The notes under the pieces: model-generated
Databases searched by the model: none
The model's input: only the letters and a program-made list of their open reading frames with translations
Told to the model about the DNA's origin: nothing
Translations under genes and position numbers: made by a program
In this document: positions 1 to 64,000 of the stretch, in pieces
Position numbering within the stretch: position 1 is the stretch's first letter
How the letters are laid out: each line of letters starts with the position of its first letter
NCBI RefSeq assembly: GCF_016907555.1
Contig: NZ_JAFBCE010000001.1
Location: 2,356,001 to 2,420,000 of the forward strand
Reading direction: 5' to 3'
From: Microbacterium laevaniformans
GTDB lineage: Bacteria; Actinomycetota; Actinomycetes; Actinomycetales; Microbacteriaceae
Length of the DNA stretch: 64,000 bases

Positions 1-36
1 GATCCGAATGCCCCCGGCCCGATCTTCGACGCTCAC
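1..36 (-). CDS. Response regulator, first 12 codons only
   Basis: Only the first 12 codons (MSVEDRAGGIRI) are in the window. The GTG start overlaps the stop codon of the neighbouring histidine kinase gene by four bases, the usual coupling of a kinase with its cognate regulator. The assignment to the NarL/LuxR response-regulator class is inferred from the partner being a HisKA_3 kinase; these 12 residues alone do not prove it. The gene continues off the left edge. Confidence 0.6.
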   Translation of the reverse strand, partial: MSVEDRAGGIRI

Positions 37-1142
37 CACGTCACCTCCACGCTCGTGCCGCCCGCACCTGCGGCCGTGATCGACAGCCGCGCCCCCGACA
101 TGGCGGCGCGCTCCCGCATCCCCCGCACACCGTTGCCCTCGGGTCCGCGTATGCCGCGCCCGTCGTCGGCCACGACGAGGCCGCCGGGACGGATACGGAC
201 CGACACGGCGGAGGCGGAGGCGTGGCGAAGCACGTTCGTCGTCGCCTCCCGGAGGATCCAGCTCGCAGTGAGAGCCTGTGCGGGCGAGAGCGCCTCGGCA
301 TCCCCGTGCACGACGAACCCGACACCCGCGGCGCGCAGCACGTCACGGCTCGTCGCCAGTTCGTCGGCGAGCGTCGCACTGCGGATGCCGGCGACGGTCT
401 CCCGCACCCCCGACAGCGCCTCCGCGGTGAGAGCCTCGATGTCGGCGAGCTCGGCGTCGGCGCGCTCGGGATCGGTGGCGATGAGTCGTCGCGCGAGCTG
501 CGCTTTCACGCGCACGACGGTCAGTGAATGGCCGATCAAGTCATGCACGTCGCGCGCGACGGCCTCCCGTCCCTCGCTCGTCGCGAGCTCGACTTCGAGC
601 TGCTGCGCCTGCACGGAGCGGACGATGAGCGCCGTCGTGACGGTGTTGACGGTCGCCAGGAGCACGATGATCGCGAGCACCGCCACGTAATCGACGCCAT
701 CCGGCAGCAGAAGCACCGTCGCCGCCGCGACGCCGATTCCGCCCGCGACCGTCGCCCAGTGGGCCGGACGGGTGAGGCCGTAGGACGCGAACGACATGAC
801 GAACGGAACGAAGCTCAACGCGTTGCCCGACACCGCGGGGATGGTGAGCGCGGCGCACACGATCAGCGCGCCGAACGCCACCCACTGGATCGGCCTCGGC
901 GGCGTGAGCAGCCCGCCGCCGTCGCCGCTCATGCCGTTGAGGAAGGCTGCGATGTAGATGAGCACGAAGGCGACGAGCGCGACCCAGCCTGTCACGATCC
1001 AGCCGGCATCGGCGGCCGATCGCAGCAGGCCGAGAATCGGGTAGATGAGGAAGACGAGCCACACGACGGCCATGACCCAGCCGTAGCGTTCCCAGACCGA
1101 GTCGGGGCCCCGCTCCCGCACGCGCCCTGCCTCGCGACTCAT
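33..1142 (-). CDS. DesK/NarL-type sensor histidine kinase
   Basis: A 369-residue membrane histidine kinase. About six hydrophobic segments lie between residues 22 and 173 with almost no extracytoplasmic domain, as in DesK-like kinases that sense the membrane or a transporter. The HisKA_3 box follows, with the phospho-acceptor His near residue 200 (ARDVHDLIGHS). The ATP-binding domain has an N box (REATTNVLRHA, about 300) and glycine-rich stretches DDGRG and GNGVRGMRER. It is the fourth gene of a leftward operon starting at padR, 10 bases behind the ABC permease. It probably reports on the transporter or its substrate to the regulator that follows. The signal is unknown. Confidence 0.9.
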   Translation of the reverse strand: MSREAGRVRERGPDSVWERYGWVMAVVWLVFLIYPILGLLRSAADAGWIVTGWVALVAFVLIYIAAFLNGMSGDGGGLLTPPRPIQWVAFGALIVCAALTIPAVSGNALSFVPFVMSFASYGLTRPAHWATVAGGIGVAAATVLLLPDGVDYVAVLAIIVLLATVNTVTTALIVRSVQAQQLEVELATSEGREAVARDVHDLIGHSLTVVRVKAQLARRLIATDPERADAELADIEALTAEALSGVRETVAGIRSATLADELATSRDVLRAAGVGFVVHGDAEALSPAQALTASWILREATTNVLRHASASAVSVRIRPGGLVVADDGRGIRGPEGNGVRGMRERAAMSGARLSITAAGAGGTSVEVTW

Positions 1143-1152
1143 GCTCTCGACC

Positions 1153-1920
1153 CTACCGACGGGCGCGAGAGCGCTTCACGCCGACTCCGACCAGCGCGGC
1201 GAACACGACCAGCCACACGACGATGTTGAGGGCGATGCCCCACGGCTGATCGGTCTGACCGGTGGTGAGGACACCGTCGGTGAGCGGCCAGCGCGCGAGC
1301 GCCACCACACCGTACATCGGTGTGAACCGGGCGATGTCGAGCATCGTGCCGTCCAACGGCATGAAGACGTTTCCGAAGAATCCGAAGAAGGTCAGCGAGA
1401 TCGAGGCGAGCGTCGCCGCGCCGTCCGAGCGGAACACGAGCCCCATCCCCAGCCCGTAGAGCCCGAACAGCAGCGCACCGCCGAGAACGAGAACCGCGGA
1501 GGCGGCCCAGCGCCATCCGTCCGACGCCTCCGCTCCCGTGGCGGCGCCGACCACGAAGACGAGCGCCACCGCGAGCGTCGCCGCCGCCAGCGCGGTGATC
1601 AGCTTCGTCGCCGCGTACCCGGCGGTGCGCAGCGGCGTCATGGCCAGCTGGCGTCCCCATCCCTGCGCCGCCTCGACAGCCGCCGTCGACGTCGCCGAGG
1701 TCATCGCCACCGCCGCACCGTAGGCCGCCATCGACACCATGACGTAGAAGCGGACGTTGCCGTGTCCGGCCGACATCCCGCCATAGGCGGCGCCCGCACC
1801 GAACAGCAGGTACATCCCCACCGGCATCGCGAGAGTGAACGCGAGCGTGTACGGGTTTCGCACCTGACGCAGCGCCTCCACGCGCAGCATCGTGGGCGAG
1901 ATCGTGAACGCGTGAGCCAT
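1153..1920 (-). CDS. ABC-2 type transporter permease
   Basis: A 255-residue integral membrane protein with about six hydrophobic segments, for example around residues 30-55, 60-80, 105-130, 140-165, 170-195 and 225-245. Length and layout fit the ABC-2 permeases paired with DrrA/NatA-like ATPases in drug, lantibiotic or lipid export. It starts three bases after the ATPase stop codon, so the two are surely coupled. Being made together with a PadR repressor and a DesK-type kinase suggests an envelope-stress or antibiotic-detoxification exporter. The substrate cannot be read from the sequence. Confidence 0.85.
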   Translation of the reverse strand: MAHAFTISPTMLRVEALRQVRNPYTLAFTLAMPVGMYLLFGAGAAYGGMSAGHGNVRFYVMVSMAAYGAAVAMTSATSTAAVEAAQGWGRQLAMTPLRTAGYAATKLITALAAATLAVALVFVVGAATGAEASDGWRWAASAVLVLGGALLFGLYGLGMGLVFRSDGAATLASISLTFFGFFGNVFMPLDGTMLDIARFTPMYGVVALARWPLTDGVLTTGQTDQPWGIALNIVVWLVVFAALVGVGVKRSRARR

Positions 1921-1923
1921 GGG

Positions 1924-2856
1924 TCAGTCCTCCGTCAGCGCCGTGAAGGCAGTCTCGAGTGTGGGAGCCGTGACCTCGAGGTCGTGGGCGCCGGCACGCA
2001 GCAGGGCGAACGCCGCGGCGTCGGCGTCGACGGCGCGCAGGTGAACGCGCCCGCCCTCCTCGCGCAGGTCGGTGACACCGTTCGTCGCAGCGAGAACGCC
2101 GACCAGCGCCGCGGCGCCGTCGGCGGGAAGGGCCGCGGCCACCGTGCGGGCGCCGAGGCTCGCCCGCAGCTGCGCCGTCGGAGCGTCCGCGACGATCCGC
2201 CCGCGGTGCATCACGACGGTGCGTTGCGCGAAGTGCTCCGCCTCTTCGAGGTAGTGGGTGGCGAAGACGATCGTGCGCCCGGCATCCGCCTGCGCTCGCA
2301 TCACGTCCCAGAACCGCTGGCGCGCCGTCACGTCCATGCCCGCGGTCGGCTCGTCGAGCACGAGGATCTCGGGATCGGCCACGAGCGCCAGCGCGAAGCG
2401 CACCCGCTGCTGCTCCCCGCCCGAGCACTTCGACACCCGACGCCGAGCGAGTGGCTCCAGCGCCGTCTGCCGCATCACTTCCGGCACTCGTTGCAGGGCC
2501 GCACGCCCGTGCAGCGAGGCGATCACCTCGACGCTCTCGCGCACCGTGATGTCGCCGAGCAGCCCTCCGGTCTGCAGGACGGCGGCGATGCGACCGGATG
2601 CCGCGGCATCCGCCGCCCGCTGCCCGAGCACCCGCACCGTGCCCGCGGTGGGCTCGACCAGCCCGAGCAGCATGTCGAGGGTCGTGGTCTTGCCGGCGCC
2701 GTTGGGTCCCAGCAGGGCCACGATCTCGCCCCGGTGAACGGTGAGGTCGATGCCGTCGACCGCGCGCACGGTGCGCTCGCCCAGACCGAAGGAGCGCTCC
2801 AGGTCGTCGAGGCGGAGGACGACGGATGCGAGGGTGGCGGCGCGTGCGGTGGTCAC
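1924..2856 (-). CDS. ABC transporter ATP-binding protein (DrrA/CcmA-like)
   Basis: A nucleotide-binding subunit of about 310 residues. Walker A is GPNGAGKTT (about 50-58), the signature is CSGGEQQRV, and Walker B with its glutamate is ILVLDEPTAGMD, followed by the switch His in FATHYLEEAE. A C-terminal extension of about 90 residues is typical of DrrA-type exporters. I chose the GTG at 2854-2856 because a purine-rich AGAGTGG lies ahead of it; a GTG seven codons further upstream has no ribosome-binding site. It lies between padR and the permease in one operon and powers export with the permease. Confidence 0.88.
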   Translation of the reverse strand: MTTARAATLASVVLRLDDLERSFGLGERTVRAVDGIDLTVHRGEIVALLGPNGAGKTTTLDMLLGLVEPTAGTVRVLGQRAADAAASGRIAAVLQTGGLLGDITVRESVEVIASLHGRAALQRVPEVMRQTALEPLARRRVSKCSGGEQQRVRFALALVADPEILVLDEPTAGMDVTARQRFWDVMRAQADAGRTIVFATHYLEEAEHFAQRTVVMHRGRIVADAPTAQLRASLGARTVAAALPADGAAALVGVLAATNGVTDLREEGGRVHLRAVDADAAAFALLRAGAHDLEVTAPTLETAFTALTED

Positions 2857-2943
2857 ACATCCACTCTGATCGCGCACGCCCGGAACGTCAGGAGGGCGCT
2901 GTCACGAGCGGAACATGACACGTGTCACGTCTCGGTGCGCCTC

Positions 2944-3540
2944 TCACGGAGTCGCGGCGGCGCTCCGCGCCGGCCGTCCCCGCTTGGGCCGCTCGGACGA
3001 AAGCCCCTGCGCAAGCGAGGCGATCGACGGGCTGGACAGCCGCTCTTCGACGTGTGCGAGCCAGCGCACCTCCGACTCGGCGGTGAACAGCGACGCCGAC
3101 AGCGGCAGCGCTCCGACCACGGATGCCGGATCGTCGACATCCACGCCGGCGTAGCGCGCCGTCAGTTCGTCGAGCCGCCCCTGAGATGCCGCACGCTGCG
3201 CGCGCACCAGGTACAGCACATCGACTCCGGGCAAGGTCGCTGCGAGAGCGACCTTCACCGCCAGTTCGTCGCGGGCTGCTTCCCCCCGCTCGACAGGAGT
3301 GTCGAACCATTCGCGCACGGCCGCCGACCCGTCGTCCGTGATGCGCCAGTACACGTGGCCCTGGGCGTCGACGTCGTCTTTGGAGACGAGCCCGTCGCGC
3401 TCCAGGCGCTCCAGGGTGTTGTAGATCTGGCCGACGTTCAGCGAGCTCGCCCCGGTGCGTCGCGTGAACTCGGCGCGCAGCTGATACCCGTAGCACGGCG
3501 CTTGATCGAGGATCGCCAGCAGGTTGTGACGCACCGACAT
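2944..3540 (-). CDS. PadR family transcriptional regulator
   Basis: A 198-residue regulator. The N-terminal winged helix (about residues 5-75) has the PadR pattern YGYQLRAEF, then VGQIYNTLERLERDGLV and a wing ending GHVYWRITDDG. The C-terminal half is helical and probably dimerises (Vir_act_alpha_C type). It is first in the leftward padR-ABC-kinase operon, with a GGGGGAG ribosome-binding site. Members of this family repress drug-efflux operons and are released by the effluxed compound, so autoregulation is likely. A candidate operator lies just upstream at 3562-3588. The 87 bases between its stop and the ATPase start show no other gene. Confidence 0.88.
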   Translation of the reverse strand: MSVRHNLLAILDQAPCYGYQLRAEFTRRTGASSLNVGQIYNTLERLERDGLVSKDDVDAQGHVYWRITDDGSAAVREWFDTPVERGEAARDELAVKVALAATLPGVDVLYLVRAQRAASQGRLDELTARYAGVDVDDPASVVGALPLSASLFTAESEVRWLAHVEERLSSPSIASLAQGLSSERPKRGRPARSAAATP

Positions 3541-3561
3541 CTGTGCTCCCCCGACCTTCCA

Positions 3562-3588
3562 GTATGTAATTTCTCAGTATATGCATAC
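3562..3588. promoter_or_regulatory. Candidate PadR operator and operon promoter
   Basis: An AT-rich patch directly upstream of padR in otherwise GC-rich DNA. Inverted arms GTATG (3562-3566) and CATAC (3584-3588) enclose it, and the perfect palindrome TATGCATA lies at 3580-3587. PadR proteins are known to bind ATGT/ACAT-type inverted repeats overlapping their own promoter. Assignment to this PadR is inferred from position. Confidence 0.5.
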
Positions 3589-3635
3589 GCGGAAAATCGG
3601 CCCGCGCAGGGCGTGCGGCTGGCGGCCGCCAGCCG

Positions 3636-4718
3636 TCAGTCCCCTGCGCGAAGCCGCACCGCGAGCGCCGCGGCCGTCCCCACCGCCGCCCCGACCACGG
3701 TGTCGACGATCCGTTCCAGAGCGAGCGGCAGCGTCTCGGCCGCGCCCGTCGCCGCGCCGATGAGCAGCAGCACGAGCGGCGTGATGAACACCAGCGCGAG
3801 CGCGTAGTGGCGCACCACCACCATCTCGATGGCGAACTGCAGCGCGCCCAGCAGCAGTCCGAGCGCCCAGATGGGCAGCGGCACGAACGCCAGCGCGAGA
3901 TAGAGCCCGCCGCCGACCACGGTGCCGACGGTGCGGTGGATGCCACGCGTCGTCGCATCCCGCCGCCCCACCGGCAGCCCGACCACGGCCAGTCCCGCAC
4001 ACACGATCCAGTACGAACGAGCGGGGTCCACGACTGCGGCCGCGGCCACCCCCGCGACGGCGACGATCGCAGCGCGGAGCGTCAGCGTCTGGGCGAGCGC
4101 CGACCATCGCAGAGGAAAGAGCGTCCCCAGCGAACGCGGCTGCTCCCGGCGGTACCGCGGCAACAGCAGCGGCGCCGCGACGACCAAGCAGGCGAAAGCC
4201 CCCGAGGCGGCGACGATGGCCAGGTAGATCGCCGGATCGACGACGCGCACACCCCCGTGGGGCGAGGTGATCTGGGCCGACAAACCGAACACGAGCACGA
4301 AGAACACCGGTCCGGGCGGCCCGAGCGAGACCGCACCCGCCAGCGCCGATGCGACGATCGCCGTGACCAGCACCCCGCCGAGCATGAACGGCACGCCGCC
4401 CCCGGCCGCGAGGGTTCCCGCCGCGGCGCACACCCACAGCGCCAGCGCCACCAGCGGCGCGACGCGGGCACGCTCGCGCGGGCGCAGCCAGCCGCCGTAG
4501 ATCACGGCGAAAGCCCCGGTCGCCGACAACAGGGCGAGGTGCGGATACCCGGATGCCGCGAGCGCCACGATCGGCACGGTCATCGCGAGCCCCGCCTGCA
4601 AGGCCAGCGGCCAGCGCCGGCCGCGCGCGGGCCCGAAGGTCGCGAGGCTCCGCGCGACGTGGGCCGCCTCCGCGCGCACGCGGGCGCCGAAGCGGGGCGA
4701 CGGGGTGGACGACGACAT
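3636..4718 (-). CDS. FUSC-family / aromatic-acid exporter-like membrane protein
   Basis: A 360-residue protein with two blocks of hydrophobic helices (about residues 25-175 and 205-340) in the repeated arrangement of FUSC or ArAE-type proteins. The second block carries the conserved stretch YWIVCAGLAVVG and a following GTVVGG motif seen in this family. These proteins are linked to export of aromatic acids or to envelope functions. I chose the ATG at 4716-4718, which has a GAGGG ribosome-binding site; the frame stays open further upstream but that part is arginine- and serine-rich and antisense to the alarmone synthetase. It is a single gene, divergent from 4801. Confidence 0.75.
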   Translation of the reverse strand: MSSSTPSPRFGARVRAEAAHVARSLATFGPARGRRWPLALQAGLAMTVPIVALAASGYPHLALLSATGAFAVIYGGWLRPRERARVAPLVALALWVCAAAGTLAAGGGVPFMLGGVLVTAIVASALAGAVSLGPPGPVFFVLVFGLSAQITSPHGGVRVVDPAIYLAIVAASGAFACLVVAAPLLLPRYRREQPRSLGTLFPLRWSALAQTLTLRAAIVAVAGVAAAAVVDPARSYWIVCAGLAVVGLPVGRRDATTRGIHRTVGTVVGGGLYLALAFVPLPIWALGLLLGALQFAIEMVVVRHYALALVFITPLVLLLIGAATGAAETLPLALERIVDTVVGAAVGTAAALAVRLRAGD

Positions 4719-4787
4719 CCCCTCATTCTCCCTCGCCGCTCGGGCCGACTCCCCCGGTTCGCACAGCCGGCGCCGAGGAGGGCTGGC

Positions 4788-4793
4788 TACGGT
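4788..4793 (+). promoter_or_regulatory. -10 element TACGGT for a leaderless mRNA
   Basis: TACGGT lies seven bases before the ATG at 4801, and no ribosome-binding site lies between them. Transcription should start at or next to the start codon. The same spacing recurs throughout the window. Confidence 0.5.
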
Positions 4794-4800
4794 CGAGACC

Positions 4801-5502
4801 ATGGAAGCGATTTCGCAGCCCCTGTCCATCTCGACCGACGAGGGAGTGACGACGTTCTCGGCCGAGCAGCTGCGGATGATGCGCGACGAGTTCCAGCGTT
4901 TCCTGCTCGAGTACCAGTTCGGCCTGCGGGAGGTCGAGACCAAGCTCGGCATCCTCCGCGACGAGTTCCTGCTGATGCACGACTACAACCCGATCGAGCA
5001 CGTCTCCAGTCGGGTGAAGTCGGCCGACAGCCTCGTCGACAAAATCACGCGCAAGGGTGTCGATCCCAGCTTCGACGCGATCCGCGCGGCCATCACCGAC
5101 ATCGCCGGCATCCGGGTGACGACGAGCTTCACGAAGGACGCCTACCGCCTGTTCGACCTGCTCACCCAGCAGGACGACATCACCGTGCGCGAGGTGAAGG
5201 ACTATATCGCGCATCCGAAGACCAACGGCTACAAGAGTCTGCACGTGATCGTCGAGGTCCCCGTTTTCCTCTCGTCGGGGCGCGTCGACGTCGCCGTCGA
5301 GGTGCAGTTCCGCACGATCGCGATGGATTTCTGGGCGAGCCTGGAGCACAAGATCTACTACAAGTACGCCGGCGCGGTTCCCGACGGACTGCTCGCCGAA
5401 CTCAAAGAGGCGGCCGACTCGGCATCCCTGCTGGATGCCCGCATGGAACGCCTGCACGGACAGCTGCACGGTCCGGCGTCTGCGACGATCCAGGCCGTCT
5501 GA
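4801..5502 (+). CDS. Small alarmone synthetase (RelQ/YjbM-type GTP pyrophosphokinase)
   Basis: A 233-residue protein consisting of a RelA/SpoT synthetase domain with no HD hydrolase, TGS or ACT domain, as in RelQ/RelP-type small alarmone synthetases. The R-x-K-S-x-x-S-x-x-x-K nucleotide-binding motif is present (SRVKSADSLVDKITRKG, about 68-84). DIAGIRV follows, then the substrate segment around HPKTNGYKSLH and VEVQFRT (about 140-180). It should transfer pyrophosphate from ATP to GDP or GTP, making (p)ppGpp in the cytoplasm. The ATG at 4801 is chosen because the family alignment begins soon after it and a -10 lies seven bases ahead. Confidence 0.9.
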   Translation: MEAISQPLSISTDEGVTTFSAEQLRMMRDEFQRFLLEYQFGLREVETKLGILRDEFLLMHDYNPIEHVSSRVKSADSLVDKITRKGVDPSFDAIRAAITDIAGIRVTTSFTKDAYRLFDLLTQQDDITVREVKDYIAHPKTNGYKSLHVIVEVPVFLSSGRVDVAVEVQFRTIAMDFWASLEHKIYYKYAGAVPDGLLAELKEAADSASLLDARMERLHGQLHGPASATIQAV

Positions 5503-5527
5503 GTTCTCTGCCGCATAGCCTGGACGC

Positions 5528-6109
5528 ATGAGCGAGGACCCGCGCCTGGAGGCGGCGCGCTACCGGATCGCGCGGGAGGCACGCGCATCCGGGGACAGCA
5601 CCGCCGCAAATGGCGCCGACGATGCGCCTCCGACCGCGCGGGGCACGCCCACCGCCCACGAACGCGCCATGTACGTCGAGACGGCCATCCAGCAGGCGAT
5701 CCGCCGCGGAGACTTCGACGACCTGCCCGGCGCCGGCAAACCGCTGGAAGGCCTCGGCGATCACCACGACCCCGACTGGTGGATCCGCCGCAAGATCCAG
5801 AACGAGCGTCTCACCGGCCTCGGACCCGCCGCGCTGATGCTGCGCACCGAGGATGCCGAGTTCACGCAGACCCTCGACGCCCTGACGCGCGACGCCGACG
5901 TGCGCGCCCACGTCGAGGACTTCAACCGCCGCGTGATCGAGGCTCGCCGCCAGCTCCAGGGCGGTCCGCCCGTCGTGACGGCCACCCGCGACGTCGACGC
6001 CGAGGTCGCCGCGTGGCACGAGCGTCGGCGGCAGCGCACCGCGGCGGCATCCATCCCGCCGTCGGAGCCCGAGCCTCGACGCCGGCGCGGTCTGTTCCGC
6101 AGGCGCTGA
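5528..6109 (+). CDS. DUF1992 (DnaJ-homologue subfamily C member 28-like) protein
   Basis: A 193-residue soluble protein. The core of the DUF1992 family is clear at about residues 45-110: YVETAIQQAIRRGDFDDLPGAGKPL, then DPDWWIRRKIQNERLTGLGP. The remainder is charged and ends in an arginine-rich tail (RRRRGLFRRR). The biochemical role of the family is not established; eukaryotic relatives are DNAJC28 proteins without a J domain. The ATG is preceded at six bases by TAGCCT, a good -10, so it may have its own leaderless transcript although it lies only 25 bases behind the alarmone synthetase. Confidence 0.85.
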   Translation: MSEDPRLEAARYRIAREARASGDSTAANGADDAPPTARGTPTAHERAMYVETAIQQAIRRGDFDDLPGAGKPLEGLGDHHDPDWWIRRKIQNERLTGLGPAALMLRTEDAEFTQTLDALTRDADVRAHVEDFNRRVIEARRQLQGGPPVVTATRDVDAEVAAWHERRRQRTAAASIPPSEPEPRRRRGLFRRR

Positions 6110-6139
6110 GCCCGCCCGGCCGGGCCCGCGCCGGATGAC

Positions 6140-6214
6140 AACGGATGCGGAGACGGGCAACAGATGCGGAAAGGAGAATGCCCCCGCATCCGAATCCGTT
6201 GACGGTTTCCGCAT
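6140..6214. terminator. Nested inverted repeats in a convergent gap
   Basis: Two 9-bp perfect inverted pairs interleave here: CGGATGCGG (6142-6150) with CCGCATCCG (6184-6192), and ATGCGGAAA (6164-6172) with TTTCCGCAT (6206-6214). They lie between convergent genes, so a bidirectional terminator is the simple explanation. There is no T-tract, and the arms can form alternative, mutually exclusive hairpins. Confidence 0.45.
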
Positions 6215-6285
6215 TCGCGTGCGCCGACGCCGACGCCAGCGCCGGCGCAGTGCCGGATGCCGGGAGCCGAGTGCCGGGTGCTGGC

Positions 6286-7263
6286 TCAGCCGATCGCGGC
6301 TCGCCAGTCCTCGAGCAGGCGCGCCGTGGTGCGCGTCTGCGCCCACAGCATCTCGGGGGCCTCGGTGCGGCCGTCCCGCAGCGCCAGGATCGTCGCATCG
6401 GCCTCGACGGCCATGGGACTGGACGTCTGCGTGTGGATCCGCTCGACGGTGCCGTCGGGGCGGCGCAGCACGGCGTCGGCGGTCGAGACCACGCGACTGC
6501 CCCAGACGTTCTCGATCTCGAGGACGCCCTCCGCTGCGCGCACCACCGCACGGCGGGGAAGGTCCGCGGTGATCGCGGTGGCGATGCGCGCCTCGAACCC
6601 GCCGAACGCGACGGTGGCCCGGGCCTGCTCATCGACGGCGCCGACGACGCCGTCGGCATCCACGATCACGGGCGGGTGGTCGATGCCCGCCCACGCGGCC
6701 AGACCGACGGCGAGGGATGCCGGGTAGCACCCGACATCGAGGATCGCACCGCCGGCGGTCGCCGGGTCGAACAGACGCCCGTCGTGAGCGTCGGCGGCGA
6801 ACCCGAGCGTGGAGTCCACCGATCGCAGCTCGCCGATCGCGCCGGAGGAGACGAGCCGGCGCAGCTGCTCTGCGAACGGACCGAAGCGGTACTTGAACGC
6901 CTCGACGACGGGAAGCCCGACGCGCGCAGCGTGGGCGAGCACGGCCTCCGTCTCGGCGACCGAGATGCCCAGCGGCTTCTCGCACAGCACCGCCTTGCCC
7001 GCATCGAGCGCGGCGTGGGCGAGCTCGGCGTGGGTCGTGTGGACGGTGCCGATGTACACGGCATCCACGTCGTCGCGCGCGAGCACCTCGTCGTACGTGC
7101 CGGCGACCGCAGCGCCGTACCGGTCGGCGAACTCACGCGCCCGGATGCCGTCGCGCGCGCCCACGGCGTGCAGGACTCCGTGTTCGGCGTGCGGCAGCGC
7201 CGCGAGGAAGTCACCCGTGATGACGCCGGCGCCCAGGACCGCCCAGCGTGCCTTGTCGCTCAT
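6286..7263 (-). CDS. Gfo/Idh/MocA family oxidoreductase
   Basis: A 325-residue NAD(P)-dependent oxidoreductase. The N-terminal Rossmann fold begins WAVLGAGVITGDF, then IGTVHTTHAELAHAAL and the diagnostic EKPLG motif (about residue 96), whose Lys is catalytic in the family. The C-terminal alpha/beta substrate domain includes the metal- or sugar-facing segment GGAILDVGCYP. Family members act on sugars, inositols or dihydrodiols; the substrate is unknown. It is monocistronic, and its ATG is preceded at six bases by TAGCGT, which implies a leaderless mRNA. Confidence 0.85.
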   Translation of the reverse strand: MSDKARWAVLGAGVITGDFLAALPHAEHGVLHAVGARDGIRAREFADRYGAAVAGTYDEVLARDDVDAVYIGTVHTTHAELAHAALDAGKAVLCEKPLGISVAETEAVLAHAARVGLPVVEAFKYRFGPFAEQLRRLVSSGAIGELRSVDSTLGFAADAHDGRLFDPATAGGAILDVGCYPASLAVGLAAWAGIDHPPVIVDADGVVGAVDEQARATVAFGGFEARIATAITADLPRRAVVRAAEGVLEIENVWGSRVVSTADAVLRRPDGTVERIHTQTSSPMAVEADATILALRDGRTEAPEMLWAQTRTTARLLEDWRAAIG

Positions 7264-7353
7264 GGTTCCACGCTAGCGGCGCCGGTGGAGGCCCACGCGC
7301 AAGGGATGCCGCGAAGTGTTACGGCCGATCCGTCACAATCGCCCGCGCCGCCC

Positions 7354-7359
7354 TAATCT
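7354..7359 (+). promoter_or_regulatory. -10 element TAATCT that decides the metY start
   Basis: TAATCT is followed by six bases and the GTG at 7366. The alternative GTG at 7360 abuts the hexamer and would fall before the transcription start, so 7366 is preferred. Confidence 0.5.
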
Positions 7360-7365
7360 GTGCTG

Positions 7366-8670
7366 GTGAGCACGCAGCCCGACAGCGCCGACTACGGTTT
7401 CGACACCCGACAGGTGCACGCCGGCGAGGTCGACGAGCGCAACCACGGCGCGCGCATCACCCCGATCTACCTCACGGCCGCCTATCGCTTCGACTCGTTC
7501 GCGCAAGCCGAGGACCGCTTCACGGGCGCCGAGACGGGTCAGCTGTACTCCCGCAACCTCAATCCGACCCACGAGGTCGCCGAGCGTCGTATCGCCTCGC
7601 TCGAAGGAGGGACCGGGGCGATCGTCGTCGGCTCGGGCCAAGCGGCGATCACGGCGCTGCTGCTGGGCCTCGCCGGCGCGGGCGAACGCCTCGTGTCGAC
7701 CGCGAGCATCTACAGCGGCACCCGCATCCTGTTCGATCGCACCTTCGCACGACTGGGCGTGTCGACCGATTACGTCCGCGACGCTGCGGACGAGGACGAG
7801 TGGGAGCGGCGGATCACGCCGCAGACGAAGGCGATCTTCGTCGAGACGATCCCCAACCCGAAGAACGACCTCGTCGACGTCGCCGCGGTCGCTCGCATCG
7901 CACAGCGGCATACGATCCCGTTGATCGTGGACAACACCGTCGCGACCCCGTACCTGATCCGCCCGCTCGAGCACGGCGCCGATGTCGTCGTGCACTCCTC
8001 GACGAAGTTCCTCACCGGGCACGGCGCCGCCCTGTCGGGTGTGATCGTCGACGGCGGCCGCTTCGACTGGGCCGGCTCGTCCCGCGACTACCCGGGGCTG
8101 ACCGCGCCGGCCGCCCCGGGCCGCCCCGCGCTCGTGGACAGCCACGGCGAGCGCGCACTCGAGGCCTACCTGCGCTTCGGCATCGTCAACGACCTCGGCG
8201 CCGCTCTGTCGCCGGTCAACTCGTTCCTGCTGCAGCAGGGCATCGAAACCCTGTCGCTGCGCATGGCGAAGCACCTCGAGAATGCCGAGATCGTCGCCGC
8301 GTGGCTGGCGACGCACCCCGCCGTGGAGAGCGTCGACTTCGCGGCTCTGCCCACGAGCCCCTTCCACCGCATCTCGCGAGAGCGCTTCGGCGGCCACGCC
8401 GGATCGGTGTTCGCCTTCACCGTCCGGGGCGGACGGGCCGCCGCGGAGCGCTTCTTCGACAGCCTTCGCCTCATCAGCCGTATGACGAACATCGGCGATG
8501 TCCGCTCGATGGCGCTGCATCCGGCGACGACGACGCACGTGTCGTTCCCGCCCGAGGAGCGGGAGCGGCTCGGAATCGGCGACGGACTCATCCGGCTCTC
8601 GATCGGCATCGAGACGGCATCCGACCTCATCGCCGACCTGGACCGGGCTCTCGCCGCAGCCTCTTCCTGA
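7366..8670 (+). CDS. metY: O-acetylhomoserine sulfhydrylase-type PLP enzyme
   Basis: A 434-residue protein of the Cys/Met-metabolism PLP family (cystathionine gamma-synthase fold). Visible motifs are DTRQVHAG at the N-terminus, the phosphate-binding LYSRNLNPT, the aspartate segment IVDNTVATP, and the PLP lysine in HSSTKFLTGHG (about 205-215). The GHG after the lysine and the length are closer to MetY than to MetB or MetC. MetY makes homocysteine from O-acetylhomoserine and sulfide in methionine synthesis. It is followed by a flavin reductase gene. Start chosen by the -10 spacing noted at 7354. A MetB-type activity cannot be excluded. Confidence 0.82.
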   Translation: MSTQPDSADYGFDTRQVHAGEVDERNHGARITPIYLTAAYRFDSFAQAEDRFTGAETGQLYSRNLNPTHEVAERRIASLEGGTGAIVVGSGQAAITALLLGLAGAGERLVSTASIYSGTRILFDRTFARLGVSTDYVRDAADEDEWERRITPQTKAIFVETIPNPKNDLVDVAAVARIAQRHTIPLIVDNTVATPYLIRPLEHGADVVVHSSTKFLTGHGAALSGVIVDGGRFDWAGSSRDYPGLTAPAAPGRPALVDSHGERALEAYLRFGIVNDLGAALSPVNSFLLQQGIETLSLRMAKHLENAEIVAAWLATHPAVESVDFAALPTSPFHRISRERFGGHAGSVFAFTVRGGRAAAERFFDSLRLISRMTNIGDVRSMALHPATTTHVSFPPEERERLGIGDGLIRLSIGIETASDLIADLDRALAAASS

Positions 8671-8746
8671 CGGATCACAGCTGCGGACATGTCGCCGTAT
8701 TGCGTCTGACGGAGCCGGCCTGCGCCAGGGCGTTTACCGTGGAGAT

Positions 8747-9346
8747 ATGACCTCGTCGCCCACCGCACCGATCGCCGTGCCGGTCGATGCCCCCGCCCAC
8801 CACACCACCGACCTCACCTCACCGGGCTTCTCGTCGTCGCTGTCGGCCGACGAGTTCAAGGCGCTCTTCCGCGGCCACCCGGGCGGCGTCGCCGTCATCA
8901 CCGCCGACGCCGGCGACGGACCGGTCGCGCTCACCGCGACGAGTGTCGCGAGCGTGAGCGCCGAGCCTCCCCTGCTGATCTTCTCGGTGTCGGCCCTCTC
9001 ATCGTCGGCCGCCGTGCTCGCGAAGGCCGAGACGGTCGTCGTCCACCTGCTCGACGCCCACGACCTCGACCTCGCCCGCCTCGGCGCCACCAGCGGCGTC
9101 GATCGCTTCGACGGGTCGCAGCAGTGGTCACGTCTGGTCACCGGCGAGCCGGTGTACCACGATGTGCGCGCGTGGGTGCGGTGCGCCGTCATCGAGCGGA
9201 TGGATGCCGGCGGCTCCACCGTGTTCGCGGCGCACGCGCTGCAGTCCCAGCTCGAGCGCGACGTCGCCCCGGGCGAGCCCGGCGACGCGCTGGTCTACCA
9301 CAACCGCACCTGGCACCGCCTCGGCGAGCTCTCCCGCATCTCCTGA
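8747..9346 (+). CDS. Flavin reductase family protein
   Basis: A 199-residue FMN-binding split-barrel protein of the flavin reductase-like family. The core FKALFRGHPGGVAVITAD is followed by ALTATSVASVSAEPPLLIFSV and the FMN-binding serine-rich stretch SALSSSAAVLAKA (about 80-95). HNRTWHRL lies near the C-terminus. The first 30 residues are low-complexity. These enzymes supply reduced FMN to partner monooxygenases; no monooxygenase is adjacent. The ATG is preceded at six bases by TACCGT, so it is probably transcribed independently as a leaderless mRNA. Confidence 0.85.
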   Translation: MTSSPTAPIAVPVDAPAHHTTDLTSPGFSSSLSADEFKALFRGHPGGVAVITADAGDGPVALTATSVASVSAEPPLLIFSVSALSSSAAVLAKAETVVVHLLDAHDLDLARLGATSGVDRFDGSQQWSRLVTGEPVYHDVRAWVRCAVIERMDAGGSTVFAAHALQSQLERDVAPGEPGDALVYHNRTWHRLGELSRIS

Positions 9347-9399
9347 CGCCGCCCGCCCGGGCACCGAACGCGACAGGTTACGGCGCCGGTGGCCGCGCG

Positions 9400-9694
9400 A
9401 CCAGAAGCTCACCGCGGCCGCTGGCGACGACATCGCCCTCGGCCGCCGCGATCAGCCACGTCGTTCCCGCCCTCCGAGGACACCGCGATCTGACGATCGC
9501 GACCAACAATCTGAGGATCCCCGCGGAGATCGCCCCGTCGGCGTTTCGCGACCTCTACGTGTCGGCGGAGCCGTCGACTCTTCGCCCAGGTCGCCCCCCT
9601 CGAGGGCGTCGACTACCTGATCACCGACGCTCCCCCACCTCCCCCTCTCGCGAACGCACTGGTGCAGGCAGGCGTGAGTCTCGTCGCTCCCTGA
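9400..9694 (+). pseudogene. DeoR-family regulator, C-terminal remnant with frameshifts
   Basis: Pieces of a DeoR sugar-phosphate-sensing domain appear in three frames: GDDIAL, then SHVVPALRGHRDLTIATNN and IPAEIAPSAFRDLYV, then GGAV one base out of phase, then VDYLITDAPPPPPLANAL to a stop at 9692-9694. The DNA-binding half is missing. At least two frameshifts and an internal deletion separate the pieces. The region between the flavin reductase and the next gene holds nothing else I recognise. Confidence 0.65.
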
Positions 9695-9710
9695 TCACCG
9701 CGGCACGGCC

Positions 9711-9716
9711 TACAAT
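9711..9716 (+). promoter_or_regulatory. -10 element TACAAT for a leaderless mRNA
   Basis: TACAAT ends six bases before the GTG at 9723. Its paralogue at 10810 has TACTCT at exactly the same distance, so promoter and start arrangement were duplicated or conserved together. Confidence 0.6.
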
Positions 9717-9722
9717 CGCACC

Positions 9723-10079
9723 GTGGGCACGATCTATTACGGGGGCTCGGCTACTCCGATCCATATCGAGGACAGGGTGCTCGCACACCTGAAGGTGGTC
9801 GTGGCCACCAAGCTCCGCCGCGGCGAGAGCTTCACCGTGTCGTGGCAGCACCCCGACGGCGAGACCCGAGGCCGCAGCACCATCTGGCTGCATCCATCGA
9901 TCCCGTTGCGCTTCGTTTTCGACGATCCCGAACCCACCGAGCTGAACCGTGCGTGGATCGAAGAGTTGGCCCAGTCGGCGAGCACGTCCGGCGGCATCCA
10001 GCTCACCGAAGAGCAGATCGAGTCGGTCGAGGGTGACGCGGACAACGCTCCCCAGACGGTCGCCGTCGCCGACGACTGA
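9723..10079 (+). CDS. Small Microbacteriaceae-type protein (DUF7882-like), copy 1
   Basis: A 118-residue soluble protein. The shared core is DRVLAHLKVVVATKLRRGESF, then a tryptophan-containing segment, STIWLHPSIPLRF, and LNRAWIEELAQSA, followed by an acidic tail. It is clearly paralogous to the protein at 10484-10810. From memory, this family is restricted to Microbacteriaceae and is often mislabelled ATP-dependent DNA ligase in databases; nothing ligase-like is present. The function is unknown. The start is a GTG six bases after a TACAAT hexamer. Confidence 0.75.
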   Translation: MGTIYYGGSATPIHIEDRVLAHLKVVVATKLRRGESFTVSWQHPDGETRGRSTIWLHPSIPLRFVFDDPEPTELNRAWIEELAQSASTSGGIQLTEEQIESVEGDADNAPQTVAVADD

Positions 10080-10084
10080 TCGCC

Positions 10085-10390
10085 TCAGAGTCCGCGCGCC
10101 GGAGGGAAGTGCGGGATCGGAACCGGCCGGCTCGAGGTCGACTGTTCTTGCGCCCGGAGGATCTCTTCGCCTCTTTCTACGCACTCCTCCAGCGACGACA
10201 GACGTGATCGCCGAGCACCGCCTCTGATCCAGACCGTCTCGAACCCGCCGTCCGTGCGCTCGATGTAGGCCACGACGAACTCGGCATCGCGTGCGCTCAC
10301 GCGCCGGTCGCACAATCGCCAGGCATCCTCATCGATCGGGAGGAGTTCGAGGCGGCCGCCGACATGCGCTGTCTGCGTCATCGCCGTCAT
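10085..10390 (-). CDS. Conserved hypothetical protein
   Basis: About 101 residues with no family I can name. It looks like a small folded cytoplasmic domain: GGRLELLPIDEDAWRLCD, a beta-rich middle FVVAYIERTDGGFETVWI, then a helix SLEECVERGEEILRAQ and a proline-rich tail. It sits between the two DUF7882-like paralogues, ending five bases from the first one, which is convergent. The ATG at 10388-10390 is preceded by AGAAGG at about 11 bases; starts 24 bases upstream or 9 bases downstream are possible. Confidence 0.6.
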   Translation of the reverse strand: MTAMTQTAHVGGRLELLPIDEDAWRLCDRRVSARDAEFVVAYIERTDGGFETVWIRGGARRSRLSSLEECVERGEEILRAQEQSTSSRPVPIPHFPPARGL

Positions 10391-10483
10391 CGTCGTCACC
10401 GCCTTCTCCCCCACTGTCGGGGAAGCCAGCCGGCGGGGCGAGGGGATTGACAGCTTGCCGCACCCGTGCGACGCGCGAGGCCG

Positions 10484-10810
10484 TCAGCCGGTCAAGACCT
10501 CACCGGAGTAAGGCCCCTCGGGCTCGGGGACGATCTGCAACCCCGCCGTCGAGTTCGCGGCGTGCGTCAGCGCCTCCAGCCACGCCCGGTTCAGGGCGGG
10601 CTGACGGCTGCCGTGGTACGAGTAGACGATCGATGCGTGCGGGTGCAGCCAGATGGCCGTGCGCCCGTCACCGAGGCTCGTGTCGTTGCGCCATGTGAAG
10701 GTGAATGTCTCGCCGCGGCGGAGCTTCTGACTGATGACGACCTGCAGGTGCGCGAGCACGCGATCGTCGAAATCGGCTTTCACATTGCCGTCGTAACTGA
10801 ACCGTCCCAC
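10484..10810 (-). CDS. Small Microbacteriaceae-type protein (DUF7882-like), copy 2
   Basis: A 108-residue paralogue of the protein at 9723, with MGRFSYDG, DDRVLAHLQVVISQKLRRGE, TAIWLHPHASIVYSY and LNRAWLEALTHAAN matching at the same spacing. It lacks the long acidic tail of copy 1. The function is unknown. The GTG start follows TACTCT by six bases, the same layout as copy 1, which argues that both are expressed from their own leaderless promoters. Confidence 0.75.
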   Translation of the reverse strand: MGRFSYDGNVKADFDDRVLAHLQVVISQKLRRGETFTFTWRNDTSLGDGRTAIWLHPHASIVYSYHGSRQPALNRAWLEALTHAANSTAGLQIVPEPEGPYSGEVLTG

Positions 10811-10859
10811 CGCTCCAGAGTAACGTGCGAGTCACGTGCGCCCCGATCGGCTCGATCCG

Positions 10860-11135
10860 TCAGGCGAGCGCCGCCGTGCGTCGGGAGATCTCCGCGCACG
10901 CCCGGTCGGCACCCAGGATGTCGGAGGCGAGCGAGGTCGTCGCGTCCAAGACGGCGACGGGGATGCCGCTGCCGAGGAGCATCCGGCAGACGCTGAGGGC
11001 ACCGTCGTCGATGCTGGGGAACTCGACGATGTCGGTCGAGCCGGTCTGGTTCAGTCGATGCGCGTACGTCAGCACCGCATCCGCGACGTCATCGGTCGTG
11101 AGGATGCGATGCCCCTCGATCAGGATGTCTTTCAC
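10860..11135 (-). CDS. Conserved hypothetical protein
   Basis: A 91-residue acidic protein, MKDILIEGHRILTTDDVADA at the start, with a possible nucleotide-fold-like alternation (IVEFPSIDDGALSV, then IPVAVLDATTSLASDIL). No family recognised. The start is a GTG with GAGG about ten bases upstream. It belongs to the group of small genes between 9.7 and 11.4 kb that carry no known function. Confidence 0.6.
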   Translation of the reverse strand: MKDILIEGHRILTTDDVADAVLTYAHRLNQTGSTDIVEFPSIDDGALSVCRMLLGSGIPVAVLDATTSLASDILGADRACAEISRRTAALA

Positions 11136-11281
11136 GGTTCGACCTCGCCGGGGATCGTCAGTACGTGGGATGGTGATCCTCAGTACAGCCGAACCGGGCG
11201 GCCTCGACGAGGGGCTTGACAGCCTCCCGCGACGATGTCAACCCCCCGCGCCCGCGCTCGCGACGAGGGCACACTGAGCGC

Positions 11282-11437
11282 ATGGCACTCGCACTCATCC
11301 TTCTCATCGTCGGTATCGTCCTGATCCTTCTCGGCGTCTTCGTCGAGGCGGCGAAGTTCCTGCTGTGGATCGGACTGGTCATTCTGCTCATCGCGATCAT
11401 CGCGTGGCTCATGCGCGTCGTGAAGCGCAACGCCTGA
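11282..11437 (+). CDS. Small two-helix membrane protein
   Basis: Fifty-one residues made almost wholly of two hydrophobic segments (ALALILLIVGIVLILLGVF and LLWIGLVILLIAIIAWLM) with a basic C-terminus VVKRNA, so the tail is probably cytoplasmic. The frame is open further upstream, but the ATG at 11282 fits the protein start and has CACACT, a plausible -10 variant, six bases before it. The function is unknown. Confidence 0.65.
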   Translation: MALALILLIVGIVLILLGVFVEAAKFLLWIGLVILLIAIIAWLMRVVKRNA

Positions 11438-11467
11438 CGCGACCGCAGCCGGCGCCGCCGTGGGCCG

Positions 11468-12544
11468 TCAGGCGCGGCGGTAGCCGGCGACCATCGGGCA
11501 GTCGAACGGATCGCGCGCCGCGAGGCCGACGCGGTTCAGGTAGTCGATGACGATGGCGTATGAGCGCCACACGCTCGTCTCGGTGTACGGGATGCCGGCG
11601 CCCTTGCAGTAGTCACGCACGACGGCGCGTGCGCGCGAGAGGTGCGGGCGGGCCATGCTCGGGAACAGGTGGTGCTCGACCTGGTGGTTGAGGCCGCCGA
11701 ACATCCAGGTGGCCCACCAGCCGCCGTTGATGTTGCGGGACGTGCGCACCTGTTTGGTGAAGAAGTCCAGTCGGGCGTTCGCATCGATGACGGGCATGCC
11801 CTTGTGGTTCGGGGCGAACGATGCCCCCATGTACACGCCGAACACGGCGAGCTGCACGCCGAGGAAGGCGAAGACCATCCCGAGCGGCAGGAGCAGGAAG
11901 ACCGGGACGATGACGACCGCGAGTCGCGTCGTGATGAGCGCCAACTCGAGTCCGCGCTTTTTCACCGGCTGCCGCGACAGCAGGTGGCGGATGCCGTGCG
12001 CGTGCAGGTTGAGCCCCTCCAACGTCAGCAGCGGGAAGAAGAACCAGCCCTGGCGGCGGGTGATGAACCGGCGGATGCCGCGGGCCTGCACGGTATCCTC
12101 GACGAGGAACGAGATCGTGTCGACCTCGATGTCGGGGTCCTTGCCCACGCGGTTGGGGTTGGCGTGGTGGCGGGAGTGCTTGGAGTCCCACCACGAGTAG
12201 CTGATGCCGACGACGCCGGCGGCGAGGATGCGCGCCAGGCGATCGTTGGCCGGCCCCGAGCTGAGAATCTGCCGGTGGGCCGCCTCGTGGGCGAGGAACG
12301 CCACCTGGGTCAGCACGATGCCGAGCGCCGCCGCGATGAGCAGCTGGAACCAGCTCTGGCCCAGCAGGACGAAGCCGGCGACGCATCCGGCGGTCCATCG
12401 CGGGAGACGATGCCCGTGGGGCGAAGCCAAAGGCGGGTGCCGATCGCTGGTGCCGACGCTACGCTTACGTCTATACGGCGCCCGGCATACTCCCGGCCCC
12501 GCCCCTCTCGACGACTCCTCAAGGACGCGGCATGACTCTGGCAC
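11468..12544 (-). CDS. Fatty acid desaturase (acyl-lipid/acyl-CoA type), N-terminus doubtful
   Basis: A membrane di-iron desaturase. All three histidine boxes are present: HEAAH, HSRHH and HQVEHH, with SYSWWDSKHSRHHANP and NLHAHGIRHLL typical of actinobacterial delta-9-like enzymes. Two hydrophobic blocks carry the boxes. Recognisable homology begins only near WTAGCVAGFVLLG (about 12397). Known relatives have some 50-60 further residues including a first membrane segment. Here the frame upstream is a basic low-complexity stretch overlapping the 5' end of the ROK gene. The coordinates give the longest frame; the true start is unknown and the gene may be truncated. Confidence 0.72.
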   Translation of the reverse strand: MPESCRVLEESSRGAGPGVCRAPYRRKRSVGTSDRHPPLASPHGHRLPRWTAGCVAGFVLLGQSWFQLLIAAALGIVLTQVAFLAHEAAHRQILSSGPANDRLARILAAGVVGISYSWWDSKHSRHHANPNRVGKDPDIEVDTISFLVEDTVQARGIRRFITRRQGWFFFPLLTLEGLNLHAHGIRHLLSRQPVKKRGLELALITTRLAVVIVPVFLLLPLGMVFAFLGVQLAVFGVYMGASFAPNHKGMPVIDANARLDFFTKQVRTSRNINGGWWATWMFGGLNHQVEHHLFPSMARPHLSRARAVVRDYCKGAGIPYTETSVWRSYAIVIDYLNRVGLAARDPFDCPMVAGYRRA

Positions 12545-13449
12545 TGGCGATCGATCTCGGCGGCACGAAGATCGAGAGCGCCCTCGTCGACGCGGACGGC
12601 GCGATCGTCGAGGGCTCGCGCCACCGCACCCCGACCGGCGTGGGCGCCGCCACGGACGTCACGGTGCTCGAGCGCGGTCTCACCGCGGTGATCGACGGAT
12701 GCCGCGCGCACCCGCGGTGGAACGAGGTCGTCGCGGGGGGCATCGGCGCGGCCGGCCCGATCGACATCACCGCCGGTACCATCGCTCCGATCAACCTTCC
12801 TGCGGCGCACGGGTTTCGCATCGTGGAGGCGGTGCGAACCGCAAGCGGGCTGGACGCCGTGACGCTGCGCCTGGATGGCACGTGCATCGCCCTGGCCGAA
12901 GCCTGGCGCGGTGCGGCGGCGGGGGTGCGCAATGCGATCGTGTTCGTCGTGTCGACGGGCGTCGGCGGCGGCATCGTGTCGGATGGGCGCCTCCTCGCCG
13001 GCGGTTCCGGCAATGCCGGCCACCTCGGTCAGATCCTCGTCGCCGACATCGACGGCGAGCCGGCGGCATCCACCCTCGAGCAGCGTGCCTCGGGACCGCA
13101 CACGGTCGCCTGGGCGCGCGCCCAGGGCTGGGCGGGCACGACCGGCGAGGAGCTCGCGGTCTCGTACCGCGCGGGCGAGGACGTGGCGATCGCGGCGGTC
13201 GCACGGTCCGCGCACGCGGTCGGCGTCGGTCTCACGAGCGCGGCGACCCTGCTGGATCTCGAGCTGGCGGTGGTCGGCGGCGGGTTCTCGTTCGTGGCGG
13301 ACGACTATCCGGACCGCATCGAACGCGTCGTTCGCGACAGCGCCGTCAACGCCTACGCCGGGCGGTTGAAGGTCGTGCGTGCCGGGCTGGGCGGGGATGC
13401 CCCGCTCATCGGCGCCGGCGCACTCGTGCACCGCGCCGACCTGCTCTGA
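12532..13449 (+). CDS. ROK-family sugar kinase or related protein
   Basis: A 305-residue ASKHA-fold protein with the ROK phosphate motif DLGGTKIE (about 8-15), IGAAGPID, the second phosphate site FVVSTGVGGGIV (about 140-150), and GNAGHLGQI. The usual CxCGxxGC zinc motif that should follow is absent, replaced by a segment with no cysteines; this is also seen in some genuine ROK members. Probable role: cytoplasmic glucokinase or N-acyl-hexosamine kinase. The ATG has an AAGGA site. It overlaps the antisense desaturase frame by 13 bases. Confidence 0.8.
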   Translation: MTLALAIDLGGTKIESALVDADGAIVEGSRHRTPTGVGAATDVTVLERGLTAVIDGCRAHPRWNEVVAGGIGAAGPIDITAGTIAPINLPAAHGFRIVEAVRTASGLDAVTLRLDGTCIALAEAWRGAAAGVRNAIVFVVSTGVGGGIVSDGRLLAGGSGNAGHLGQILVADIDGEPAASTLEQRASGPHTVAWARAQGWAGTTGEELAVSYRAGEDVAIAAVARSAHAVGVGLTSAATLLDLELAVVGGGFSFVADDYPDRIERVVRDSAVNAYAGRLKVVRAGLGGDAPLIGAGALVHRADLL

Positions 13450-13472
13450 ATCCGCCCCCTGCGCTCCGACGC

Positions 13473-13499
13473 CCCTCGACGTCTTGACGATGTCGAGGG
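13473..13499 (+). terminator. Hairpin after the ROK kinase gene
   Basis: An 11-bp stem (one G-T pair) with a five-base loop 24 bases after the ROK stop codon: CCCTCGACGTC against GATGTCGAGGG. There is no T-tract. It lies just ahead of the truncated hydrolase, which supports independent transcription. Confidence 0.5.
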
Positions 13500-13502
13500 T
13501 CG

Positions 13503-13961
13503 GTGCCGGTGCGCGCACTGTTCCTGTCCGAACCCCCGTTCCACTTCGGCGTCCACGAGCCGGCTCCCGATCTCCCCTCGCGCATCCAGGAGCACGTCGA
13601 CGCGGGAGATCGCGAGGAGGCCGTCGTCCTGTTCCAGCGCGAGGCGGTCGGACTTCCCGACGCGGTGATCGCGCAGTTCCGCGCGACCGACGCCTTCGCC
13701 GGTGTCGTGCCGCTGGCACAGTCGACCGTCTACGACGCGACACTCGCGCGCGAGCTGTCCACGCCGACCGATGCCATGCTCGCCGTCGACGTCCCGGTGA
13801 CGATCCTCTGCGGTCAGCAGACCTTCCCGTTCCTCAGCGCGGCGGCCGAGCGCCTCGCGGCGGCGATGCCGCACGCCGAGCTGATCATCTCGCCGGAGTC
13901 GATCGGTCATCGACTCGATGCGCACGCGGCGACACGGATCCTGGCGGCGCGGCTCGCCTGA
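13503..13961 (+). pseudogene. Alpha/beta hydrolase, N-terminally truncated
   Basis: A 152-residue open frame corresponding to the cap and C-terminal part of a small alpha/beta hydrolase: LFLSEPPFHFG, DAGDREEAVVLFQRE, TVYDATLARELS, VPVTILCGQQTFPF, and the region of the catalytic His (SIGHRLDAH). The beta-strand core and the nucleophile elbow (G-x-S-x-G) that should precede it are absent, and the DNA upstream is the ROK terminator. It cannot be a working hydrolase. The frame itself is intact, so the deletion may be recent. Confidence 0.7.
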
Positions 13962-14049
13962 CGCGCAGCCCGCCCGCCAATCCGTTCGGCGTCGAGCCTC
14001 GAACAACCTCCGTCACGACACCGGTCGCGACCCGAACAGGAGGTCCGTC

Positions 14050-14457
14050 ATGAACTCGTCACCGAACCGTCTCGTCGCCACCGTCTTCGGCGCCGTCTAC
14101 CTCGTCGTCGGCGCCCTGGGCTTCGCCGTCACCGGCGGCGTGGGATTCCTCGCCACCGACGGCGGACTGCTGCTGGGGATCTTCGCCGTGAACCCGCTGC
14201 ACAACATCGCGCACCTTCTCATCGGTGCCGCGCTCGTGATCGCGGGCCTCAGCGGCGTGCGCGCCGCCAAGACGGTCAACGCCACCATCGGCGCCGCCTA
14301 TCTGCTGCTGGGCGTGGTCGGCTTCTTTCTCGTCGGCACCTCGGCGAACATCCTCGCGCTGAACGTCCCCGACCACTTCCTGCATCTCGCCAGCGCGATC
14401 GTGCTGCTCGGTGTGGCCCTCGGCGCCGAGCCCGGCGCACGGTCGGTCACGGCATGA
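14050..14457 (+). CDS. DUF4383 membrane protein
   Basis: A 135-residue protein with four hydrophobic segments and the DUF4383 signatures VNPLHNIAHLLIGAALVIAG and NVPDHFLHLASAIVLLGVAL. The family is common in actinobacteria and uncharacterised. A textbook AGGAGG site precedes the ATG at 14050. Its stop overlaps the start of the next membrane-protein gene by four bases, so the pair is translationally coupled. Confidence 0.85.
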   Translation: MNSSPNRLVATVFGAVYLVVGALGFAVTGGVGFLATDGGLLLGIFAVNPLHNIAHLLIGAALVIAGLSGVRAAKTVNATIGAAYLLLGVVGFFLVGTSANILALNVPDHFLHLASAIVLLGVALGAEPGARSVTA

Positions 14458-14993
14458 GCGCGCCCTCCCGCGCGGCGGCCGCTCCGGGAGCCGCCCTGCG
14501 CGCCTGGACCGTGCCGCTCGCGTGGGGGGCGGGCCTGGTCTCGATCGGCATGGGCGCGGCCGCCATCACGGGTGAGGCGTCTTCGGGCGCGGCCCGCGGG
14601 TCGGGAGTCGTCCTCGCCGTGGCGGGACTGCTGTGGCTGGCCTGGGGTGCGGCAGCGCTGAGCGCCGGCCGCCTGCTCCTGCCCCGGACCGCGGCGGCGT
14701 CGACGCTCGTCACTGTCTTCGGCGTCGCCGCGCTCGTCGTTCTGACCGGAGGCCGCGCGAGCATTCTGGCCGCCGCGGTCGCGGTCATCCTCCTGCTGAC
14801 GGCGGCCGTGATGATCATCGCCGACGCTCGCCGGCGCGTGGCACCGGCCGGCGCGATCCGCACGGTTCCGCTGCTGCTGGCCGCCGCCCTCGTGGCCGTC
14901 GTGGCCACACCGGCACTCGGCGCCGTGCAGGACGCGGCACTCGTGCGCCCCGACGGCACCGTGATGGTCGTCGATCCGCACGCCGGCCACTGA
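14454..14993 (+). CDS. Hypothetical membrane protein coupled to DUF4383
   Basis: A 179-residue protein with four to five hydrophobic segments (about residues 20-40, 50-70, 82-100, 105-122 and 138-158) and a short hydrophilic C-terminus ending VVDPHAGH. No family recognised. It begins inside the stop of the DUF4383 gene (ATGA overlap) and is followed by a very strong terminator, so these two genes form a complete operon. Confidence 0.7.
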   Translation: MSAPSRAAAAPGAALRAWTVPLAWGAGLVSIGMGAAAITGEASSGAARGSGVVLAVAGLLWLAWGAAALSAGRLLLPRTAAASTLVTVFGVAALVVLTGGRASILAAAVAVILLLTAAVMIIADARRRVAPAGAIRTVPLLLAAALVAVVATPALGAVQDAALVRPDGTVMVVDPHAGH

Positions 14994-15003
14994 CAGGCGA
15001 CGA

Positions 15004-15042
15004 AGAGGGGTGGATGCCGGTGCTCCCGGCATCCACCCCTCT
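15004..15042. terminator. Strong bidirectional terminator built from GGATGCC words
   Basis: A perfect 17-bp stem with a five-base loop, lying between convergent genes. The stem contains GGATGCCGG on one arm and CCGGCATCC on the other, an inverted pair of the word that is over-represented across the window. Downstream bases are not T-rich. Confidence 0.85.
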
Positions 15043-15063
15043 CGGTGTGCGCGTGGCCGCGGC

Positions 15064-16191
15064 TCAGGCCAGCGTGCTCTGGAAGGGGTCGAACCCCTCG
15101 GGCAGAAGCGGCACGTCGGCGACGGTGCTGCCGATCGTCAGCGTCTCGCCGGTACCGGCGGACTCCTGCGCCGACAGCATGACGTCGAGCACGTGATAGC
15201 CGAGTTCGCCGGTCGCGACATGCGGGCGTCCCTCCACGATGGCGCGTGCCATGTCGAGCACGCCGAGGCCGCGACCGACGACGGTGCCCTGCGCCGGGAT
15301 CTCGACCCACTCCTGCTCGAAGCGCATGCCGTCACGGATCACGCCGAGCGGCTTCACGTACGCGATGCGTCCGGTGAAGGCGTTCGGGTCGGGCAGCACG
15401 ATCGTGCCCTCGGAGCCGTGGATCTCGATGACGCCGTGTCGCTCCAGCGCCGAGTCGAAGCTGAGCAGGTGGGTGCCGTGCTGGCCGCCGGCGAACGAGG
15501 TCAGCACCTGGACGGTCGAGGGTACCTCGACGGGGAAGGTCTCGCCCGCCCGCGCACCGGTGTGGATCTGACGGGTCGTCTGCCAGCGCGATCCGCGCGC
15601 CGTGACGCCCGCGACCGGACCGAGCAGGCTCACCAGCGCCGAGAAGTAATACGGCCCCATGTCCAGGAGAGGTCCCGCACCCTGTGCGAACAGGAACGCC
15701 GGCTCGGGATGCCACAGGTCGGGCCCCTGCGTCTGGAACGACGTCTGCACGAACAGCGGCGTGCCGATGACACCCTCGCGGATGGCGCGCTTGGCCGTCT
15801 GGAAGCCCGGGCCGAGGATCGTGTCGGGGGCCGAGCCGATGCGCACGCCGGCCGCCTCGGCCTGCGCGAGCAGTTCACGCGTGCTCTCACGGTCCAGGCC
15901 CAGCGGCTTCTCGGTCCAGACGTGCTTGCCGGCGGCGACGGCGGCCTTCGACACCTCGACGTGCACCGCCGGGATCGTGAGGTTGACGACGAGGTCGACG
16001 TCGGGATTCGACAGCACGCCCTCCCCCGTGCCCCAGCTGGGCACGCCGTGCTCCTCGGCCTTGGCCTGGGCGCGTTCGGGCAGCAGATCGCCCACGGCCA
16101 CGACCTCGACGTCGGGGAACGAGGTCAGGTTCTCCAGGTAGGTCTGGCTGATGACTCCGGCGCCGATGACACCGACGCGCAGGGCGCTCAC
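15064..16191 (-). CDS. Gfo/Idh/MocA family oxidoreductase
   Basis: A 375-residue NAD(P)-dependent oxidoreductase. The Rossmann motif is VGVIGAGVISQTYLEN, followed by NLTIPAVHVEVSKAAVAAG and the catalytic-lysine motif EKPLGLD (about residue 95). The C-terminal domain contains GPLLDMGPYYFSALVSLLG. The GTG start overlaps the stop of the upstream isomerase gene by four bases. The pair is controlled by the divergent TetR gene and its operator. The substrate is probably a sugar or cyclitol, since this family pairs with xylose-isomerase-like proteins in sugar or inositol catabolism. Confidence 0.87.
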   Translation of the reverse strand: MSALRVGVIGAGVISQTYLENLTSFPDVEVVAVGDLLPERAQAKAEEHGVPSWGTGEGVLSNPDVDLVVNLTIPAVHVEVSKAAVAAGKHVWTEKPLGLDRESTRELLAQAEAAGVRIGSAPDTILGPGFQTAKRAIREGVIGTPLFVQTSFQTQGPDLWHPEPAFLFAQGAGPLLDMGPYYFSALVSLLGPVAGVTARGSRWQTTRQIHTGARAGETFPVEVPSTVQVLTSFAGGQHGTHLLSFDSALERHGVIEIHGSEGTIVLPDPNAFTGRIAYVKPLGVIRDGMRFEQEWVEIPAQGTVVGRGLGVLDMARAIVEGRPHVATGELGYHVLDVMLSAQESAGTGETLTIGSTVADVPLLPEGFDPFQSTLA

Positions 16192-17012
16192 TGGACGTAC
16201 CCCCCGTCGCGGAGGAAGGCGAAGCTCGCGGCGATGTCCTCGAACACGTCTCCGGGGGCCTTGTCGTACTCGATCACGGCGTAGCGGATCGCCGTACCGG
16301 CCTTCAGCGCCTCCGCGAGAGGAACGTCGGCGGTGCCGGCGTGGCGCTGGTCGAGGCTGTCCGACCCGAAGGAACCGGCGCCAGGAGCCCAGGGGTTGGA
16401 TGCCGGGACGACGCCGTCCTTGACGTGCACCGCGACGAGGCGGTCGCCGAGCGCGGACACGAGCGCGGGCACGTCCTGGCCGCCGGTGAGCGCCCAGAAG
16501 AGGTCGAGCTCGAGCTGGACGCGCTCGTCGGTCAGCGCGACGAAGCGCTCGTAGGCGGTGGCGCCGTCGAAGGAGGCGACGAACTCCTGGGCGTGGTTGT
16601 GGTAGCCGACGCTGAGGCCGAACTCCGCCGCCTTCTCGGCGGCGCGGTTGAGCCGGTCGGCGATGTCGGCGACACCGTCGGCCGTCAGCCAGCGCTCGGG
16701 AGCGACGAACGGGTCGATGACCGTGGTCATGCCGATCTCCGCCGCGGCGGCGAAGACGACCTCGGGTGCCGGGGTCGGAATCTCGCCGTCCGGGGTCCAG
16801 AGGGTATCGGACAGCAGCGGTGCATGTCCGGTGGGCGAGGCGAGTCCGCTGGCGTCCAGCGCGGCGCGGATCTGCGCGGGGCGGGAGACGAAATCGAACG
16901 CCTCCACGTTGCGCAGGCCGATCGCGGCGAGCTTGTCGAGCGAGCCCCCCATGTCGGCGGTGAACTCCTTGGCCAGCGTGTAGAGCTGGACGGAAGCGAC
17001 GGGCAGTGTCAT
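16188..17012 (-). CDS. Sugar phosphate isomerase/epimerase (xylose isomerase-like TIM barrel)
   Basis: A 274-residue AP-endonuclease-2/xylose-isomerase-type TIM barrel. Conserved acidic and histidine ligands appear in SVGYHNHAQEF, LELDLFWALTGGQD and HVKDG. These enzymes isomerise sugars, keto-acids or inosose derivatives. It is the first gene of the pair; the ATG at 17010-17012 was chosen because homology begins at once (MTLPVASVQLYTL) and the frame upstream runs into the promoter. It should be repressed by TetR at 17097-17118. Confidence 0.85.
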   Translation of the reverse strand: MTLPVASVQLYTLAKEFTADMGGSLDKLAAIGLRNVEAFDFVSRPAQIRAALDASGLASPTGHAPLLSDTLWTPDGEIPTPAPEVVFAAAAEIGMTTVIDPFVAPERWLTADGVADIADRLNRAAEKAAEFGLSVGYHNHAQEFVASFDGATAYERFVALTDERVQLELDLFWALTGGQDVPALVSALGDRLVAVHVKDGVVPASNPWAPGAGSFGSDSLDQRHAGTADVPLAEALKAGTAIRYAVIEYDKAPGDVFEDIAASFAFLRDGGYVQ

Positions 17013-17096
17013 GACGTGCGTCCTTCGAACCTCGTTGTCTCGTGTGTGCGGCGTCGGCGGCGCATCTCCCGCGTGGCGCTGAGGCGACGGTATCAC

Positions 17097-17118
17097 AAAA
17101 CCTCCACATGGAGGTTTT
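17097..17118. promoter_or_regulatory. Perfect palindromic operator of the divergent TetR
   Basis: Arms AAAACCTCCA (17097-17106) and TGGAGGTTTT (17109-17118) are exact inverted copies with a two-base centre. They lie 30 bases before tetR and 85 bases before the isomerase gene, so one bound dimer could control both directions. No other palindrome of this quality lies in the gap. Confidence 0.85.
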
Positions 17119-17147
17119 TTCTTCGAGGATCGGCTAGGTTGGATGCC

Positions 17148-17765
17148 GTGAGCACGACGGACGGCACGGGCGACGAGGCGGTGATCGGGCGCCGCGGCCT
17201 GCAGCCGAAGGGGGTGGCGCGGCGCCAGGAGATCCTGGACCGCGCGATCGAGGTGTTCCGCGAGCGCGGGGCCGACGGCACGTCGCTGCGTCGCATCGCC
17301 GAGGCGATCGGCGTCTCGCATGCCGCTCTGCTGCACTACTTCGACTCCCGCGAGCAGCTGCTGGTCGCCGTCTACGCGCATGCCGAGATCCGGCGCAACG
17401 CCGGTGCGGACCCGATCGTCACCCCCGGCGTCGACACGATGATCGCTGCGGCGATCGCGAACGTCGACGTGCCGGGACTGGTCCAGTTGTATACGACGCT
17501 GCTGGCGGCCTCGCTGGAGGCGGGCAACGACGTCGGCCGAGAGTTCTTCTCGGCCCGCTTCGAGCGCGTGCGCGACGAGCTCACGTCATCGTTTCGTCGG
17601 CAGCAGGCCGATGGCGACATCCGCGACGACGTCCCCGCCGAAGAGCTCGCGGCGCTCTTGATCGCGGCATCCGACGGCCTGCAGATCCAGTGGCTGCTCG
17701 AGCCGTCGATCGGACTCAGCGAGACCCTCCGCACGTTCGGGCGCCTGCTGCAACCACCGCGCTGA
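17148..17765 (+). CDS. TetR/AcrR family transcriptional regulator
   Basis: A 205-residue regulator. The N-terminal helix-turn-helix is at about residues 25-70: RRQEILDRAIEVFRERGADG, TSLRRIAEAIGVSHAALLHYF, DSREQLL. The C-terminal ligand domain is all-helical. The GTG start lies seven bases after TAGGTT, so its transcript is probably leaderless and starts inside the control region. It is divergent from the isomerase-oxidoreductase pair, and the perfect palindrome between them is its likely operator. The inducer is probably a sugar-derived metabolite of that pathway. Confidence 0.88.
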   Translation: MSTTDGTGDEAVIGRRGLQPKGVARRQEILDRAIEVFRERGADGTSLRRIAEAIGVSHAALLHYFDSREQLLVAVYAHAEIRRNAGADPIVTPGVDTMIAAAIANVDVPGLVQLYTTLLAASLEAGNDVGREFFSARFERVRDELTSSFRRQQADGDIRDDVPAEELAALLIAASDGLQIQWLLEPSIGLSETLRTFGRLLQPPR

Positions 17766-17774
17766 GCGCAGTGG

Positions 17775-17948
17775 TCAGCCGATACCGAGCGTGTCGGCGA
17801 TGACGGCGAGCAGGCGGGATGCCGCGGGCTCGGGCTCGCGACCGGCCCAGACGGCCGCGACCGGGCGCGTGATCACCTCACCGTCCATCTCGACGCGGAC
17901 GAGGCGCCCCGAGTGGAGATCGTCGCGCACGGCGAGCGCGCTGACGGC
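17775..17948 (-). pseudogene. LysR-type regulator, C-terminal remnant
   Basis: The last 57 codons of a LysR substrate-binding domain survive (LAVRDDLHSGRLVRVEMDG, then TRPVAAVWAGREPEPAASRL) with their stop codon. No helix-turn-helix follows upstream. The sequence beyond about 17948 is instead the start of a HipA remnant on the other strand. This is a junction of two broken genes. Confidence 0.65.
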
Positions 17949-17987
17949 GGCCGGCGCGCACGACGGCGCCGAACGGGACGACACGGT

Positions 17988-18761
17988 GTGAACGCCATCC
18001 GAGACTCCGACTGGCTGCAGCATCGCGCAGTCGAGGAGGGGTTCTCGCTCGGCGGCACTCAGGGGAAGTTCGCGCTCACCCTCCGCGGTGACCGGTGGTT
18101 CGAGCCATCTGGGCGGCAGCCGTCGACACACATCTTCAAGCCGGGCATCCAGCCACTGCCCGGCTCCGACGTCACCGAGCACATCACCCTGCAAGTCGCG
18201 CGCCTGCTCGGGATCGATGCGGCCGCATCCGTGATGGCCGAGTTCGACGGCGAGCACGTCCTCATCGTGGAACGCTTCGACCGCTTCGACGACTACGGCA
18301 CCGTCGGCCGACTCCACCAGGAAGACCTCGCGCAAGCCACCGGGACCTCGCAAGTTCAGAAGTACGAGTCCGATGGCGGCCCCGGCTACCGCGACATCTT
18401 CACCGTCTTCGACCGGAACCTCAGCGCGGCCGACGCCAGCTCACTCCCGTTCACGCAGCGAGAGCAAGTCCTCGCGCATGACCCTGCAGTGTTCGACAAC
18501 GTCGAGCTCGCCTTCGCCGTCGACGGCGCGAACACCCTCGGCACTTTCAACTCCGACAGCATCAGACGACTCGAAGCCGACGCCGGGCTTGACGAAGGGC
18601 ACCTGCGGGAGTTCGCCCTCCAGATCGCCGCAGGCATCCAACCCGCCCTCGCTGTCGTCACCGAATCGCCCCCCGATCGGCTGAAAGAGCTCCCTGCCGT
18701 CGCGCTCTACCCGCACGCAACCTACACGCAGACCCGTAGAGTCAGCGACACCCTCACCTGA
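17988..18761 (+). pseudogene. HipA-like kinase toxin, truncated and internally deleted
   Basis: A 257-residue open frame. The G-loop region (GFSLGGTQGKFAL) and HIFKPGI of HipA kinases are recognisable, then VIVERFDRFDD, GGPGYRDIFTVFDRNLSAAD. After this the sequence jumps straight to a C-terminal HipA segment (LAFAVDG and SIRRLEADAGLDEGH). The catalytic loop and metal-binding segments between, and the N-terminal domain, are missing, and no HipB-like antitoxin is adjacent. A working toxin is therefore ruled out, despite an intact reading frame. Confidence 0.68.
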
Positions 18762-18831
18762 GCGGGCGGGGCTGCTGCACGGGGAGGTGACACCGTGACG
18801 CGCCACGAAAAAGGGGTTGCCGTTTCCGCGA

Positions 18832-19407
18832 CTACCCCGTGGCCCGAACGACCGTCGCCTCGGCGACAGATCCGTAGCCGCTGAGGATGACGGTCCGGTC
18901 GTCGTCGACCACGATCGCGTCGCCCTCCTCGAGCTGCTCGCCGCGGTATCGCAGTGTCGGGCACAGCGCGACGACGACGACCACCTCCTGGCCGGCGCGA
19001 CGGCGCAGCGTGCGGGCGCCGGTGACGTAGCTCCGCACCAGCTGACCGCCGCCGAACGCGCGGTCGACCATGAGGTTGAGGTCCCGCGCTCCCGGCGCAT
19101 CCTCGATCGAGGCGACGTCAGCCTCACCCGGGAAGGCGACGACGTCGAACTGCGAGACGTCGCGCGCCGCTCCGGACAGGCGGAGGTGGATGCCGGCGGG
19201 CGTGAGCGGCATCAGCAGTCGGTCGATGCCATCGAATCGTGAGAAGGGCGCGGCCTTGTCGACGGTTGCGATGCTCACCCGCCAGGCGATGCGATCTCCC
19301 TCCCCGTCGCCGATACGGCCGGTTCGCGCGGCGGCGACCTCCTCGGTGACGCCCGCGCCGTTGCGCCAGGCGACGGGCGTGCGATCGCGCTGGCGTCGCA
19401 GGATCAC
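18832..19407 (-). CDS. hutD: HutD family protein
   Basis: A 191-residue cupin-like HutD protein: TPVAWRNGAGVTEEVAA near the start, WRVSIATVDKAAPFSRFDGIDR, RDLNLMVDR and a final beta-rich segment. HutD proteins are encoded in hut operons and are thought to modulate histidine use, possibly by binding formylglutamate; they are not a catalytic step. It is the last gene of the operon, its GTG overlapping the hutI stop by four bases. Between its stop and the HipA remnant lie 70 bases with no clear terminator. Confidence 0.85.
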   Translation of the reverse strand: MILRRQRDRTPVAWRNGAGVTEEVAAARTGRIGDGEGDRIAWRVSIATVDKAAPFSRFDGIDRLLMPLTPAGIHLRLSGAARDVSQFDVVAFPGEADVASIEDAPGARDLNLMVDRAFGGGQLVRSYVTGARTLRRRAGQEVVVVVALCPTLRYRGEQLEEGDAIVVDDDRTVILSGYGSVAEATVVRATG

Positions 19408-20570
19408 GGCGCCGGGACCACGGCGCGCCCGCCGCGCCACACGGCCGCGGTCAGCGGCACGCCGGGGCGGTAGGCGAGGTGGGCGATCGAGGGCGCGTCG
19501 AGCATCTGCAGGTCGGCGCGAGAACCGGGGGCGATGACGCCGACGGCGTCGCTGCCTTCGACTCGGCCGACGACGCGCGCGGCGCCCCGGGTTGCGGCGA
19601 ACACGGCCTCCTCGATCGTGAGGTGCATCTGCAGTACGGCCGTCGCGACGCACAGTGCCATCGAGGTCGTGAACGACGTGCCGGGGTTGCAGTTGGTGGC
19701 GAGCGCGATCCGGCCCCCGGCGTCGAGGAGTTGCCGGGCGGGTCCGAACGGCTCGCGTGTCGACAGGTCGCACACCGGCAGGAACGTCGCAACGGTGTCG
19801 GAGCCGGCGAGAGCGTCGATGTCGGCGGCGTCGAGGTGGTTGCAGTGGTCGACGCTCGCGGCGTCCAGCTCGACGGCGAGCGCGACGCCGCCGCTGCGGC
19901 CGAGCTGGTTGCCGTGCACGCGCAGCGCGAGTCCCGCGGCGGCGCCCGCGCGCAGGATCTCCCGCGACTCGTCGACCGTGAACGCGCCGGTCTCGCAGAA
20001 GACGTCGATCGCGTCGACGTAGGGGCGGACGGCGGCGAGCATCGGCCCCGTGACGAGGTCGATGTAGTCGCGGCGGTCGACGCCCGCCGGGACGATGTGC
20101 GCGCCCAGGTAGGTGACGGTGTCGGCGACCTGCGCGCCGATGCGCGCGCTCATGACCTCGGCCTCGACGTCGAGACCGTATCCGGTCTTCGTCTCGAGGT
20201 AGGTCGTGCCCTGCCGCTCCGCCTCACGTCGCAGTGAGTCGGCGCGCGCGAACAGCTCATCCGCCGTCGCGGCGCGGGTCGCGTCGACGGTGGAGGTGAT
20301 GCCGCCCGCGACGTACGGCGCGCCCGCCATCCGGGCCTCGAACTCCGCCCCACGGTCGCCGGCGAAGACGATGTGGGTGTGCGTGTCGACCCACCCGGGA
20401 AGCACGGCGCGGCCGCCGGCGTCGGTGCGGGTGTCGGCCGCTGGGGCGGATGCCGCGGATCCGACCCACGCGATGCGACCGCCGTCGATCACGACGGCGG
20501 CATCCGTGAGGCGCCCGTACTCGCCGCTGTGGGTGGTCAGCTCGCCGATGCCGGTGATGAGCTCGCTCAT
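19404..20570 (-). CDS. hutI: Imidazolonepropionase
   Basis: A 388-residue amidohydrolase-superfamily enzyme that hydrolyses 4-imidazolone-5-propanoate to N-formimidoyl-L-glutamate, the third step of histidine breakdown. Metal ligands are visible in GWVDTHTHIVFAGDR (about residue 65) and in LRVHGNQLG and SVDHCNHLD. TKTGYGLD and NCNPGTSFT are typical HutI segments, and the length matches the family. The start (ATGA) overlaps the hutF stop. Confidence 0.93.
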   Translation of the reverse strand: MSELITGIGELTTHSGEYGRLTDAAVVIDGGRIAWVGSAASAPAADTRTDAGGRAVLPGWVDTHTHIVFAGDRGAEFEARMAGAPYVAGGITSTVDATRAATADELFARADSLRREAERQGTTYLETKTGYGLDVEAEVMSARIGAQVADTVTYLGAHIVPAGVDRRDYIDLVTGPMLAAVRPYVDAIDVFCETGAFTVDESREILRAGAAAGLALRVHGNQLGRSGGVALAVELDAASVDHCNHLDAADIDALAGSDTVATFLPVCDLSTREPFGPARQLLDAGGRIALATNCNPGTSFTTSMALCVATAVLQMHLTIEEAVFAATRGAARVVGRVEGSDAVGVIAPGSRADLQMLDAPSIAHLAYRPGVPLTAAVWRGGRAVVPAP

Positions 20571-21868
20571 GGGAACCTCCGGAGTGCGTCGTGCAGGAGC
20601 TGGGCGGGGCTGGTGCCGTCGGCGAGGCGCCCGCGCGAGGCGACGGTGTGCCCGCCGACGATGACGCGACGTGCGTCGGCAGCGGTCGCGGTGAGCATGA
20701 GCTCGGTCGGGTGCGACCCGAGCGTGCGCGCCGACGCGGCGTCGATCTCGACCAGGTCGCACGGCCCGCCGGGCTGCAGCGGCGCGACCTGCCAGCCGAG
20801 CGACCGGTAACCGTCGGCGGTGGCCGCACGCAGGATCTCGGCGGGGGCGAACCGGCCGCGCGCTCCGTGCGCGAGCCGCTCGTGCATCTCGAGGCCCCGG
20901 GTCTCGAGGAACGGGTCGACGACGGCGTTCTGATCCGACCCGACGGCGAGGCGCGCGCCGGCACTCAGCAGCTCGCGCGCCGGCCCGATCCCGTCGCCGA
21001 GGTCGGCTTCGGTGGTGGGGCACATGACGATGGATGCCCCGGCCTCTCCGAGCAGCGCGATGTCGCCGCCGGTGAGGTGGGTGGCGTGCACGGCGGTGGC
21101 GCGTGCCGACAGCACGCCGGCCTCGCTCAGCAGCTCGGTGGGCGTGAGACCATACGCGGCGACGCAGTCGGCGTTCTCCTGCGGCTGCTCCGACAGATGG
21201 ACGTGGAGGGGCACATCGGCGGTGAGCCCGGCGGCGATCTGCGCGATCGCGTCACGCGGCACCGCCCGCACCGAGTGGACCGCGGCCCCGAGCCGGGCGC
21301 CGTGGCCGACGCGGTCGCGCAGCTCATGCCAGCGATCGAGGTAGGCGCCTGCGGACCCGTCGCTGAAGCGCTCCTGCTTCGGCGCGAGCGGACGGTCGAT
21401 GCCGCCGGTGAGGTAGGCGGTGTCGAGGAGGGTGAGCCGGATGCCGACGCTCTCGGCGGCGGCGGCGACCGCCCGCTCCATCTCGTGAGGATAAGGGGTG
21501 CCGTCTTGCCGGTGGTGCACGTAGTGGAACTCCCCGACGGCGGTGTAGCCGGAGGTGACCATCTCGGCGAAGACGGCGCGCGCGAGCTCGAAGTAGCTCT
21601 CGGGATCGAGCCGTGCCGCCGCTGCGTACATGCTCTCGCGCCAGCGCCAGAAGTCGCCGCCGTGCGCGTGGGTGCGGCCGCGCAGCACGCGGTGGAAGGC
21701 GTGCGAGTGCGCGTTCGCGACCCCGGGAATCACGGTACCGAGGACGACGTCGTCGCCGCGCGGAGCGACGTCCGTCTCGACCCCGGCGACGAGGCCGCCG
21801 GCGTGGGTGAACCGGACGCGCTCGCGGACGCCGTCGGCGTCGACGACCCGGTCGCACCAGATGTTCAT
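20567..21868 (-). CDS. hutF: Formimidoylglutamate deiminase
   Basis: A 433-residue amidohydrolase that converts N-formimidoyl-L-glutamate to N-formyl-L-glutamate and ammonia. Evidence is the metal site GVANAHSHAFHRVLRG (about 50-65), FWRWRESMY, GEFHYVHH, then HLSEQPQENADC and a C-terminal segment NAVVDPFLETRGLE, all characteristic of HutF rather than of general deaminases. Its presence means this strain uses the formylglutamate branch and needs a deformylase next. The start overlaps the stop of the M20 gene by four bases. Confidence 0.9.
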   Translation of the reverse strand: MNIWCDRVVDADGVRERVRFTHAGGLVAGVETDVAPRGDDVVLGTVIPGVANAHSHAFHRVLRGRTHAHGGDFWRWRESMYAAAARLDPESYFELARAVFAEMVTSGYTAVGEFHYVHHRQDGTPYPHEMERAVAAAAESVGIRLTLLDTAYLTGGIDRPLAPKQERFSDGSAGAYLDRWHELRDRVGHGARLGAAVHSVRAVPRDAIAQIAAGLTADVPLHVHLSEQPQENADCVAAYGLTPTELLSEAGVLSARATAVHATHLTGGDIALLGEAGASIVMCPTTEADLGDGIGPARELLSAGARLAVGSDQNAVVDPFLETRGLEMHERLAHGARGRFAPAEILRAATADGYRSLGWQVAPLQPGGPCDLVEIDAASARTLGSHPTELMLTATAADARRVIVGGHTVASRGRLADGTSPAQLLHDALRRFP

Positions 21869-23058
21869 TGCAGCTCCTCCAGCACCGTGACGAGCGCGTC
21901 GATGCCGACGAGGCAGTCCTCGGCCTCCGCGAACTCGGCGGGGGCGTGCGAGATGCCGGTGGGGTTGCGGACGAAGACCATCGCCGTCGGCACCGTGCCG
22001 GCGAGGACCCCGGCGTCGTGCCCGGCGCCCGTCGGCAGCACCGGCACGTCACCCAGCGCCATGCGCAGCCGGTCGCGCACGCTCTCATCGAAGCGGACGG
22101 CGCCGCTCCACGACTGCTCGGCGAACTCGGATGCCCCGACACGGCGCGCGATGTCGGCAACGAGGTCGCGCACGTCGGCGTCCTCCTCGGCGCGCGCGTC
22201 GAGGCTCAGCTCCACGCGCGACGCGATGACGTTCGTCCCGCCCGGCACCGCGCTCACGCGGCCCACGGTCGCACGCGCGTCGCCCGCGGCGAGCGCCGCC
22301 TGCTCGATCTCGAGCACGGCGCGGGCTGCGGCGACCATCGGGTCGTCGCGGTCGCCCATCGCGGTCGCGCCAGCATGGTTCCCCTGCCCACGGAAGGTCA
22401 GCATCCATCGCCCGTGCGCGAAGATCGAGCTCGCGACGGCGACCGGGCTACCCAGCTCGATGAGCCCGCGCCCCTGCTCGACGTGCACCTCGACGAAGAC
22501 GCCGATGCGGCCGAGCGCCTCATCGTCGCGCCCGATCTGCCGCGCGTCGAACCCGACGCGCTCGGCCGCCTCGGCGAAGCTCACGCCGTCTTCGTCGCGG
22601 AGCGCCCGCGCCCGGTCGGGGGCGAGCTCGCCGGTCATCAGCCGAGAGCCCATGCACGCGATGCCGAACCTGGAGCCCTCCTCCTCCGCGAACGCGACGA
22701 CGGCCAGCGGACGGGTGAGCCGACTGCCGGCGGCCTGCAGTCGCGCGACGGCATCGAGTGCGACGACGATGCCGAGTGGCCCGTCGAACTCGCCGCCGCC
22801 GGGCACACTGTCGAGGTGGCTGCCGGTGACGACCGCGTCGGGTCCGGGTTCACCGAGCCACGCCCAGATGTTGCCATTGCGGTCGTGCTCGACGGAGAGC
22901 CCCAGCGCCTCGGCACGCTGGACGAACCAGGCGCGCATCTGCAGGTCGGGCTCCTGCCAGAGGTGGCGCGAGTATCCGCCGCGCACGGGATCGACGCCGA
23001 TGCCGGTGAGCTCGTGCAGCCCCGTCAACCGGCCGCCCGTCACCAGGCTCGAGGTCAT
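21865..23058 (-). CDS. M20 amidohydrolase, probable N-formylglutamate deformylase substitute
   Basis: A 397-residue M20 peptidase-fold protein of the allantoate amidohydrolase / N-carbamoyl-L-amino-acid hydrolase type. Metal ligands are in [18 protein letters not shown] and [10 protein letters not shown], with HVEQGRGL and GRGNHAG-like GQGNHAGAT in the lid domain. No classical hutG is nearby, and this gene sits between hutU and hutF in a tightly overlapped operon. I infer that it removes the formyl group from N-formyl-L-glutamate, the final step; an allantoate or carbamoyl substrate is the alternative. The ATG at 23056-23058 overlaps the hutU stop. Confidence 0.82.
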
Positions 23059-24725
23059 CCCTGCTCCCACATCGGCACGCGCAGGCCGCGCTCACGGGCC
23101 ACTTCGGCGGCGCGCTCGTAGCCCGCGTCGACGTGCCGCATGACGCCCGTGCCGGGGTCGTTGGTGAGCACGCGCTCGATCTTCTCCGCCGCCAGCGGTG
23201 TGCCGTCGGCGACCACGACCTGGCCGGCGTGGATGCTGCGGCCGATGCCGACGCCGCCCCCGTGGTGGAGGGACACCCAGGTCGCGCCGCTCGCGGTGTT
23301 GAGGAGGGCGTTCAGCAGGGGCCAGTCGGCGATGGCATCCGAGCCGTCCGCCATCGCCTCGGTCTCGCGGTACGGCGAGGCGACCGAGCCGGAGTCGAGG
23401 TGGTCGCGGCCGATCGCGACGGGGGCGGACAGCTCGCCGGAGGCGACCATCTCGTTGAACTTCAGGCCGGCGAGGTGGCGCTCCTTGTAGCCGAGCCAGC
23501 AGATGCGTGCGGGGAGACCCTCGAAGTGCACCTTCTCGCCGGCGGCGGTGATCCAGCGGCGGAGCTTCTCGTCGTTCGGGAAGAGCTCGAGGATGGCCTT
23601 GTCGGTCGCGGCGATGTCGGCCGGGTCACCCGAGAGCGCCGCCCAGCGGAAGGGGCCGAGGCCCTCCGCGAAGAGAGGCCGGATGTAGGCCGGGACGAAG
23701 CCGGGGAAGGCGAACGCGCGGTCGTAGCCGCCAAGCTCGGCCTCACGGCGGATGGAGTTGCCGTAGTCGAACACCTCGGCGCCGGCATCCTGGAACTCGA
23801 CCATCGCCTTCACATGGGCGGCCATCGAGGCGCGCGACAGGCGAGTGAACTCCTCCGGGTCGTCGGCGGCAGCGCGCTGCCAGTCCTCGAGGGAGACCTC
23901 GACGGGCAGGTAGCTGAGCGGGTCGTGCGCGCTGGTCTGGTCGGTGACGATATCGACGGCGACGCCACGCGCGAGGATCTCCGGGAAGATGGTCGCGGCG
24001 TTGCCGACGAGGCCGACCGACAGCGGGCGCCGCTCGGCCTTGGCGGCGAGCACGCGCTCGATCGCGTCGTCGAGGTCGTCGGTCATCTCGTCGAGGTAGC
24101 CGTGCTCGACGCGGCGGCGCAGGCGGCCGGGGTCGACGTCGACGATGAGGACGGCGCCCTCGTTGAGGGTGACGGCGAGCGGCTGCGCGCCGCCCATGCC
24201 GCCGGCGCCGCCGGTGAGGGTCAGGGTGCCGGCGAGCGTCCCACCGAAGCGCTTCGTCGCGACCGCGGCGAACGTCTCGTACGTGCCCTGCAAGATGCCC
24301 TGCGTCCCGATGTAGATCCACGACCCGGCCGTCATCTGCCCGTACATCGTGAGGCCGAGGGCCTCGAGGCGGCGGAACTCTGGCCACGTGGCCCAGTCTC
24401 CGACGAGGTTCGAATTGGCGATGAGTACGCGCGGCGCCCACTCATGGGTACGGAAGACGCCGACGGGCTTGCCGGACTGCACGAGCAGCGTCTCGTCCGA
24501 CTCGAGCGTCTCGAGAGTGCGGACGATCGCGTCGTACGCCTCCCAGCTGCGCGCGGCACGTCCGGTGCCACCGTAGACGACGAGATCCTCGGGGCGCTCC
24601 GCGACCTCGGGATCGAGGTTGTTCATGAGCATCCGCAGCGGGCCCTCGGTCTGCCAGCTCTTCGCGGTGAGCCGGTTGCCTCGGGCGGCGCGGATGGTGC
24701 GGGTCTCGGATCCGGAAGTCGTCAT
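23055..24725 (-). CDS. hutU: Urocanate hydratase
   Basis: A 556-residue urocanase that adds water to urocanate to form imidazolonepropionate, using NAD+ as an electrophile. Signatures include the N-terminal [20 protein letters not shown], the NAD-binding [13 protein letters not shown] (about 176-188), QTSAHDPL, the active-site cysteine segment PARICWLGY, and [13 protein letters not shown] near the C-terminus. It is the first gene of the operon. Histidine ammonia-lyase, which makes urocanate, is not in this cluster. Confidence 0.96.
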
Positions 24726-24775
24726 GCAGACAGTGAACCCGCTTCGCGCCGCTTCATGTGGGGATGCCGTGGGGT

Positions 24776-24791
24776 TATCGTCTCATATATG
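24776..24791 (+). promoter_or_regulatory. iclR -10 element with overlapping CATATATG palindrome
   Basis: TATCGT (24776-24781) lies seven bases before the ATG at 24789, implying a leaderless mRNA. The palindrome CATATATG (24784-24791) overlaps the start codon and could be part of an IclR operator. The hutU-iclR gap is only 63 bases. Confidence 0.4.
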
Positions 24792-25571
24792 GGACAGAGT
24801 CCGCCGCCCGCCGCGCCCGCCGTCCGACAGGCGCTGCGCGTGCTCAGCCATCTCGGCGCGCAGCGGGGGCCCGTGCCCGCTTCGGCCGTCGCCCGCGACC
24901 TCGGCATTCCTCGCTCCGCGTGCTACCGCATCCTCACCGCCCTGGTCGATCACGGCTATGCCATCCACTACCCCGAGGACCGCCGCTATGGCCTCGGCTA
25001 CGCGGCCTACGAGCTGAGTTCCGGGTTCAGCCGGCAGGCGCCCCTGTCGCGCCTGGGCGCCCCGATCCTCGCCGCCCTCGTGGACCACGTCGGCGAGACG
25101 GCGCATCTCGGGGTGCTCGATGGCACCGACGTCATCTATCTGCTCGAGCAGCGGGCGCCGCACCGGCCGGTGCTCATCACCGACGTCGGCGTGCGCCTTC
25201 CCGCCCACCAGACCGCGACGGGCAGGTCGCTGCTCGCGTGCCTGCCCGCGACACAGCTGCGGGCCCTCTACGTGGAGGATCCCGTCGACCGCCGCAGCGC
25301 GCGCCCGTTCCGGGACCTGCCGCACCTGCGGCGCACCCTCGGTGAGGTCACCAGGGCGGGCTTCGCCGCCGAGAGCGGCGAGGTCAGCGACGGGTTCGCG
25401 TCGGTCGCCGTCGCGATCCGCGACCGCAACGGCTGGCCCGCGGCGAGCCTGGCGGTCACCTTCCCGCATGGCAACGTGCCGGAAGAATCCTGGCCCGACC
25501 TCGCGCACCGCATCGAGCGGTTCGCGAGCGAGCTCGGCCGCCGGCTCAGCGGCGCCGCCCCCGCGCGGTAG
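24789..25571 (+). CDS. IclR family regulator of the hut operon
   Basis: A 260-residue IclR protein. The winged helix occupies about residues 10-70 (VRQALRVLSHLGAQ, SAVARDLGIPRSACYRILTAL, YGLGYAAYELS). The effector domain follows, with HLGVLDGTDVIYL, TATGRSLLACLP and the C-terminal SVAVAIRDRNGWPAASLAVT. It is divergent from hutU with a 63-bp gap, so it probably controls the hut operon, likely with urocanate as effector. Its stop is seven bases from the end of the convergent GntR gene. Confidence 0.88.
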   Translation: MGQSPPPAAPAVRQALRVLSHLGAQRGPVPASAVARDLGIPRSACYRILTALVDHGYAIHYPEDRRYGLGYAAYELSSGFSRQAPLSRLGAPILAALVDHVGETAHLGVLDGTDVIYLLEQRAPHRPVLITDVGVRLPAHQTATGRSLLACLPATQLRALYVEDPVDRRSARPFRDLPHLRRTLGEVTRAGFAAESGEVSDGFASVAVAIRDRNGWPAASLAVTFPHGNVPEESWPDLAHRIERFASELGRRLSGAAPAR

Positions 25572-25578
25572 CGGGCGC

Positions 25579-26238
25579 TCAGGCCGACTGCGGGATGCCG
25601 ACGGTGCGATGCGCGTGGCGCACGAGGTAGTCGGTGAGGGCGAAGGACGCCGCCACCGCGCGGACCGCGTCGCGCTCGATGATCGACGTGAGGATCTCTG
25701 CGTGCGCACGGGCGCCTGCGGCGATCTCATCCTGCTCGTCGTCGATGTTGACGAGCCAGAAGCGGCGCGAGAGGGTCTGCAGCGGCGTCATCGCGTCGAC
25801 GAGGAACTCGTTGTGGGTTGCCTTCGAAATGAGCTGATGCGTCTGCTTCACCGAATCGGCGTAGCCCTCGAGCGTGAATTCGGCCGCCTGCAGGTAGGCG
25901 AGCATCTTCCCCATCGCGTCACGCTCGGCCCTCTTCGCGCGAACGCACGCGAGTTCGACGGCGAGGGCCTCGAGGGGGCGACGGATCTCGAGCAGCCGCA
26001 GCTGCGACTCGACCGTGATCTCCGGGACGAACACGCCGCGGTTCGGGTGGATCTGCACGACGCGGTCGCGGGCGAGGCGCTGCAGTGCCTCGCGGACCGG
26101 GGTGCGACCGAGGCCGGTGGCTTCCATGAGCGACGCCTCGGACACGAGGGTCGCCGACGTGATCTGCTGCGAAGTGATCATGTCCTCGATGGCGTCGTAC
26201 GCCTGATCGGCGAGACTCTTCTGTGCCACGGTCACCAT
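25579..26238 (-). CDS. GntR family regulator (FadR/FCD type)
   Basis: About 219 residues. The winged helix (about 8-70) shows LADQAYDAIEDMITS, LVSEASLMEATGLGRTPVREALQRLARD. The FCD domain has the pattern LLEIRRPLEALAVELA and histidines (HQLI, HNEFL, HAEIL) that usually bind a metal. The start is uncertain: ATG 26238, GTG 26235 and GTG 26229 all follow an AAGGA site, and the last has the best spacing. A TAAAAT -10 lies at 26266-26271 on this strand. It is divergent from the NCS1 permease gene and probably regulates it. Confidence 0.85.
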   Translation of the reverse strand: MVTVAQKSLADQAYDAIEDMITSQQITSATLVSEASLMEATGLGRTPVREALQRLARDRVVQIHPNRGVFVPEITVESQLRLLEIRRPLEALAVELACVRAKRAERDAMGKMLAYLQAAEFTLEGYADSVKQTHQLISKATHNEFLVDAMTPLQTLSRRFWLVNIDDEQDEIAAGARAHAEILTSIIERDAVRAVAASFALTDYLVRHAHRTVGIPQSA

Positions 26239-26302
26239 CCTTCGCTCGCCCCGGGCGGATTCCACATTTTACAGGGCCGTAACAACAACCCTCTGGCATA
26301 CG

Positions 26303-26316
26303 ACCGGTATATCGGT
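26303..26316. promoter_or_regulatory. Candidate GntR operator
   Basis: ACCGGTATATCGGT reads as a palindrome with only one mismatched pair, and overlaps the repeat ATAC (26298-26301)/GTAT (26307-26310). It lies in the AT-richer middle of the GntR-permease gap, upstream of both genes. FCD-type GntR proteins bind short palindromes of this size. Confidence 0.45.
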
Positions 26317-26368
26317 AATGTGGCGCCCACGCGGCTCACGGTGAGCCGCCGATTTGAGGAGGAAAGAC

Positions 26369-27763
26369 ATGTCGACCGACGCGCAGTTGCACGCGGGTGA
26401 GGCCATCGAGCATCGCACCATCGACTGGATCCCCCCGACAGAGCGCCACGGGAGGCCGGGGTCGCTCTTCTTCGTATGGTTCGCCGCGAACACGTCCATC
26501 ACTGCCCTCGTGACGGGCGCCCTGTTCGTGATCCTCGGCAACTCGCCGCTGTGGTCTATCCCGGCGATCATCATCGGCAACGTGCTCGGCGGTTGGGTGA
26601 CGGCGCTGCACTCCGCGCAGGGTCCCAAGCTGGGAGTGCCGCAGATGATCCAGAGCCGTGCGCAGTTCGGTTACTATGGCGCGATCCTGCCGCTGGTGCT
26701 CGCCCTGTTCATCTACCTGGGCTTCTATGCGACCGGTCTCGTGCTCGGCGGGCAGGCGCTCGGATCGCTCCTGAACGTCGACCCGAAGGTGGGCGCCGCC
26801 ATCTTCGCCGTCTTCTCCACCGTGCTCGCGATCATCGGATACCGCTGGATCCACCGGGTCTCGCACTTCGCGACGGTCCTGAGCGGTGTCGTGTTCATCG
26901 TGCTGCTGTTCGTCATCCTCGCCGCTCCGCACGCCGCCGCTACGATCGGCAGCGGGGAGTTCGCGCTCGCGCCGTTCATCCTCGGCATCTCGCTCTCGGC
27001 GTCGTGGCAACTCACCTTCGGCCCCTACATCGCCGACTACAGCCGCTACCTGCCGGAGTCGACGCCGCAGCGCGCCACGATCGGGTGGACCTTCCTCGGG
27101 AGCGTCCTCGGCGCCTCCCTCGCGATGAGCATCGGAGCGCTGGCCGCCGCGCTGGGCGGCGCCGCGTTCTCCGATAATCAGGTGCTGTATCTGGCCGGCC
27201 TCCTCGGCGGGTTTGGCTGGATCGTGTCGATCACGGTCGTCATCGGCAAGCTCGTCGGCAACACGCTGAGCTCGTATGGCGGGTTCATGTCGCTCGCGAC
27301 GATCGTGACGGCCCTCGGCCGGAAGGACGTCGTGACCGCGCGCTCCCGCGCCGTGTACGTCGTGATCATCTCGGCGATCGCCTACGCGATCGCGGCGCTC
27401 GCGACCGACAACTTCCTCGGGAACTTCACGAATTTTCTGCTGTTCCTGCTGTACTTCATCACGCCGTGGTCGGCGATCAACCTCGTCGACTTCTACCTGA
27501 TCCGCCACAAGGAGTACGACATCGCGGCGCTGTTTGATCCGAACGGCCCCTACGGCAAGGTCAACGGTCTCGCGTTCATCGCGTACTTCGCCGGCATCCT
27601 CGTGCAGATCCCGTTCATGAACAGCTCCCTGTACGTGGGCCCGATCGCCAACCTGTTCGGCGGCGCGGAAGTCGCGTGGCTCATCGGCCTCATCGTCTCC
27701 GGCTTCATCTTCTACTGGTTCAACCCGGCCCGCCGCGGCTCGCTCGCGACACGCACCCGCTGA
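26369..27763 (+). CDS. NCS1 family permease (purine/cytosine/hydantoin-type)
   Basis: A 464-residue protein with about twelve membrane segments. NCS1 motifs are visible: GNVLGGWVTALHSAQGPKLG early (about 70-90), QMIQSRAQFGYYGA, ASWQLTFGPYIADYSRYLP in the middle, and ITPWSAINLVDFYLIRHKEYD in the second half. It imports a nucleobase, hydantoin, allantoin or similar N-heterocycle with Na+ or H+. A GAGGAGG site precedes the ATG at 26369. It forms an operon with the flavin reductase-like gene and is probably controlled by GntR. Confidence 0.9.
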   Translation: MSTDAQLHAGEAIEHRTIDWIPPTERHGRPGSLFFVWFAANTSITALVTGALFVILGNSPLWSIPAIIIGNVLGGWVTALHSAQGPKLGVPQMIQSRAQFGYYGAILPLVLALFIYLGFYATGLVLGGQALGSLLNVDPKVGAAIFAVFSTVLAIIGYRWIHRVSHFATVLSGVVFIVLLFVILAAPHAAATIGSGEFALAPFILGISLSASWQLTFGPYIADYSRYLPESTPQRATIGWTFLGSVLGASLAMSIGALAAALGGAAFSDNQVLYLAGLLGGFGWIVSITVVIGKLVGNTLSSYGGFMSLATIVTALGRKDVVTARSRAVYVVIISAIAYAIAALATDNFLGNFTNFLLFLLYFITPWSAINLVDFYLIRHKEYDIAALFDPNGPYGKVNGLAFIAYFAGILVQIPFMNSSLYVGPIANLFGGAEVAWLIGLIVSGFIFYWFNPARRGSLATRTR

Positions 27764-27795
27764 GCCGACCCCTCCCCATCAGAAAGCGCCGCACC

Positions 27796-28470
27796 ATGAA
27801 GTTCGATCCGGCTCGCGAGAAGAGCCCCACCCCGCATTCACCCTTCAAGGGACTGACCGTCCCGCGTCCGATCGGCTGGCTCTCGAGCGTCAGCAGCGAG
27901 GGCGTGGAGAACCTGGCCCCCTACAGCCAGTGGCAGAACCTCACTTTCGACCCCCCGATGGTGATGTTCGCGGCGAACCAGTACCCCGACGGACGTCGCA
28001 AGGACACCGTCATCAACGCCGAGGAGACCGGCTGGTTCGTTTGGAACATGGCTACCTGGGCGCTGCGCGACGCCGTCAACATCAGCGCGATGGCGCTGCC
28101 GCCGGAGGTCAACGAATTCGACCACGCCGGCGTCACCCGCCGCGCCGCCGATCTGTCGGCAGCACCCATGGTCGCCGAGAGCCCCTTCCACTTCGAGTGC
28201 AAGTACCTCTCGACGCACCGCCTCAAGGGCAACTCGACGGTGGGCACGATCGACGTCGTGTATGCGACGGTCGAACGCATCCACATGGACGAGAACTCCC
28301 TGACCCCCGACGGACGCGTCGACATCGCCAAGGTGCGCCCGATCGCCCGGATGGGCTACTTCGACTACACCGTCGTCGACTCGACGTTCGAGATGCGCGT
28401 CCCCGGCGCGGACTCGGACGCCCAGGCCGGCCTCGGCGGCGAGCCCATGGGCTTCTCCGCCGAAGGCTGA
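27796..28470 (+). CDS. Flavin reductase-like (DIM6/NTAB) FMN-binding protein
   Basis: A 224-residue split-barrel flavoprotein: VPRPIGWLSSVSSEGVENLAPYSQW is the classic start of this family (about 22-46), then MVMFAANQY and GWFVWNMATWALRDAVNIS. Relatives bind FMN and act as reductases or small oxygenase partners. It follows the NCS1 permease by 32 bases, suggesting that it acts on the imported compound, but the reaction is unknown. A hairpin 100 bases downstream ends the unit. Confidence 0.82.
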   Translation: MKFDPAREKSPTPHSPFKGLTVPRPIGWLSSVSSEGVENLAPYSQWQNLTFDPPMVMFAANQYPDGRRKDTVINAEETGWFVWNMATWALRDAVNISAMALPPEVNEFDHAGVTRRAADLSAAPMVAESPFHFECKYLSTHRLKGNSTVGTIDVVYATVERIHMDENSLTPDGRVDIAKVRPIARMGYFDYTVVDSTFEMRVPGADSDAQAGLGGEPMGFSAEG

Positions 28471-28571
28471 CTCGCGGATCCGCCGACTCTCCGCCGCGCG
28501 CCGACCCCCCACCACCGGCGTTTCCTCTGGACACCCTGCGGCAGCGCAGGCGAGTAGGTGGATCCTCTCCG

Positions 28572-28610
28572 CGACGCCCGCGTGCGCTCCCCCAGCGCCC
28601 GCGGGCGTCG
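28572..28610 (+). terminator. Hairpin after the NCS1-flavin reductase unit
   Basis: Eleven-bp perfect arms CGACGCCCGCG (28572-28582) and CGCGGGCGTCG (28600-28610) with an inner GCGCT/AGCGC pair. It marks the end of the ordinary chromosomal operon and the start of the accessory region. Confidence 0.6.
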
Positions 28611-28710
28611 TGCTGCGCCCACGGAAGCCGGCGAGGGGAACTGGTGCGTCGGTGGCACGTTCGACGCGTTTGACCGAGTGAATCGGCCTGACTTTCGTTC
28701 CTATCGGGAG

Positions 28711-29330
28711 CTTTGTCCTGTCATCTCGCAGGACATCGGTGACGGTTCTGCATGAGGACATCCGTGACACTTCCGGCGGTCTTGGTGGTGTCACTTCGGC
28801 CGGTGTGATGGGGTGAGTGACCCCGTCCGAGCCCGGCGTCGGTGGCGCGGATCTTCCGCCGGGCCGGCGTCGCGCGTGCTGAGCGAAGAAGAAGCCGCGC
28901 GCTGCGTATCGCCGGTTCGTCTACCCGGCGCCGAACGCGTGCTGGCAATTGGACGCGACCGAGTATGTCCTCGCCGGCGGCCGCAAATGCGTGATCTTCC
29001 AGCTCATCGATGATCACTCCCGCCTCGCGGTGGCGTCCCACGTCGCCGCTGGCGAGACTTCGGCGTGCACGTCGTCGCGAAAGGCATCGCCGCGCACGGC
29101 GTCCCGCAACGCCTGCTCACCGATAACGGTGTCGCATTGAACCCGTCACGGCACGGGATCGTCGGGCAGCTCGTCGACTACGTCACCCGGCTCGGGGTGA
29201 AGCCGATCACAGCCCCACAAGCCGACCACGCAAGGCAAGAACGAACGCTTCCACCGGACCCTGTTTCCCGGCCACCACCGGATGGCGGCGCCCCCCACGC
29301 TCGGCGTTTGCGAAGGTCAGCGGCTCGTTC
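28711..29330 (+). pseudogene. IS481-type transposase remnant
   Basis: Parts of an IS481 DDE transposase are spread over several frames: RRFVYPAPNACWQLDATEY and FQLIDDHSRLAVASHVA (frame from 28886), then AHGVPQRLLTDNG and SRHGIVGQLVDYV after a frameshift and deletion, then PTTQGKNERFHRTLF after another shift. All three acidic residues can be found, but never in one frame. Upstream, repeated GAGGACATC/CAGGACATC words may be the former IS end. The element is dead. Confidence 0.8.
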
Positions 29331-29369
29331 GCCCAGTGGGCGCATCAAGCGATAGACGCAAAGTCGACG

Positions 29370-29406
29370 TGATGAGGTCGTCGGTTCGATTCCGACAGGC
29401 GGCTCC
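29370..29406 (+). other. tRNA-Thr 3' fragment (attachment-site scar)
   Basis: The sequence is the 3' half of a tRNA: the end of an anticodon stem (TGATG), variable loop, a perfect five-pair T arm (GTCGG-TTCGATT-CCGAC, 29380-29396), and the acceptor 3' strand AGGCGGC with TCC. It matches my recollection of actinobacterial tRNA-Thr(CGT). The 5' half is absent; IS481-type debris precedes it. Such duplicated 3' halves are left where an element has integrated into a tRNA gene. Confidence 0.7.
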
Positions 29407-29414
29407 GGCGAACA

Positions 29415-29446
29415 GCCCCTGACCTGCGGAAACGCAGGTCAGGGGC
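29415..29446 (+). terminator. Terminator behind the tRNA fragment
   Basis: A perfect 14-bp stem closed by a GAAA tetraloop, starting nine bases after the tRNA fragment. It looks like the native terminator of the original tRNA gene, which places the original downstream flank to the right of this point. The 218 bases between it and the next gene hold nothing I recognise. Confidence 0.8.
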
Positions 29447-29664
29447 GGTTCGGTTCTGGGGGTCGCGCGATGCACTGGCCTCACGGCTCTGCCCGACACC
29501 GACGTCGCTCTTCTCTGCGACGGACCCCCTCGCCGGCCGAGCGCTCGCGGCCGGCATCCTGTCGGTGTGCCGATAGGCCTCGCACCGCTCGGCAACGCAG
29601 CATGGCGTTGCGTCGCGACCTGGCGACGGCTCGGCGGGGCGCGATCGTCTCGTGCGTTGGCGGA

Positions 29665-29976
29665 CTACGGGAGCTTGGACGCGAGGACGTCGGCCGCCAG
29701 GATCTCGGGTGCTGCGCCGAGGAGGTGCTGGTTGGCCATCAGGGCTGCGACGATGGCGCCGTTGGCGTGGGCGTCGCGAGCGGCCTCGTCGGGGAATGCA
29801 TCGAAGATCCAGAAGGTGTCGGCGTGGGTCCTGACCGCGAACCAGACAATCGTTCCTACTTCTTCGTTGGCGAGTGCGACAGCGCCGGCGAGCAGATCGG
29901 CGACCGCGTCGTGCTGTCCATCGGCCGCGACGATCTTGGCGACGAAGGCATACGGAAGTGATGCGGGTGTGGACAT
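29665..29976 (-). CDS. Putative quinol monooxygenase (ABM domain)
   Basis: A 103-residue ferredoxin-like fold protein of the antibiotic biosynthesis monooxygenase family: VAKIVAADGQHDAVADLL, ALANEEVGTIVWFAV, FWIFDAFPDEAARDAHANG, then a C-terminal strand. Such cofactor-free dimers oxidise quinols or other aromatics. An AAGGAG site precedes the ATG. It is divergent from the GlxA-type regulator, which is likely to control it. Confidence 0.82.
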   Translation of the reverse strand: MSTPASLPYAFVAKIVAADGQHDAVADLLAGAVALANEEVGTIVWFAVRTHADTFWIFDAFPDEAARDAHANGAIVAALMANQHLLGAAPEILAADVLASKLP

Positions 29977-30069
29977 GAGGGACTCTCCTTGAGTAGGGGT
30001 TCTTCGTGGGACGAGTTCAGCGTATGACGAGCGAGGGCCGGTGGGGAGTGGCGTATACGGCAGTATTGC

Positions 30070-30075
30070 TATTGT
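30070..30075 (+). promoter_or_regulatory. -10 element TATTGT of the GlxA-type regulator gene
   Basis: TATTGT lies seven bases before the ATG at 30083, giving a leaderless start. The 106-bp gap to the monooxygenase gene is AT-richer than its surroundings and should contain the operator. Confidence 0.5.
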
Positions 30076-30082
30076 TTACGTC

Positions 30083-31024
30083 ATGCGTATCGGACTGATC
30101 GCGATCGACGGCTGCTTCGGTTCGGCTATCGCGTCGATCATCGACATCGTGCGGGTGGCCGACGGTGCCCGCGGCGATGTCGACCCGCGGATCGACCCGA
30201 TCGAACTCGCCATCCTCGGACCGAAACGGCGAGTGACCACGACGGCATCGATGACCCTGTCGGTGGACCACCCGCTGTCGGAGTCCGGAGAGTTCGACGT
30301 GGTGGTCGTCCCTGCGCTCGGGACCCTTACGGCCGCCGCTACCAACGACGTCCTCCAGAGCCGAGATGCTCGTTCGGTCATCGCCTCGCTCGGGCGCCTC
30401 GACGAGGCGACCACCCGGATCGCCGCGGCGTGCACCGGCGTGTTCGCTGTGGCCGAGACCGGACGGATGCATCATCGGCGGGCGACGACCAGCTGGTTCC
30501 TGGGGCCGGAGTTCCTGAAGCGCTATCCGACCGTCGCCCTCGATCTCGACACCATGGTCGTGGTCGACGGGAACCTCGTCACCGCCGGTGCCGCGTTCGC
30601 CCACATCGACCTCGCGCTCTCCCTCGTGCGATCGATCAGCCCCGACCTGGCCCAACATGTCGCCAAGCTCCTCATCATCGACGAGCGCCCGTCGCAGGCG
30701 GCCTTCGTCGCCTACGAACATCTCCGGCACGAGGACCCGATCGTCGTCGAGTTCGAACGCTTCGTGCGCGCCCGCCTGGACGAACCGTTCAACGTCGCCT
30801 TCGTCGCGCAGTCGCTCGGCACCAGCCGGCGCACCCTCGAACGACGAGTCCGTGCGGCGCTCAACCTCACTCCGCTCGGCTTCGTCCAACGGCTTCGCAT
30901 CGAACGAGCTCGGCACCTCTCAGCAACCACGGACCTCACCTCCGCCGAGATCGCGCTACGGGTCGGCTACGCGAACGCCGAGACTCTGCGCTCCCTCATG
31001 CGTAGGGAGCGACGCCGTTCCTGA
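30083..31024 (+). CDS. GlxA family AraC-type transcriptional regulator
   Basis: A 313-residue regulator with an N-terminal DJ-1/PfpI-like domain (about 1-195): MRIGLIAIDGCFGSA, DVVVVPALGTL, and the nucleophile-elbow region IAAACTGVFAVAE with a cysteine. Then comes an AraC double helix-turn-helix (about 220-310): FNVAFVAQSLGTSRRTLERRV and SAEIALRVGYANAETLRSLMR. The architecture is that of GlxA/CdhR regulators. It is divergent from the monooxygenase gene. It lies in the accessory region between the tRNA scar and IS21 and is probably imported. Confidence 0.87.
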   Translation: MRIGLIAIDGCFGSAIASIIDIVRVADGARGDVDPRIDPIELAILGPKRRVTTTASMTLSVDHPLSESGEFDVVVVPALGTLTAAATNDVLQSRDARSVIASLGRLDEATTRIAAACTGVFAVAETGRMHHRRATTSWFLGPEFLKRYPTVALDLDTMVVVDGNLVTAGAAFAHIDLALSLVRSISPDLAQHVAKLLIIDERPSQAAFVAYEHLRHEDPIVVEFERFVRARLDEPFNVAFVAQSLGTSRRTLERRVRAALNLTPLGFVQRLRIERARHLSATTDLTSAEIALRVGYANAETLRSLMRRERRRS

Positions 31025-31174
31025 CCTATCGCAATGCATGTAGCCGGTGTGCTCGTGCTCGACTGGAACCACCTCTGAGCACGTCGCGTTGACGCATCCC
31101 GCGTCGCCCCTGGACGACACACTCGACACGCCCGCAGCACAGGCCATGTGATGTGTCCCGGCTACCCGGACGGT

Positions 31175-31179
31175 CGGGG
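31175..31179. repeat. IS21 target-site duplication, left copy CGGGG
   Basis: The five bases before the left end of IS21 match the five after its right end (33307-33311). Five bases is within the range known for IS21-family insertions. Confidence 0.75.
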
Positions 31180-31228
31180 TGTCGGCGGCGCGTGAATCCT
31201 GGTCACTTTCGGCGCTCGAAAAGTGAAC
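31180..31228 (+). repeat. IS21 left terminal inverted repeat
   Basis: Forty-nine bases ending GAAAAGTGAAC. They align without gaps with the reverse complement of 33258-33306, with ten mismatches. Confidence 0.85.
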
Positions 31229-31241
31229 GGTTGCGGGCAGT

Positions 31242-33241
<2,000 letters not shown>

Positions 33242-33257
33242 TCTCCAATCGTTGAGT

Positions 33258-33306
33258 GTTCACTTTTCAAGCGCCGCTACTGTCCAGTTTTCGAGCGCCG
33301 TCGACA
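33258..33306 (-). repeat. IS21 right terminal inverted repeat
   Basis: Partner of 31180-31228. It contains two tandem copies of a GGCGCT-YGAAAA motif, one at the tip and one 30 bases inside. Confidence 0.85.
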
Positions 33307-33311
33307 CGGGG
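33307..33311. repeat. IS21 target-site duplication, right copy CGGGG
   Basis: Exact copy of 31175-31179, immediately outside the right terminal repeat. Confidence 0.75.
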
Positions 33312-33496
33312 TTGGGTGGCTGTGATGTCGCTGCGTTCTCGTCGAGAGGATCAGCAGACCCGATCAGAGCCGATTGGGATAGGACGCGAAGGCGGTCAGG
33401 TCAGGGCGGCCGAAGCCGGCCTGCCGACCGGGGCTTGACCCCTGATCTTGGACACGCTGATTCCAGCACGATGCTGGGGAAGCGAGAATCTGAGGG

Positions 33497-33826
33497 ATGG
33501 CAAGGAAGAACTACACGGACGAGTTCCGGCAGCGTGCGGTGGATTTGTACGAGTCCACGCCGGGCGCGACGCTGAAAGCGATCGCGGCCGATTTGGGGAT
33601 CTCCCGTGGTGCGTTGAAGGAATGGGTCGACAAGCTCGGATCCGGGACCGCTGCGGCCGGTTCGGTGTCGCCGCCGGTGTCGGTGCGGTCGGAGTCGCAG
33701 GCGGCGAGGATCATCCGGTTGGAAGCCGAGTTAGCGGTCTCGAGAGCGGAGCAGGTCAAGCTCGAGACGGAGCGGGACATCCTCCGTCAGGCGGCGAAGT
33801 ATTTCGCTGCGGAGACGAACTGGTGA
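33497..33826 (+). CDS. IS3-family transposase OrfA
   Basis: A 109-residue DNA-binding protein: RKNYTDEFRQRAVDLYEST, KAIAADLGISRGALKEWV (helix-turn-helix, about 28-45), then a leucine-zipper-like helix IIRLEAELAVSRAEQVKLET and ILRQAAKYFA, which in IS3 elements mediates oligomerisation. Its stop codon overlaps the orfB GTG. orfB is in the -1 frame and open well upstream, so a frameshifted OrfAB fusion is also possible. Confidence 0.93.
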   Translation: MARKNYTDEFRQRAVDLYESTPGATLKAIAADLGISRGALKEWVDKLGSGTAAAGSVSPPVSVRSESQAARIIRLEAELAVSRAEQVKLETERDILRQAAKYFAAETNW

Positions 33827-34743
33827 ACCGCTTCCAGTTCGTCGAGGACCACAAGGACGCCTACGGCGTGAAGCGGTTGTGTGAGGTCATCGAGATCGCC
33901 CGGTCCTCGTTCTACGCGTGGCTGGCCGCAGCCCCGGGACGGGCCGCGCGAGCCGCGGACGACGCCCGGTTGGCGGCACGGATCCGGGTGCTGCAGGACC
34001 CCGCGCAGGGTGGTGACCGCGCCTACGGGGCACCGAGGATCACTGCCGACCTCAACGACGGCGTCCCCGCCGCCGGGCGGGTGAATCATAAGCGGGTCGC
34101 TCGGGTGATGCGGGAACACGCGCTCGCGGGGATCCGACTGCGCCGCCGGGTGAAGACCACGATCCCGGACCAGTCCGGACGGAAGTTCCCCGACCTGGTC
34201 GGGCGGGACTTCAGCACCGGGGAGCCGAACCGCAGGTATGTCGGCGATATCACCTACCTCCCCATCGCGGACGGCAGCAACCTGTATCTGGCGACCTGCA
34301 TCGACCTCGGGTCGCGCAAGCTCGCCGGCTGGCAGGTCGCCGACCACATGCGCACCGAACTCGTCGAAGGCGCTCTCCGCGGCGCGCACCGCGACCGCGG
34401 ATCGCTGGCCGGCGCAGTGTTCCACAGCGACCACGGCTCGGTCTACGCGTCGAAAGCCTACGCAGCACTCTGCGAGCAGCTCAAGGTGACCCAGTCCATG
34501 GGCGCGGTGGGCACGAGCGCCGACAACTCGCTGGCCGAGAGCTTCAACGCCGCGCTCAAACGCGAGCTCCTCCAAGGCGCGTCGGCGTTCCCCGATCAAG
34601 CCACCGCCTACCGGGCCGTGTTCCGGTGGACGAACCGATACAACACGCGCCGACGCCACTCCGCGATCGGCCAGATCACCCCGAACAGCTACGAGAACAC
34701 CTACGCGGCCGCGAGATCAGCTACCCTCACGGAAGCGGCATAA
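33823..34743 (+). CDS. IS3-family transposase OrfB (DDE integrase)
   Basis: A 306-residue catalytic subunit. The N-terminal HTH_21 region is YGVKRLCEVIEIARSSFYAWLA. The rve core carries the D in YVGDITYLP, the D in VFHSDHGSVYAS and the E in NSLAESFNAALKREL. The final segment WTNRYNTRRRHSAIGQITP is standard. It starts with GTG, overlapping the orfA stop. The frame is intact. Confidence 0.94.
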   Translation: MNRFQFVEDHKDAYGVKRLCEVIEIARSSFYAWLAAAPGRAARAADDARLAARIRVLQDPAQGGDRAYGAPRITADLNDGVPAAGRVNHKRVARVMREHALAGIRLRRRVKTTIPDQSGRKFPDLVGRDFSTGEPNRRYVGDITYLPIADGSNLYLATCIDLGSRKLAGWQVADHMRTELVEGALRGAHRDRGSLAGAVFHSDHGSVYASKAYAALCEQLKVTQSMGAVGTSADNSLAESFNAALKRELLQGASAFPDQATAYRAVFRWTNRYNTRRRHSAIGQITPNSYENTYAAARSATLTEAA

Positions 34744-34899
34744 CCGAAATGACACCGTGTCCACGATCCGGGGTCAAGGCCCACCTACACCCTCATCTGG
34801 GAAGAGCCTGGTTTGGCGCAGGCACCGGTCAGATCTATGTCGCCGACGCACTGAGGCATCGCAAGAGAGCTACAGGACTGTCATGTCTCAGTCTCAGAG

Positions 34900-34988
34900 C
34901 GGAGACGGAGGGATTTGAACCCTCGGTCCCCGTAAGGGGACTCCACCTTAGCAGGGTGGTGCACTAGGCCTGACTATGCGACGTCTCC
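34900..34988 (-). tRNA. tRNA-Ser(GCT)
   Basis: An 89-base tRNA with acceptor pair GGAGACG/CGTCTCC, anticodon loop CTGCTAA (anticodon GCT), the long variable arm of class II tRNAs (GTCCCC/GGGGAC) and T loop TTCAAAT. CCA is not encoded. It reads leftward towards the IS3 element, whose end lies about 120 bases away; that gap shows nothing recognisable. Confidence 0.95.
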
Positions 34989-35089
34989 AGGCGTTCTTCG
35001 GCCGGAGCCGCGCGAACGCACCCCGCAATCATAACGGGTTCGCACCGCACTGCCGAACCGGGTGCGGCCGCATCCGGTCGATGGCACGA

Positions 35090-36391
35090 TCAGCGCTGGG
35101 CGACGGTGCAGGTCACCTGGGCCGCGGTCTGCCCGGTGATCGACGACGGCAGCTGCACGGCCTCCTGCGTGGGCGTCGGTGCCGCAGCCGTCGCGCCGGC
35201 GTCGCCGGTGGCGGCCGGGCTGGGCGTGGCGCCAGGGTCGGCGGGCGACGGCGTCGCCTCACCGACGACCTCGGTGCCGTAGCCGTCGCTCGTCGACCCG
35301 GTCAGCTGGATCGGCTGGTTGTTGGCGAGCGCGTCGAAAAGCACCTTGGCCGCCGAGGTGACGGGGTCGACACGGGAGCCGCCGGTCGCATACACCGTGG
35401 GGTACTGCACGAAGACGATGTCCTGGTACGGCACGCTGCGCACCGCCATCGCGATCTGCACCATGCTCTGCGGGTTCGCCAACGACTTGCTGAGCACCAC
35501 CTGCGGTGGATCGGCGGTCACCTGCGAGATCGCGGTGTTGGCGAGGTTGAAGAGGGTCGCCGGGTTGCCCAGCACACCCTCGGACTGCAGCTTGCGCACC
35601 AGAGAGCTCAGGAACTGCTGCTGGTTCGAGATGCGTCCGAGGTCCGAGCCGTCGCCGATGCCGTGACGGATGCGCAGGAACTGCAGCGCCTCGACGCCCT
35701 TCAGCGTGTGCTCGCCCTTGGTCAGGTTGAGCCCGGTGTGGCTGTCGCTGATGTCGTCGGCGACACAGACGTCGACGCCACCGATGGCGTCGGACATCGC
35801 GATGACACCCGTCCATCGCGTCGCAGCGGCGAACTGGATGTCGACGCCGGTCAGCTTCTCGATGGTCGCCACGGTGCAGGTGAGGCCGCCGTACATGTAC
35901 GAGGCGTTGAGCATCTGGCCGCTCATCGCCGAGTACTGCGTGCCGTCCGGGCCGGTGCACGAAGGGATCGGCACGATCATGTCGCGCGGAAAGGAAACGA
36001 CCGTGACGCGACGCGGCTGATCGGAGATGTGCACGAGCATCGTGACGTCGTTGCGTTCGCCGTCGGTGTCGCCGGCCTGGCAAGCACCGGAGAGGGCGGC
36101 GTTGGGCCCCTCGCACGAGTCGGTGCCGACGACGAGGATGTTGGCGCCGCCCTCGATCTCGCCGAGCGTGGGCGGCAGCTGAACGTCATCGCCACCGATC
36201 GAGACACCGGCGGCTTGTACGGCACGCGCGGCATCCCACACATAGAACGCGCCCACGGCCGTCGTGCTCACCACGGCGACCGCGACGATCGCCGCGAGGA
36301 TCGCGAGCACCTGCGAAAGCGGGTGCGGAGACTTCAGGATGCCGTGGCGGGCGACGGGCTGCCGACGAGGGCGCTCGGGGCGTGGACTCAC
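35090..36391 (-). CDS. LytR-CpsA-Psr (LCP) family cell-wall ligase
   Basis: A 433-residue protein with a short cytoplasmic N-terminus, one membrane anchor (about 28-50) and an extracellular LCP domain (about 90-270). Conserved features are NILVVGTDS, GERNDVTMLVHIS, VSFPRDMIVPIP and GGVDVCV, which hold the pyrophosphate and the key arginines. A proline-, threonine- and alanine-rich linker precedes a short C-terminal tail. LCP enzymes attach teichoic acids or arabinogalactan-like polymers to peptidoglycan. The GTG at 36389-36391 was chosen because it has a GAAAGG site and a longer frame would run through tRNA-Ser(TGA). Confidence 0.88.
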   Translation of the reverse strand: MSPRPERPRRQPVARHGILKSPHPLSQVLAILAAIVAVAVVSTTAVGAFYVWDAARAVQAAGVSIGGDDVQLPPTLGEIEGGANILVVGTDSCEGPNAALSGACQAGDTDGERNDVTMLVHISDQPRRVTVVSFPRDMIVPIPSCTGPDGTQYSAMSGQMLNASYMYGGLTCTVATIEKLTGVDIQFAAATRWTGVIAMSDAIGGVDVCVADDISDSHTGLNLTKGEHTLKGVEALQFLRIRHGIGDGSDLGRISNQQQFLSSLVRKLQSEGVLGNPATLFNLANTAISQVTADPPQVVLSKSLANPQSMVQIAMAVRSVPYQDIVFVQYPTVYATGGSRVDPVTSAAKVLFDALANNQPIQLTGSTSDGYGTEVVGEATPSPADPGATPSPAATGDAGATAAAPTPTQEAVQLPSSITGQTAAQVTCTVAQR

Positions 36392-36426
36392 GGGGGACCT
36401 TTCGACAGCGGGCACGACCGCTTCTG

Positions 36427-36511
36427 CGGAGGGTGTGGGATTCGAACCCACGGGACATCTCTGCCCACCGGTTTTCAAGACCGGGTCCATCGGCCGCTCG
36501 GACAACCCTCC
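36427..36511 (-). tRNA. tRNA-Ser(TGA)
   Basis: An 85-base class II tRNA with acceptor GGAGGGT/ACCCTCC, anticodon loop CTTGAAA (anticodon TGA), long variable arm and T loop TTCGAAT. It lies 35 bases upstream of the LCP start on the same strand, so the LCP mRNA may be processed from a tRNA-containing transcript. CCA is not encoded. Confidence 0.95.
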
Positions 36512-36514
36512 CGA

Positions 36515-36530
36515 TGGATGCCGCGGCATC
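36515..36530. repeat. Perfect 16-bp palindrome of the GGATGCC word
   Basis: GGATGCCGCGGCATCC lies just upstream of tRNA-Ser(TGA), made of two abutting inverted copies of the word that is frequent in this window. It may be part of the tRNA promoter region or chance from the word's abundance. The rest of the 96-base gap to the HAD gene shows nothing else. Confidence 0.6.
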
Positions 36531-36607
36531 CCTCAGACAGGCGACGAGTCTAGTCGACGCACGATGCCCATCATCGCGCGTCGTCCTGGGCGGCGGCTGA
36601 AAAGACG

Positions 36608-37537
36608 TCAGAGTTCGCGCAGGATGTCGGCGACGCCGCCGGCGTGCACCGAAGCCGTGACCTCTCCCGCTTCACGGCGCACCTCGTCGGGCCCCTGTCC
36701 CATCGCGATGGCACGGCCGCCGTGATCGAGGGCCCAGCGGAACATGCCGAGGTCGTTGCGACCGTCGCCCATCACCAGCACGCGCTCGCTCTCCACGCCG
36801 AGCCAGGTTCGCACGCGCTCCAGGGCGGTCGACTTGTCGACGCCCTGCGGCGCGATGTCGAGCCACGCCGACCAGCCCACGGCATACGAGACCTCGGTGA
36901 GGCCGATGCGTTCGACGAGGGCCAGGAAGTCCTCGTCGGTCTCGTCGGGCGCGACCACGACGACGCGGCAGACGGGCTGCGCGACGAGCTCGGCGAAGTC
37001 GACTCGGCGCGCGTGCGCCAGGTTCCAATCGTCGAGCCGCTCGGTGTAGAGTCGCTCGCCGTCGGCGAGTTCCACCATGTACTTCGCGTGCGGCAGGTGC
37101 GCGCGCAAGAGGTCGACGACCTCCGAGGGGTCGAACGTCTCGACGTGGAAGCGCTCGTAGCGGCCTTCTTCCGCGAAGTCGCCCCCGACGCGCTTCATGA
37201 TGACGGCGCCGTTGGAGCAGACCGCGTACTCCGGGGCGAGCTCGAGCACGTGCTGGATGCCGCGGGTGCCCTCCCAGCTGCGGCCCGTGGCGAGCATCAC
37301 CTCGTGTCCGGCGCGATGGGCGTGCGCGACGGCCTCCACGACACCCGGACTGAGGGTCTCGTCCTCCAGCAGCACCGTGCCGTCGACGTCGAGCGCGATG
37401 AGCAGGCGCTCCGTCGCGACGGCGGGGTTCTCGGCATCCGTCGCCAGATCGTCGACGAGGTGCGCGGCCTTCGGCGCGTCGACGACCTCGATCGCACCCG
37501 TGGGCGGCAGACGGTCTTCGGCGCGCGGGCCGCTCAT
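36608..37537 (-). CDS. HAD-superfamily hydrolase (Cof-type sugar phosphatase-like)
   Basis: A 309-residue Cof/HAD-IIB phosphatase. Motif I is [13 protein letters not shown] (about 45-57, nucleophile D), followed by MLATGRSW (motif II), a cap domain in the middle, and motifs III-IV in [13 protein letters not shown] and [14 protein letters not shown]. It should dephosphorylate a small phosphorylated metabolite. The first 40 residues are an extension without homology. Its ATG overlaps the serS stop by four bases, so it is coupled to serS; such pairs are common in actinobacteria, and the link is not understood. Confidence 0.87.
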
Positions 37538-38811
37538 GCGATCGGCTCCGCCACCTCGAGGCCGCCGAGGTAGGGCCGCAGCACCTCGGGGATCACCACC
37601 GACCCGTCGGCGCGCTGGTGGGTCTCCAGCAGCGCCACGATCCATCGGGTGGTCGCGAGGGTGCCGTTCAGCGTCGCGACCGGAGCGGTCTTGCTCGCCA
37701 CGCCCTCGACGCTCGGCCGGTAGCGCACGTCGAGGCGTCGCGCCTGGTAGGTCGTGCAGTTGCTGGTGGAGGTGAGCTCCCGGTACGAGCCCTGCGTGGG
37801 CACCCAGGCTTCGACGTCGTACTTGCGCGCGGCGCTGGAGCCGAGGTCCCCCGCAGCCACGTCGATCACGCGGTAGCTGAGACCGAGGTCCTGCAGCATC
37901 TGCTCCTGCAGAGCGACGAGGCGCAGGTGCTCGGCCTCGGCGTCGTCGGGAGTCGTGTAGACGAACATCTCGAGCTTGTTGAACTGGTGCACCCGGATGA
38001 TGCCGCGGGTGTCCTTGCCGTACGACCCGGCTTCGCGCCGGTAGCAGGTGGACCAGCCGGCGTAGCGCTTCGCACCGGCGGTCAGGTCGAGGATCTCGCC
38101 CATGTGGTAGCCCGCAAGGGGGACCTCGCTCGTGCCGACGAGGTAGAGGTCGTCGGCCTCGAGCTTGTAGACCTCGTCGGCGTGCTGTCCGAGGAAGCCG
38201 GTGCCGCGCATGACCTCGGGGCGCACGAGCGTCGGCGGGATCATGGGGATGAACCCGGCATCCACCGCGCGCTGGAGCGCGAGGGACATGAGGGCGTACT
38301 CGAGGCGGGCGCCGATGCCGGTGAGGAAGTAGAAGCGGCTGCCGGAGACCTTGGTGCCGCGCTCCATGTCGATCGCGCCGAGCTTCTCACCGAGGGCGAG
38401 GTGGTCGAGGGGCTCGAAGTCGAAGGATGCCGGTTCGCCGTGCGTACGGACGGTGACGAAGTTCTCCTCGCCGCCGGCGGGAACCCCGTCGATGACGATG
38501 TTCTCGATGCGGGCGAGGGCCGCGTCGGCGGCCTCTTCGGCCGCGGTGACGGCCTGCTGCGCCGCCTTCACACGGTCGCTCAGCTCCTTGGCCTGCGCGA
38601 CGAGCGCGGGCTTGTCCTCCTTCGGCGCCGAGGCCACGGACTTGCCGTGGGCGTTCTGCGCGGCGCGCAGCTCTTCGAACGCCGTGATCGCCGCGCGCCG
38701 GGCGCGGTCGGCTTCGATCGCGGCGTCGACGGTGTCGGCCGACTCGCCGCGCGCCTCCTGCGAGCGCTTGACGAGGTCCGGATTGTCGCGGAGAAGGGCG
38801 AGATCGATCAC
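37534..38811 (-). CDS. serS: Seryl-tRNA synthetase
   Basis: A 425-residue class II synthetase charging tRNA-Ser. The N-terminal coiled-coil arm (about 1-110) that grips the long variable arm is followed by the catalytic domain. Class II motifs include [28 protein letters not shown], the motif 2 loop [26 protein letters not shown], and motif 3 near [16 protein letters not shown]. The GTG start lies six bases after TAGACT, implying a leaderless mRNA. Two tRNA-Ser genes lie 1 and 3 kb downstream. Confidence 0.96.
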
Positions 38812-38986
38812 CCGACAAGTCTAGTTCGCGGGGTCGCCCCTGCTCGGTCGTCGGGCACGACGGCGGGTGCGCAACCCCTCCTCCACAGATGTACGCCGGC
38901 CGACGTCTCACGAAGTTGTCCACAATATGAATCTGACCAGGGATTTTAATGCCCGGGATGTCGGAGGGGGCTGGGAGGATGGAGGC

Positions 38987-40300
38987 ATGTCAGCGACCAC
39001 GCCGCTCACGGCGGAACCCACGCCTCCGGCCGGACTTACCCCCGCCCAGGTGGAGGTTCTGCGCACGCTCACGCAGCGCGTCGTCGCAGCCCGGGCCGCG
39101 AAAGCGGCGGCCGACGCGGCCGAACTCAGGGTCCTGGCCGAAGCCATGGCGCTCGCGACCTCGCGAGGCGCGGAGAGAAGCGATCTGGCGGTGCGCGAGA
39201 TCGCCGCCGAGCTCGCCGCGGCCGTCCGCGCTTCCGACCGCACGATCCACGCGCGGATGGATGACGCGGTGATGGCGCTCGGGAGGTTCGGCGCAACGGT
39301 CGACGCGCTCGGCAAGGGCGAGATCGAACGGGCGCACCTCAACGCGATCGTCGATGCGGGAGCCCACATCGACGATGAGGCGGCGCGCGGCGCGTACGAG
39401 GCGGCGGCGCTCGATCACGCGCGACGCGAGAGCCCGGGCCGGCTGCGCCCCGCCGCGCGCCTGCTCGCCCAGCGGTTCGACCCCGTCCCCTCACAAGAGC
39501 GCCACACCCTCGCAGCCGCCGCGCGTCGCGTCTGGGTCGATGACGGTGACGACGGCATGGCAGATCTGGTCCTCCGCTGCGCCGCGGCCGTCGCGCACGG
39601 CGCCTTCGACCGCGCCACCCGCCTTGCCCGCGCAGTCATCGACGCGCGAGAGAAGCCCGATGCCAACCACGCCGAGGGCGCCCGCGATTGCGGTGAGGCT
39701 CCCGCAAGCGATGTCCGCACGCTGTCGCAGGTGCGTGCCGACGTGCTGGCCGATCTGATCCTGACCGGCCACGCGACATCAGCAGAATCCGCGTCTTCGA
39801 TCCCGACCGGCGAGGCGATCCACGCGCAGGTGCACGTCATCGTGCCGGTGACGACGCTCGCCGGTGGAGGCGAGGCCGGGGCCCTCGCGACCAGCGGCCC
39901 GATCGATCCCGACTCCGCGCGCCGACTCGCCGCCGGCGCCACCACCTGGACGCGGTTGCTGACCGATTCTTCGGGTCACGTGCTGGCGACCGAGGCCTAC
40001 CGCCCCTCGACCGCCATCCGCGCCGCACTGGTTGCCCGCGACCGACACTGCCGGTTCCCCGGGTGCCGTCAGCCCGCGCGGCGGTGCGACATCGACCACA
40101 CCCACGCTCGCGAGCACGGCGGGCCGACCTCGATCGGGAACCTCGCGCACCTGTGTCGACGGCATCACGTGTTGAAGCACCGCACGGCGTGGCGGGTCGT
40201 CCAGCGTCCGGGCGGCGTGCTCGAGTGGACGAGTCCGACGGGCCTGGTCTACCCGGACGTGCCCGCCCCGCCGCTGATGTTCACCGCCGGGTATGTTTAG
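38987..40300 (+). CDS. DUF222 and HNH endonuclease domain protein
   Basis: A 437-residue protein of the large actinobacterial DUF222-HNH family. The helical DUF222 region covers about 20-330 (LRTLTQRVVAARAAKAAADA, DDAVMALGRFGATVDAL, GEIERAHLNAIVDAG). The HNH motif lies at about 365-410 (CRFPGCRQPARRCDIDHTH, then NLAHLCRRHHVLKH). These are multi-copy in Microbacteriaceae and mycobacteria; roles in mobile DNA or recombination are proposed but not shown. The ATG at 38987 has a GGAGG site. The 175-base gap to serS shows only promoter-like sequence. Confidence 0.88.
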   Translation: MSATTPLTAEPTPPAGLTPAQVEVLRTLTQRVVAARAAKAAADAAELRVLAEAMALATSRGAERSDLAVREIAAELAAAVRASDRTIHARMDDAVMALGRFGATVDALGKGEIERAHLNAIVDAGAHIDDEAARGAYEAAALDHARRESPGRLRPAARLLAQRFDPVPSQERHTLAAAARRVWVDDGDDGMADLVLRCAAAVAHGAFDRATRLARAVIDAREKPDANHAEGARDCGEAPASDVRTLSQVRADVLADLILTGHATSAESASSIPTGEAIHAQVHVIVPVTTLAGGGEAGALATSGPIDPDSARRLAAGATTWTRLLTDSSGHVLATEAYRPSTAIRAALVARDRHCRFPGCRQPARRCDIDHTHAREHGGPTSIGNLAHLCRRHHVLKHRTAWRVVQRPGGVLEWTSPTGLVYPDVPAPPLMFTAGYV

Positions 40301-40304
40301 CCGC

Positions 40305-41327
40305 ATGGCATCCGCTGACGTCACTGCACCCTCCGGTGATGAGGCGTCGCCTCGCCGCGCGGCGCTGGTCTACAACCCGATCAAGGTCGAGGTCGATCAG
40401 CTGCGCGATGCGGTGACCCGTCACTCCGCCGACGCAGGGTGGGCCGAGCCGCTCTTCTACGAGACGACCGTCGACGAACTCGGCGACGGTCTGGCGCGCG
40501 AGGCGATCGCGGCCGGAGCCGATGCGGTGCTCGTCGCGGGCGGCGACGGCACGGTCCGCGCGGTCAGCGAGGCCATGGCGGGCGTGGAGGTGCCGCTGAC
40601 GATCGTGCCGAGCGGCACGGGCAACCTGCTCGCCCGCAACCTCCAGCTTCCCCTTTCCGATCCCGACGCCATGATCGCGGCGACCTTCGCGGGCGATGTC
40701 CACGCGATCGATGTGGGGTTCGCGGAGCTGGTGCGCCCCGACGGACAGCGGGAGGAGCGTGCGTTCGTCGTGATGGGCGGCATGGGTCTGGATGCCGCCA
40801 TGATCGCCAACACCAGCGGCGATCTGAAGAAGAAGGTCGGGTGGGTCGCCTACGTCGACGGCGCCGCCCGCTCGCTCGTGAAGGCCAAACCCTTCGGCAT
40901 CATGTACCAGGTCGCCGGCCACCGGATGCACCGCGCACACGTGCAGAGCGTGCTCTTCGCCAACTGCGGCTCGCTGCCGGCCGGTCTGGAGCTGATCCCC
41001 GAGGCGTCGGTCGCCGACGGGCAGCTCGACATCGCGATCTTCCAACCCAAGACGGCCTTCGGCTGGCTCGCCGTGTGGCGCCGCGTCGCCTGGGACAACA
41101 GCGTGCTGCGCAGGTTCCGCGCCGGACGGCGCATTCTGCGGCTGCGCACCCGGGACAACTCCATCCGGTACGCACGCGGTACCGGCATCCAGATCGCCGC
41201 CGGCGTCGCCACGCCGGTGCAGCTCGACGGGGACGAGTTCGGCGAGGCCACGGCCGTCGACGTGCGCATCCACGCCGGCGCGCTCCGGCTCGCCGTACCC
41301 ACCGGGCACACCTCCCCCACGCTCTAG
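40305..41327 (+). CDS. Diacylglycerol/lipid kinase (DagK catalytic domain)
   Basis: A 340-residue lipid kinase. ALVYNPIKVEV opens the domain, VLVAGGDGTVRAV is the nucleotide-binding GGDGT motif (about 80-92), and VPSGTGNLLARNL follows. The C-terminal beta domain has GGMGLDAAMIANT and a final stretch with VQLDGDEFG. It phosphorylates diacylglycerol or a related lipid at the membrane. TATGTT, the -10, overlaps the last codons of the HNH gene and lies seven bases before the ATG at 40305. Confidence 0.87.
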   Translation: MASADVTAPSGDEASPRRAALVYNPIKVEVDQLRDAVTRHSADAGWAEPLFYETTVDELGDGLAREAIAAGADAVLVAGGDGTVRAVSEAMAGVEVPLTIVPSGTGNLLARNLQLPLSDPDAMIAATFAGDVHAIDVGFAELVRPDGQREERAFVVMGGMGLDAAMIANTSGDLKKKVGWVAYVDGAARSLVKAKPFGIMYQVAGHRMHRAHVQSVLFANCGSLPAGLELIPEASVADGQLDIAIFQPKTAFGWLAVWRRVAWDNSVLRRFRAGRRILRLRTRDNSIRYARGTGIQIAAGVATPVQLDGDEFGEATAVDVRIHAGALRLAVPTGHTSPTL

Positions 41328-41389
41328 CCCGCCGGACACCGCATACGCAAGGGCTCGCCGCAGCCCGACGCACCCGGCACGATGGAGCC

Positions 41390-42736
41390 ATGCCGGCATC
41401 CCCGAGCCTCGTCTGGTTCCGCGACGACCTCCGCCTCGCGGACAATCCCGCGCTGCATGCGGGCGTCGATCGCGCCGAGCCCGTGATCGCGGTCTATGTG
41501 CTCGACGAGGAGTCGCCGGGCATGCGCCCCCTCGGCGGCGCCGCCCGGTGGTGGCTGCATCACTCCCTCACCGCGCTCGGCGAGCGCCTGCGCGAGAAGG
41601 GCACCCGCCTCGTCCTGCGCCGCGGCGCCGCATCCGAGGTCATCCCTTCACTCGCCCGCGAGGTCGGCGCCGGCGCGGTGTTCTGGAACCGGCGGTACAG
41701 CGCGCCCGAGCGCGAGGTGGATGCCGGGCTCAAGACGTCGCTGCGAGCGGGCGGCCTCGAGGTGAGCTCGTTCGCGGCGTCGCTGCTGTTCGAGCCATGG
41801 ACCGTCCGCACCGGCGCGGGCACCCCCTACGGGGTGTTCACGCCGTTCTGGAAGGCGTGCCGGCAGCTGCCCGCTCCGCGCGAGCCCCTGCCGGAGCCGC
41901 GCGAGCTGCGCGGGGCGTCGACGTACCCGGCATCCGACGACCTCGACGACTGGGGCCTCCTGCCGACGAGACCGGACTGGGCGGGCGGGCTGCGCGAACG
42001 CTGGACACCCGGCGAGCTGGCCGCGCGCCGCCGCCTGCGGGAGTTCCTCGCCGAGGATGTCGCCGACTACGACCGCGCCCGCGACGAACCCGCCGGAGGC
42101 GCGACCTCGATGCTGTCGCCGCGGCTGCGCTGGGGAGAACTCAGCCCTCACCAGGTCTGGCACGCCGCGGTGGCGTCGGGAGCCCACGTCGGAGGCTTCC
42201 TCTCCGAGGTCGGCTGGCGCGAGTTCGCCTGGCACACCCTTTTCCATGCCCCCGACCTCGCGGCGAAGAACCTGAAGTCCGCGTACGACGCCTTCCCGTG
42301 GCCCCGGCTCAAGCCCTCCATGCTGCGGGCGTGGCAACGGGGCGAGACGGGCGTGCCCCTCGTGGATGCCGGGATGCGCGAGCTCTGGGTGTCGGGCTTC
42401 ATGCACAACCGGGTGCGGATGGTGACGGCATCCTTCCTCATCAAGAACCTCCTCATCGACTGGCGCCGCGGCGAGGAGTGGTTCTGGGACACCCTCGTCG
42501 ACGCGGATGCCGCGAGCAACCCCTTCAACTGGCAGTGGGTCGCCGGCTCGGGAGCCGATGCCGCCCCCTACTTCCGCATCTTCAACCCGGAGCTGCAGGC
42601 GAAGAAGTTCGACCCCGACGGACGGTACGTCCGCGAGTGGGCGCCGGATGCCGCGGACAGGGAGCCCCTCGTCGATCTGAAGGCATCGCGCGACGCCGCG
42701 CTGGCGGCCTACGAGGCCGTCAAGAACGCCCGGTGA
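41390..42736 (+). CDS. phrB: Deoxyribodipyrimidine photolyase
   Basis: A 448-residue class I CPD photolyase/cryptochrome family protein. The N-terminal Rossmann-like antenna domain (SLVWFRDDLRLADNPAL at about 5-21) is followed by the helical FAD domain. FTPFWKAC, LRWGELSP, WREFAWH, MHNRVRMVTASFLIKNLLIDW and DADAASNPFNWQWVAGSG form the flavin and lesion pocket (about 260-400). It repairs UV cyclobutane dimers with blue light. CACGAT six bases before the ATG could be its -10. It stands between unrelated genes. Confidence 0.9.
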   Translation: MPASPSLVWFRDDLRLADNPALHAGVDRAEPVIAVYVLDEESPGMRPLGGAARWWLHHSLTALGERLREKGTRLVLRRGAASEVIPSLAREVGAGAVFWNRRYSAPEREVDAGLKTSLRAGGLEVSSFAASLLFEPWTVRTGAGTPYGVFTPFWKACRQLPAPREPLPEPRELRGASTYPASDDLDDWGLLPTRPDWAGGLRERWTPGELAARRRLREFLAEDVADYDRARDEPAGGATSMLSPRLRWGELSPHQVWHAAVASGAHVGGFLSEVGWREFAWHTLFHAPDLAAKNLKSAYDAFPWPRLKPSMLRAWQRGETGVPLVDAGMRELWVSGFMHNRVRMVTASFLIKNLLIDWRRGEEWFWDTLVDADAASNPFNWQWVAGSGADAAPYFRIFNPELQAKKFDPDGRYVREWAPDAADREPLVDLKASRDAALAAYEAVKNAR

Positions 42737-42783
42737 ATCCCGGCTGTGGAATGCGGCGGGCGGTCGCGGGGTTGTTTCCGTCG

Positions 42784-43830
42784 ATGTCTCCCGCACTCTC
42801 TGTTCTCGACCTCGTACCCGTCCGTACCGGCCAGACCAGCACGCAGGCGGTCGCCGCCTCGCTGGCTCTGGCACAGCGCGCCGATGATCTGGGCTACCGC
42901 CGCTACTGGTTCGCGGAGCACCACAACATGCCGGCTGTCGCGTCGACCACCCCGCCCGTGCTGATCGCCGCCGCCGCCGCACGCACGTCGCGCATCCGGG
43001 TCGGCTCCGGCGGCGTGATGCTGCCGAACCATGCGCCCCTCGTCGTCGCGGAGCAGTTCGCCGCCCTCGAAGCGATCGCTCCCGGCCGCATCGACCTGGG
43101 CCTCGGGCGGGCTCCGGGAAGCGACCCGGTCATCACCCAGCTGCTGCGCATGAGCGGCACCTCCAGCGACGTCGACCGCTTCCCCGATCACGTGCGCGAC
43201 ATCGGCGCGCTCATGTCGCCCGAGGGTGCGACGGTGCGCCTCACGGGCCGCGCCGGCGACGACGACCGCTACGGCATCCACGCGACGCCGGCGGCGACGG
43301 GCGCGCCCGAGGTGTGGCTGCTCGGATCGAGTGACTACTCGGCGCAGCTCGCGGCCGCATTCGGGCTGCCCTACGTGTTCGCCAATCACTTCTCCGGCGA
43401 GGGACTCGAACGGGCCCTCGATCTCTATCGCGGACAGTTCCAGCCGTCGGCGCACCTCGACGCACCCCGAACCTTCCTCACCGCCAACGCGGTCGTCGCC
43501 GCCACCACGGCCGAGGCCGAGGAGCGCATGCTGCCGCAGGCACGCATGATGGCGCGTCTGCGCGGCGGGCGCCCGCTCACGGCTCTGGAGAGCGTCGAGC
43601 AGGCCGCGGCGGCGGAGGCGGAGGACCGTCTCGCCGCGCCCCTGATCGACGCCCTCCGGCGGCGTTGGTTCGTCGGCACGGGCGACGAGGCGCGTGCCGC
43701 ACTGTCGGCGTTCGCCGCTCGCCACGGCGTCGACGAGGTCATGGTCTCGCCCGTGTCGGGTGCGTACGACGGGGAGGCGATGAACGCCGCGACCGGCCGC
43801 GTCCAGACGCTGGAACTCCTCGCGGCCTGA
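42784..43830 (+). CDS. LLM class flavin-dependent oxidoreductase
   Basis: A 348-residue luciferase-like monooxygenase of the MsnO8/alkanal-monooxygenase-like subgroup: LSVLDLVPVRTGQTSTQAV at the start, YRRYWFAEHHNMPAVAS (about 40-57), RVGSGGVMLPNHAPLVVAEQ, and GRIDLGLGRAPGSDP. These TIM-barrel enzymes use reduced FMN and oxygen or F420; the substrate is unknown. Its stop is 17 bases from the end of convergent pheA. The ATG at 42784 was chosen on homology; in-frame GTG codons occur just upstream. Confidence 0.86.
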   Translation: MSPALSVLDLVPVRTGQTSTQAVAASLALAQRADDLGYRRYWFAEHHNMPAVASTTPPVLIAAAAARTSRIRVGSGGVMLPNHAPLVVAEQFAALEAIAPGRIDLGLGRAPGSDPVITQLLRMSGTSSDVDRFPDHVRDIGALMSPEGATVRLTGRAGDDDRYGIHATPAATGAPEVWLLGSSDYSAQLAAAFGLPYVFANHFSGEGLERALDLYRGQFQPSAHLDAPRTFLTANAVVAATTAEAEERMLPQARMMARLRGGRPLTALESVEQAAAAEAEDRLAAPLIDALRRRWFVGTGDEARAALSAFAARHGVDEVMVSPVSGAYDGEAMNAATGRVQTLELLAA

Positions 43831-43847
43831 GGCGCGCGGCGGGAAGC

Positions 43848-44831
43848 TCAGGCCTCCGGCGCCCCGGAGATGAGCGCGCGCAGCCAGTCCCGGGCCTCGA
43901 CGAACACCTCATCCGAATAGCGCTCCGGATAGTGCACGATCGCGCGGTCGGCACGCGGATAGGAGCCCAGATAGATCATCTTCGGGCTGAACCGCCGCAG
44001 GCCCAGCAGCGCGTCGGCCATGCGCTCGTCCTGGATGTGCCCGTCCGCGTCGATGACGAACCGGTAGCGCCCCAGGGCGTCGCCGATCGGTCGCGAGGCG
44101 AGCAGCGACAGGTTGATCCCGCGCGTGGCGAACTGCTCGAGCATCTCCATCAACGCGCCCGGGTACTCCTCGGGCAGCTCGACGATCAGCGAGGTCTTGT
44201 CGGCGCCGGTCGGCGCGGGCGGCGCCACGGTGCGGCCCACCAGCACGAAACGGGTGACGGCGTTGGCATTGTCGCCGATCTCCTCGGCGAGCAGCTGAAG
44301 GTCGTGGTGTTCGAGGATCGCGGGCGGCGCCACCGCGGCATCCGCGTCGCTCACCCCCTCCAGCATGTCCACGGCCGAGGCGACATTGCTGGACGCCGGT
44401 AGGTGCGCATGGTCGGGCAGATGCGCCGACAGCCACCGCAGGCACTGCGCGTAGGCGACCGGGTGCGCGGCCACGAGGGTGACGTCTTCGATGCGGGTTC
44501 CCGGGCGGGCGACGAGCACGAAGTTCACGCGGACCAGATACTCACCGATGATTCTCAGCCCGGGCATCGTGGCCAGCGCATCCTGCGCCGTGGACACTCC
44601 GCCGTCGACCGAATTCTCGATCGCGATCATCGCGGCATCCGACCGGCCCTCGACGACATCGGCGAGCGCTTCGGCGACATTGCGCACCGGACGCCAGATC
44701 TGATCGCGCGCTTCGGGCACCTGCGCCAGCGCCGCTTCGGTGAAGGTTCCGGCCGGTCCGAGATAGCTGTAGGTACGGCGCGCGGGCACGGATGCCGCAG
44801 ACGCCCCGGTCGGCGAAGGCGCGGAAGTCAC
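43848..44831 (-). CDS. pheA: Prephenate dehydratase
   Basis: A 327-residue monofunctional prephenate dehydratase, making phenylpyruvate in phenylalanine synthesis. The periplasmic-binding-like catalytic domain starts TYSYLGPAGTFTEAAL; IAIENSVDGGV and the catalytic TRF motif (VTRFVLVG, about 195) are present. A C-terminal ACT domain (SLIVELPEEYPGALMEML and GRYRFVIDADGH) confers feedback control by phenylalanine. The GTG start is seven bases from TAGGCT on this strand, in a 23-bp gap shared with the divergent lipoprotein gene. Confidence 0.93.
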   Translation of the reverse strand: MTSAPSPTGASAASVPARRTYSYLGPAGTFTEAALAQVPEARDQIWRPVRNVAEALADVVEGRSDAAMIAIENSVDGGVSTAQDALATMPGLRIIGEYLVRVNFVLVARPGTRIEDVTLVAAHPVAYAQCLRWLSAHLPDHAHLPASSNVASAVDMLEGVSDADAAVAPPAILEHHDLQLLAEEIGDNANAVTRFVLVGRTVAPPAPTGADKTSLIVELPEEYPGALMEMLEQFATRGINLSLLASRPIGDALGRYRFVIDADGHIQDERMADALLGLRRFSPKMIYLGSYPRADRAIVHYPERYSDEVFVEARDWLRALISGAPEA

Positions 44832-44854
44832 GGGTGACAGCCTACGCTGAAGGG
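44832..44854. promoter_or_regulatory. 23-bp bidirectional promoter with overlapping -10 elements
   Basis: Between the two start codons lie AGCCTA (44839-44844, reading TAGGCT for pheA, seven bases from its GTG) and TACGCT (44843-44848, six bases from the lipoprotein GTG). The two hexamers share the TA at 44843-44844. Each -35 region must lie inside the opposing gene. Confidence 0.6.
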
Positions 44855-45490
44855 GTGATCCGCCGATTCTCCCCCCTCGCCGTCGTCACCGCCGCCGTCC
44901 TCGCGCTCGGGTTGAGCGCATGCGCCCCCGTCGAGGAGAAGCCGGCGACCCAGCCCACGCCGACCGGTTCTGCGAGCGCAACCCCGACGCCGACGCCCAC
45001 TCCGACAGCGACGCCCTCGCCGTCGCCCACGGCCGACCTCGCCTGCCTCGTCGGCGCGTGGCACATGGGCCAGGACCAGGTCACCGCGTTCTACAACGAC
45101 GTGAACTCGCTCATGGCGGGATCGGGTGCCACGTTCGCTCCGGTGGGCACCGCGGATCTCATCCTCCGCAAGGACGGGACCTACACGTGGACCCCGGCCG
45201 AGCAGGTCACCGCGAACGTGTCGGGAACGACCATCCTCATCAACTTCAAGGGCTCGATCACGGGAACCTACACGGTCACCGGCAACGGGATCGGCAGCCA
45301 GACCCAGGACACGTCGGGCTTGGAGATCGTCGCGACGATCGACGGCAAGGGCACGGATGCCGGCGCCATCAGCCAGCAGATCTCGGTCGCGCCGATAAGC
45401 GACGCGAAGTACGGGTGCAAGCCCGACACGCTCACGCTCATCAACAAGCTGTCCGACAGCACGGCGACATCGGTCCTGCACCGAGAGTGA
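44855..45490 (+). CDS. Secreted lipoprotein of unknown function
   Basis: A 211-residue lipoprotein. The signal peptide ends in the lipobox LSAC with the lipidated Cys at about residue 23. A threonine-proline-rich linker (about 32-58) spaces the C-terminal domain from the membrane. That domain (ACLVGAWHMGQDQV, ADLILRKDGTYTWTP, ITGTYTVTGNGIG) resembles small lipocalin-like or copper-resistance-like beta domains, but I cannot name it. Its promoter overlaps that of pheA. Confidence 0.75.
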   Translation: MIRRFSPLAVVTAAVLALGLSACAPVEEKPATQPTPTGSASATPTPTPTPTATPSPSPTADLACLVGAWHMGQDQVTAFYNDVNSLMAGSGATFAPVGTADLILRKDGTYTWTPAEQVTANVSGTTILINFKGSITGTYTVTGNGIGSQTQDTSGLEIVATIDGKGTDAGAISQQISVAPISDAKYGCKPDTLTLINKLSDSTATSVLHRE

Positions 45491-45523
45491 GCACGGGCGC
45501 CGCGGCAGTGACAGACTGTGGAC

Positions 45524-47167
45524 ATGAGCCGCGCAGGACAGCCAGCCGAAGCCTCCGACCTCGTCGACATCGATGAGCTCATCGCCGCCTACTACGACCT
45601 CAAGCCCGATCCGGCCGTCGCCGAACAGCGTGTCGCCTTCGGCACGAGCGGCCACCGCGGCTCGTCGCTGAGCACGAGCTTCAACGAGGACCACATCCTC
45701 GCGACCACCCAGGCGATCGTCGACTACCGCACGGCGCAGGGCATCAGCGGTCCGCTCTTCCTCGGTCGCGACACGCACGGCCTGTCGCTTCCGGCAGAGC
45801 GGACGGCGGTGGAGGTCCTGGTCGCCAACGGTGTGGACGTCCGTACCGACTCCCGCGATTCGTGGGTGCCGACACCGGCCCTCAGCCACGCCATCCTCAC
45901 CTACAACCGCGATCTGGCCGCCGACGACCCCGCTCGCGCCGACGGCATCGTAGTCACCCCCTCGCACAACCCGCCGCGAGACGGGGGCTTCAAGTACAAC
46001 CCGCCCCACGGCGGCCCGGCCGACACCGATGCCACCGGCTGGATCGCCGACCGCGCCAATGCCCTCATCGCCGCCGGCCTCGAGGGCGTGCGGCGCACGC
46101 CCTTCAAGGACATCGACGCCGACACCCTCGGTTCGTACGACTTCCGTGAGGGCTATGTCGCCGACCTCGGCAGCATCATCGACGTCGCCGCCATCGCGAA
46201 GGCGGGCGTGCGCATCGGCGCGGACCCCCTGGGCGGCGCCTCGGTCGAGTACTGGCAGTTGATCGGCGACCGCTATGGACTCGATCTCACCGTCGTGAAC
46301 CCCGAGGTCGACCCGACGTGGCGCTTCATGACACTGGACTGGGACGAGAAGATCCGCATGGACCCGTCGTCGCCGTCCGCGATGGCCGCACTCGTGGCGC
46401 GACGCCATGAGTACGACATCCTCACGGGCAACGACGCCGACGCCGACCGCCACGGCATCGTGACGCCGGATGCCGGGCTGATGAACCCGAACCACTACCT
46501 GGCGGTGGCGATCGACTACCTGTACGCGCACCGCCCACAGTGGGCGGCCGACGCCGCCGTCGGCAAGACCCTCGTCTCGTCGATGATCATCGACCGGGTC
46601 GCTGCGGCGCTCGGTCGGCGCCTGCTCGAAGTGCCGGTCGGGTTCAAGTGGTTCGTTCCCGGCCTTCTCGACGGGTCGGTCGCGTTCGGCGGCGAGGAGT
46701 CGGCGGGAGCCTCCTTCCTGCGCTTCGACGGAGGCGTCTGGACGACCGACAAGGACGGCATCCTGCTGTGCCTGCTCGCCGCGGAGATCCTGGCGGTGAC
46801 GGGCAAGACCCCGTCGCAGCGCTACGCGGAGCTCGAGGCGGAGTTCGGCGCCTCCGCCTATCAGCGCGTGGACGCCCCGGCGACGCCGGCGCAGAAGTCC
46901 GCCCTGTCCAAGCTCGCCCCGGAGGCGGTCACCGCGACCGAGCTCGCCGGCGAGCCGATCACCGCGAAACTGTCGCACGCGCCCGGCAACGGCGCCGCGA
47001 TCGGTGGCCTCAAGGTGCAGACCGAGCACGCGTGGTTCGCGGCACGCCCGTCGGGCACGGAGGACGTGTACAAGCTCTACGCCGAATCGCTGCGGGGCGA
47101 GGAGCACCTGCGCGAGGTGCAGGCCGAGGCCCGCGCCGTCGTCGCGGCCGCGCTGGGCGACGCGTGA
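45524..47167 (+). CDS. pgm: Phosphoglucomutase (alpha-D-glucose-specific)
   Basis: A 547-residue alpha-phosphohexomutase interconverting glucose-1- and glucose-6-phosphate. [11 protein letters not shown] opens the catalytic region, the phosphoserine loop is [12 protein letters not shown] (about 142-153), the metal loop is [10 protein letters not shown], the sugar loop is FGGEESAG, and the phosphate-binding loop is [10 protein letters not shown]. It links glycogen and galactose metabolism, fitting the gal genes 2-6 kb downstream. The ATG at 45524 has CAGACT six bases ahead; a GTG two codons upstream is the alternative. Confidence 0.94.
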
Positions 47168-47185
47168 CACGCACCGATCGCTGAC

Positions 47186-47702
47186 CGCACGAACGGAAGC
47201 GGCCCCGGCGAGGACCAGGAGCATGGCGATGGCCAGAGCCACACCGAACGGGGCCGTGGCGCCGGACGTCGCCAGCGCCGTCGGCGCTGCCCTCACCGTG
47301 ACCGCGTACCACCCGATCACCGCTCCGGAGGCGTCGGTCACCGCGAGGCGGTGCGCGCCCGCCGGGGCATCCGTCGGAACGGTCACGGCGATCGTTCCCG
47401 CTGCCGAGACGGTTGCGGTGCCGAGGGCTCGCGGCGTCGAGAACAGCCGCCGATGTTGTAGCGGGCGATGTTGAGGTTGAGCCCCTTCTCGCCGAACACC
47501 TTGTCCAGGAGGTCCTGGCGAACCGCCTCCGGGTAGCCACCGGTGGCGTTCGCGAACCAGACCAGGCTGGTCCCCCACCCTTCGAAGGGCTCGGAGGCGT
47601 AGGCGGGGTTGGGGGTGATCGTCACCGTGGGAGGCGCGGATGCCGCTGCCGTCGCGATGTTGACGTCAACACGCGACGTGCCCGGCGCGGCGGCGCCCCC
47701 TC
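47186..47702 (-). pseudogene. GH30 endo-beta-1,6-galactanase, two ends joined by deletion
   Basis: Reading leftward, the N-terminal part of a GH30 glycosidase is clear (VTITPNPAYASEPFEGWGTS, VWFANATGGYPEAVRQDL, GLNLNIARYNIGG). At about 47450 it jumps out of frame to the last 70 residues of a cell-surface protein: a beta domain (TDAPAGAHRLAVTDASGAV), an LATSG sorting-like motif and a hydrophobic tail. The catalytic barrel and the signal peptide are gone. The 536 bases between pgm and glxK hold only this wreck. Confidence 0.78.
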
Positions 47703-47703
47703 A

Positions 47704-48801
47704 TCAGGCCACGCGTGCGACGCCCGCTGCGAGCCGCGCCCCAGCGGCGCGCAGCCATCGTGCGGGATCGGCGAGCGCGGCGTCCGCCGACCCGGCGAGG
47801 TCGGTGAGCGCGATCGCCGCGCAGAACGCGGTCGCATCCACCGCGGGGGCGACCCGTCCGGCGACGAGCGCCGTCGGCACTCCGGCCGCACCGGCCGCCG
47901 CGGCGACCACGGAGGGGGCCTTTCCGGCCGCGGACTGATCGTCGTAGGCCCCCTCACCCGTGACGACGAGATCGGCGGTCGCGGCGGCCTCGACCAGCCC
48001 CACGAGGCGGGCGATCTCCTCAGCGCCCGAGACGAGCCGCGCCCCCCAGGTCAGCAGGGCGAAGCCGGTGCCTCCCGCCGCGCCCGCGCCCGCCACCATC
48101 GGATCGAGCGGGAACAGCGACGCGGCGTGCGCGAGACCCGCCTCTGCGCGGGCGACGTCGTCGATGCCCTTCTGCGGGCCGAAGACCGCGGCCGCACCCG
48201 AGGGACCGAGCAGCGGAGTGGTCACATCGGAGAGCACGACGATGCCGCCGGCAGGAGGCTGTCGCAGCGCAGCGGTGTCGACGTGGGCGATCGCCGCCAG
48301 CCCGCCGGCGCCGTCGGGCACCGCGGCTCCGGCGCCGTCGACGAACCCGGCACCGAGCGCCGAGAGCATACCGACGCCGAGATCGGTGGACGCGCTCGAT
48401 CCGATGCCGAGGACGAGGCGCTCCACACCGTGCTCGAGCGCGGCGGCGATCGCCTCGCCGAACCCGCGCGTCGACGCGTCCCAGGGACGCAACCGGCCGC
48501 CGAGCAGTTCGATCCCGCTCGTCGCCGCGAGCTCGACGACCGCGGTACTGTCCGGCAGCAGCAGCCATGCGGTGTCAACGGGCGTTCCCGCGGGCCCGGT
48601 GACCGTGAGCGGCATCCGCGTCGCGCCCGGGACGGCAGCGGCGAACGCGTCCAACGTCCCCTCTCCCCCGTCGGCCATCGGCCGCAGCACCACGTCGTCG
48701 GCCGGCCGCACCGACCGCCACCCGTCGCGCAGTGCGGCGGCGGCCGCGGCAGCGGGGATCGAGCCCTTGAAGCTGTCGGGGGCGAGCACGACGCGGGTCA
48801 T
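47704..48801 (-). CDS. glxK: Glycerate kinase
   Basis: A 365-residue kinase of the GarK/GlxK family phosphorylating D-glycerate. VVLAPDSFKGSIPA at the start, RPMADGGEGTLDAF (about 40-53), LGIGSSASTDLGVGML and VVTGEGAYDDQSAAGKAP are family signatures. It is monocistronic; TAGCAT lies seven bases before the ATG, giving a leaderless start. Its stop abuts the GH30 remnant. Confidence 0.92.
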   Translation of the reverse strand: MTRVVLAPDSFKGSIPAAAAAAALRDGWRSVRPADDVVLRPMADGGEGTLDAFAAAVPGATRMPLTVTGPAGTPVDTAWLLLPDSTAVVELAATSGIELLGGRLRPWDASTRGFGEAIAAALEHGVERLVLGIGSSASTDLGVGMLSALGAGFVDGAGAAVPDGAGGLAAIAHVDTAALRQPPAGGIVVLSDVTTPLLGPSGAAAVFGPQKGIDDVARAEAGLAHAASLFPLDPMVAGAGAAGGTGFALLTWGARLVSGAEEIARLVGLVEAAATADLVVTGEGAYDDQSAAGKAPSVVAAAAGAAGVPTALVAGRVAPAVDATAFCAAIALTDLAGSADAALADPARWLRAAGARLAAGVARVA

Positions 48802-48869
48802 GGGCGCGATGCTACGCGTTCACCGGCCCGCGGCATCGGTCACCGGCTCGCATCGGGCAGGATGGACAC

Positions 48870-49847
<978 letters not shown>

Positions 49848-49863
49848 TCCCGGCGCGGCGCTG

Positions 49864-49895
49864 CGTTTCGACTCGCTGCGCTCGCTCAACGAACG
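49864..49895. repeat. Intergenic repeat (CGTTTCGACTCGCTGCGCTC type)
   Basis: The sequence reads CGTTTCGACTCGC-TGCGCTCGCTCAACGAACG. I recall near-identical segments scattered between genes in Microbacterium and related genomes, usually after convergent or terminal genes. GCGAGCGCAGCGAG-type arms allow a hairpin. Here it follows galE and abuts the GH51 remnant. Only one copy was noticed in this window. Confidence 0.45.
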
Positions 49896-49904
49896 GCGCT
49901 CCCT

Positions 49905-50240
49905 GACGGATGACCTCCAGCGACTGCGGCCTCACCCGGTAATCGGCATCGGTGATCATCCACGACTCGACGACGGCGAGGGATGCCGCGTCGAGTTCGC
50001 GCAGATCGATCACGAGCTCCGCGGCATCCGACACCGAGCGGTTCACGAAGAACACGCTCGTGTCGGCGTCGTCGGTCGTGACGACCGCGTTGACGGCGGA
50101 CACGTCGCCGAAGCGCGCGCTCTGCACGCGCGGCGCGCCGTCGATCTCGACCCGCCGCGCGGTGCCGCGGCCGAGGCGGGACGTGAGCGAGAAGGGGTAG
50201 AAAGTCGCCTGGCGCCACGCGGGACCACCGGGCTCCGACC
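49905..50240 (-). pseudogene. GH51 alpha-L-arabinofuranosidase, C-terminal remnant
   Basis: Reading leftward: EPGGPAWRQATFYPFSLTSR, GAPRVQSARFGDVSAVNAVV, TSVFFVNRSVSDAAELVIDL and VVESWMITDADY, the C-terminal beta domain of a GH51 arabinofuranosidase. The TIM barrel is absent and the natural stop seems to be replaced by the intergenic repeat. The rest of the 470-base gap between galE and the LacI gene shows no other gene. Confidence 0.72.
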
Positions 50241-50315
50241 GCCGGTGCTGCAGCCGCAGGCCGCCACACCGATCCGCGCCGTCGCCGTCGACTGACCTCG
50301 GCGCAGGCGCCGCGC

Positions 50316-51326
50316 TCAGACCGGCGCGGGGCCGGTGCTGTCGCGCACGATGAGCGGGGCAGGCATCACCGCGCGGGTCGCCCCGGTCGCCGACGTGGAC
50401 TCGAGGTCGTCGCCCTCGTCGAGAAGAGCGGCGACGGCCTGGGCGCCGAGCCGGTCGAAGTGCTGGCGCACCGTCGTGAGAGGAGGCCGGTAGTTGGCCG
50501 CGTCGTCGACGTCGTCGAAGCCGACGACGCTGACGTCTTCGGGCACCCGCGCACCGTGCTCGGCGAGGGCGCGCAGCGCCCCGAGGGCCATCTGGTCGTT
50601 GGCGACGAACAGGGCGGTGCCGACGGCGCCGTCGTCGATGAGTGTCTGGGCTGCCTCGTAGCCGGATGCCGAGGTCCAGGAACCGCGCACGAGCGCGCCG
50701 ACCGGCCGCCCCGCCGCCTCGAGGGTGTCGCGCCATCCGCGCTCGCGCTCGGCGGCCGCGTACGAGGTCGTCGGCCCGGCGATGTGCGCGACCGTGGCGT
50801 GCCCGAGTGCGAGCAGGTGCGCGGTCGCGCCGGCCGCTCCCCCGGCATGATCGGTCTCCACGCCGGCGAACCGGTCGTCGGGCGGCGAGTCGACGACGAC
50901 GAGTCGAAGAGCGGTCGGCAGATCGGCAGAGCGGACGAGCGCGGAGGCTTCGTTGATGACGACCACGCCGTCGACTCCCTGCTCGTTGAGCCGCTGGAGC
51001 GCTTCGGCGGCGTCTCCGGAGCCGATGGCGACCACCGCGACGTCGTGCTCGCGTTCGGCGGCGGCATCGGTCACGGCTTCGAGCATGAGCGAGTTGCCGA
51101 CCGTCGCGAGCGTCGAGACGACGACGCCGATCGTGCCGGACCTCCCCGTCCGCAGCGCCCGGGCGGCGCGGTGGATGCGGTAGCCGCTGCGGGCCATCGC
51201 CTCCTCGACGCGGGCGCGGGTGGCGGGGTCGACCCGCGGGCTGGCGTTGACGACACGAGAGACGGTCTGCGCCGACACCCCCGCGATCCGTGCGACATCC
51301 GCCATCGACGCGCGTTTGTGTGCCAT
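50316..51326 (-). CDS. LacI family regulator, likely controlling galT-galK
   Basis: A 336-residue LacI-type repressor. The helix-turn-helix is SMADVARIAGVSAQTVSRVV (about 7-26) with hinge YRIHRAARALRTGRSGTIGV, followed by a periplasmic-binding-protein-like sugar domain with VVINEASALV, AHIAGPTTSYAAAER and SVVGFDDVDDA. The ATG at 51324-51326 has a GGAGG site, so unlike many neighbours this mRNA has a leader. It is divergent from galT, with an inverted repeat between them; galactose or a galactoside is the probable inducer. Confidence 0.88.
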   Translation of the reverse strand: MAHKRASMADVARIAGVSAQTVSRVVNASPRVDPATRARVEEAMARSGYRIHRAARALRTGRSGTIGVVVSTLATVGNSLMLEAVTDAAAEREHDVAVVAIGSGDAAEALQRLNEQGVDGVVVINEASALVRSADLPTALRLVVVDSPPDDRFAGVETDHAGGAAGATAHLLALGHATVAHIAGPTTSYAAAERERGWRDTLEAAGRPVGALVRGSWTSASGYEAAQTLIDDGAVGTALFVANDQMALGALRALAEHGARVPEDVSVVGFDDVDDAANYRPPLTTVRQHFDRLGAQAVAALLDEGDDLESTSATGATRAVMPAPLIVRDSTGPAPV

Positions 51327-51342
51327 CCCAACCTCCGTGTTG

Positions 51343-51377
51343 ACGATAGCACGCACATAGCCGTATCGTGTTATCGT
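51343..51377. promoter_or_regulatory. Inverted-repeat operator overlapping the galT promoter
   Basis: Arms ACGATAGCACG (51343-51353) and CGTGTTATCGT (51367-51377) match at 10 of 11 positions, 13 bases apart. The right arm covers the -10 region TATCGT (51364-51369) and the galT GTG, six bases later. A bound repressor would block both galT and the upstream region of lacI. Confidence 0.7.
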
Positions 51378-52574
51378 GAACATGCCGGAGCCGCCTCCTC
51401 ACCTCGCCCCCGCGACACCGCCGACGGCCCCCGCGACGCCGCTCGGCGCGGGCGTCGTCAAGCGCCTCACCCGCCTCGCCGACGGGCGCGACCTCATCTA
51501 CTTCGACGACCCCGACACGACCCTCGGCCCCGATCGCGCCCTCGACACGCGCAGCCTCGACCCCCGCCCGGCGACGGCGACCATGCGCCAGGACATCCTC
51601 ACGGGAGACTGGATCTCCGTCGCCGCCGCCCGGCAGAACCGCGCCTTCCTGCCGCCCGCCGAACTCGATCCGCTCGCCCCGCAGACCCCGACCACCCCGT
51701 CCGAGATCCCCTCGCACTACGACGTCGCCGTCTTCGAGAACCGCTCGCCCTCCTTCGGCCCGGCACTGTCCGAGGCGACCGGAGACGCCCCCGCGGCATC
51801 CGATCCCCCGCGCGGGCTCGACGACCTCGCGCACCTGGGCCTCGGTCGCACCCGCACCAGCGTCGGCCGCTGCGAGGTCGTGTGCTTCTCACCGGAGCGC
51901 AGCGGCTCGTTCGGCACGCAGACGCCGACACGCGCACGCACGGTGATCGAGGCGTGGGCCGACCGCACGGCGGCCCTGTCGGCGCTGCCCGGCGTGCAGC
52001 AGGTGTTCCCGTTCGAGAACCGCGGCGAGGCGATCGGTGTCACGCTGCAGCACCCCCACGGCCAGATCTACTCGTATCCGTACATCACCCCGCGCACGAC
52101 CCGACTCCTCGACGCGATCGACCGGACGGCACCGGACCTCTTCGCTCGTATCCTCGCGTTCGAGCAGGAAGGCCCGCGCGTGCTGCTGCGGGGAGAGCAC
52201 TGGACCGCCTTCGTGCCGTTCGCCGCGCGCTGGCCGATCGAGGTGCACCTGCTCCCCCACCGTCACGTGCCGGACTTCGCCGCCCTCGACGACGTCGAGC
52301 GCGACGAACTCGCACCGATCTATCTGCGGCTGCTGCGCGGCATCGATGCCCTCTACGGCGACCCCACGCCCTACATCGCCGCGTGGCATCAGGCCCCGGT
52401 GCACGTGGGCCGCGACACGGTGCGCCTGAACCTGCAGATCACGAGCCCGCGCCGCGCGGCCGACAAGCTCAAGTTCCTCGCCGGATCCGAAGCGGCCATG
52501 GGCGCCTGGATCGGCGACGTCCTCCCCGAGACCGCGGCCGACCGGCTGCGATCTGCCATCGAAGGAGTCCAGCT

Positions 52575-52578
<4 letters not shown>
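51376..52578 (+). CDS. galT: Galactose-1-phosphate uridylyltransferase
   Basis: A 400-residue (or 398 from the ATG at 51382) HIT-superfamily transferase exchanging UMP between UDP-glucose and galactose-1-phosphate. GVTLQHPHGQIYSYP carries the nucleophilic histidine (about 222-226). RQDILTGDWISVAAARQNR, ENRSPSF and FEVHLLPHRH-like IEVHLLPHRH are family motifs. The GTG at 51376 lies six bases after TATCGT and there is no ribosome-binding site, so it is probably leaderless. Its stop overlaps galK. Confidence 0.92.
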
Positions 52579-54586
<2,008 letters not shown>

Positions 54587-54614
<28 letters not shown>

Positions 54615-55895
54615 GCGCCGACCCGCTCCGAGACCGGTACGTCGTAGATCCGCGCCGCCTGCGCCGCACTCCACCGGGTCCATCCGGGATCGCCGCCGGC
54701 GACGAACGCGACCGCGTCGGCGTGCACCGCGTCGGCGAGCTGCGGGGGCGGCGCATCGCCCGCCAGCGGGGCGATGCCCTCGGCATCCAGACAGTCGAAG
54801 AAGAAGGGCACGTCGAGGCAGTGCTCCGCGAATCCGAAGCGCCCCGACGGCCACGAGAATCGGTACATCCAGCTGGGCGCCGCACCGCGCGCATCCGCGA
54901 GCTGCACGTTCTTCTCTCGGAACATGCGGTCGGTGAGATAGCGACCGGCGACGCGCGCCGTCCCGTGCGCGGCGACGTCGCGGTTGGCCGCGAGGTAGGC
55001 GCGGCGCCGTCGTCGTTCCAGCCCGAGACGACCGAGGACGATGCTCCGGGGCACCCAGCGCATCGCCCGGGCCGCGCGCGCGAAGATCATCGTGAACTCG
55101 TCGTCGGTCGTGCCCAGCACGAGCGGCTTGTCCGCTCCCACGCCGGCCGCGAACGACGCGCCGGTCGCGCGCGGCAGCAGCTCGCCGTCGATCTCGGGAC
55201 CGAGGGCGAGCCCGGCAGCGAGCATCTGCGCCGCCGCCTTCGGATCGATCGCGGTCGCCTGCTTCTGCAGCGCGAGCAGGCGTTCCTCGGGGATCGACGC
55301 GAGCCCGTCGCGGTCGGCGGAGACCCCGGCTGCGGCGGCGATCGCGGCGGTGAGCGCCCGAGCGCGCTCGGGCTCCACATCGCCGAGAGCGGCAGACAGC
55401 GACCACACCCGGTGGAACAGGTGCTGTGCCGACGGCATCCCGAGGAGGGTCAGCACGGCACCGCCGCCGGCCGACTGGCCGGCGATCGTCACGCGCGCGG
55501 GATCGCCGCCGAAGGCCGCGATGTTCTCCTGCACCCACTCCAACGCCGCGAGCCAGTCGCGCACGCCACGGTTGGACGGCGCACCGTCGATGTGGCCGAA
55601 GCCGTCCACGCCGAGCCGGTACGAGATGGTCACCACGGCGCCGTCGCGCGCGAAAGCACGTCCGTCGTACCAGGGGCTGGCGGGCGAGCCGGAGAAGAAG
55701 CCTCCGCCGTGGATCCACACGAGCACCGGAAGCCCGGCGGCTCCCGGGAAGGGGGTGAAGACATTGACGTTGAGCGTGCCGTCCCCGGGAATGCTGGGCT
55801 CGGGGATGAGGGTGATCCCGGGGTCACCGCGTTGCCCCGTGGCGCCGAACGCGCACACGTCCGGCGGTGATCAGGATCTCGGGATCGCTCTGCAC
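54587..55895 (-). pseudogene. Type B carboxylesterase with N-terminal deletion and frameshift
   Basis: The main frame (from 55858) has the oxyanion HGGGF (LVWIHGGGFFSGSPASPWY), the nucleophile elbow GQSAGG and a C-terminal region, but begins at TLNVNVFTP, about 100 residues into the fold. Just upstream, in another frame, a typical esterase N-terminus is visible from a GTG at 55895 (QSDPEILITAGRVR). About 60-80 codons between, including the usual FLGIPYAEPP segment, are deleted. A shortened protein could still be made from 55858. Confidence 0.68.
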
Positions 55896-55934
55896 GATCG
55901 GATCATGGCACGGCCCGATCGGGGCCGGAGTCGA

Positions 55935-56828
55935 TCACGGCACGGGCGGTCGCGGCTCGGCCGTCACGATGCGCGCATGCGGCATGCGGCGGCGCATCAC
56001 CGCGATGGCCTCGGGGTTGTCGTCGACGAGCACGGCGTCTCGCCCCAGTGCGCTGCACACCGCCCCCGTGGTGCCGCTGCCGGCGAACAGATCCAGCACG
56101 CGGTCCCCGGGTCGGCTGGACGCCTGGACGATCCGACGAAGGATGCCTTCGGGCTTCTGCGTGGGGTAGCCCGTCTTCTCGCGGCCGCTGGTCGGCACGA
56201 TCGTGTGCCACCACACGTCGGTCGGGAGTTTGCCCCGGGCCGCCTTCTCGGCCGTGACGAGCCCGGGGGCCATGTAGGGCTCTCGGTCGACGGCATCCGA
56301 GTCGAACCAGTACCCGCGTGGATCCTTCACGTAGACCAGTATCGTGTCGTGCTTCGTGGGCCACCGGCGGCGGCTCTTGGCGCCGTAGTCGTAGGCCCAG
56401 ATCAGCTCGTTGAGGAAGCACTCCCGCCCGAAGAGCGCGTCCAGCAGCACCTTCGCATAATGGGCTTCGCGATAGTCGAGATGCACGTAGAGCGTGCCGT
56501 CGTCGGCGAGCAGTCGCCACGCCTCGCGCAGGCGCGGCTCCAGGAACTCCCAGTAGTCGTCGAAACGGTCGTCGTAGCGGCGCAGATCGCCGCGCAGGCG
56601 CGCGTAGCTCGTGCCCCGGAAGCCGGTCTTGACCTCGCCGCGCACGCCGCTGCGGTCCGCGGACTCGATCGCCTTGCCTTGCAGACGCCCCGTGTTGAAC
56701 GGTGGGTCGAGATAGATCAGGGTGAACGCGGCATCCGGCAGAGCATGCGCGACCGCGAGGTTGTCGCCGTGGTGGATCTCGACGGCGCCGGAAGGATCGA
56801 CGGCGCCGGATGCCGGTGCGTCGGTCAC
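55935..56828 (-). CDS. Orphan beta-class DNA methyltransferase
   Basis: A 297-residue site-specific amino-methyltransferase. The catalytic DPPF lies at 41-44 and precedes the AdoMet-binding FAGSGTTG (about 248-255), the order of the beta class that methylates adenine N6 or cytosine N4. DDYWEFLEPRLREAWRLLADDG and KPEGILRRIVQASSRPGDRVLDLF support this. No restriction endonuclease gene is adjacent. Its GTG overlaps the stop of the lipoate ligase gene, an unusual partner. It may be a housekeeping or phase-regulating methylase rather than half of a restriction system. Confidence 0.87.
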   Translation of the reverse strand: MTDAPASGAVDPSGAVEIHHGDNLAVAHALPDAAFTLIYLDPPFNTGRLQGKAIESADRSGVRGEVKTGFRGTSYARLRGDLRRYDDRFDDYWEFLEPRLREAWRLLADDGTLYVHLDYREAHYAKVLLDALFGRECFLNELIWAYDYGAKSRRRWPTKHDTILVYVKDPRGYWFDSDAVDREPYMAPGLVTAEKAARGKLPTDVWWHTIVPTSGREKTGYPTQKPEGILRRIVQASSRPGDRVLDLFAGSGTTGAVCSALGRDAVLVDDNPEAIAVMRRRMPHARIVTAEPRPPVP

Positions 56829-57874
56829 GGAACGCGGTGCAGCCACGCGTCGGTGGAGAACTTCTCCTCGACGAGGGCCTCGGCCTCGGCGTATTCCTCT
56901 TCGGTGATATGACCGGGCTCGGCGCCGTAGAGCGTGGAGAACGTCTGCATGAACCGCTCGATGATCGCCTCGCGCGGCAGTCCCGTCTGGCTCCGCAGCG
57001 GGTCGACGCGTTTGGCCGCAGAGACGGTGCCCTTGTCGCTGAGCTTCTCGCGGCCGATGCGCAGAACCTCGGTCATCACCTGACCGTCCATGTCGTAGGA
57101 CAGCGTCGCGTGATGCAGCACGCCGCCGTTCGCGAGCCGCTTCTGCGCGGCGCCGCCGATCTTTCCGGCCGGGGAGGCGATGTCGTTGAGCGGCTGGTAC
57201 ACGGCATCCACGCCGAGCGAGCGCAGCGCCTGCAGGGCCCAGTCGTCGAGGAACGCGTAGGAGTCCGCGAAGGTGAGGCCGGCGACGAGCGCGGCGGGCA
57301 CATAGAGCGAGTAGGTGACGATCGAGCCCGCCGCCATCAGCATGGCGCCACCGCCGGAGATGCGCCGCACGACGTCGAATCCGTGCCGTGCCGCGCCGTC
57401 GGGGTCGACCTCGTTGCGGTACGACTGGAACGAGCCGATCACGACGGCCGACTCGTTCCACTCCCAGATACGCAGGGTCGGCTTGCGTCGGCCATCGCCC
57501 ACGCGCGTCGTGAGCACCTCGTCGAGGGCGAGGTTCATGGCGGGCGAGACCGCCTTCTCGTGCACGACCTCCCACTCGAAGTCGCGCCAACCGGGAGCGG
57601 TCACGAGCGCCCGGCGCACGGCCGTACCGACCGACTCCGGCGTGAATCCGAGCAGCTGCGCACCCTCGGGCAGGGCCCCGCGGACGGCCGCGGCGATGCC
57701 TGAGGCATCCGTCTCCACCGGCAGCCCGGTCACGGCCGCGTCGATGTCGGCGAGGGCGTCGTCGGGCTCGAGGAAGAAGTCGCCCGCGAGGTGGAAGTCG
57801 GCGATGCGCCCGTTCTCGACCTCGAGGTCGACCACCACGAGCTTGCCGCCCGGAACCTTGTATTCCCCGTGCAT
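56825..57874 (-). CDS. Lipoate-protein ligase with N-terminal accessory domain
   Basis: A 349-residue protein. Residues 1 to about 90 (MHGEYKVPGGKLVVVDLEVE, FFLEPDDALADIDAAVTG) resemble the small domain that is C-terminal in E. coli LplA. The catalytic BPL/LplA/LipB domain follows, with NLALDEVL, the RRISGGGAM lipoate/ATP loop and the lysine motif GKIGGAAQKR. The domain order is thus swapped relative to E. coli. It should attach salvaged lipoate to E2 and GcvH proteins. The ATG is six bases after TACGCT. It is coupled to the downstream methyltransferase gene. Confidence 0.85.
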   Translation of the reverse strand: MHGEYKVPGGKLVVVDLEVENGRIADFHLAGDFFLEPDDALADIDAAVTGLPVETDASGIAAAVRGALPEGAQLLGFTPESVGTAVRRALVTAPGWRDFEWEVVHEKAVSPAMNLALDEVLTTRVGDGRRKPTLRIWEWNESAVVIGSFQSYRNEVDPDGAARHGFDVVRRISGGGAMLMAAGSIVTYSLYVPAALVAGLTFADSYAFLDDWALQALRSLGVDAVYQPLNDIASPAGKIGGAAQKRLANGGVLHHATLSYDMDGQVMTEVLRIGREKLSDKGTVSAAKRVDPLRSQTGLPREAIIERFMQTFSTLYGAEPGHITEEEYAEAEALVEEKFSTDAWLHRVP

Positions 57875-57971
57875 GACTCCAGCGTACGAGGTCGGGACAG
57901 CCCTCCGGCGCACGCCGGAATCACTCCGTCCACCCATATACGCGCCGCACGCTCCACCCGATGATGACGGG

Positions 57972-58540
57972 GTGCCCCCTCTCTCGGTCCGCCCCGCCCT
58001 CTCGCCCCGCCCGGCCCGGCGCGCCGTCGCACCGCTCGCCGCCGTGACCGCCGCCCTGTTCTCGGTGGGGGTGGCCGTGACCCTCGGCGAGGCCCCGGCG
58101 GCGGCGAGCTCGTCTGCGGTGCACGTGGTCGCGTCCGTGAGCGGCGCCGCGGGAGGGGTGACGGCGATGACGCTGTCGACATCGGGCGGCGTGGCGTTCG
58201 TCGTCGACGGGTCGGATGCCGTCGGCCTGATCGACACCGCGACCAACGCGATGACGGGAGCGACCTCGTCGCCGCCGGCCTGGCTCGGCGTGCCGACGGA
58301 TCTCGCCACCGCTCCCGACGACACCGGCGCCTACGTGGTCACCGACGACGGTTGGGTTTCGCTCGTTCACGGCGACGGCAGCGTCGACGCGGTCAGCGCG
58401 CTTCCCGGCACCGGTTTCGGGGCGCTGGCGGCGGTTGCGAACGGGCCGAGCATCGTGGTCGTGCCGAGCGCGGTGAGCCCGAGCGCGATCTACCGCGTCA
58501 ACGTCGGGGCGGGCACCATCAGCCCGATCCCCCTCGCAAC
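57972..58540 (+). pseudogene. Secreted beta-propeller-like protein, 3' end lost
   Basis: A GTG start (57972) leads into an arginine-rich signal peptide (residues about 15-45, cleavage likely after AAA). YVTN-like repeats follow: VTAMTLSTSGGVAFVVDGSDAV, GLIDTATNAMTG, LATAPDDTGAYVVTDDGWVSL. After TISPIPLA the frame runs antisense into a LuxR gene and stops at 58607. A propeller needs several more blades, so the gene has lost its 3' part at the junction near 58530-58545. Confidence 0.65.
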
Positions 58541-59967
58541 CTCGCGATCGCGGGGTTGCTGTGTCCTTCCGCCATCAGCGCCGCGATCTCGCGCTCCCGT
58601 GAGCTGAGAACGCTGATGTCCCCGACGATCGAGGGATCGTTCGCCGACAAGCGCCGCCAGCCGCGGGCCGCGAGCGCCCTCACCGACTCGATCCCCAACC
58701 GATCGGCCTCGGACGCGATGCGGCGCAAGGCTGCGGCAGCGCGGCGGGTGTCGGGATCGAGACTCGCGTGCAGGTGCCGCCCGCGCAGAGCCTCGATGTC
58801 GGAACCCACCGCTTCGTCGAGATGGACCGACGCGACGGCGTGGGCTCTCGCCTCCTCGAGCCGTCCGCGCATCGCCGCGATCGCTCCGCGCGCGCGGGTG
58901 ACCGCGGAGGCTGCGACGAGGTGCGAACTGAGGGCTGTCGCCTCGGCGAGCAACTCCTCTGCGCGCAAGAGATCACCGCGCTGAGCAGCGGCGGTGATGA
59001 TGATCTCGGACGCGAAGGCACGATCCCACAGCTTGCAGCGCGCGAGGCCGGGACCGCCGATCGCGGTGAGCAGCGCGGCGGAGGCCTGGAGCTGGCCGAG
59101 CGTGCGCATGCCCCAACCGACGTAGAGGCAGGAGCCGACGCTCAGATAGTTCGCGTCGTCGCGCGCACGGGCGAGCACCTCCGCGGCGGCGCGCTCGAAA
59201 GCGCGCCGATCACCGGCCTGGGCGTGACCGTACGCGGCGATCGCGTCGATCACCAGGAAGGCGCGCTCCGGTACGGCGACGCCCGCCGCGGCGAAACCCT
59301 CGCCGATGACCCGAGCCTGGGCGGCGCGCCCCCGGAATGCGCTGAGCCGCGCTCGCAGAAGCTGGAGGGTCAGCGCGGCGCCGTCGATGCGCGCCGGCGG
59401 CGCGCCCGTCGCATCGGGTTCGCCGTCGCCTGTAGGGGCGCTCACCTGCCCCGGCGCGAGCCCGGCACCCTCGATCAGCTGCTCGGCGACGTCGAATTCG
59501 GCGACGCTGAGCGCGGCTTCGGCGAGGAGATACCGCGTCAGCAGGTCATCGCGGCGGGCACGCACGCTCGTGCGGCGCGGACCGGAGTCGCCGGGCAGGA
59601 GCGCGGGCAGCGTGATCCCCCGTCGAGACGCATTCGCCGTCCCCGCCATCGCGTCGGTCATCAGCACGAGGGCGCCCACCATGCGCGTCAGCTCCGCCGA
59701 CAGGCCGACGGCCGCATCGGTCGCGCACGCGGCATAGTCCGCGGCGACGTCGAACCGACAGGCGATGACCGCGGCCATCGCGGCAGCGACGGCGAGCCGG
59801 GTTCGCGACTCGGCCGCATCGGGGTCGGCGCCCACGGTGTCGAGCATGCCCTGCAGGCGGGACAGATGATCCGCAGCGTCGCCGGAGAAGACGCTCACGA
59901 GCGTCGCATCCAGAGCGACCCGAGCCTGCTCACGGTCGCGGTCCGTGCTCCTCGCCACCGCGCGCAT
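58519..59967 (-). pseudogene. LuxR-family regulator with its DNA-binding domain cut off
   Basis: A 482-residue frame rich in helical, TPR-like repeats (about 1-440), as in the sensor half of large LuxR regulators. The LuxR helix-turn-helix begins correctly (LSSREREIAALMAEGHSNPAIA) but breaks off into RLRGGSG and a stop. The recognition helix, normally LSxRTVExHV, is missing. The break coincides with the end of the convergent propeller gene, so one deletion removed both 3' ends. A GGAGGA site precedes the ATG at 59967. Confidence 0.75.
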
Positions 59968-60111
59968 TCCTCCGCACTGACCGGCGGTCACGCCGGATTC
60001 TGCCGGAATCTTGACACGGGAGCGCGCGCCGCGAAACGGGGAGACCCCACGCGACGCGGAAATCATCCGTTTCCCCCACGCGTCGACGCGCACGAAGATC
60101 GCTGCGCGGCG

Positions 60112-60993
60112 TTATCCCGAGGGCGGGAGGTGCCGGTCGATCCATGCGATCAGGTCGGCGATCACCTCGTCGCGTGTCACGTCGTTGAACACCTCGTGCC
60201 GGATGTCGGGGTAGATGAGCGTCGTGACGTCGGTGAGGCCGGAGCGCCGCCGGTACGCCGCGGCGAGACGGTGGATGCTGCGCGGGCCCCCGACGGTGTC
60301 GTCGCGCCCGATCATCAGCAACAGCGGCACGTCGCGGGGAAGGTTCTTCGCGGGCTTGCCGATCAGCCGCAGCGTGTCCAGCGGCCCGAAAAGCTTCGCC
60401 AGCGGTTCCGAGGTGGTCAGCGGGTCGTCGAGGAATGCGCGGCCGACCGAGAGGTCGGAGGACAGCCACTCCGATCCCATCGCTTCGGACCCCGCCCACG
60501 GCGCGTTGAGGTCACCCGAGTTCAGGGATCCCGGCCAGCGCAGCGCCGAGCCGGTGAGGACGAGCGCGTCGTAGTCCCGCGGATGCCGGTCGAGCAGCAT
60601 CTGCGCGAGGAACGAGCCCCACGAATGCCCGATGAGGATGAGGGGCAGCTCGGGGTGGTCGGCGCGGATGATGCCGCTCAGCTGTGCGCAGGCCGCGACG
60701 GCAGCCCTCAGCCCACCGGGGCCGAGTCGACCGAGCCGGCTCGCATCACCGCCGTGCTGCTCCAGGCCGGTGCGCCCGTGTCCGCGGTGATCGTCGGCGT
60801 AGACGAGGAATCCTGCGGCTGTGAGGGCCTCGGCGACGTGCGTGTAGCGGCCGGCGTGCTCCCCGACGCCGTGGAGGATCTGCACGGCGCCGCGCACGGG
60901 CGGGGCGTCGCCGTCGGGCTCGTAGAGGTCGTAGACGATGCGGATGCCGTGAGGATCGATGAAGGAACGTTCCTCGCGCCGCGCTGCTGCCAT
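60112..60993 (-). CDS. Monoacylglycerol lipase-like alpha/beta hydrolase
   Basis: A 293-residue serine hydrolase of the lysophospholipase/Hydrolase_4 group. HGVGEHAGRY (oxyanion), YADDHRGHGRT, the nucleophile GHSWGS (about 124-129), the Asp in IGRDDTVGG and the His in RHEVFND complete the triad. It probably cleaves monoacylglycerols or lysolipids in the cytoplasm. TAGACT lies six bases before the ATG. The 144-base gap to the LuxR remnant contains short CCCCACGCG direct repeats (60045 and 60074 regions) without clear meaning. Confidence 0.87.
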   Translation of the reverse strand: MAAARREERSFIDPHGIRIVYDLYEPDGDAPPVRGAVQILHGVGEHAGRYTHVAEALTAAGFLVYADDHRGHGRTGLEQHGGDASRLGRLGPGGLRAAVAACAQLSGIIRADHPELPLILIGHSWGSFLAQMLLDRHPRDYDALVLTGSALRWPGSLNSGDLNAPWAGSEAMGSEWLSSDLSVGRAFLDDPLTTSEPLAKLFGPLDTLRLIGKPAKNLPRDVPLLLMIGRDDTVGGPRSIHRLAAAYRRRSGLTDVTTLIYPDIRHEVFNDVTRDEVIADLIAWIDRHLPPSG

Positions 60994-61032
60994 GGCCCGA
61001 GTCTAGGACCGGTGGTTGGCATTCCGGATATT

Positions 61033-61047
61033 GCTAGATAAGCTAGC
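61033..61047. promoter_or_regulatory. Candidate MarR-type operator before the exporter gene
   Basis: GCTAG is repeated (61033-61037 and 61042-61046), the second copy being part of the palindrome GCTAGC, 6-20 bases before the exporter ATG. It shares TAGC/GCTA half-sites with the long inverted repeat upstream of marR, so the same MarR protein may bind both. Confidence 0.4.
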
Positions 61048-61052
61048 CATTC

Positions 61053-62672
61053 ATGAAGGAAGTCAGGTCACGCCGCTGGATCGGTCTGGTCTTCATCAGC
61101 CTCGCGGTCGCGCTCATCATCGTCGACTCGACCATCGTCAACGTCGCGATTCCGGCGATCGTGGACGACCTGGGCATCACCTCCACCCAGGTGCAGTGGG
61201 TGCAGGAGGCATACACCCTCGTCTTCGCCTCGCTGCTGCTGCTGTTCGGGTCGTTGGCCGACCGCATCGGACGGCGACGGCTGCTGCTGATCGGCGGCGC
61301 CCTGTTCGCGGGCGCATCGGTGCTGGCCTCGTTCGCACCGACGGGCGACCTGCTGATCCTCGCGCGTCTCATCCAGGGCGTGGGCGGTGCCATGATGCTG
61401 CCGAGCACGCTGTCGCTGCTGAACGCGACCTTCCAGGGTCGCGAGCGCGGCATCGCCTTCGCCGTCTGGGGATCGACGATCGGCGGCATGGCGGCCGTCG
61501 GCCCCCTGCTCGGCGGCTGGCTGACCACCTCGTTCTCGTGGCGCTGGGCTTTCGGCATCAACATCCCGCTCGGTGTCATCATCGCGATCGGAGTGCTGTG
61601 GGCGGTGGGCGAGTCGCGCGCCAAGAACGCTCCCGTGATCGACGCGATCGGCGCCGTCCTGTCTGTCATCCTCTTCGGCGCCCTCGTCTTCGGCCTGATC
61701 GAAGGCCGCACCCTCGGATGGTGGGAGCTCAACGACCCCTTCACCATCGGCGGCTGGAGCTGGCCGTTCTCCGTCTCGCCCGTGCCGGTGGCCTTCGCGA
61801 TGGCGCTGCTCGCGGCCATGGGCTTCGTGACGTGGTCGCGGCACCAGGCACATCGAGGACGTCCGACCCTGCTCGATCCCCGCCTCTTCTCCATCGCGAC
61901 CTTCCGCAGCGGCAACATCGCCGCCCTCGTCGTCGCACTCGGCGAATTCGGAATCATCCTGTCCCTGCCGCTCTGGCTGCAGTTCGCGCTCGGATTCGAC
62001 GCCCTGCAGACCGGCCTCATCCTCATCGCGCTGGCCGCGGGCTCGTTCGTGGCCAGCGGGTTCGCGGGCGCATCCAGCGGCAAGATCGGCGCCGCGCTCA
62101 TCGTCCGCGCCGGCCTCGTCGCCGAGATCGTGGGCGTGGTCGCAGCGGGCCTGGTCGTCGGCTGGGATGCCGGGACGCAGTCGGCCTGGCTCTGGCTGCT
62201 GCCCGCCCTGTTCTTCTACGGCTTCGGCGTGGGCCTCGCGACGGCGCAGCTGACGGGGGTCATCCTGCAGGACGTGCCGGTCGAGCTGTCAGGACAGGGG
62301 TCGGGGACGCAGTCGACGGCCCGTCAGGTCGGATCTGCGCTGGGGATCGCGATCCTCGGAACCGTGCTGTTCACCGGCACCGCCGGCATCCTGTCGTCAT
62401 CCCTCGACGATCGCGGACTGCCGGCGCAGGAGCGCGATCAGATCGTGTCGGCGGTGGTCGACAGCTCGGGCGGGGCCATCGCCGGCCTCGCTGCGAACCC
62501 GGCGACCGCGCCGATCGCCGCCGACGCGAAGGCGGCGTTCTCCGACGCGACACGGCTGTCGGCGTTCACCGCCGGAGGCTTCCTCGTGGTGGGACTGCTC
62601 GCGACGATTCCGCTGGGCCGCGAGCGGCGGCGCGACGAGACCGACGCGGCGCAGCCGTCCGTGCAGAGCTGA
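61053..62672 (+). CDS. MFS exporter, DHA2 (EmrB/QacA) type, 14 segments
   Basis: A 539-residue drug:H+ antiporter. The first segment carries the DHA2 motif D1 (IIVDSTIVNVAIPAI), motif A follows (GSLADRIGRRRLL), and motif C appears in GPLLGGW. Fourteen hydrophobic segments are expected, with a long loop near residue 480. It exports drugs or toxic metabolites. The gene is followed by marR, 65 bases on; the MarR-exporter grouping suggests substrate-induced derepression. Confidence 0.9.
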   Translation: MKEVRSRRWIGLVFISLAVALIIVDSTIVNVAIPAIVDDLGITSTQVQWVQEAYTLVFASLLLLFGSLADRIGRRRLLLIGGALFAGASVLASFAPTGDLLILARLIQGVGGAMMLPSTLSLLNATFQGRERGIAFAVWGSTIGGMAAVGPLLGGWLTTSFSWRWAFGINIPLGVIIAIGVLWAVGESRAKNAPVIDAIGAVLSVILFGALVFGLIEGRTLGWWELNDPFTIGGWSWPFSVSPVPVAFAMALLAAMGFVTWSRHQAHRGRPTLLDPRLFSIATFRSGNIAALVVALGEFGIILSLPLWLQFALGFDALQTGLILIALAAGSFVASGFAGASSGKIGAALIVRAGLVAEIVGVVAAGLVVGWDAGTQSAWLWLLPALFFYGFGVGLATAQLTGVILQDVPVELSGQGSGTQSTARQVGSALGIAILGTVLFTGTAGILSSSLDDRGLPAQERDQIVSAVVDSSGGAIAGLAANPATAPIAADAKAAFSDATRLSAFTAGGFLVVGLLATIPLGRERRRDETDAAQPSVQS

Positions 62673-62699
62673 GGATCGGCGGCGACAGCCGCATCCCCG

Positions 62700-62733
62700 A
62701 TACTTAGCATGACTAATGAGCTATGCTAAGTAT
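62700..62733. promoter_or_regulatory. MarR operator, perfect 11-bp inverted repeat
   Basis: ATACTTAGCAT (62700-62710) and ATGCTAAGTAT (62723-62733) are exact inverted copies separated by 12 bases, ending four bases before the marR start. The right arm overlaps the likely -10 TATGCT (62722-62727), so MarR would repress its own gene and the downstream exporter. Confidence 0.85.
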
Positions 62734-62737
62734 CAGC

Positions 62738-63187
62738 ATGAGCCCCGAGACGCCCGCCCCCGCCGCACCCGACCTCTCCACACCCGCCGCCGAACTGCGC
62801 ATGGCGACCTTCCGTCTGGCGCGACGACTTCGCTCCCAGCGGGCGGTCGACACCATGAGCGACGCGCAGTTCGCCGTGCTGGCCGCTCTGTCGGTGCACG
62901 GGCAGCACACCCTCGGCGAACTCGCCGACCGGGAGCGCGTGTCGGCGCCGTCGATGAACCGCACGGTGAACGGCCTGGAGGAATCGGGCTACCTCACGCG
63001 CACGACCGACGCCGACGACCGCCGCAAGGTCAACATCGCGCTCACCGACGCGGGTCGCGCGGTCGTGGAGGAGACCGTCCGGCGCCGCGACTCGTGGCTC
63101 GAAGACGCCCTGGCCGCATTGACGGCGTCGCAGCGCGAGCTGCTGCGCTCCGCCGCCGAGCTGATGCGGGAGGTGGCCGCCCGATGA
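62738..63187 (+). CDS. MarR family transcriptional regulator
   Basis: A 149-residue MarR protein. The winged helix is at about 50-110: HTLGELADRERVSAPSMNRTVNGLEESGYL, then the wing TTDADDRRKVNIALTDAG. Helices at both ends form the dimer. I chose the ATG at 62738 because an in-frame ATG at 62723 lies inside the operator arm and upstream of the likely transcription start. Its stop overlaps the start of the second MFS gene, so the regulator and exporter are coupled. Confidence 0.9.
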   Translation: MSPETPAPAAPDLSTPAAELRMATFRLARRLRSQRAVDTMSDAQFAVLAALSVHGQHTLGELADRERVSAPSMNRTVNGLEESGYLTRTTDADDRRKVNIALTDAGRAVVEETVRRRDSWLEDALAALTASQRELLRSAAELMREVAAR

Positions 63188-64000
63188 GTTCGCCCACCCG
63201 CGCGTCGAATGCGATGTTCCGCTCTTTCTCGGTCTTCAACTACCGCGTCTGGTTCATCGGCGCACTGGTCTCCAACATCGGCGCCTGGATGCAGGCCACG
63301 GCTCTCAGCTGGGTCGTGCTCACGCAGCTCACGCACAACGACGCGGGGGCGATGGGCGTGACGATGGCGTTGCAGTTCGCGCCTCCCCTGCTGCTGGTGA
63401 GCGTGACGGGCTGGGTCGCCGACCGCTTCGAACGGCGACGGCTGCTGATGGTGACGCAGAGCTCGCTTCTCGTGCTCGGGGCGACCATCGGCATCCTGAT
63501 CCTCAGCGGCGTCATGACGCTTCCCCTCATGTACGTCTTCGCCTTCGCGCTGGGTCTCGTGGCGGCGTTCGACAACCCGACGCGCCAGGCGTTCGTGTCC
63601 GATCTCGTCGACCGCGAGAACGCCTCGAACGCGGTGGCACTGAACGCGGCATCCTTCAACGGCGCCCGGATGATCGGGCCCGCCGCCGCCGGCGTCGTGA
63701 TCGTCGCGGTCGGCACCGGCTGGGTGTTCCTGATCAACGCGGTGACGTTCCTCGCGATGATCGTGGCTCTGCGGCTGATCCGCTCCGAGGAACTCGTGCC
63801 GCGCATCACGGCGCCCGGGGCATCGCGTCTGGCCGACGGCTTCCGCTACGTCGGCAGCCGCCCCGACCTCATGGTGACGTTCGTGATGGTGTTCCTGCTC
63901 GGCGCGTTCGGCATGAACTTCCCGATCTTCGCCTCGACGATGGCCCTGGAGTTCGGACGGGATGCCGACGGCTACGGGCTGCTGAGCTCGATCCTGGCCA
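63184..64000 (+). CDS. MFS exporter (EntS/MFS_3 type), cut by the window edge
   Basis: The first 272 residues of a transporter of the enterobactin-exporter-like group: FNYRVWFIGALVSNIGAWMQ in the first segment, VTGWVADRFERRRLL (motif A), AFDNPTRQAFVSDLVDRE and NAASFNGARMIGPAAAG. About eight membrane segments are inside the window. The ATG overlaps the marR stop (ATGA). It is probably the direct target of the MarR repressor. The 3' end lies beyond base 64000. Confidence 0.88.
   Translation, partial: MSSPTRASNAMFRSFSVFNYRVWFIGALVSNIGAWMQATALSWVVLTQLTHNDAGAMGVTMALQFAPPLLLVSVTGWVADRFERRRLLMVTQSSLLVLGATIGILILSGVMTLPLMYVFAFALGLVAAFDNPTRQAFVSDLVDRENASNAVALNAASFNGARMIGPAAAGVVIVAVGTGWVFLINAVTFLAMIVALRLIRSEELVPRITAPGASRLADGFRYVGSRPDLMVTFVMVFLLGAFGMNFPIFASTMALEFGRDADGYGLLSSILA

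Follow-up and report, generated by a model that had tools for sequence, protein, structure and literature searches.

A conserved and recurrent module of small genes around DUF7882 proteins in Microbacterium laevaniformans

Gene content of the locus

The source genome of Microbacterium laevaniformans is one contig of 3.03 Mb, and the window, i.e. the whole stretch of 64,000 nucleotides that was analysed, corresponds to its positions 2356001-2420000. In this window, five small genes are flanked by a flavin reductase-like gene on one side and a fatty acid desaturase gene on the other, in the left-to-right order A (+), X (-), B (-), Y (-) and Z (+). The five open reading frames listed in a preliminary description of this DNA were all present, with the lengths given for A, B, Y and Z. 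The length of 101 residues given for X is correct when counted from the ATG, but its reading frame opens with a GTG at position 10414, from which it encodes 109 residues. The features of the locus, in window coordinates and with the evidence for each in brackets, are as follows.

9711..9716, plus strand: TACAAT, a -10-like hexamer separated from the GTG of A by six bases (sequence, enrichment)
9723..10079, plus strand: gene A, DUF7882 protein of 118 residues, A-type branch (PF25355, AlphaFold2, tree row L002_701, codon-position constraint)
10085..10390, minus strand: gene X, hypothetical protein of 101 residues, between A and B (open reading frame, recurrence near DUF7882)
10484..10810, minus strand: gene B, DUF7882 protein of 108 residues, non-A-type branch (PF25355, tree, codon-position constraint)
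10817..10822, minus strand: TACTCT, a -10-like hexamer separated from the GTG of B by six bases (sequence, enrichment)
10860..11135, minus strand: gene Y, protein of 91 residues from a multi-copy family without a name (AlphaFold2, family counts)
11282..11437, plus strand: gene Z, very hydrophobic protein of 51 residues with an ATG start (open reading frame, neighbour conservation)

A and B had been described as paralogues, and both proved to be DUF7882 (PF25355) members with scores of 131.4 and 127.6 bits, respectively, against a Pfam cut-off of 27, the matches extending over profile positions 1-97 of 97. The Pfam scan gave no PF25355 match for X, Y or Z, and nothing convincing was found for these three proteins in Pfam, NCBIfam or PADLOC or, in the case of X and Y, in PHROGs. 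Y is encoded on the strand of B, 49 bp upstream of it. By visual inspection, Z was judged to be a membrane protein, and it is probably a conserved neighbour that stands outside the fold group described below. Substitutions at third codon positions dominated in A, B and Y and were less clear in X; X also has a low codon-usage score and was missed by the gene caller, yet it is conserved. Judging from these sequence comparisons, the cluster genes look protein-coding and under constraint.

Many DUF7882 proteins bear the RefSeq product name 'ATP-dependent DNA ligase', which the preliminary description mentioned and considered wrong. The scans bear out this doubt: neither Pfam nor NCBIfam detected a ligase domain in A or B, and a ligase identity of these proteins of 118 and 108 residues was rejected on that ground. 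Their likeness to such ligases lies in the name alone, and some DUF7882 copies directly adjoin LigD. In loci L126, L127 and L132, a LigD gene is immediately next to DUF7882, and these LigD neighbours do have ligase domains; we infer that the name may have arisen from them. In these three loci and in L124 and L125, all from one other Microbacteriaceae genus, the region with DUF7882 also holds LigD, topoisomerase IB, a short-chain dehydrogenase and a DUF7218/Rho_N protein, and it is a possible DNA-repair or stress island. Elsewhere in the window, ARAGORN revealed two tRNA-Ser genes at 34899-34988 and 36426-36511, and only the first passes the Rfam cut-off.

A GTG start just behind a -10 hexamer is the layout of a leaderless mRNA, which is known in Actinobacteria. 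The spacing of exactly six bases that had been reported for both paralogues was confirmed for the hexamers of A and B. Of 140 DUF7882 starts, 56 had a TANNNT hexamer whose end lay 4-8 nt upstream, vs. 141 of the 1056 other genes from these loci, which makes this layout about three times commoner ahead of DUF7882, with start positions assigned by our own rules. As read from the sequence, the putative leaderless layout is real, yet it is common to more DUF7882 genes than A and B. Since A and B are read in opposite directions and each has a -10-like box of its own, the two genes do not form one operon.

Distribution and clustering of DUF7882 genes

We searched the genus, the family and the class for DUF7882. 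The family profile matched in 183 of 198 genomes of the genus and in 158 of 249 genomes of Microbacteriaceae, representing 57 of 85 genera. Among 394 genomes of the class, 19 were positive and all 19 were Microbacteriaceae, in agreement with the earlier suggestion that these genes are lineage-specific. The 158 positive family genomes contain 779 matches, from 1 to 17 each, with a median of 5. In the genome studied here, a third copy lies beyond the window; it overlaps by 4 bases with a gene of 113 residues assigned to cluster 71 (c71; L137:6610-7274); a cluster 71 gene occurs again beside a DUF7882 copy, in the same place, in locus L048. In addition, plasmids of six Microbacteriaceae genera carry DUF7882 relatives (records H1-H17), one Microbacterium proteolyticum plasmid at six places.

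The DUF7882 copies are clustered far beyond chance. In 19 genomes, a second DUF7882 was found within 5 kb of 44 of 92 copies, vs. 1.3 expected, where the 92 copies are 94 rows minus two that came from one frame-split copy. In 25 genomes picked for carrying both DUF7882 and Y, this was the case for 82 of 139 copies, vs. 2.0 expected. A DUF7882 copy split over two frames (G034:C1:606898-607184) is probably a pseudogene or a sequencing error.

The neighbourhood of A is conserved beyond the single strain from which it had been described. Among the best 80 of 113 relatives of A, a convergent second DUF7882 lay within 1.5 kb in 57, followed by Y in 14, while X was present in 12 and Z in 12; these relatives were gathered with the single protein A as query, which favours A-type loci. 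The closest relative among the best 80 of 113 is from Microbacterium sp. oral taxon 186 F0373, with 98% identity. Relatives of A also occur in two records whose titles name Stenotrophomonas maltophilia P13 and Planococcus sp. APC 4015 (77% and 74%; L265, L316), which looks like contamination or mislabelling. A phage origin of the genes was rejected on the grounds that B had no match in 50,697 phage records and that only weak matches were found in PHROGs. Anti-phage defence was likewise rejected, as PADLOC assigned 0 families to 7 proteins (A, X, B, Y, Z, one c10 and one c13, the last two from the families described below). The cluster is a real, conserved and recurrent small-gene module, largely undescribed, around a recently named family.

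Partner families and the composition of DUF7882 pairs

Within the genus, 66 of 99 genomes contain a member of the Y family. In the 25 genomes chosen for both families, 19 of 46 Y copies lay within 2 kb of a DUF7882, vs. 0.35 expected, and the remaining 27 were farther than 2 kb from any; in 12 of the 19 close pairs, Y was upstream on the same strand. A further family, c10, was found in 31 of 150 Microbacteriaceae genomes, other Microbacterium species included, and had no match in the genome studied here. In 30 c10 loci, one per genome and with our own gene calls, c10 was directly downstream of DUF7882 in 26, an arrangement that recurs across genera; the ends of the two genes overlapped in 21 of these 26 (18 by 4 nt and 3 otherwise), and Y was beside c10 in 14 of the 30. 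The family c13 takes a place resembling that of c10 in several loci. Members of the X family lay within 2 kb of DUF7882 in 10 of 44 cases, vs. 0.34 expected (26 genomes, window included), and relatives of Z were present in 24 fetched loci. Kinship of X with the DUF7882 fold or with c71 was rejected, since the profile comparison gave it no support.

The A-type DUF7882 proteins form a clade of 53 rows in the phylogenetic tree (support 93/90, under the tool's star). Neighbouring DUF7882 genes consisted of one A-type and one non-A-type member in 33 of 48 pairs, a number reached by 20 of 5000 label shuffles. This composition depended on orientation, with 30 of 35 opposite-strand pairs mixed and 10 of 13 tandem pairs of the same type; these counts leave aside the loci fetched through A and include orthologous loci of related species. 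Several different non-A branches act as the partner. An earlier count of 103 mixed pairs among 118 was discarded as biased, because it included 80 loci that had themselves been retrieved with A.

The median isoelectric points of Y, c10 and c13 are 4.2-4.7 and that of the DUF7882 cores is 6.2, while the whole A and B proteins have values of 4.7 and 6.5, respectively; this charge pattern may favour the mixing of subunits, but only loosely. A ferritin-family gene lay within 5 kb of DUF7882 in 6 of 25 genomes by hand count, and five of the six are Dps-like and apparently represent one orthologous place, so Dps is weak as a functional partner and was rejected.

Predicted folds and distant relatives

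The preliminary description had expected a small folded domain that may bind a ligand or a nucleic acid, and structure prediction of single chains, run for A and Y, bears out the small fold. The AlphaFold2 models had a pLDDT of 86.8 and a pTM of 0.73 for A, and 92.8 and 0.83 for Y. The elements of the A model are E2-6 E13-15 H17-32 E37-42 E51-56 E62-65 H76-86 and those of the Y model are E2-6 E9-13 H15-31 E35-43 E46-54 E61-64 H76-90, and an element-by-element comparison revealed the same strand-strand-helix-strand-strand-strand-helix order at nearly the same places. Y had been listed as a gene of 91 residues; it is as described, and its product is probably a relative of DUF7882, with the same order of predicted elements and a profile link through c10. 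What is new here is that Y represents a second multi-copy family with the predicted strand-helix order of A.

Profile comparison of 39 families placed c13, Y, DUF7882 and DUF3107 as the best four matches of c10, the ties with c13 and Y being firm and those with DUF7882 and DUF3107 weak. The observed scores were reached by 0 of 150 column shuffles for c10-Y and for c10-DUF3107, and by 1 of 150 for c10-DUF7882. Direct similarity of the DUF7882 profile was not significant with Y, c13 or DUF3107, for which 10, 19 and 71 of 150 shuffles, respectively, reached the score. The same order of elements in A and Y, together with the profile links of c10, makes a predicted fold common to A, B, Y, c10 and c13 likely and fairly supported. 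Three of the five cluster genes (A, B and Y) seem to encode members of a single, expanding set of very small proteins, of which Microbacteriaceae carry many copies.

Foldseek gave no significant match in the PDB for either model. In a second structure search, the A model matched Rv3208A best among the solved structures, weakly but ahead of the next unrelated row (Z 2.3): the octameric and hexadecameric forms gave Z 4.2 and 3.8, with rmsd 2.6 and 2.7 over 59/66 and 57/63 aligned residues. For the Y model, the top PDB rows were CutA proteins with Z 3.5, and Rv3208A was not listed; kinship of Y with CutA was rejected, since this score was tied with many other rows. The DUF7882 profile had three matches among solved structures, all with E of 1 or more, which were taken as chance. 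Rv3208A (TB9.4) is a member of DUF3107 (PMC5108770). The DUF3107 protein of the genome studied here matched 7rus and 7rur (Rv3208A) as well as 9nip with E 1e-12 or better, and 9nip was named 'Small RNA-Binding protein (SRB)' by its depositors, its RNA binding being known from this name only; a literature search for the publication behind 9nip found none.

Kinship of the group with DUF3107 (PF11305) is possible. DUF3107 proteins are likewise small and, by the titles of the entries, oligomeric in crystals, and the weak structural match of the A model and the weak profile link through c10 point the same way. They differ in having one copy in every genome with the family, which is present in 57 of 60 sampled genomes of the class, and A, B and Y gave no PF11305 match, the DUF3107 of this genome being a separate gene. 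A second proposed likeness, to the bacterial pleckstrin-homology ring PDB 3DCX, concerns a ring made by edge-strand addition and comes from the AlphaFold3 comparison of the CryoRhodopsin authors (PMC12227055). Pleckstrin-homology entries were absent among the displayed fold-search rows for A, an absence that is no proof of difference.

Relationship to rhodopsins

A literature search for DUF7882 and PF25355 returned no description besides the CryoRhodopsin paper (PMC12227055), which in 2025 filed the family as the putative cytoplasmic transducer of CryoRhodopsins. In the AlphaFold3 models presented there, DUF7882 is predicted to form pentamers and the rhodopsin tail to add an extra strand to the sheet, so that both the pentamer and the tail binding are predictions of those authors. 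The earlier proposal of a candidate undescribed system holds in part: the module is largely undescribed, but its central family is already in print as putative CryoRhodopsin transducers. No experiment on these small proteins was found.

No rhodopsin (PF01036) match was present in the genome studied here, while the same search was positive in 64 of 249 relatives, 33 of which had no DUF7882. Conversely, no rhodopsin (E <= 0.001) was detected in 127 of the 158 Microbacteriaceae genomes bearing DUF7882, four in five of the carriers searched. Rhodopsin is thus the exception among the carriers of a family published as a putative light-signal transducer, and because this strain and most carriers have none, the DUF7882 group probably has another job. 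DUF7882 adjoins 12 and is missing at 8 of 20 sampled rhodopsins of a weaker-scoring group (20 of 25 matches with E 3e-31 to 6e-17), whereas none of 30 better-scoring rhodopsins had a DUF7882 within 1.5 kb. Among 291 loci fetched otherwise than through rhodopsin, most though not all of them through DUF7882, none contained a rhodopsin. Locus L148 has the order DUF7882-rhodopsin-Y; the idea that Y replaces DUF7882 beside this rhodopsin was rejected, as tblastn found an uncalled DUF7882 there, and likewise in L147.

In the tree of DUF7882, which was built from 139 sequences over about 100 columns and has many open forks, the rhodopsin-linked copies formed an eight-row clade and a pair, and all ten fell within one 30-row clade (support 98/94); two of the 12 linked copies (L147 and L148) are not among the tree rows. 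A and B were placed outside this 30-row clade. The tree suggests that a transducer role, if real, is that of one branch of a wider family. A and B resemble the CryoRhodopsin transducer in being full-length members of the same Pfam family, but they sit on other branches, are paired together and with Y, and belong to a genome without rhodopsin. The module is a rhodopsin-free version of the DUF7882 setting, with new partner families.

Possible functions of the module

The best explanation, to which we give not quite even credence, is that small proteins of the same fold form a recurrent module of mixed rings that act as adaptors. A, B and Y would be single-domain members of one small-protein group that has expanded in Microbacteriaceae, and they may assemble into rings through edge-to-edge pairing of strands. 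An A-type DUF7882, a non-A-type DUF7882 and an acidic partner (Y here, c10 or c13 elsewhere) would give mixed or paired rings; each ring would be an adaptor that takes up its client at the free edges of its strands or on its face and relays the signal through tails that vary and are probably disordered. In one branch, the client would be the cytoplasmic tail of CryoRhodopsin, as in the published model (PMC12227055), while in this rhodopsin-free strain it would be a different one, perhaps RNA or the tail of some other protein. We infer both the mixed assembly of A, B and Y and the adaptor function here. In favour of mixed rings are the high share of mixed types among opposite-strand pairs and the position of c10 behind DUF7882. 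Against them count the opposite strands of A and B, the lack of c10 in this genome and the Y copies that lie apart from DUF7882. Y and c10, as recurrent partners, provide concrete complexes for the field to test.

The main rival is that RNA is the client, for which the analogy consists of the weak structural match and the name given by a depositor. DUF7882, Y, c10 and c13 would then be distantly related to DUF3107 and act in post-transcriptional regulation as the actinobacterial counterpart of Hfq, the many paralogues serving different RNAs. Besides the match of A to Rv3208A and that of the resident DUF3107 to 9nip, this is consistent with the c10-DUF3107 profile score, which narrowly exceeds all 150 shuffles (19.1 vs. 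18.0), and with the full or almost full conservation of K30, L31, R32 and R33 across 90 aligned DUF7882 sequences. However, a Z of about 4 may reflect a common arrangement only, DUF7882 and DUF3107 have no direct sequence similarity, and the DUF3107 score of c20, an unrelated family of the neighbourhood, is close to that of c10 and exceeds it when the alignments are smaller. In addition, Y, c10 and c13 are acidic, although DUF3107 is acidic too (median pI 4.8), and the RNA binding of 9nip is known from the entry name. We regard RNA-binding rings as unlikely, if deserving of attention: a tie to a family named for RNA binding, if true, would make many genes called 'hypothetical' or misnamed 'DNA ligase' interpretable.

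A wider proposal, speculative and in our judgement a little less probable again, is that a DUF3107-like fold was turned in Microbacteriaceae into combinatorial hetero-oligomeric rings, which would serve as interchangeable adaptors in regulation by binding RNA or peptide tails. These rings would bring together DUF7882 chains of the A type and of other types with acidic subunits of the Y, c10 or c13 families; a genome offers as many as 17 DUF7882 chains for this, besides several partner chains, and the CryoRhodopsin transducer would be one borrowing from this ring toolkit.

It is also conceivable, but improbable, that no joint system exists and that a duplicating family of small proteins has piled up in hot spots, each copy with a minor role and the clustering left over from duplication and insertion. 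The wide variation in copy number and the plasmid copies would fit such a history, as would the LigD, topoisomerase IB, short-chain dehydrogenase, Dps-like ferritin and RelA/SpoT-domain genes found at some of the same places. On the other hand, opposite-strand pairs mostly join different branches and are not fresh duplicates, tandem pairs being those that are mostly alike, and the overlap of c10 behind DUF7882 recurs across genera.

Least probable is that A and B serve as rhodopsin-style transducers for an unrecognised membrane sensor, with Z or the fatty acid desaturase as the membrane part, a role suggested by the DUF7882 genes adjoining weaker-scoring rhodopsins, by the gene order of L148 and by the recurrence of Z relatives in DUF7882 loci (12 of the best 80 of 113 A loci), but opposed by the lack of rhodopsin in this genome, the position of A and B outside the rhodopsin-linked clade, and the absence of DUF7882 beside all 30 better-scoring and 8 of the 20 weaker-scoring rhodopsins.

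Two observations concern rhodopsins away from DUF7882. Several Microbacteriaceae genomes of 1.2-1.8 Mb have a rhodopsin match and no DUF7882. Three loci of one genus (L150:4441-5810, L151:4545-6075 and L156:3961-5321) contain another type of rhodopsin, also without DUF7882, and a gene of 156-178 residues (cluster 97) lies close upstream on the same strand, with a 4-base overlap in two of the three; its product is possibly another rhodopsin transducer.
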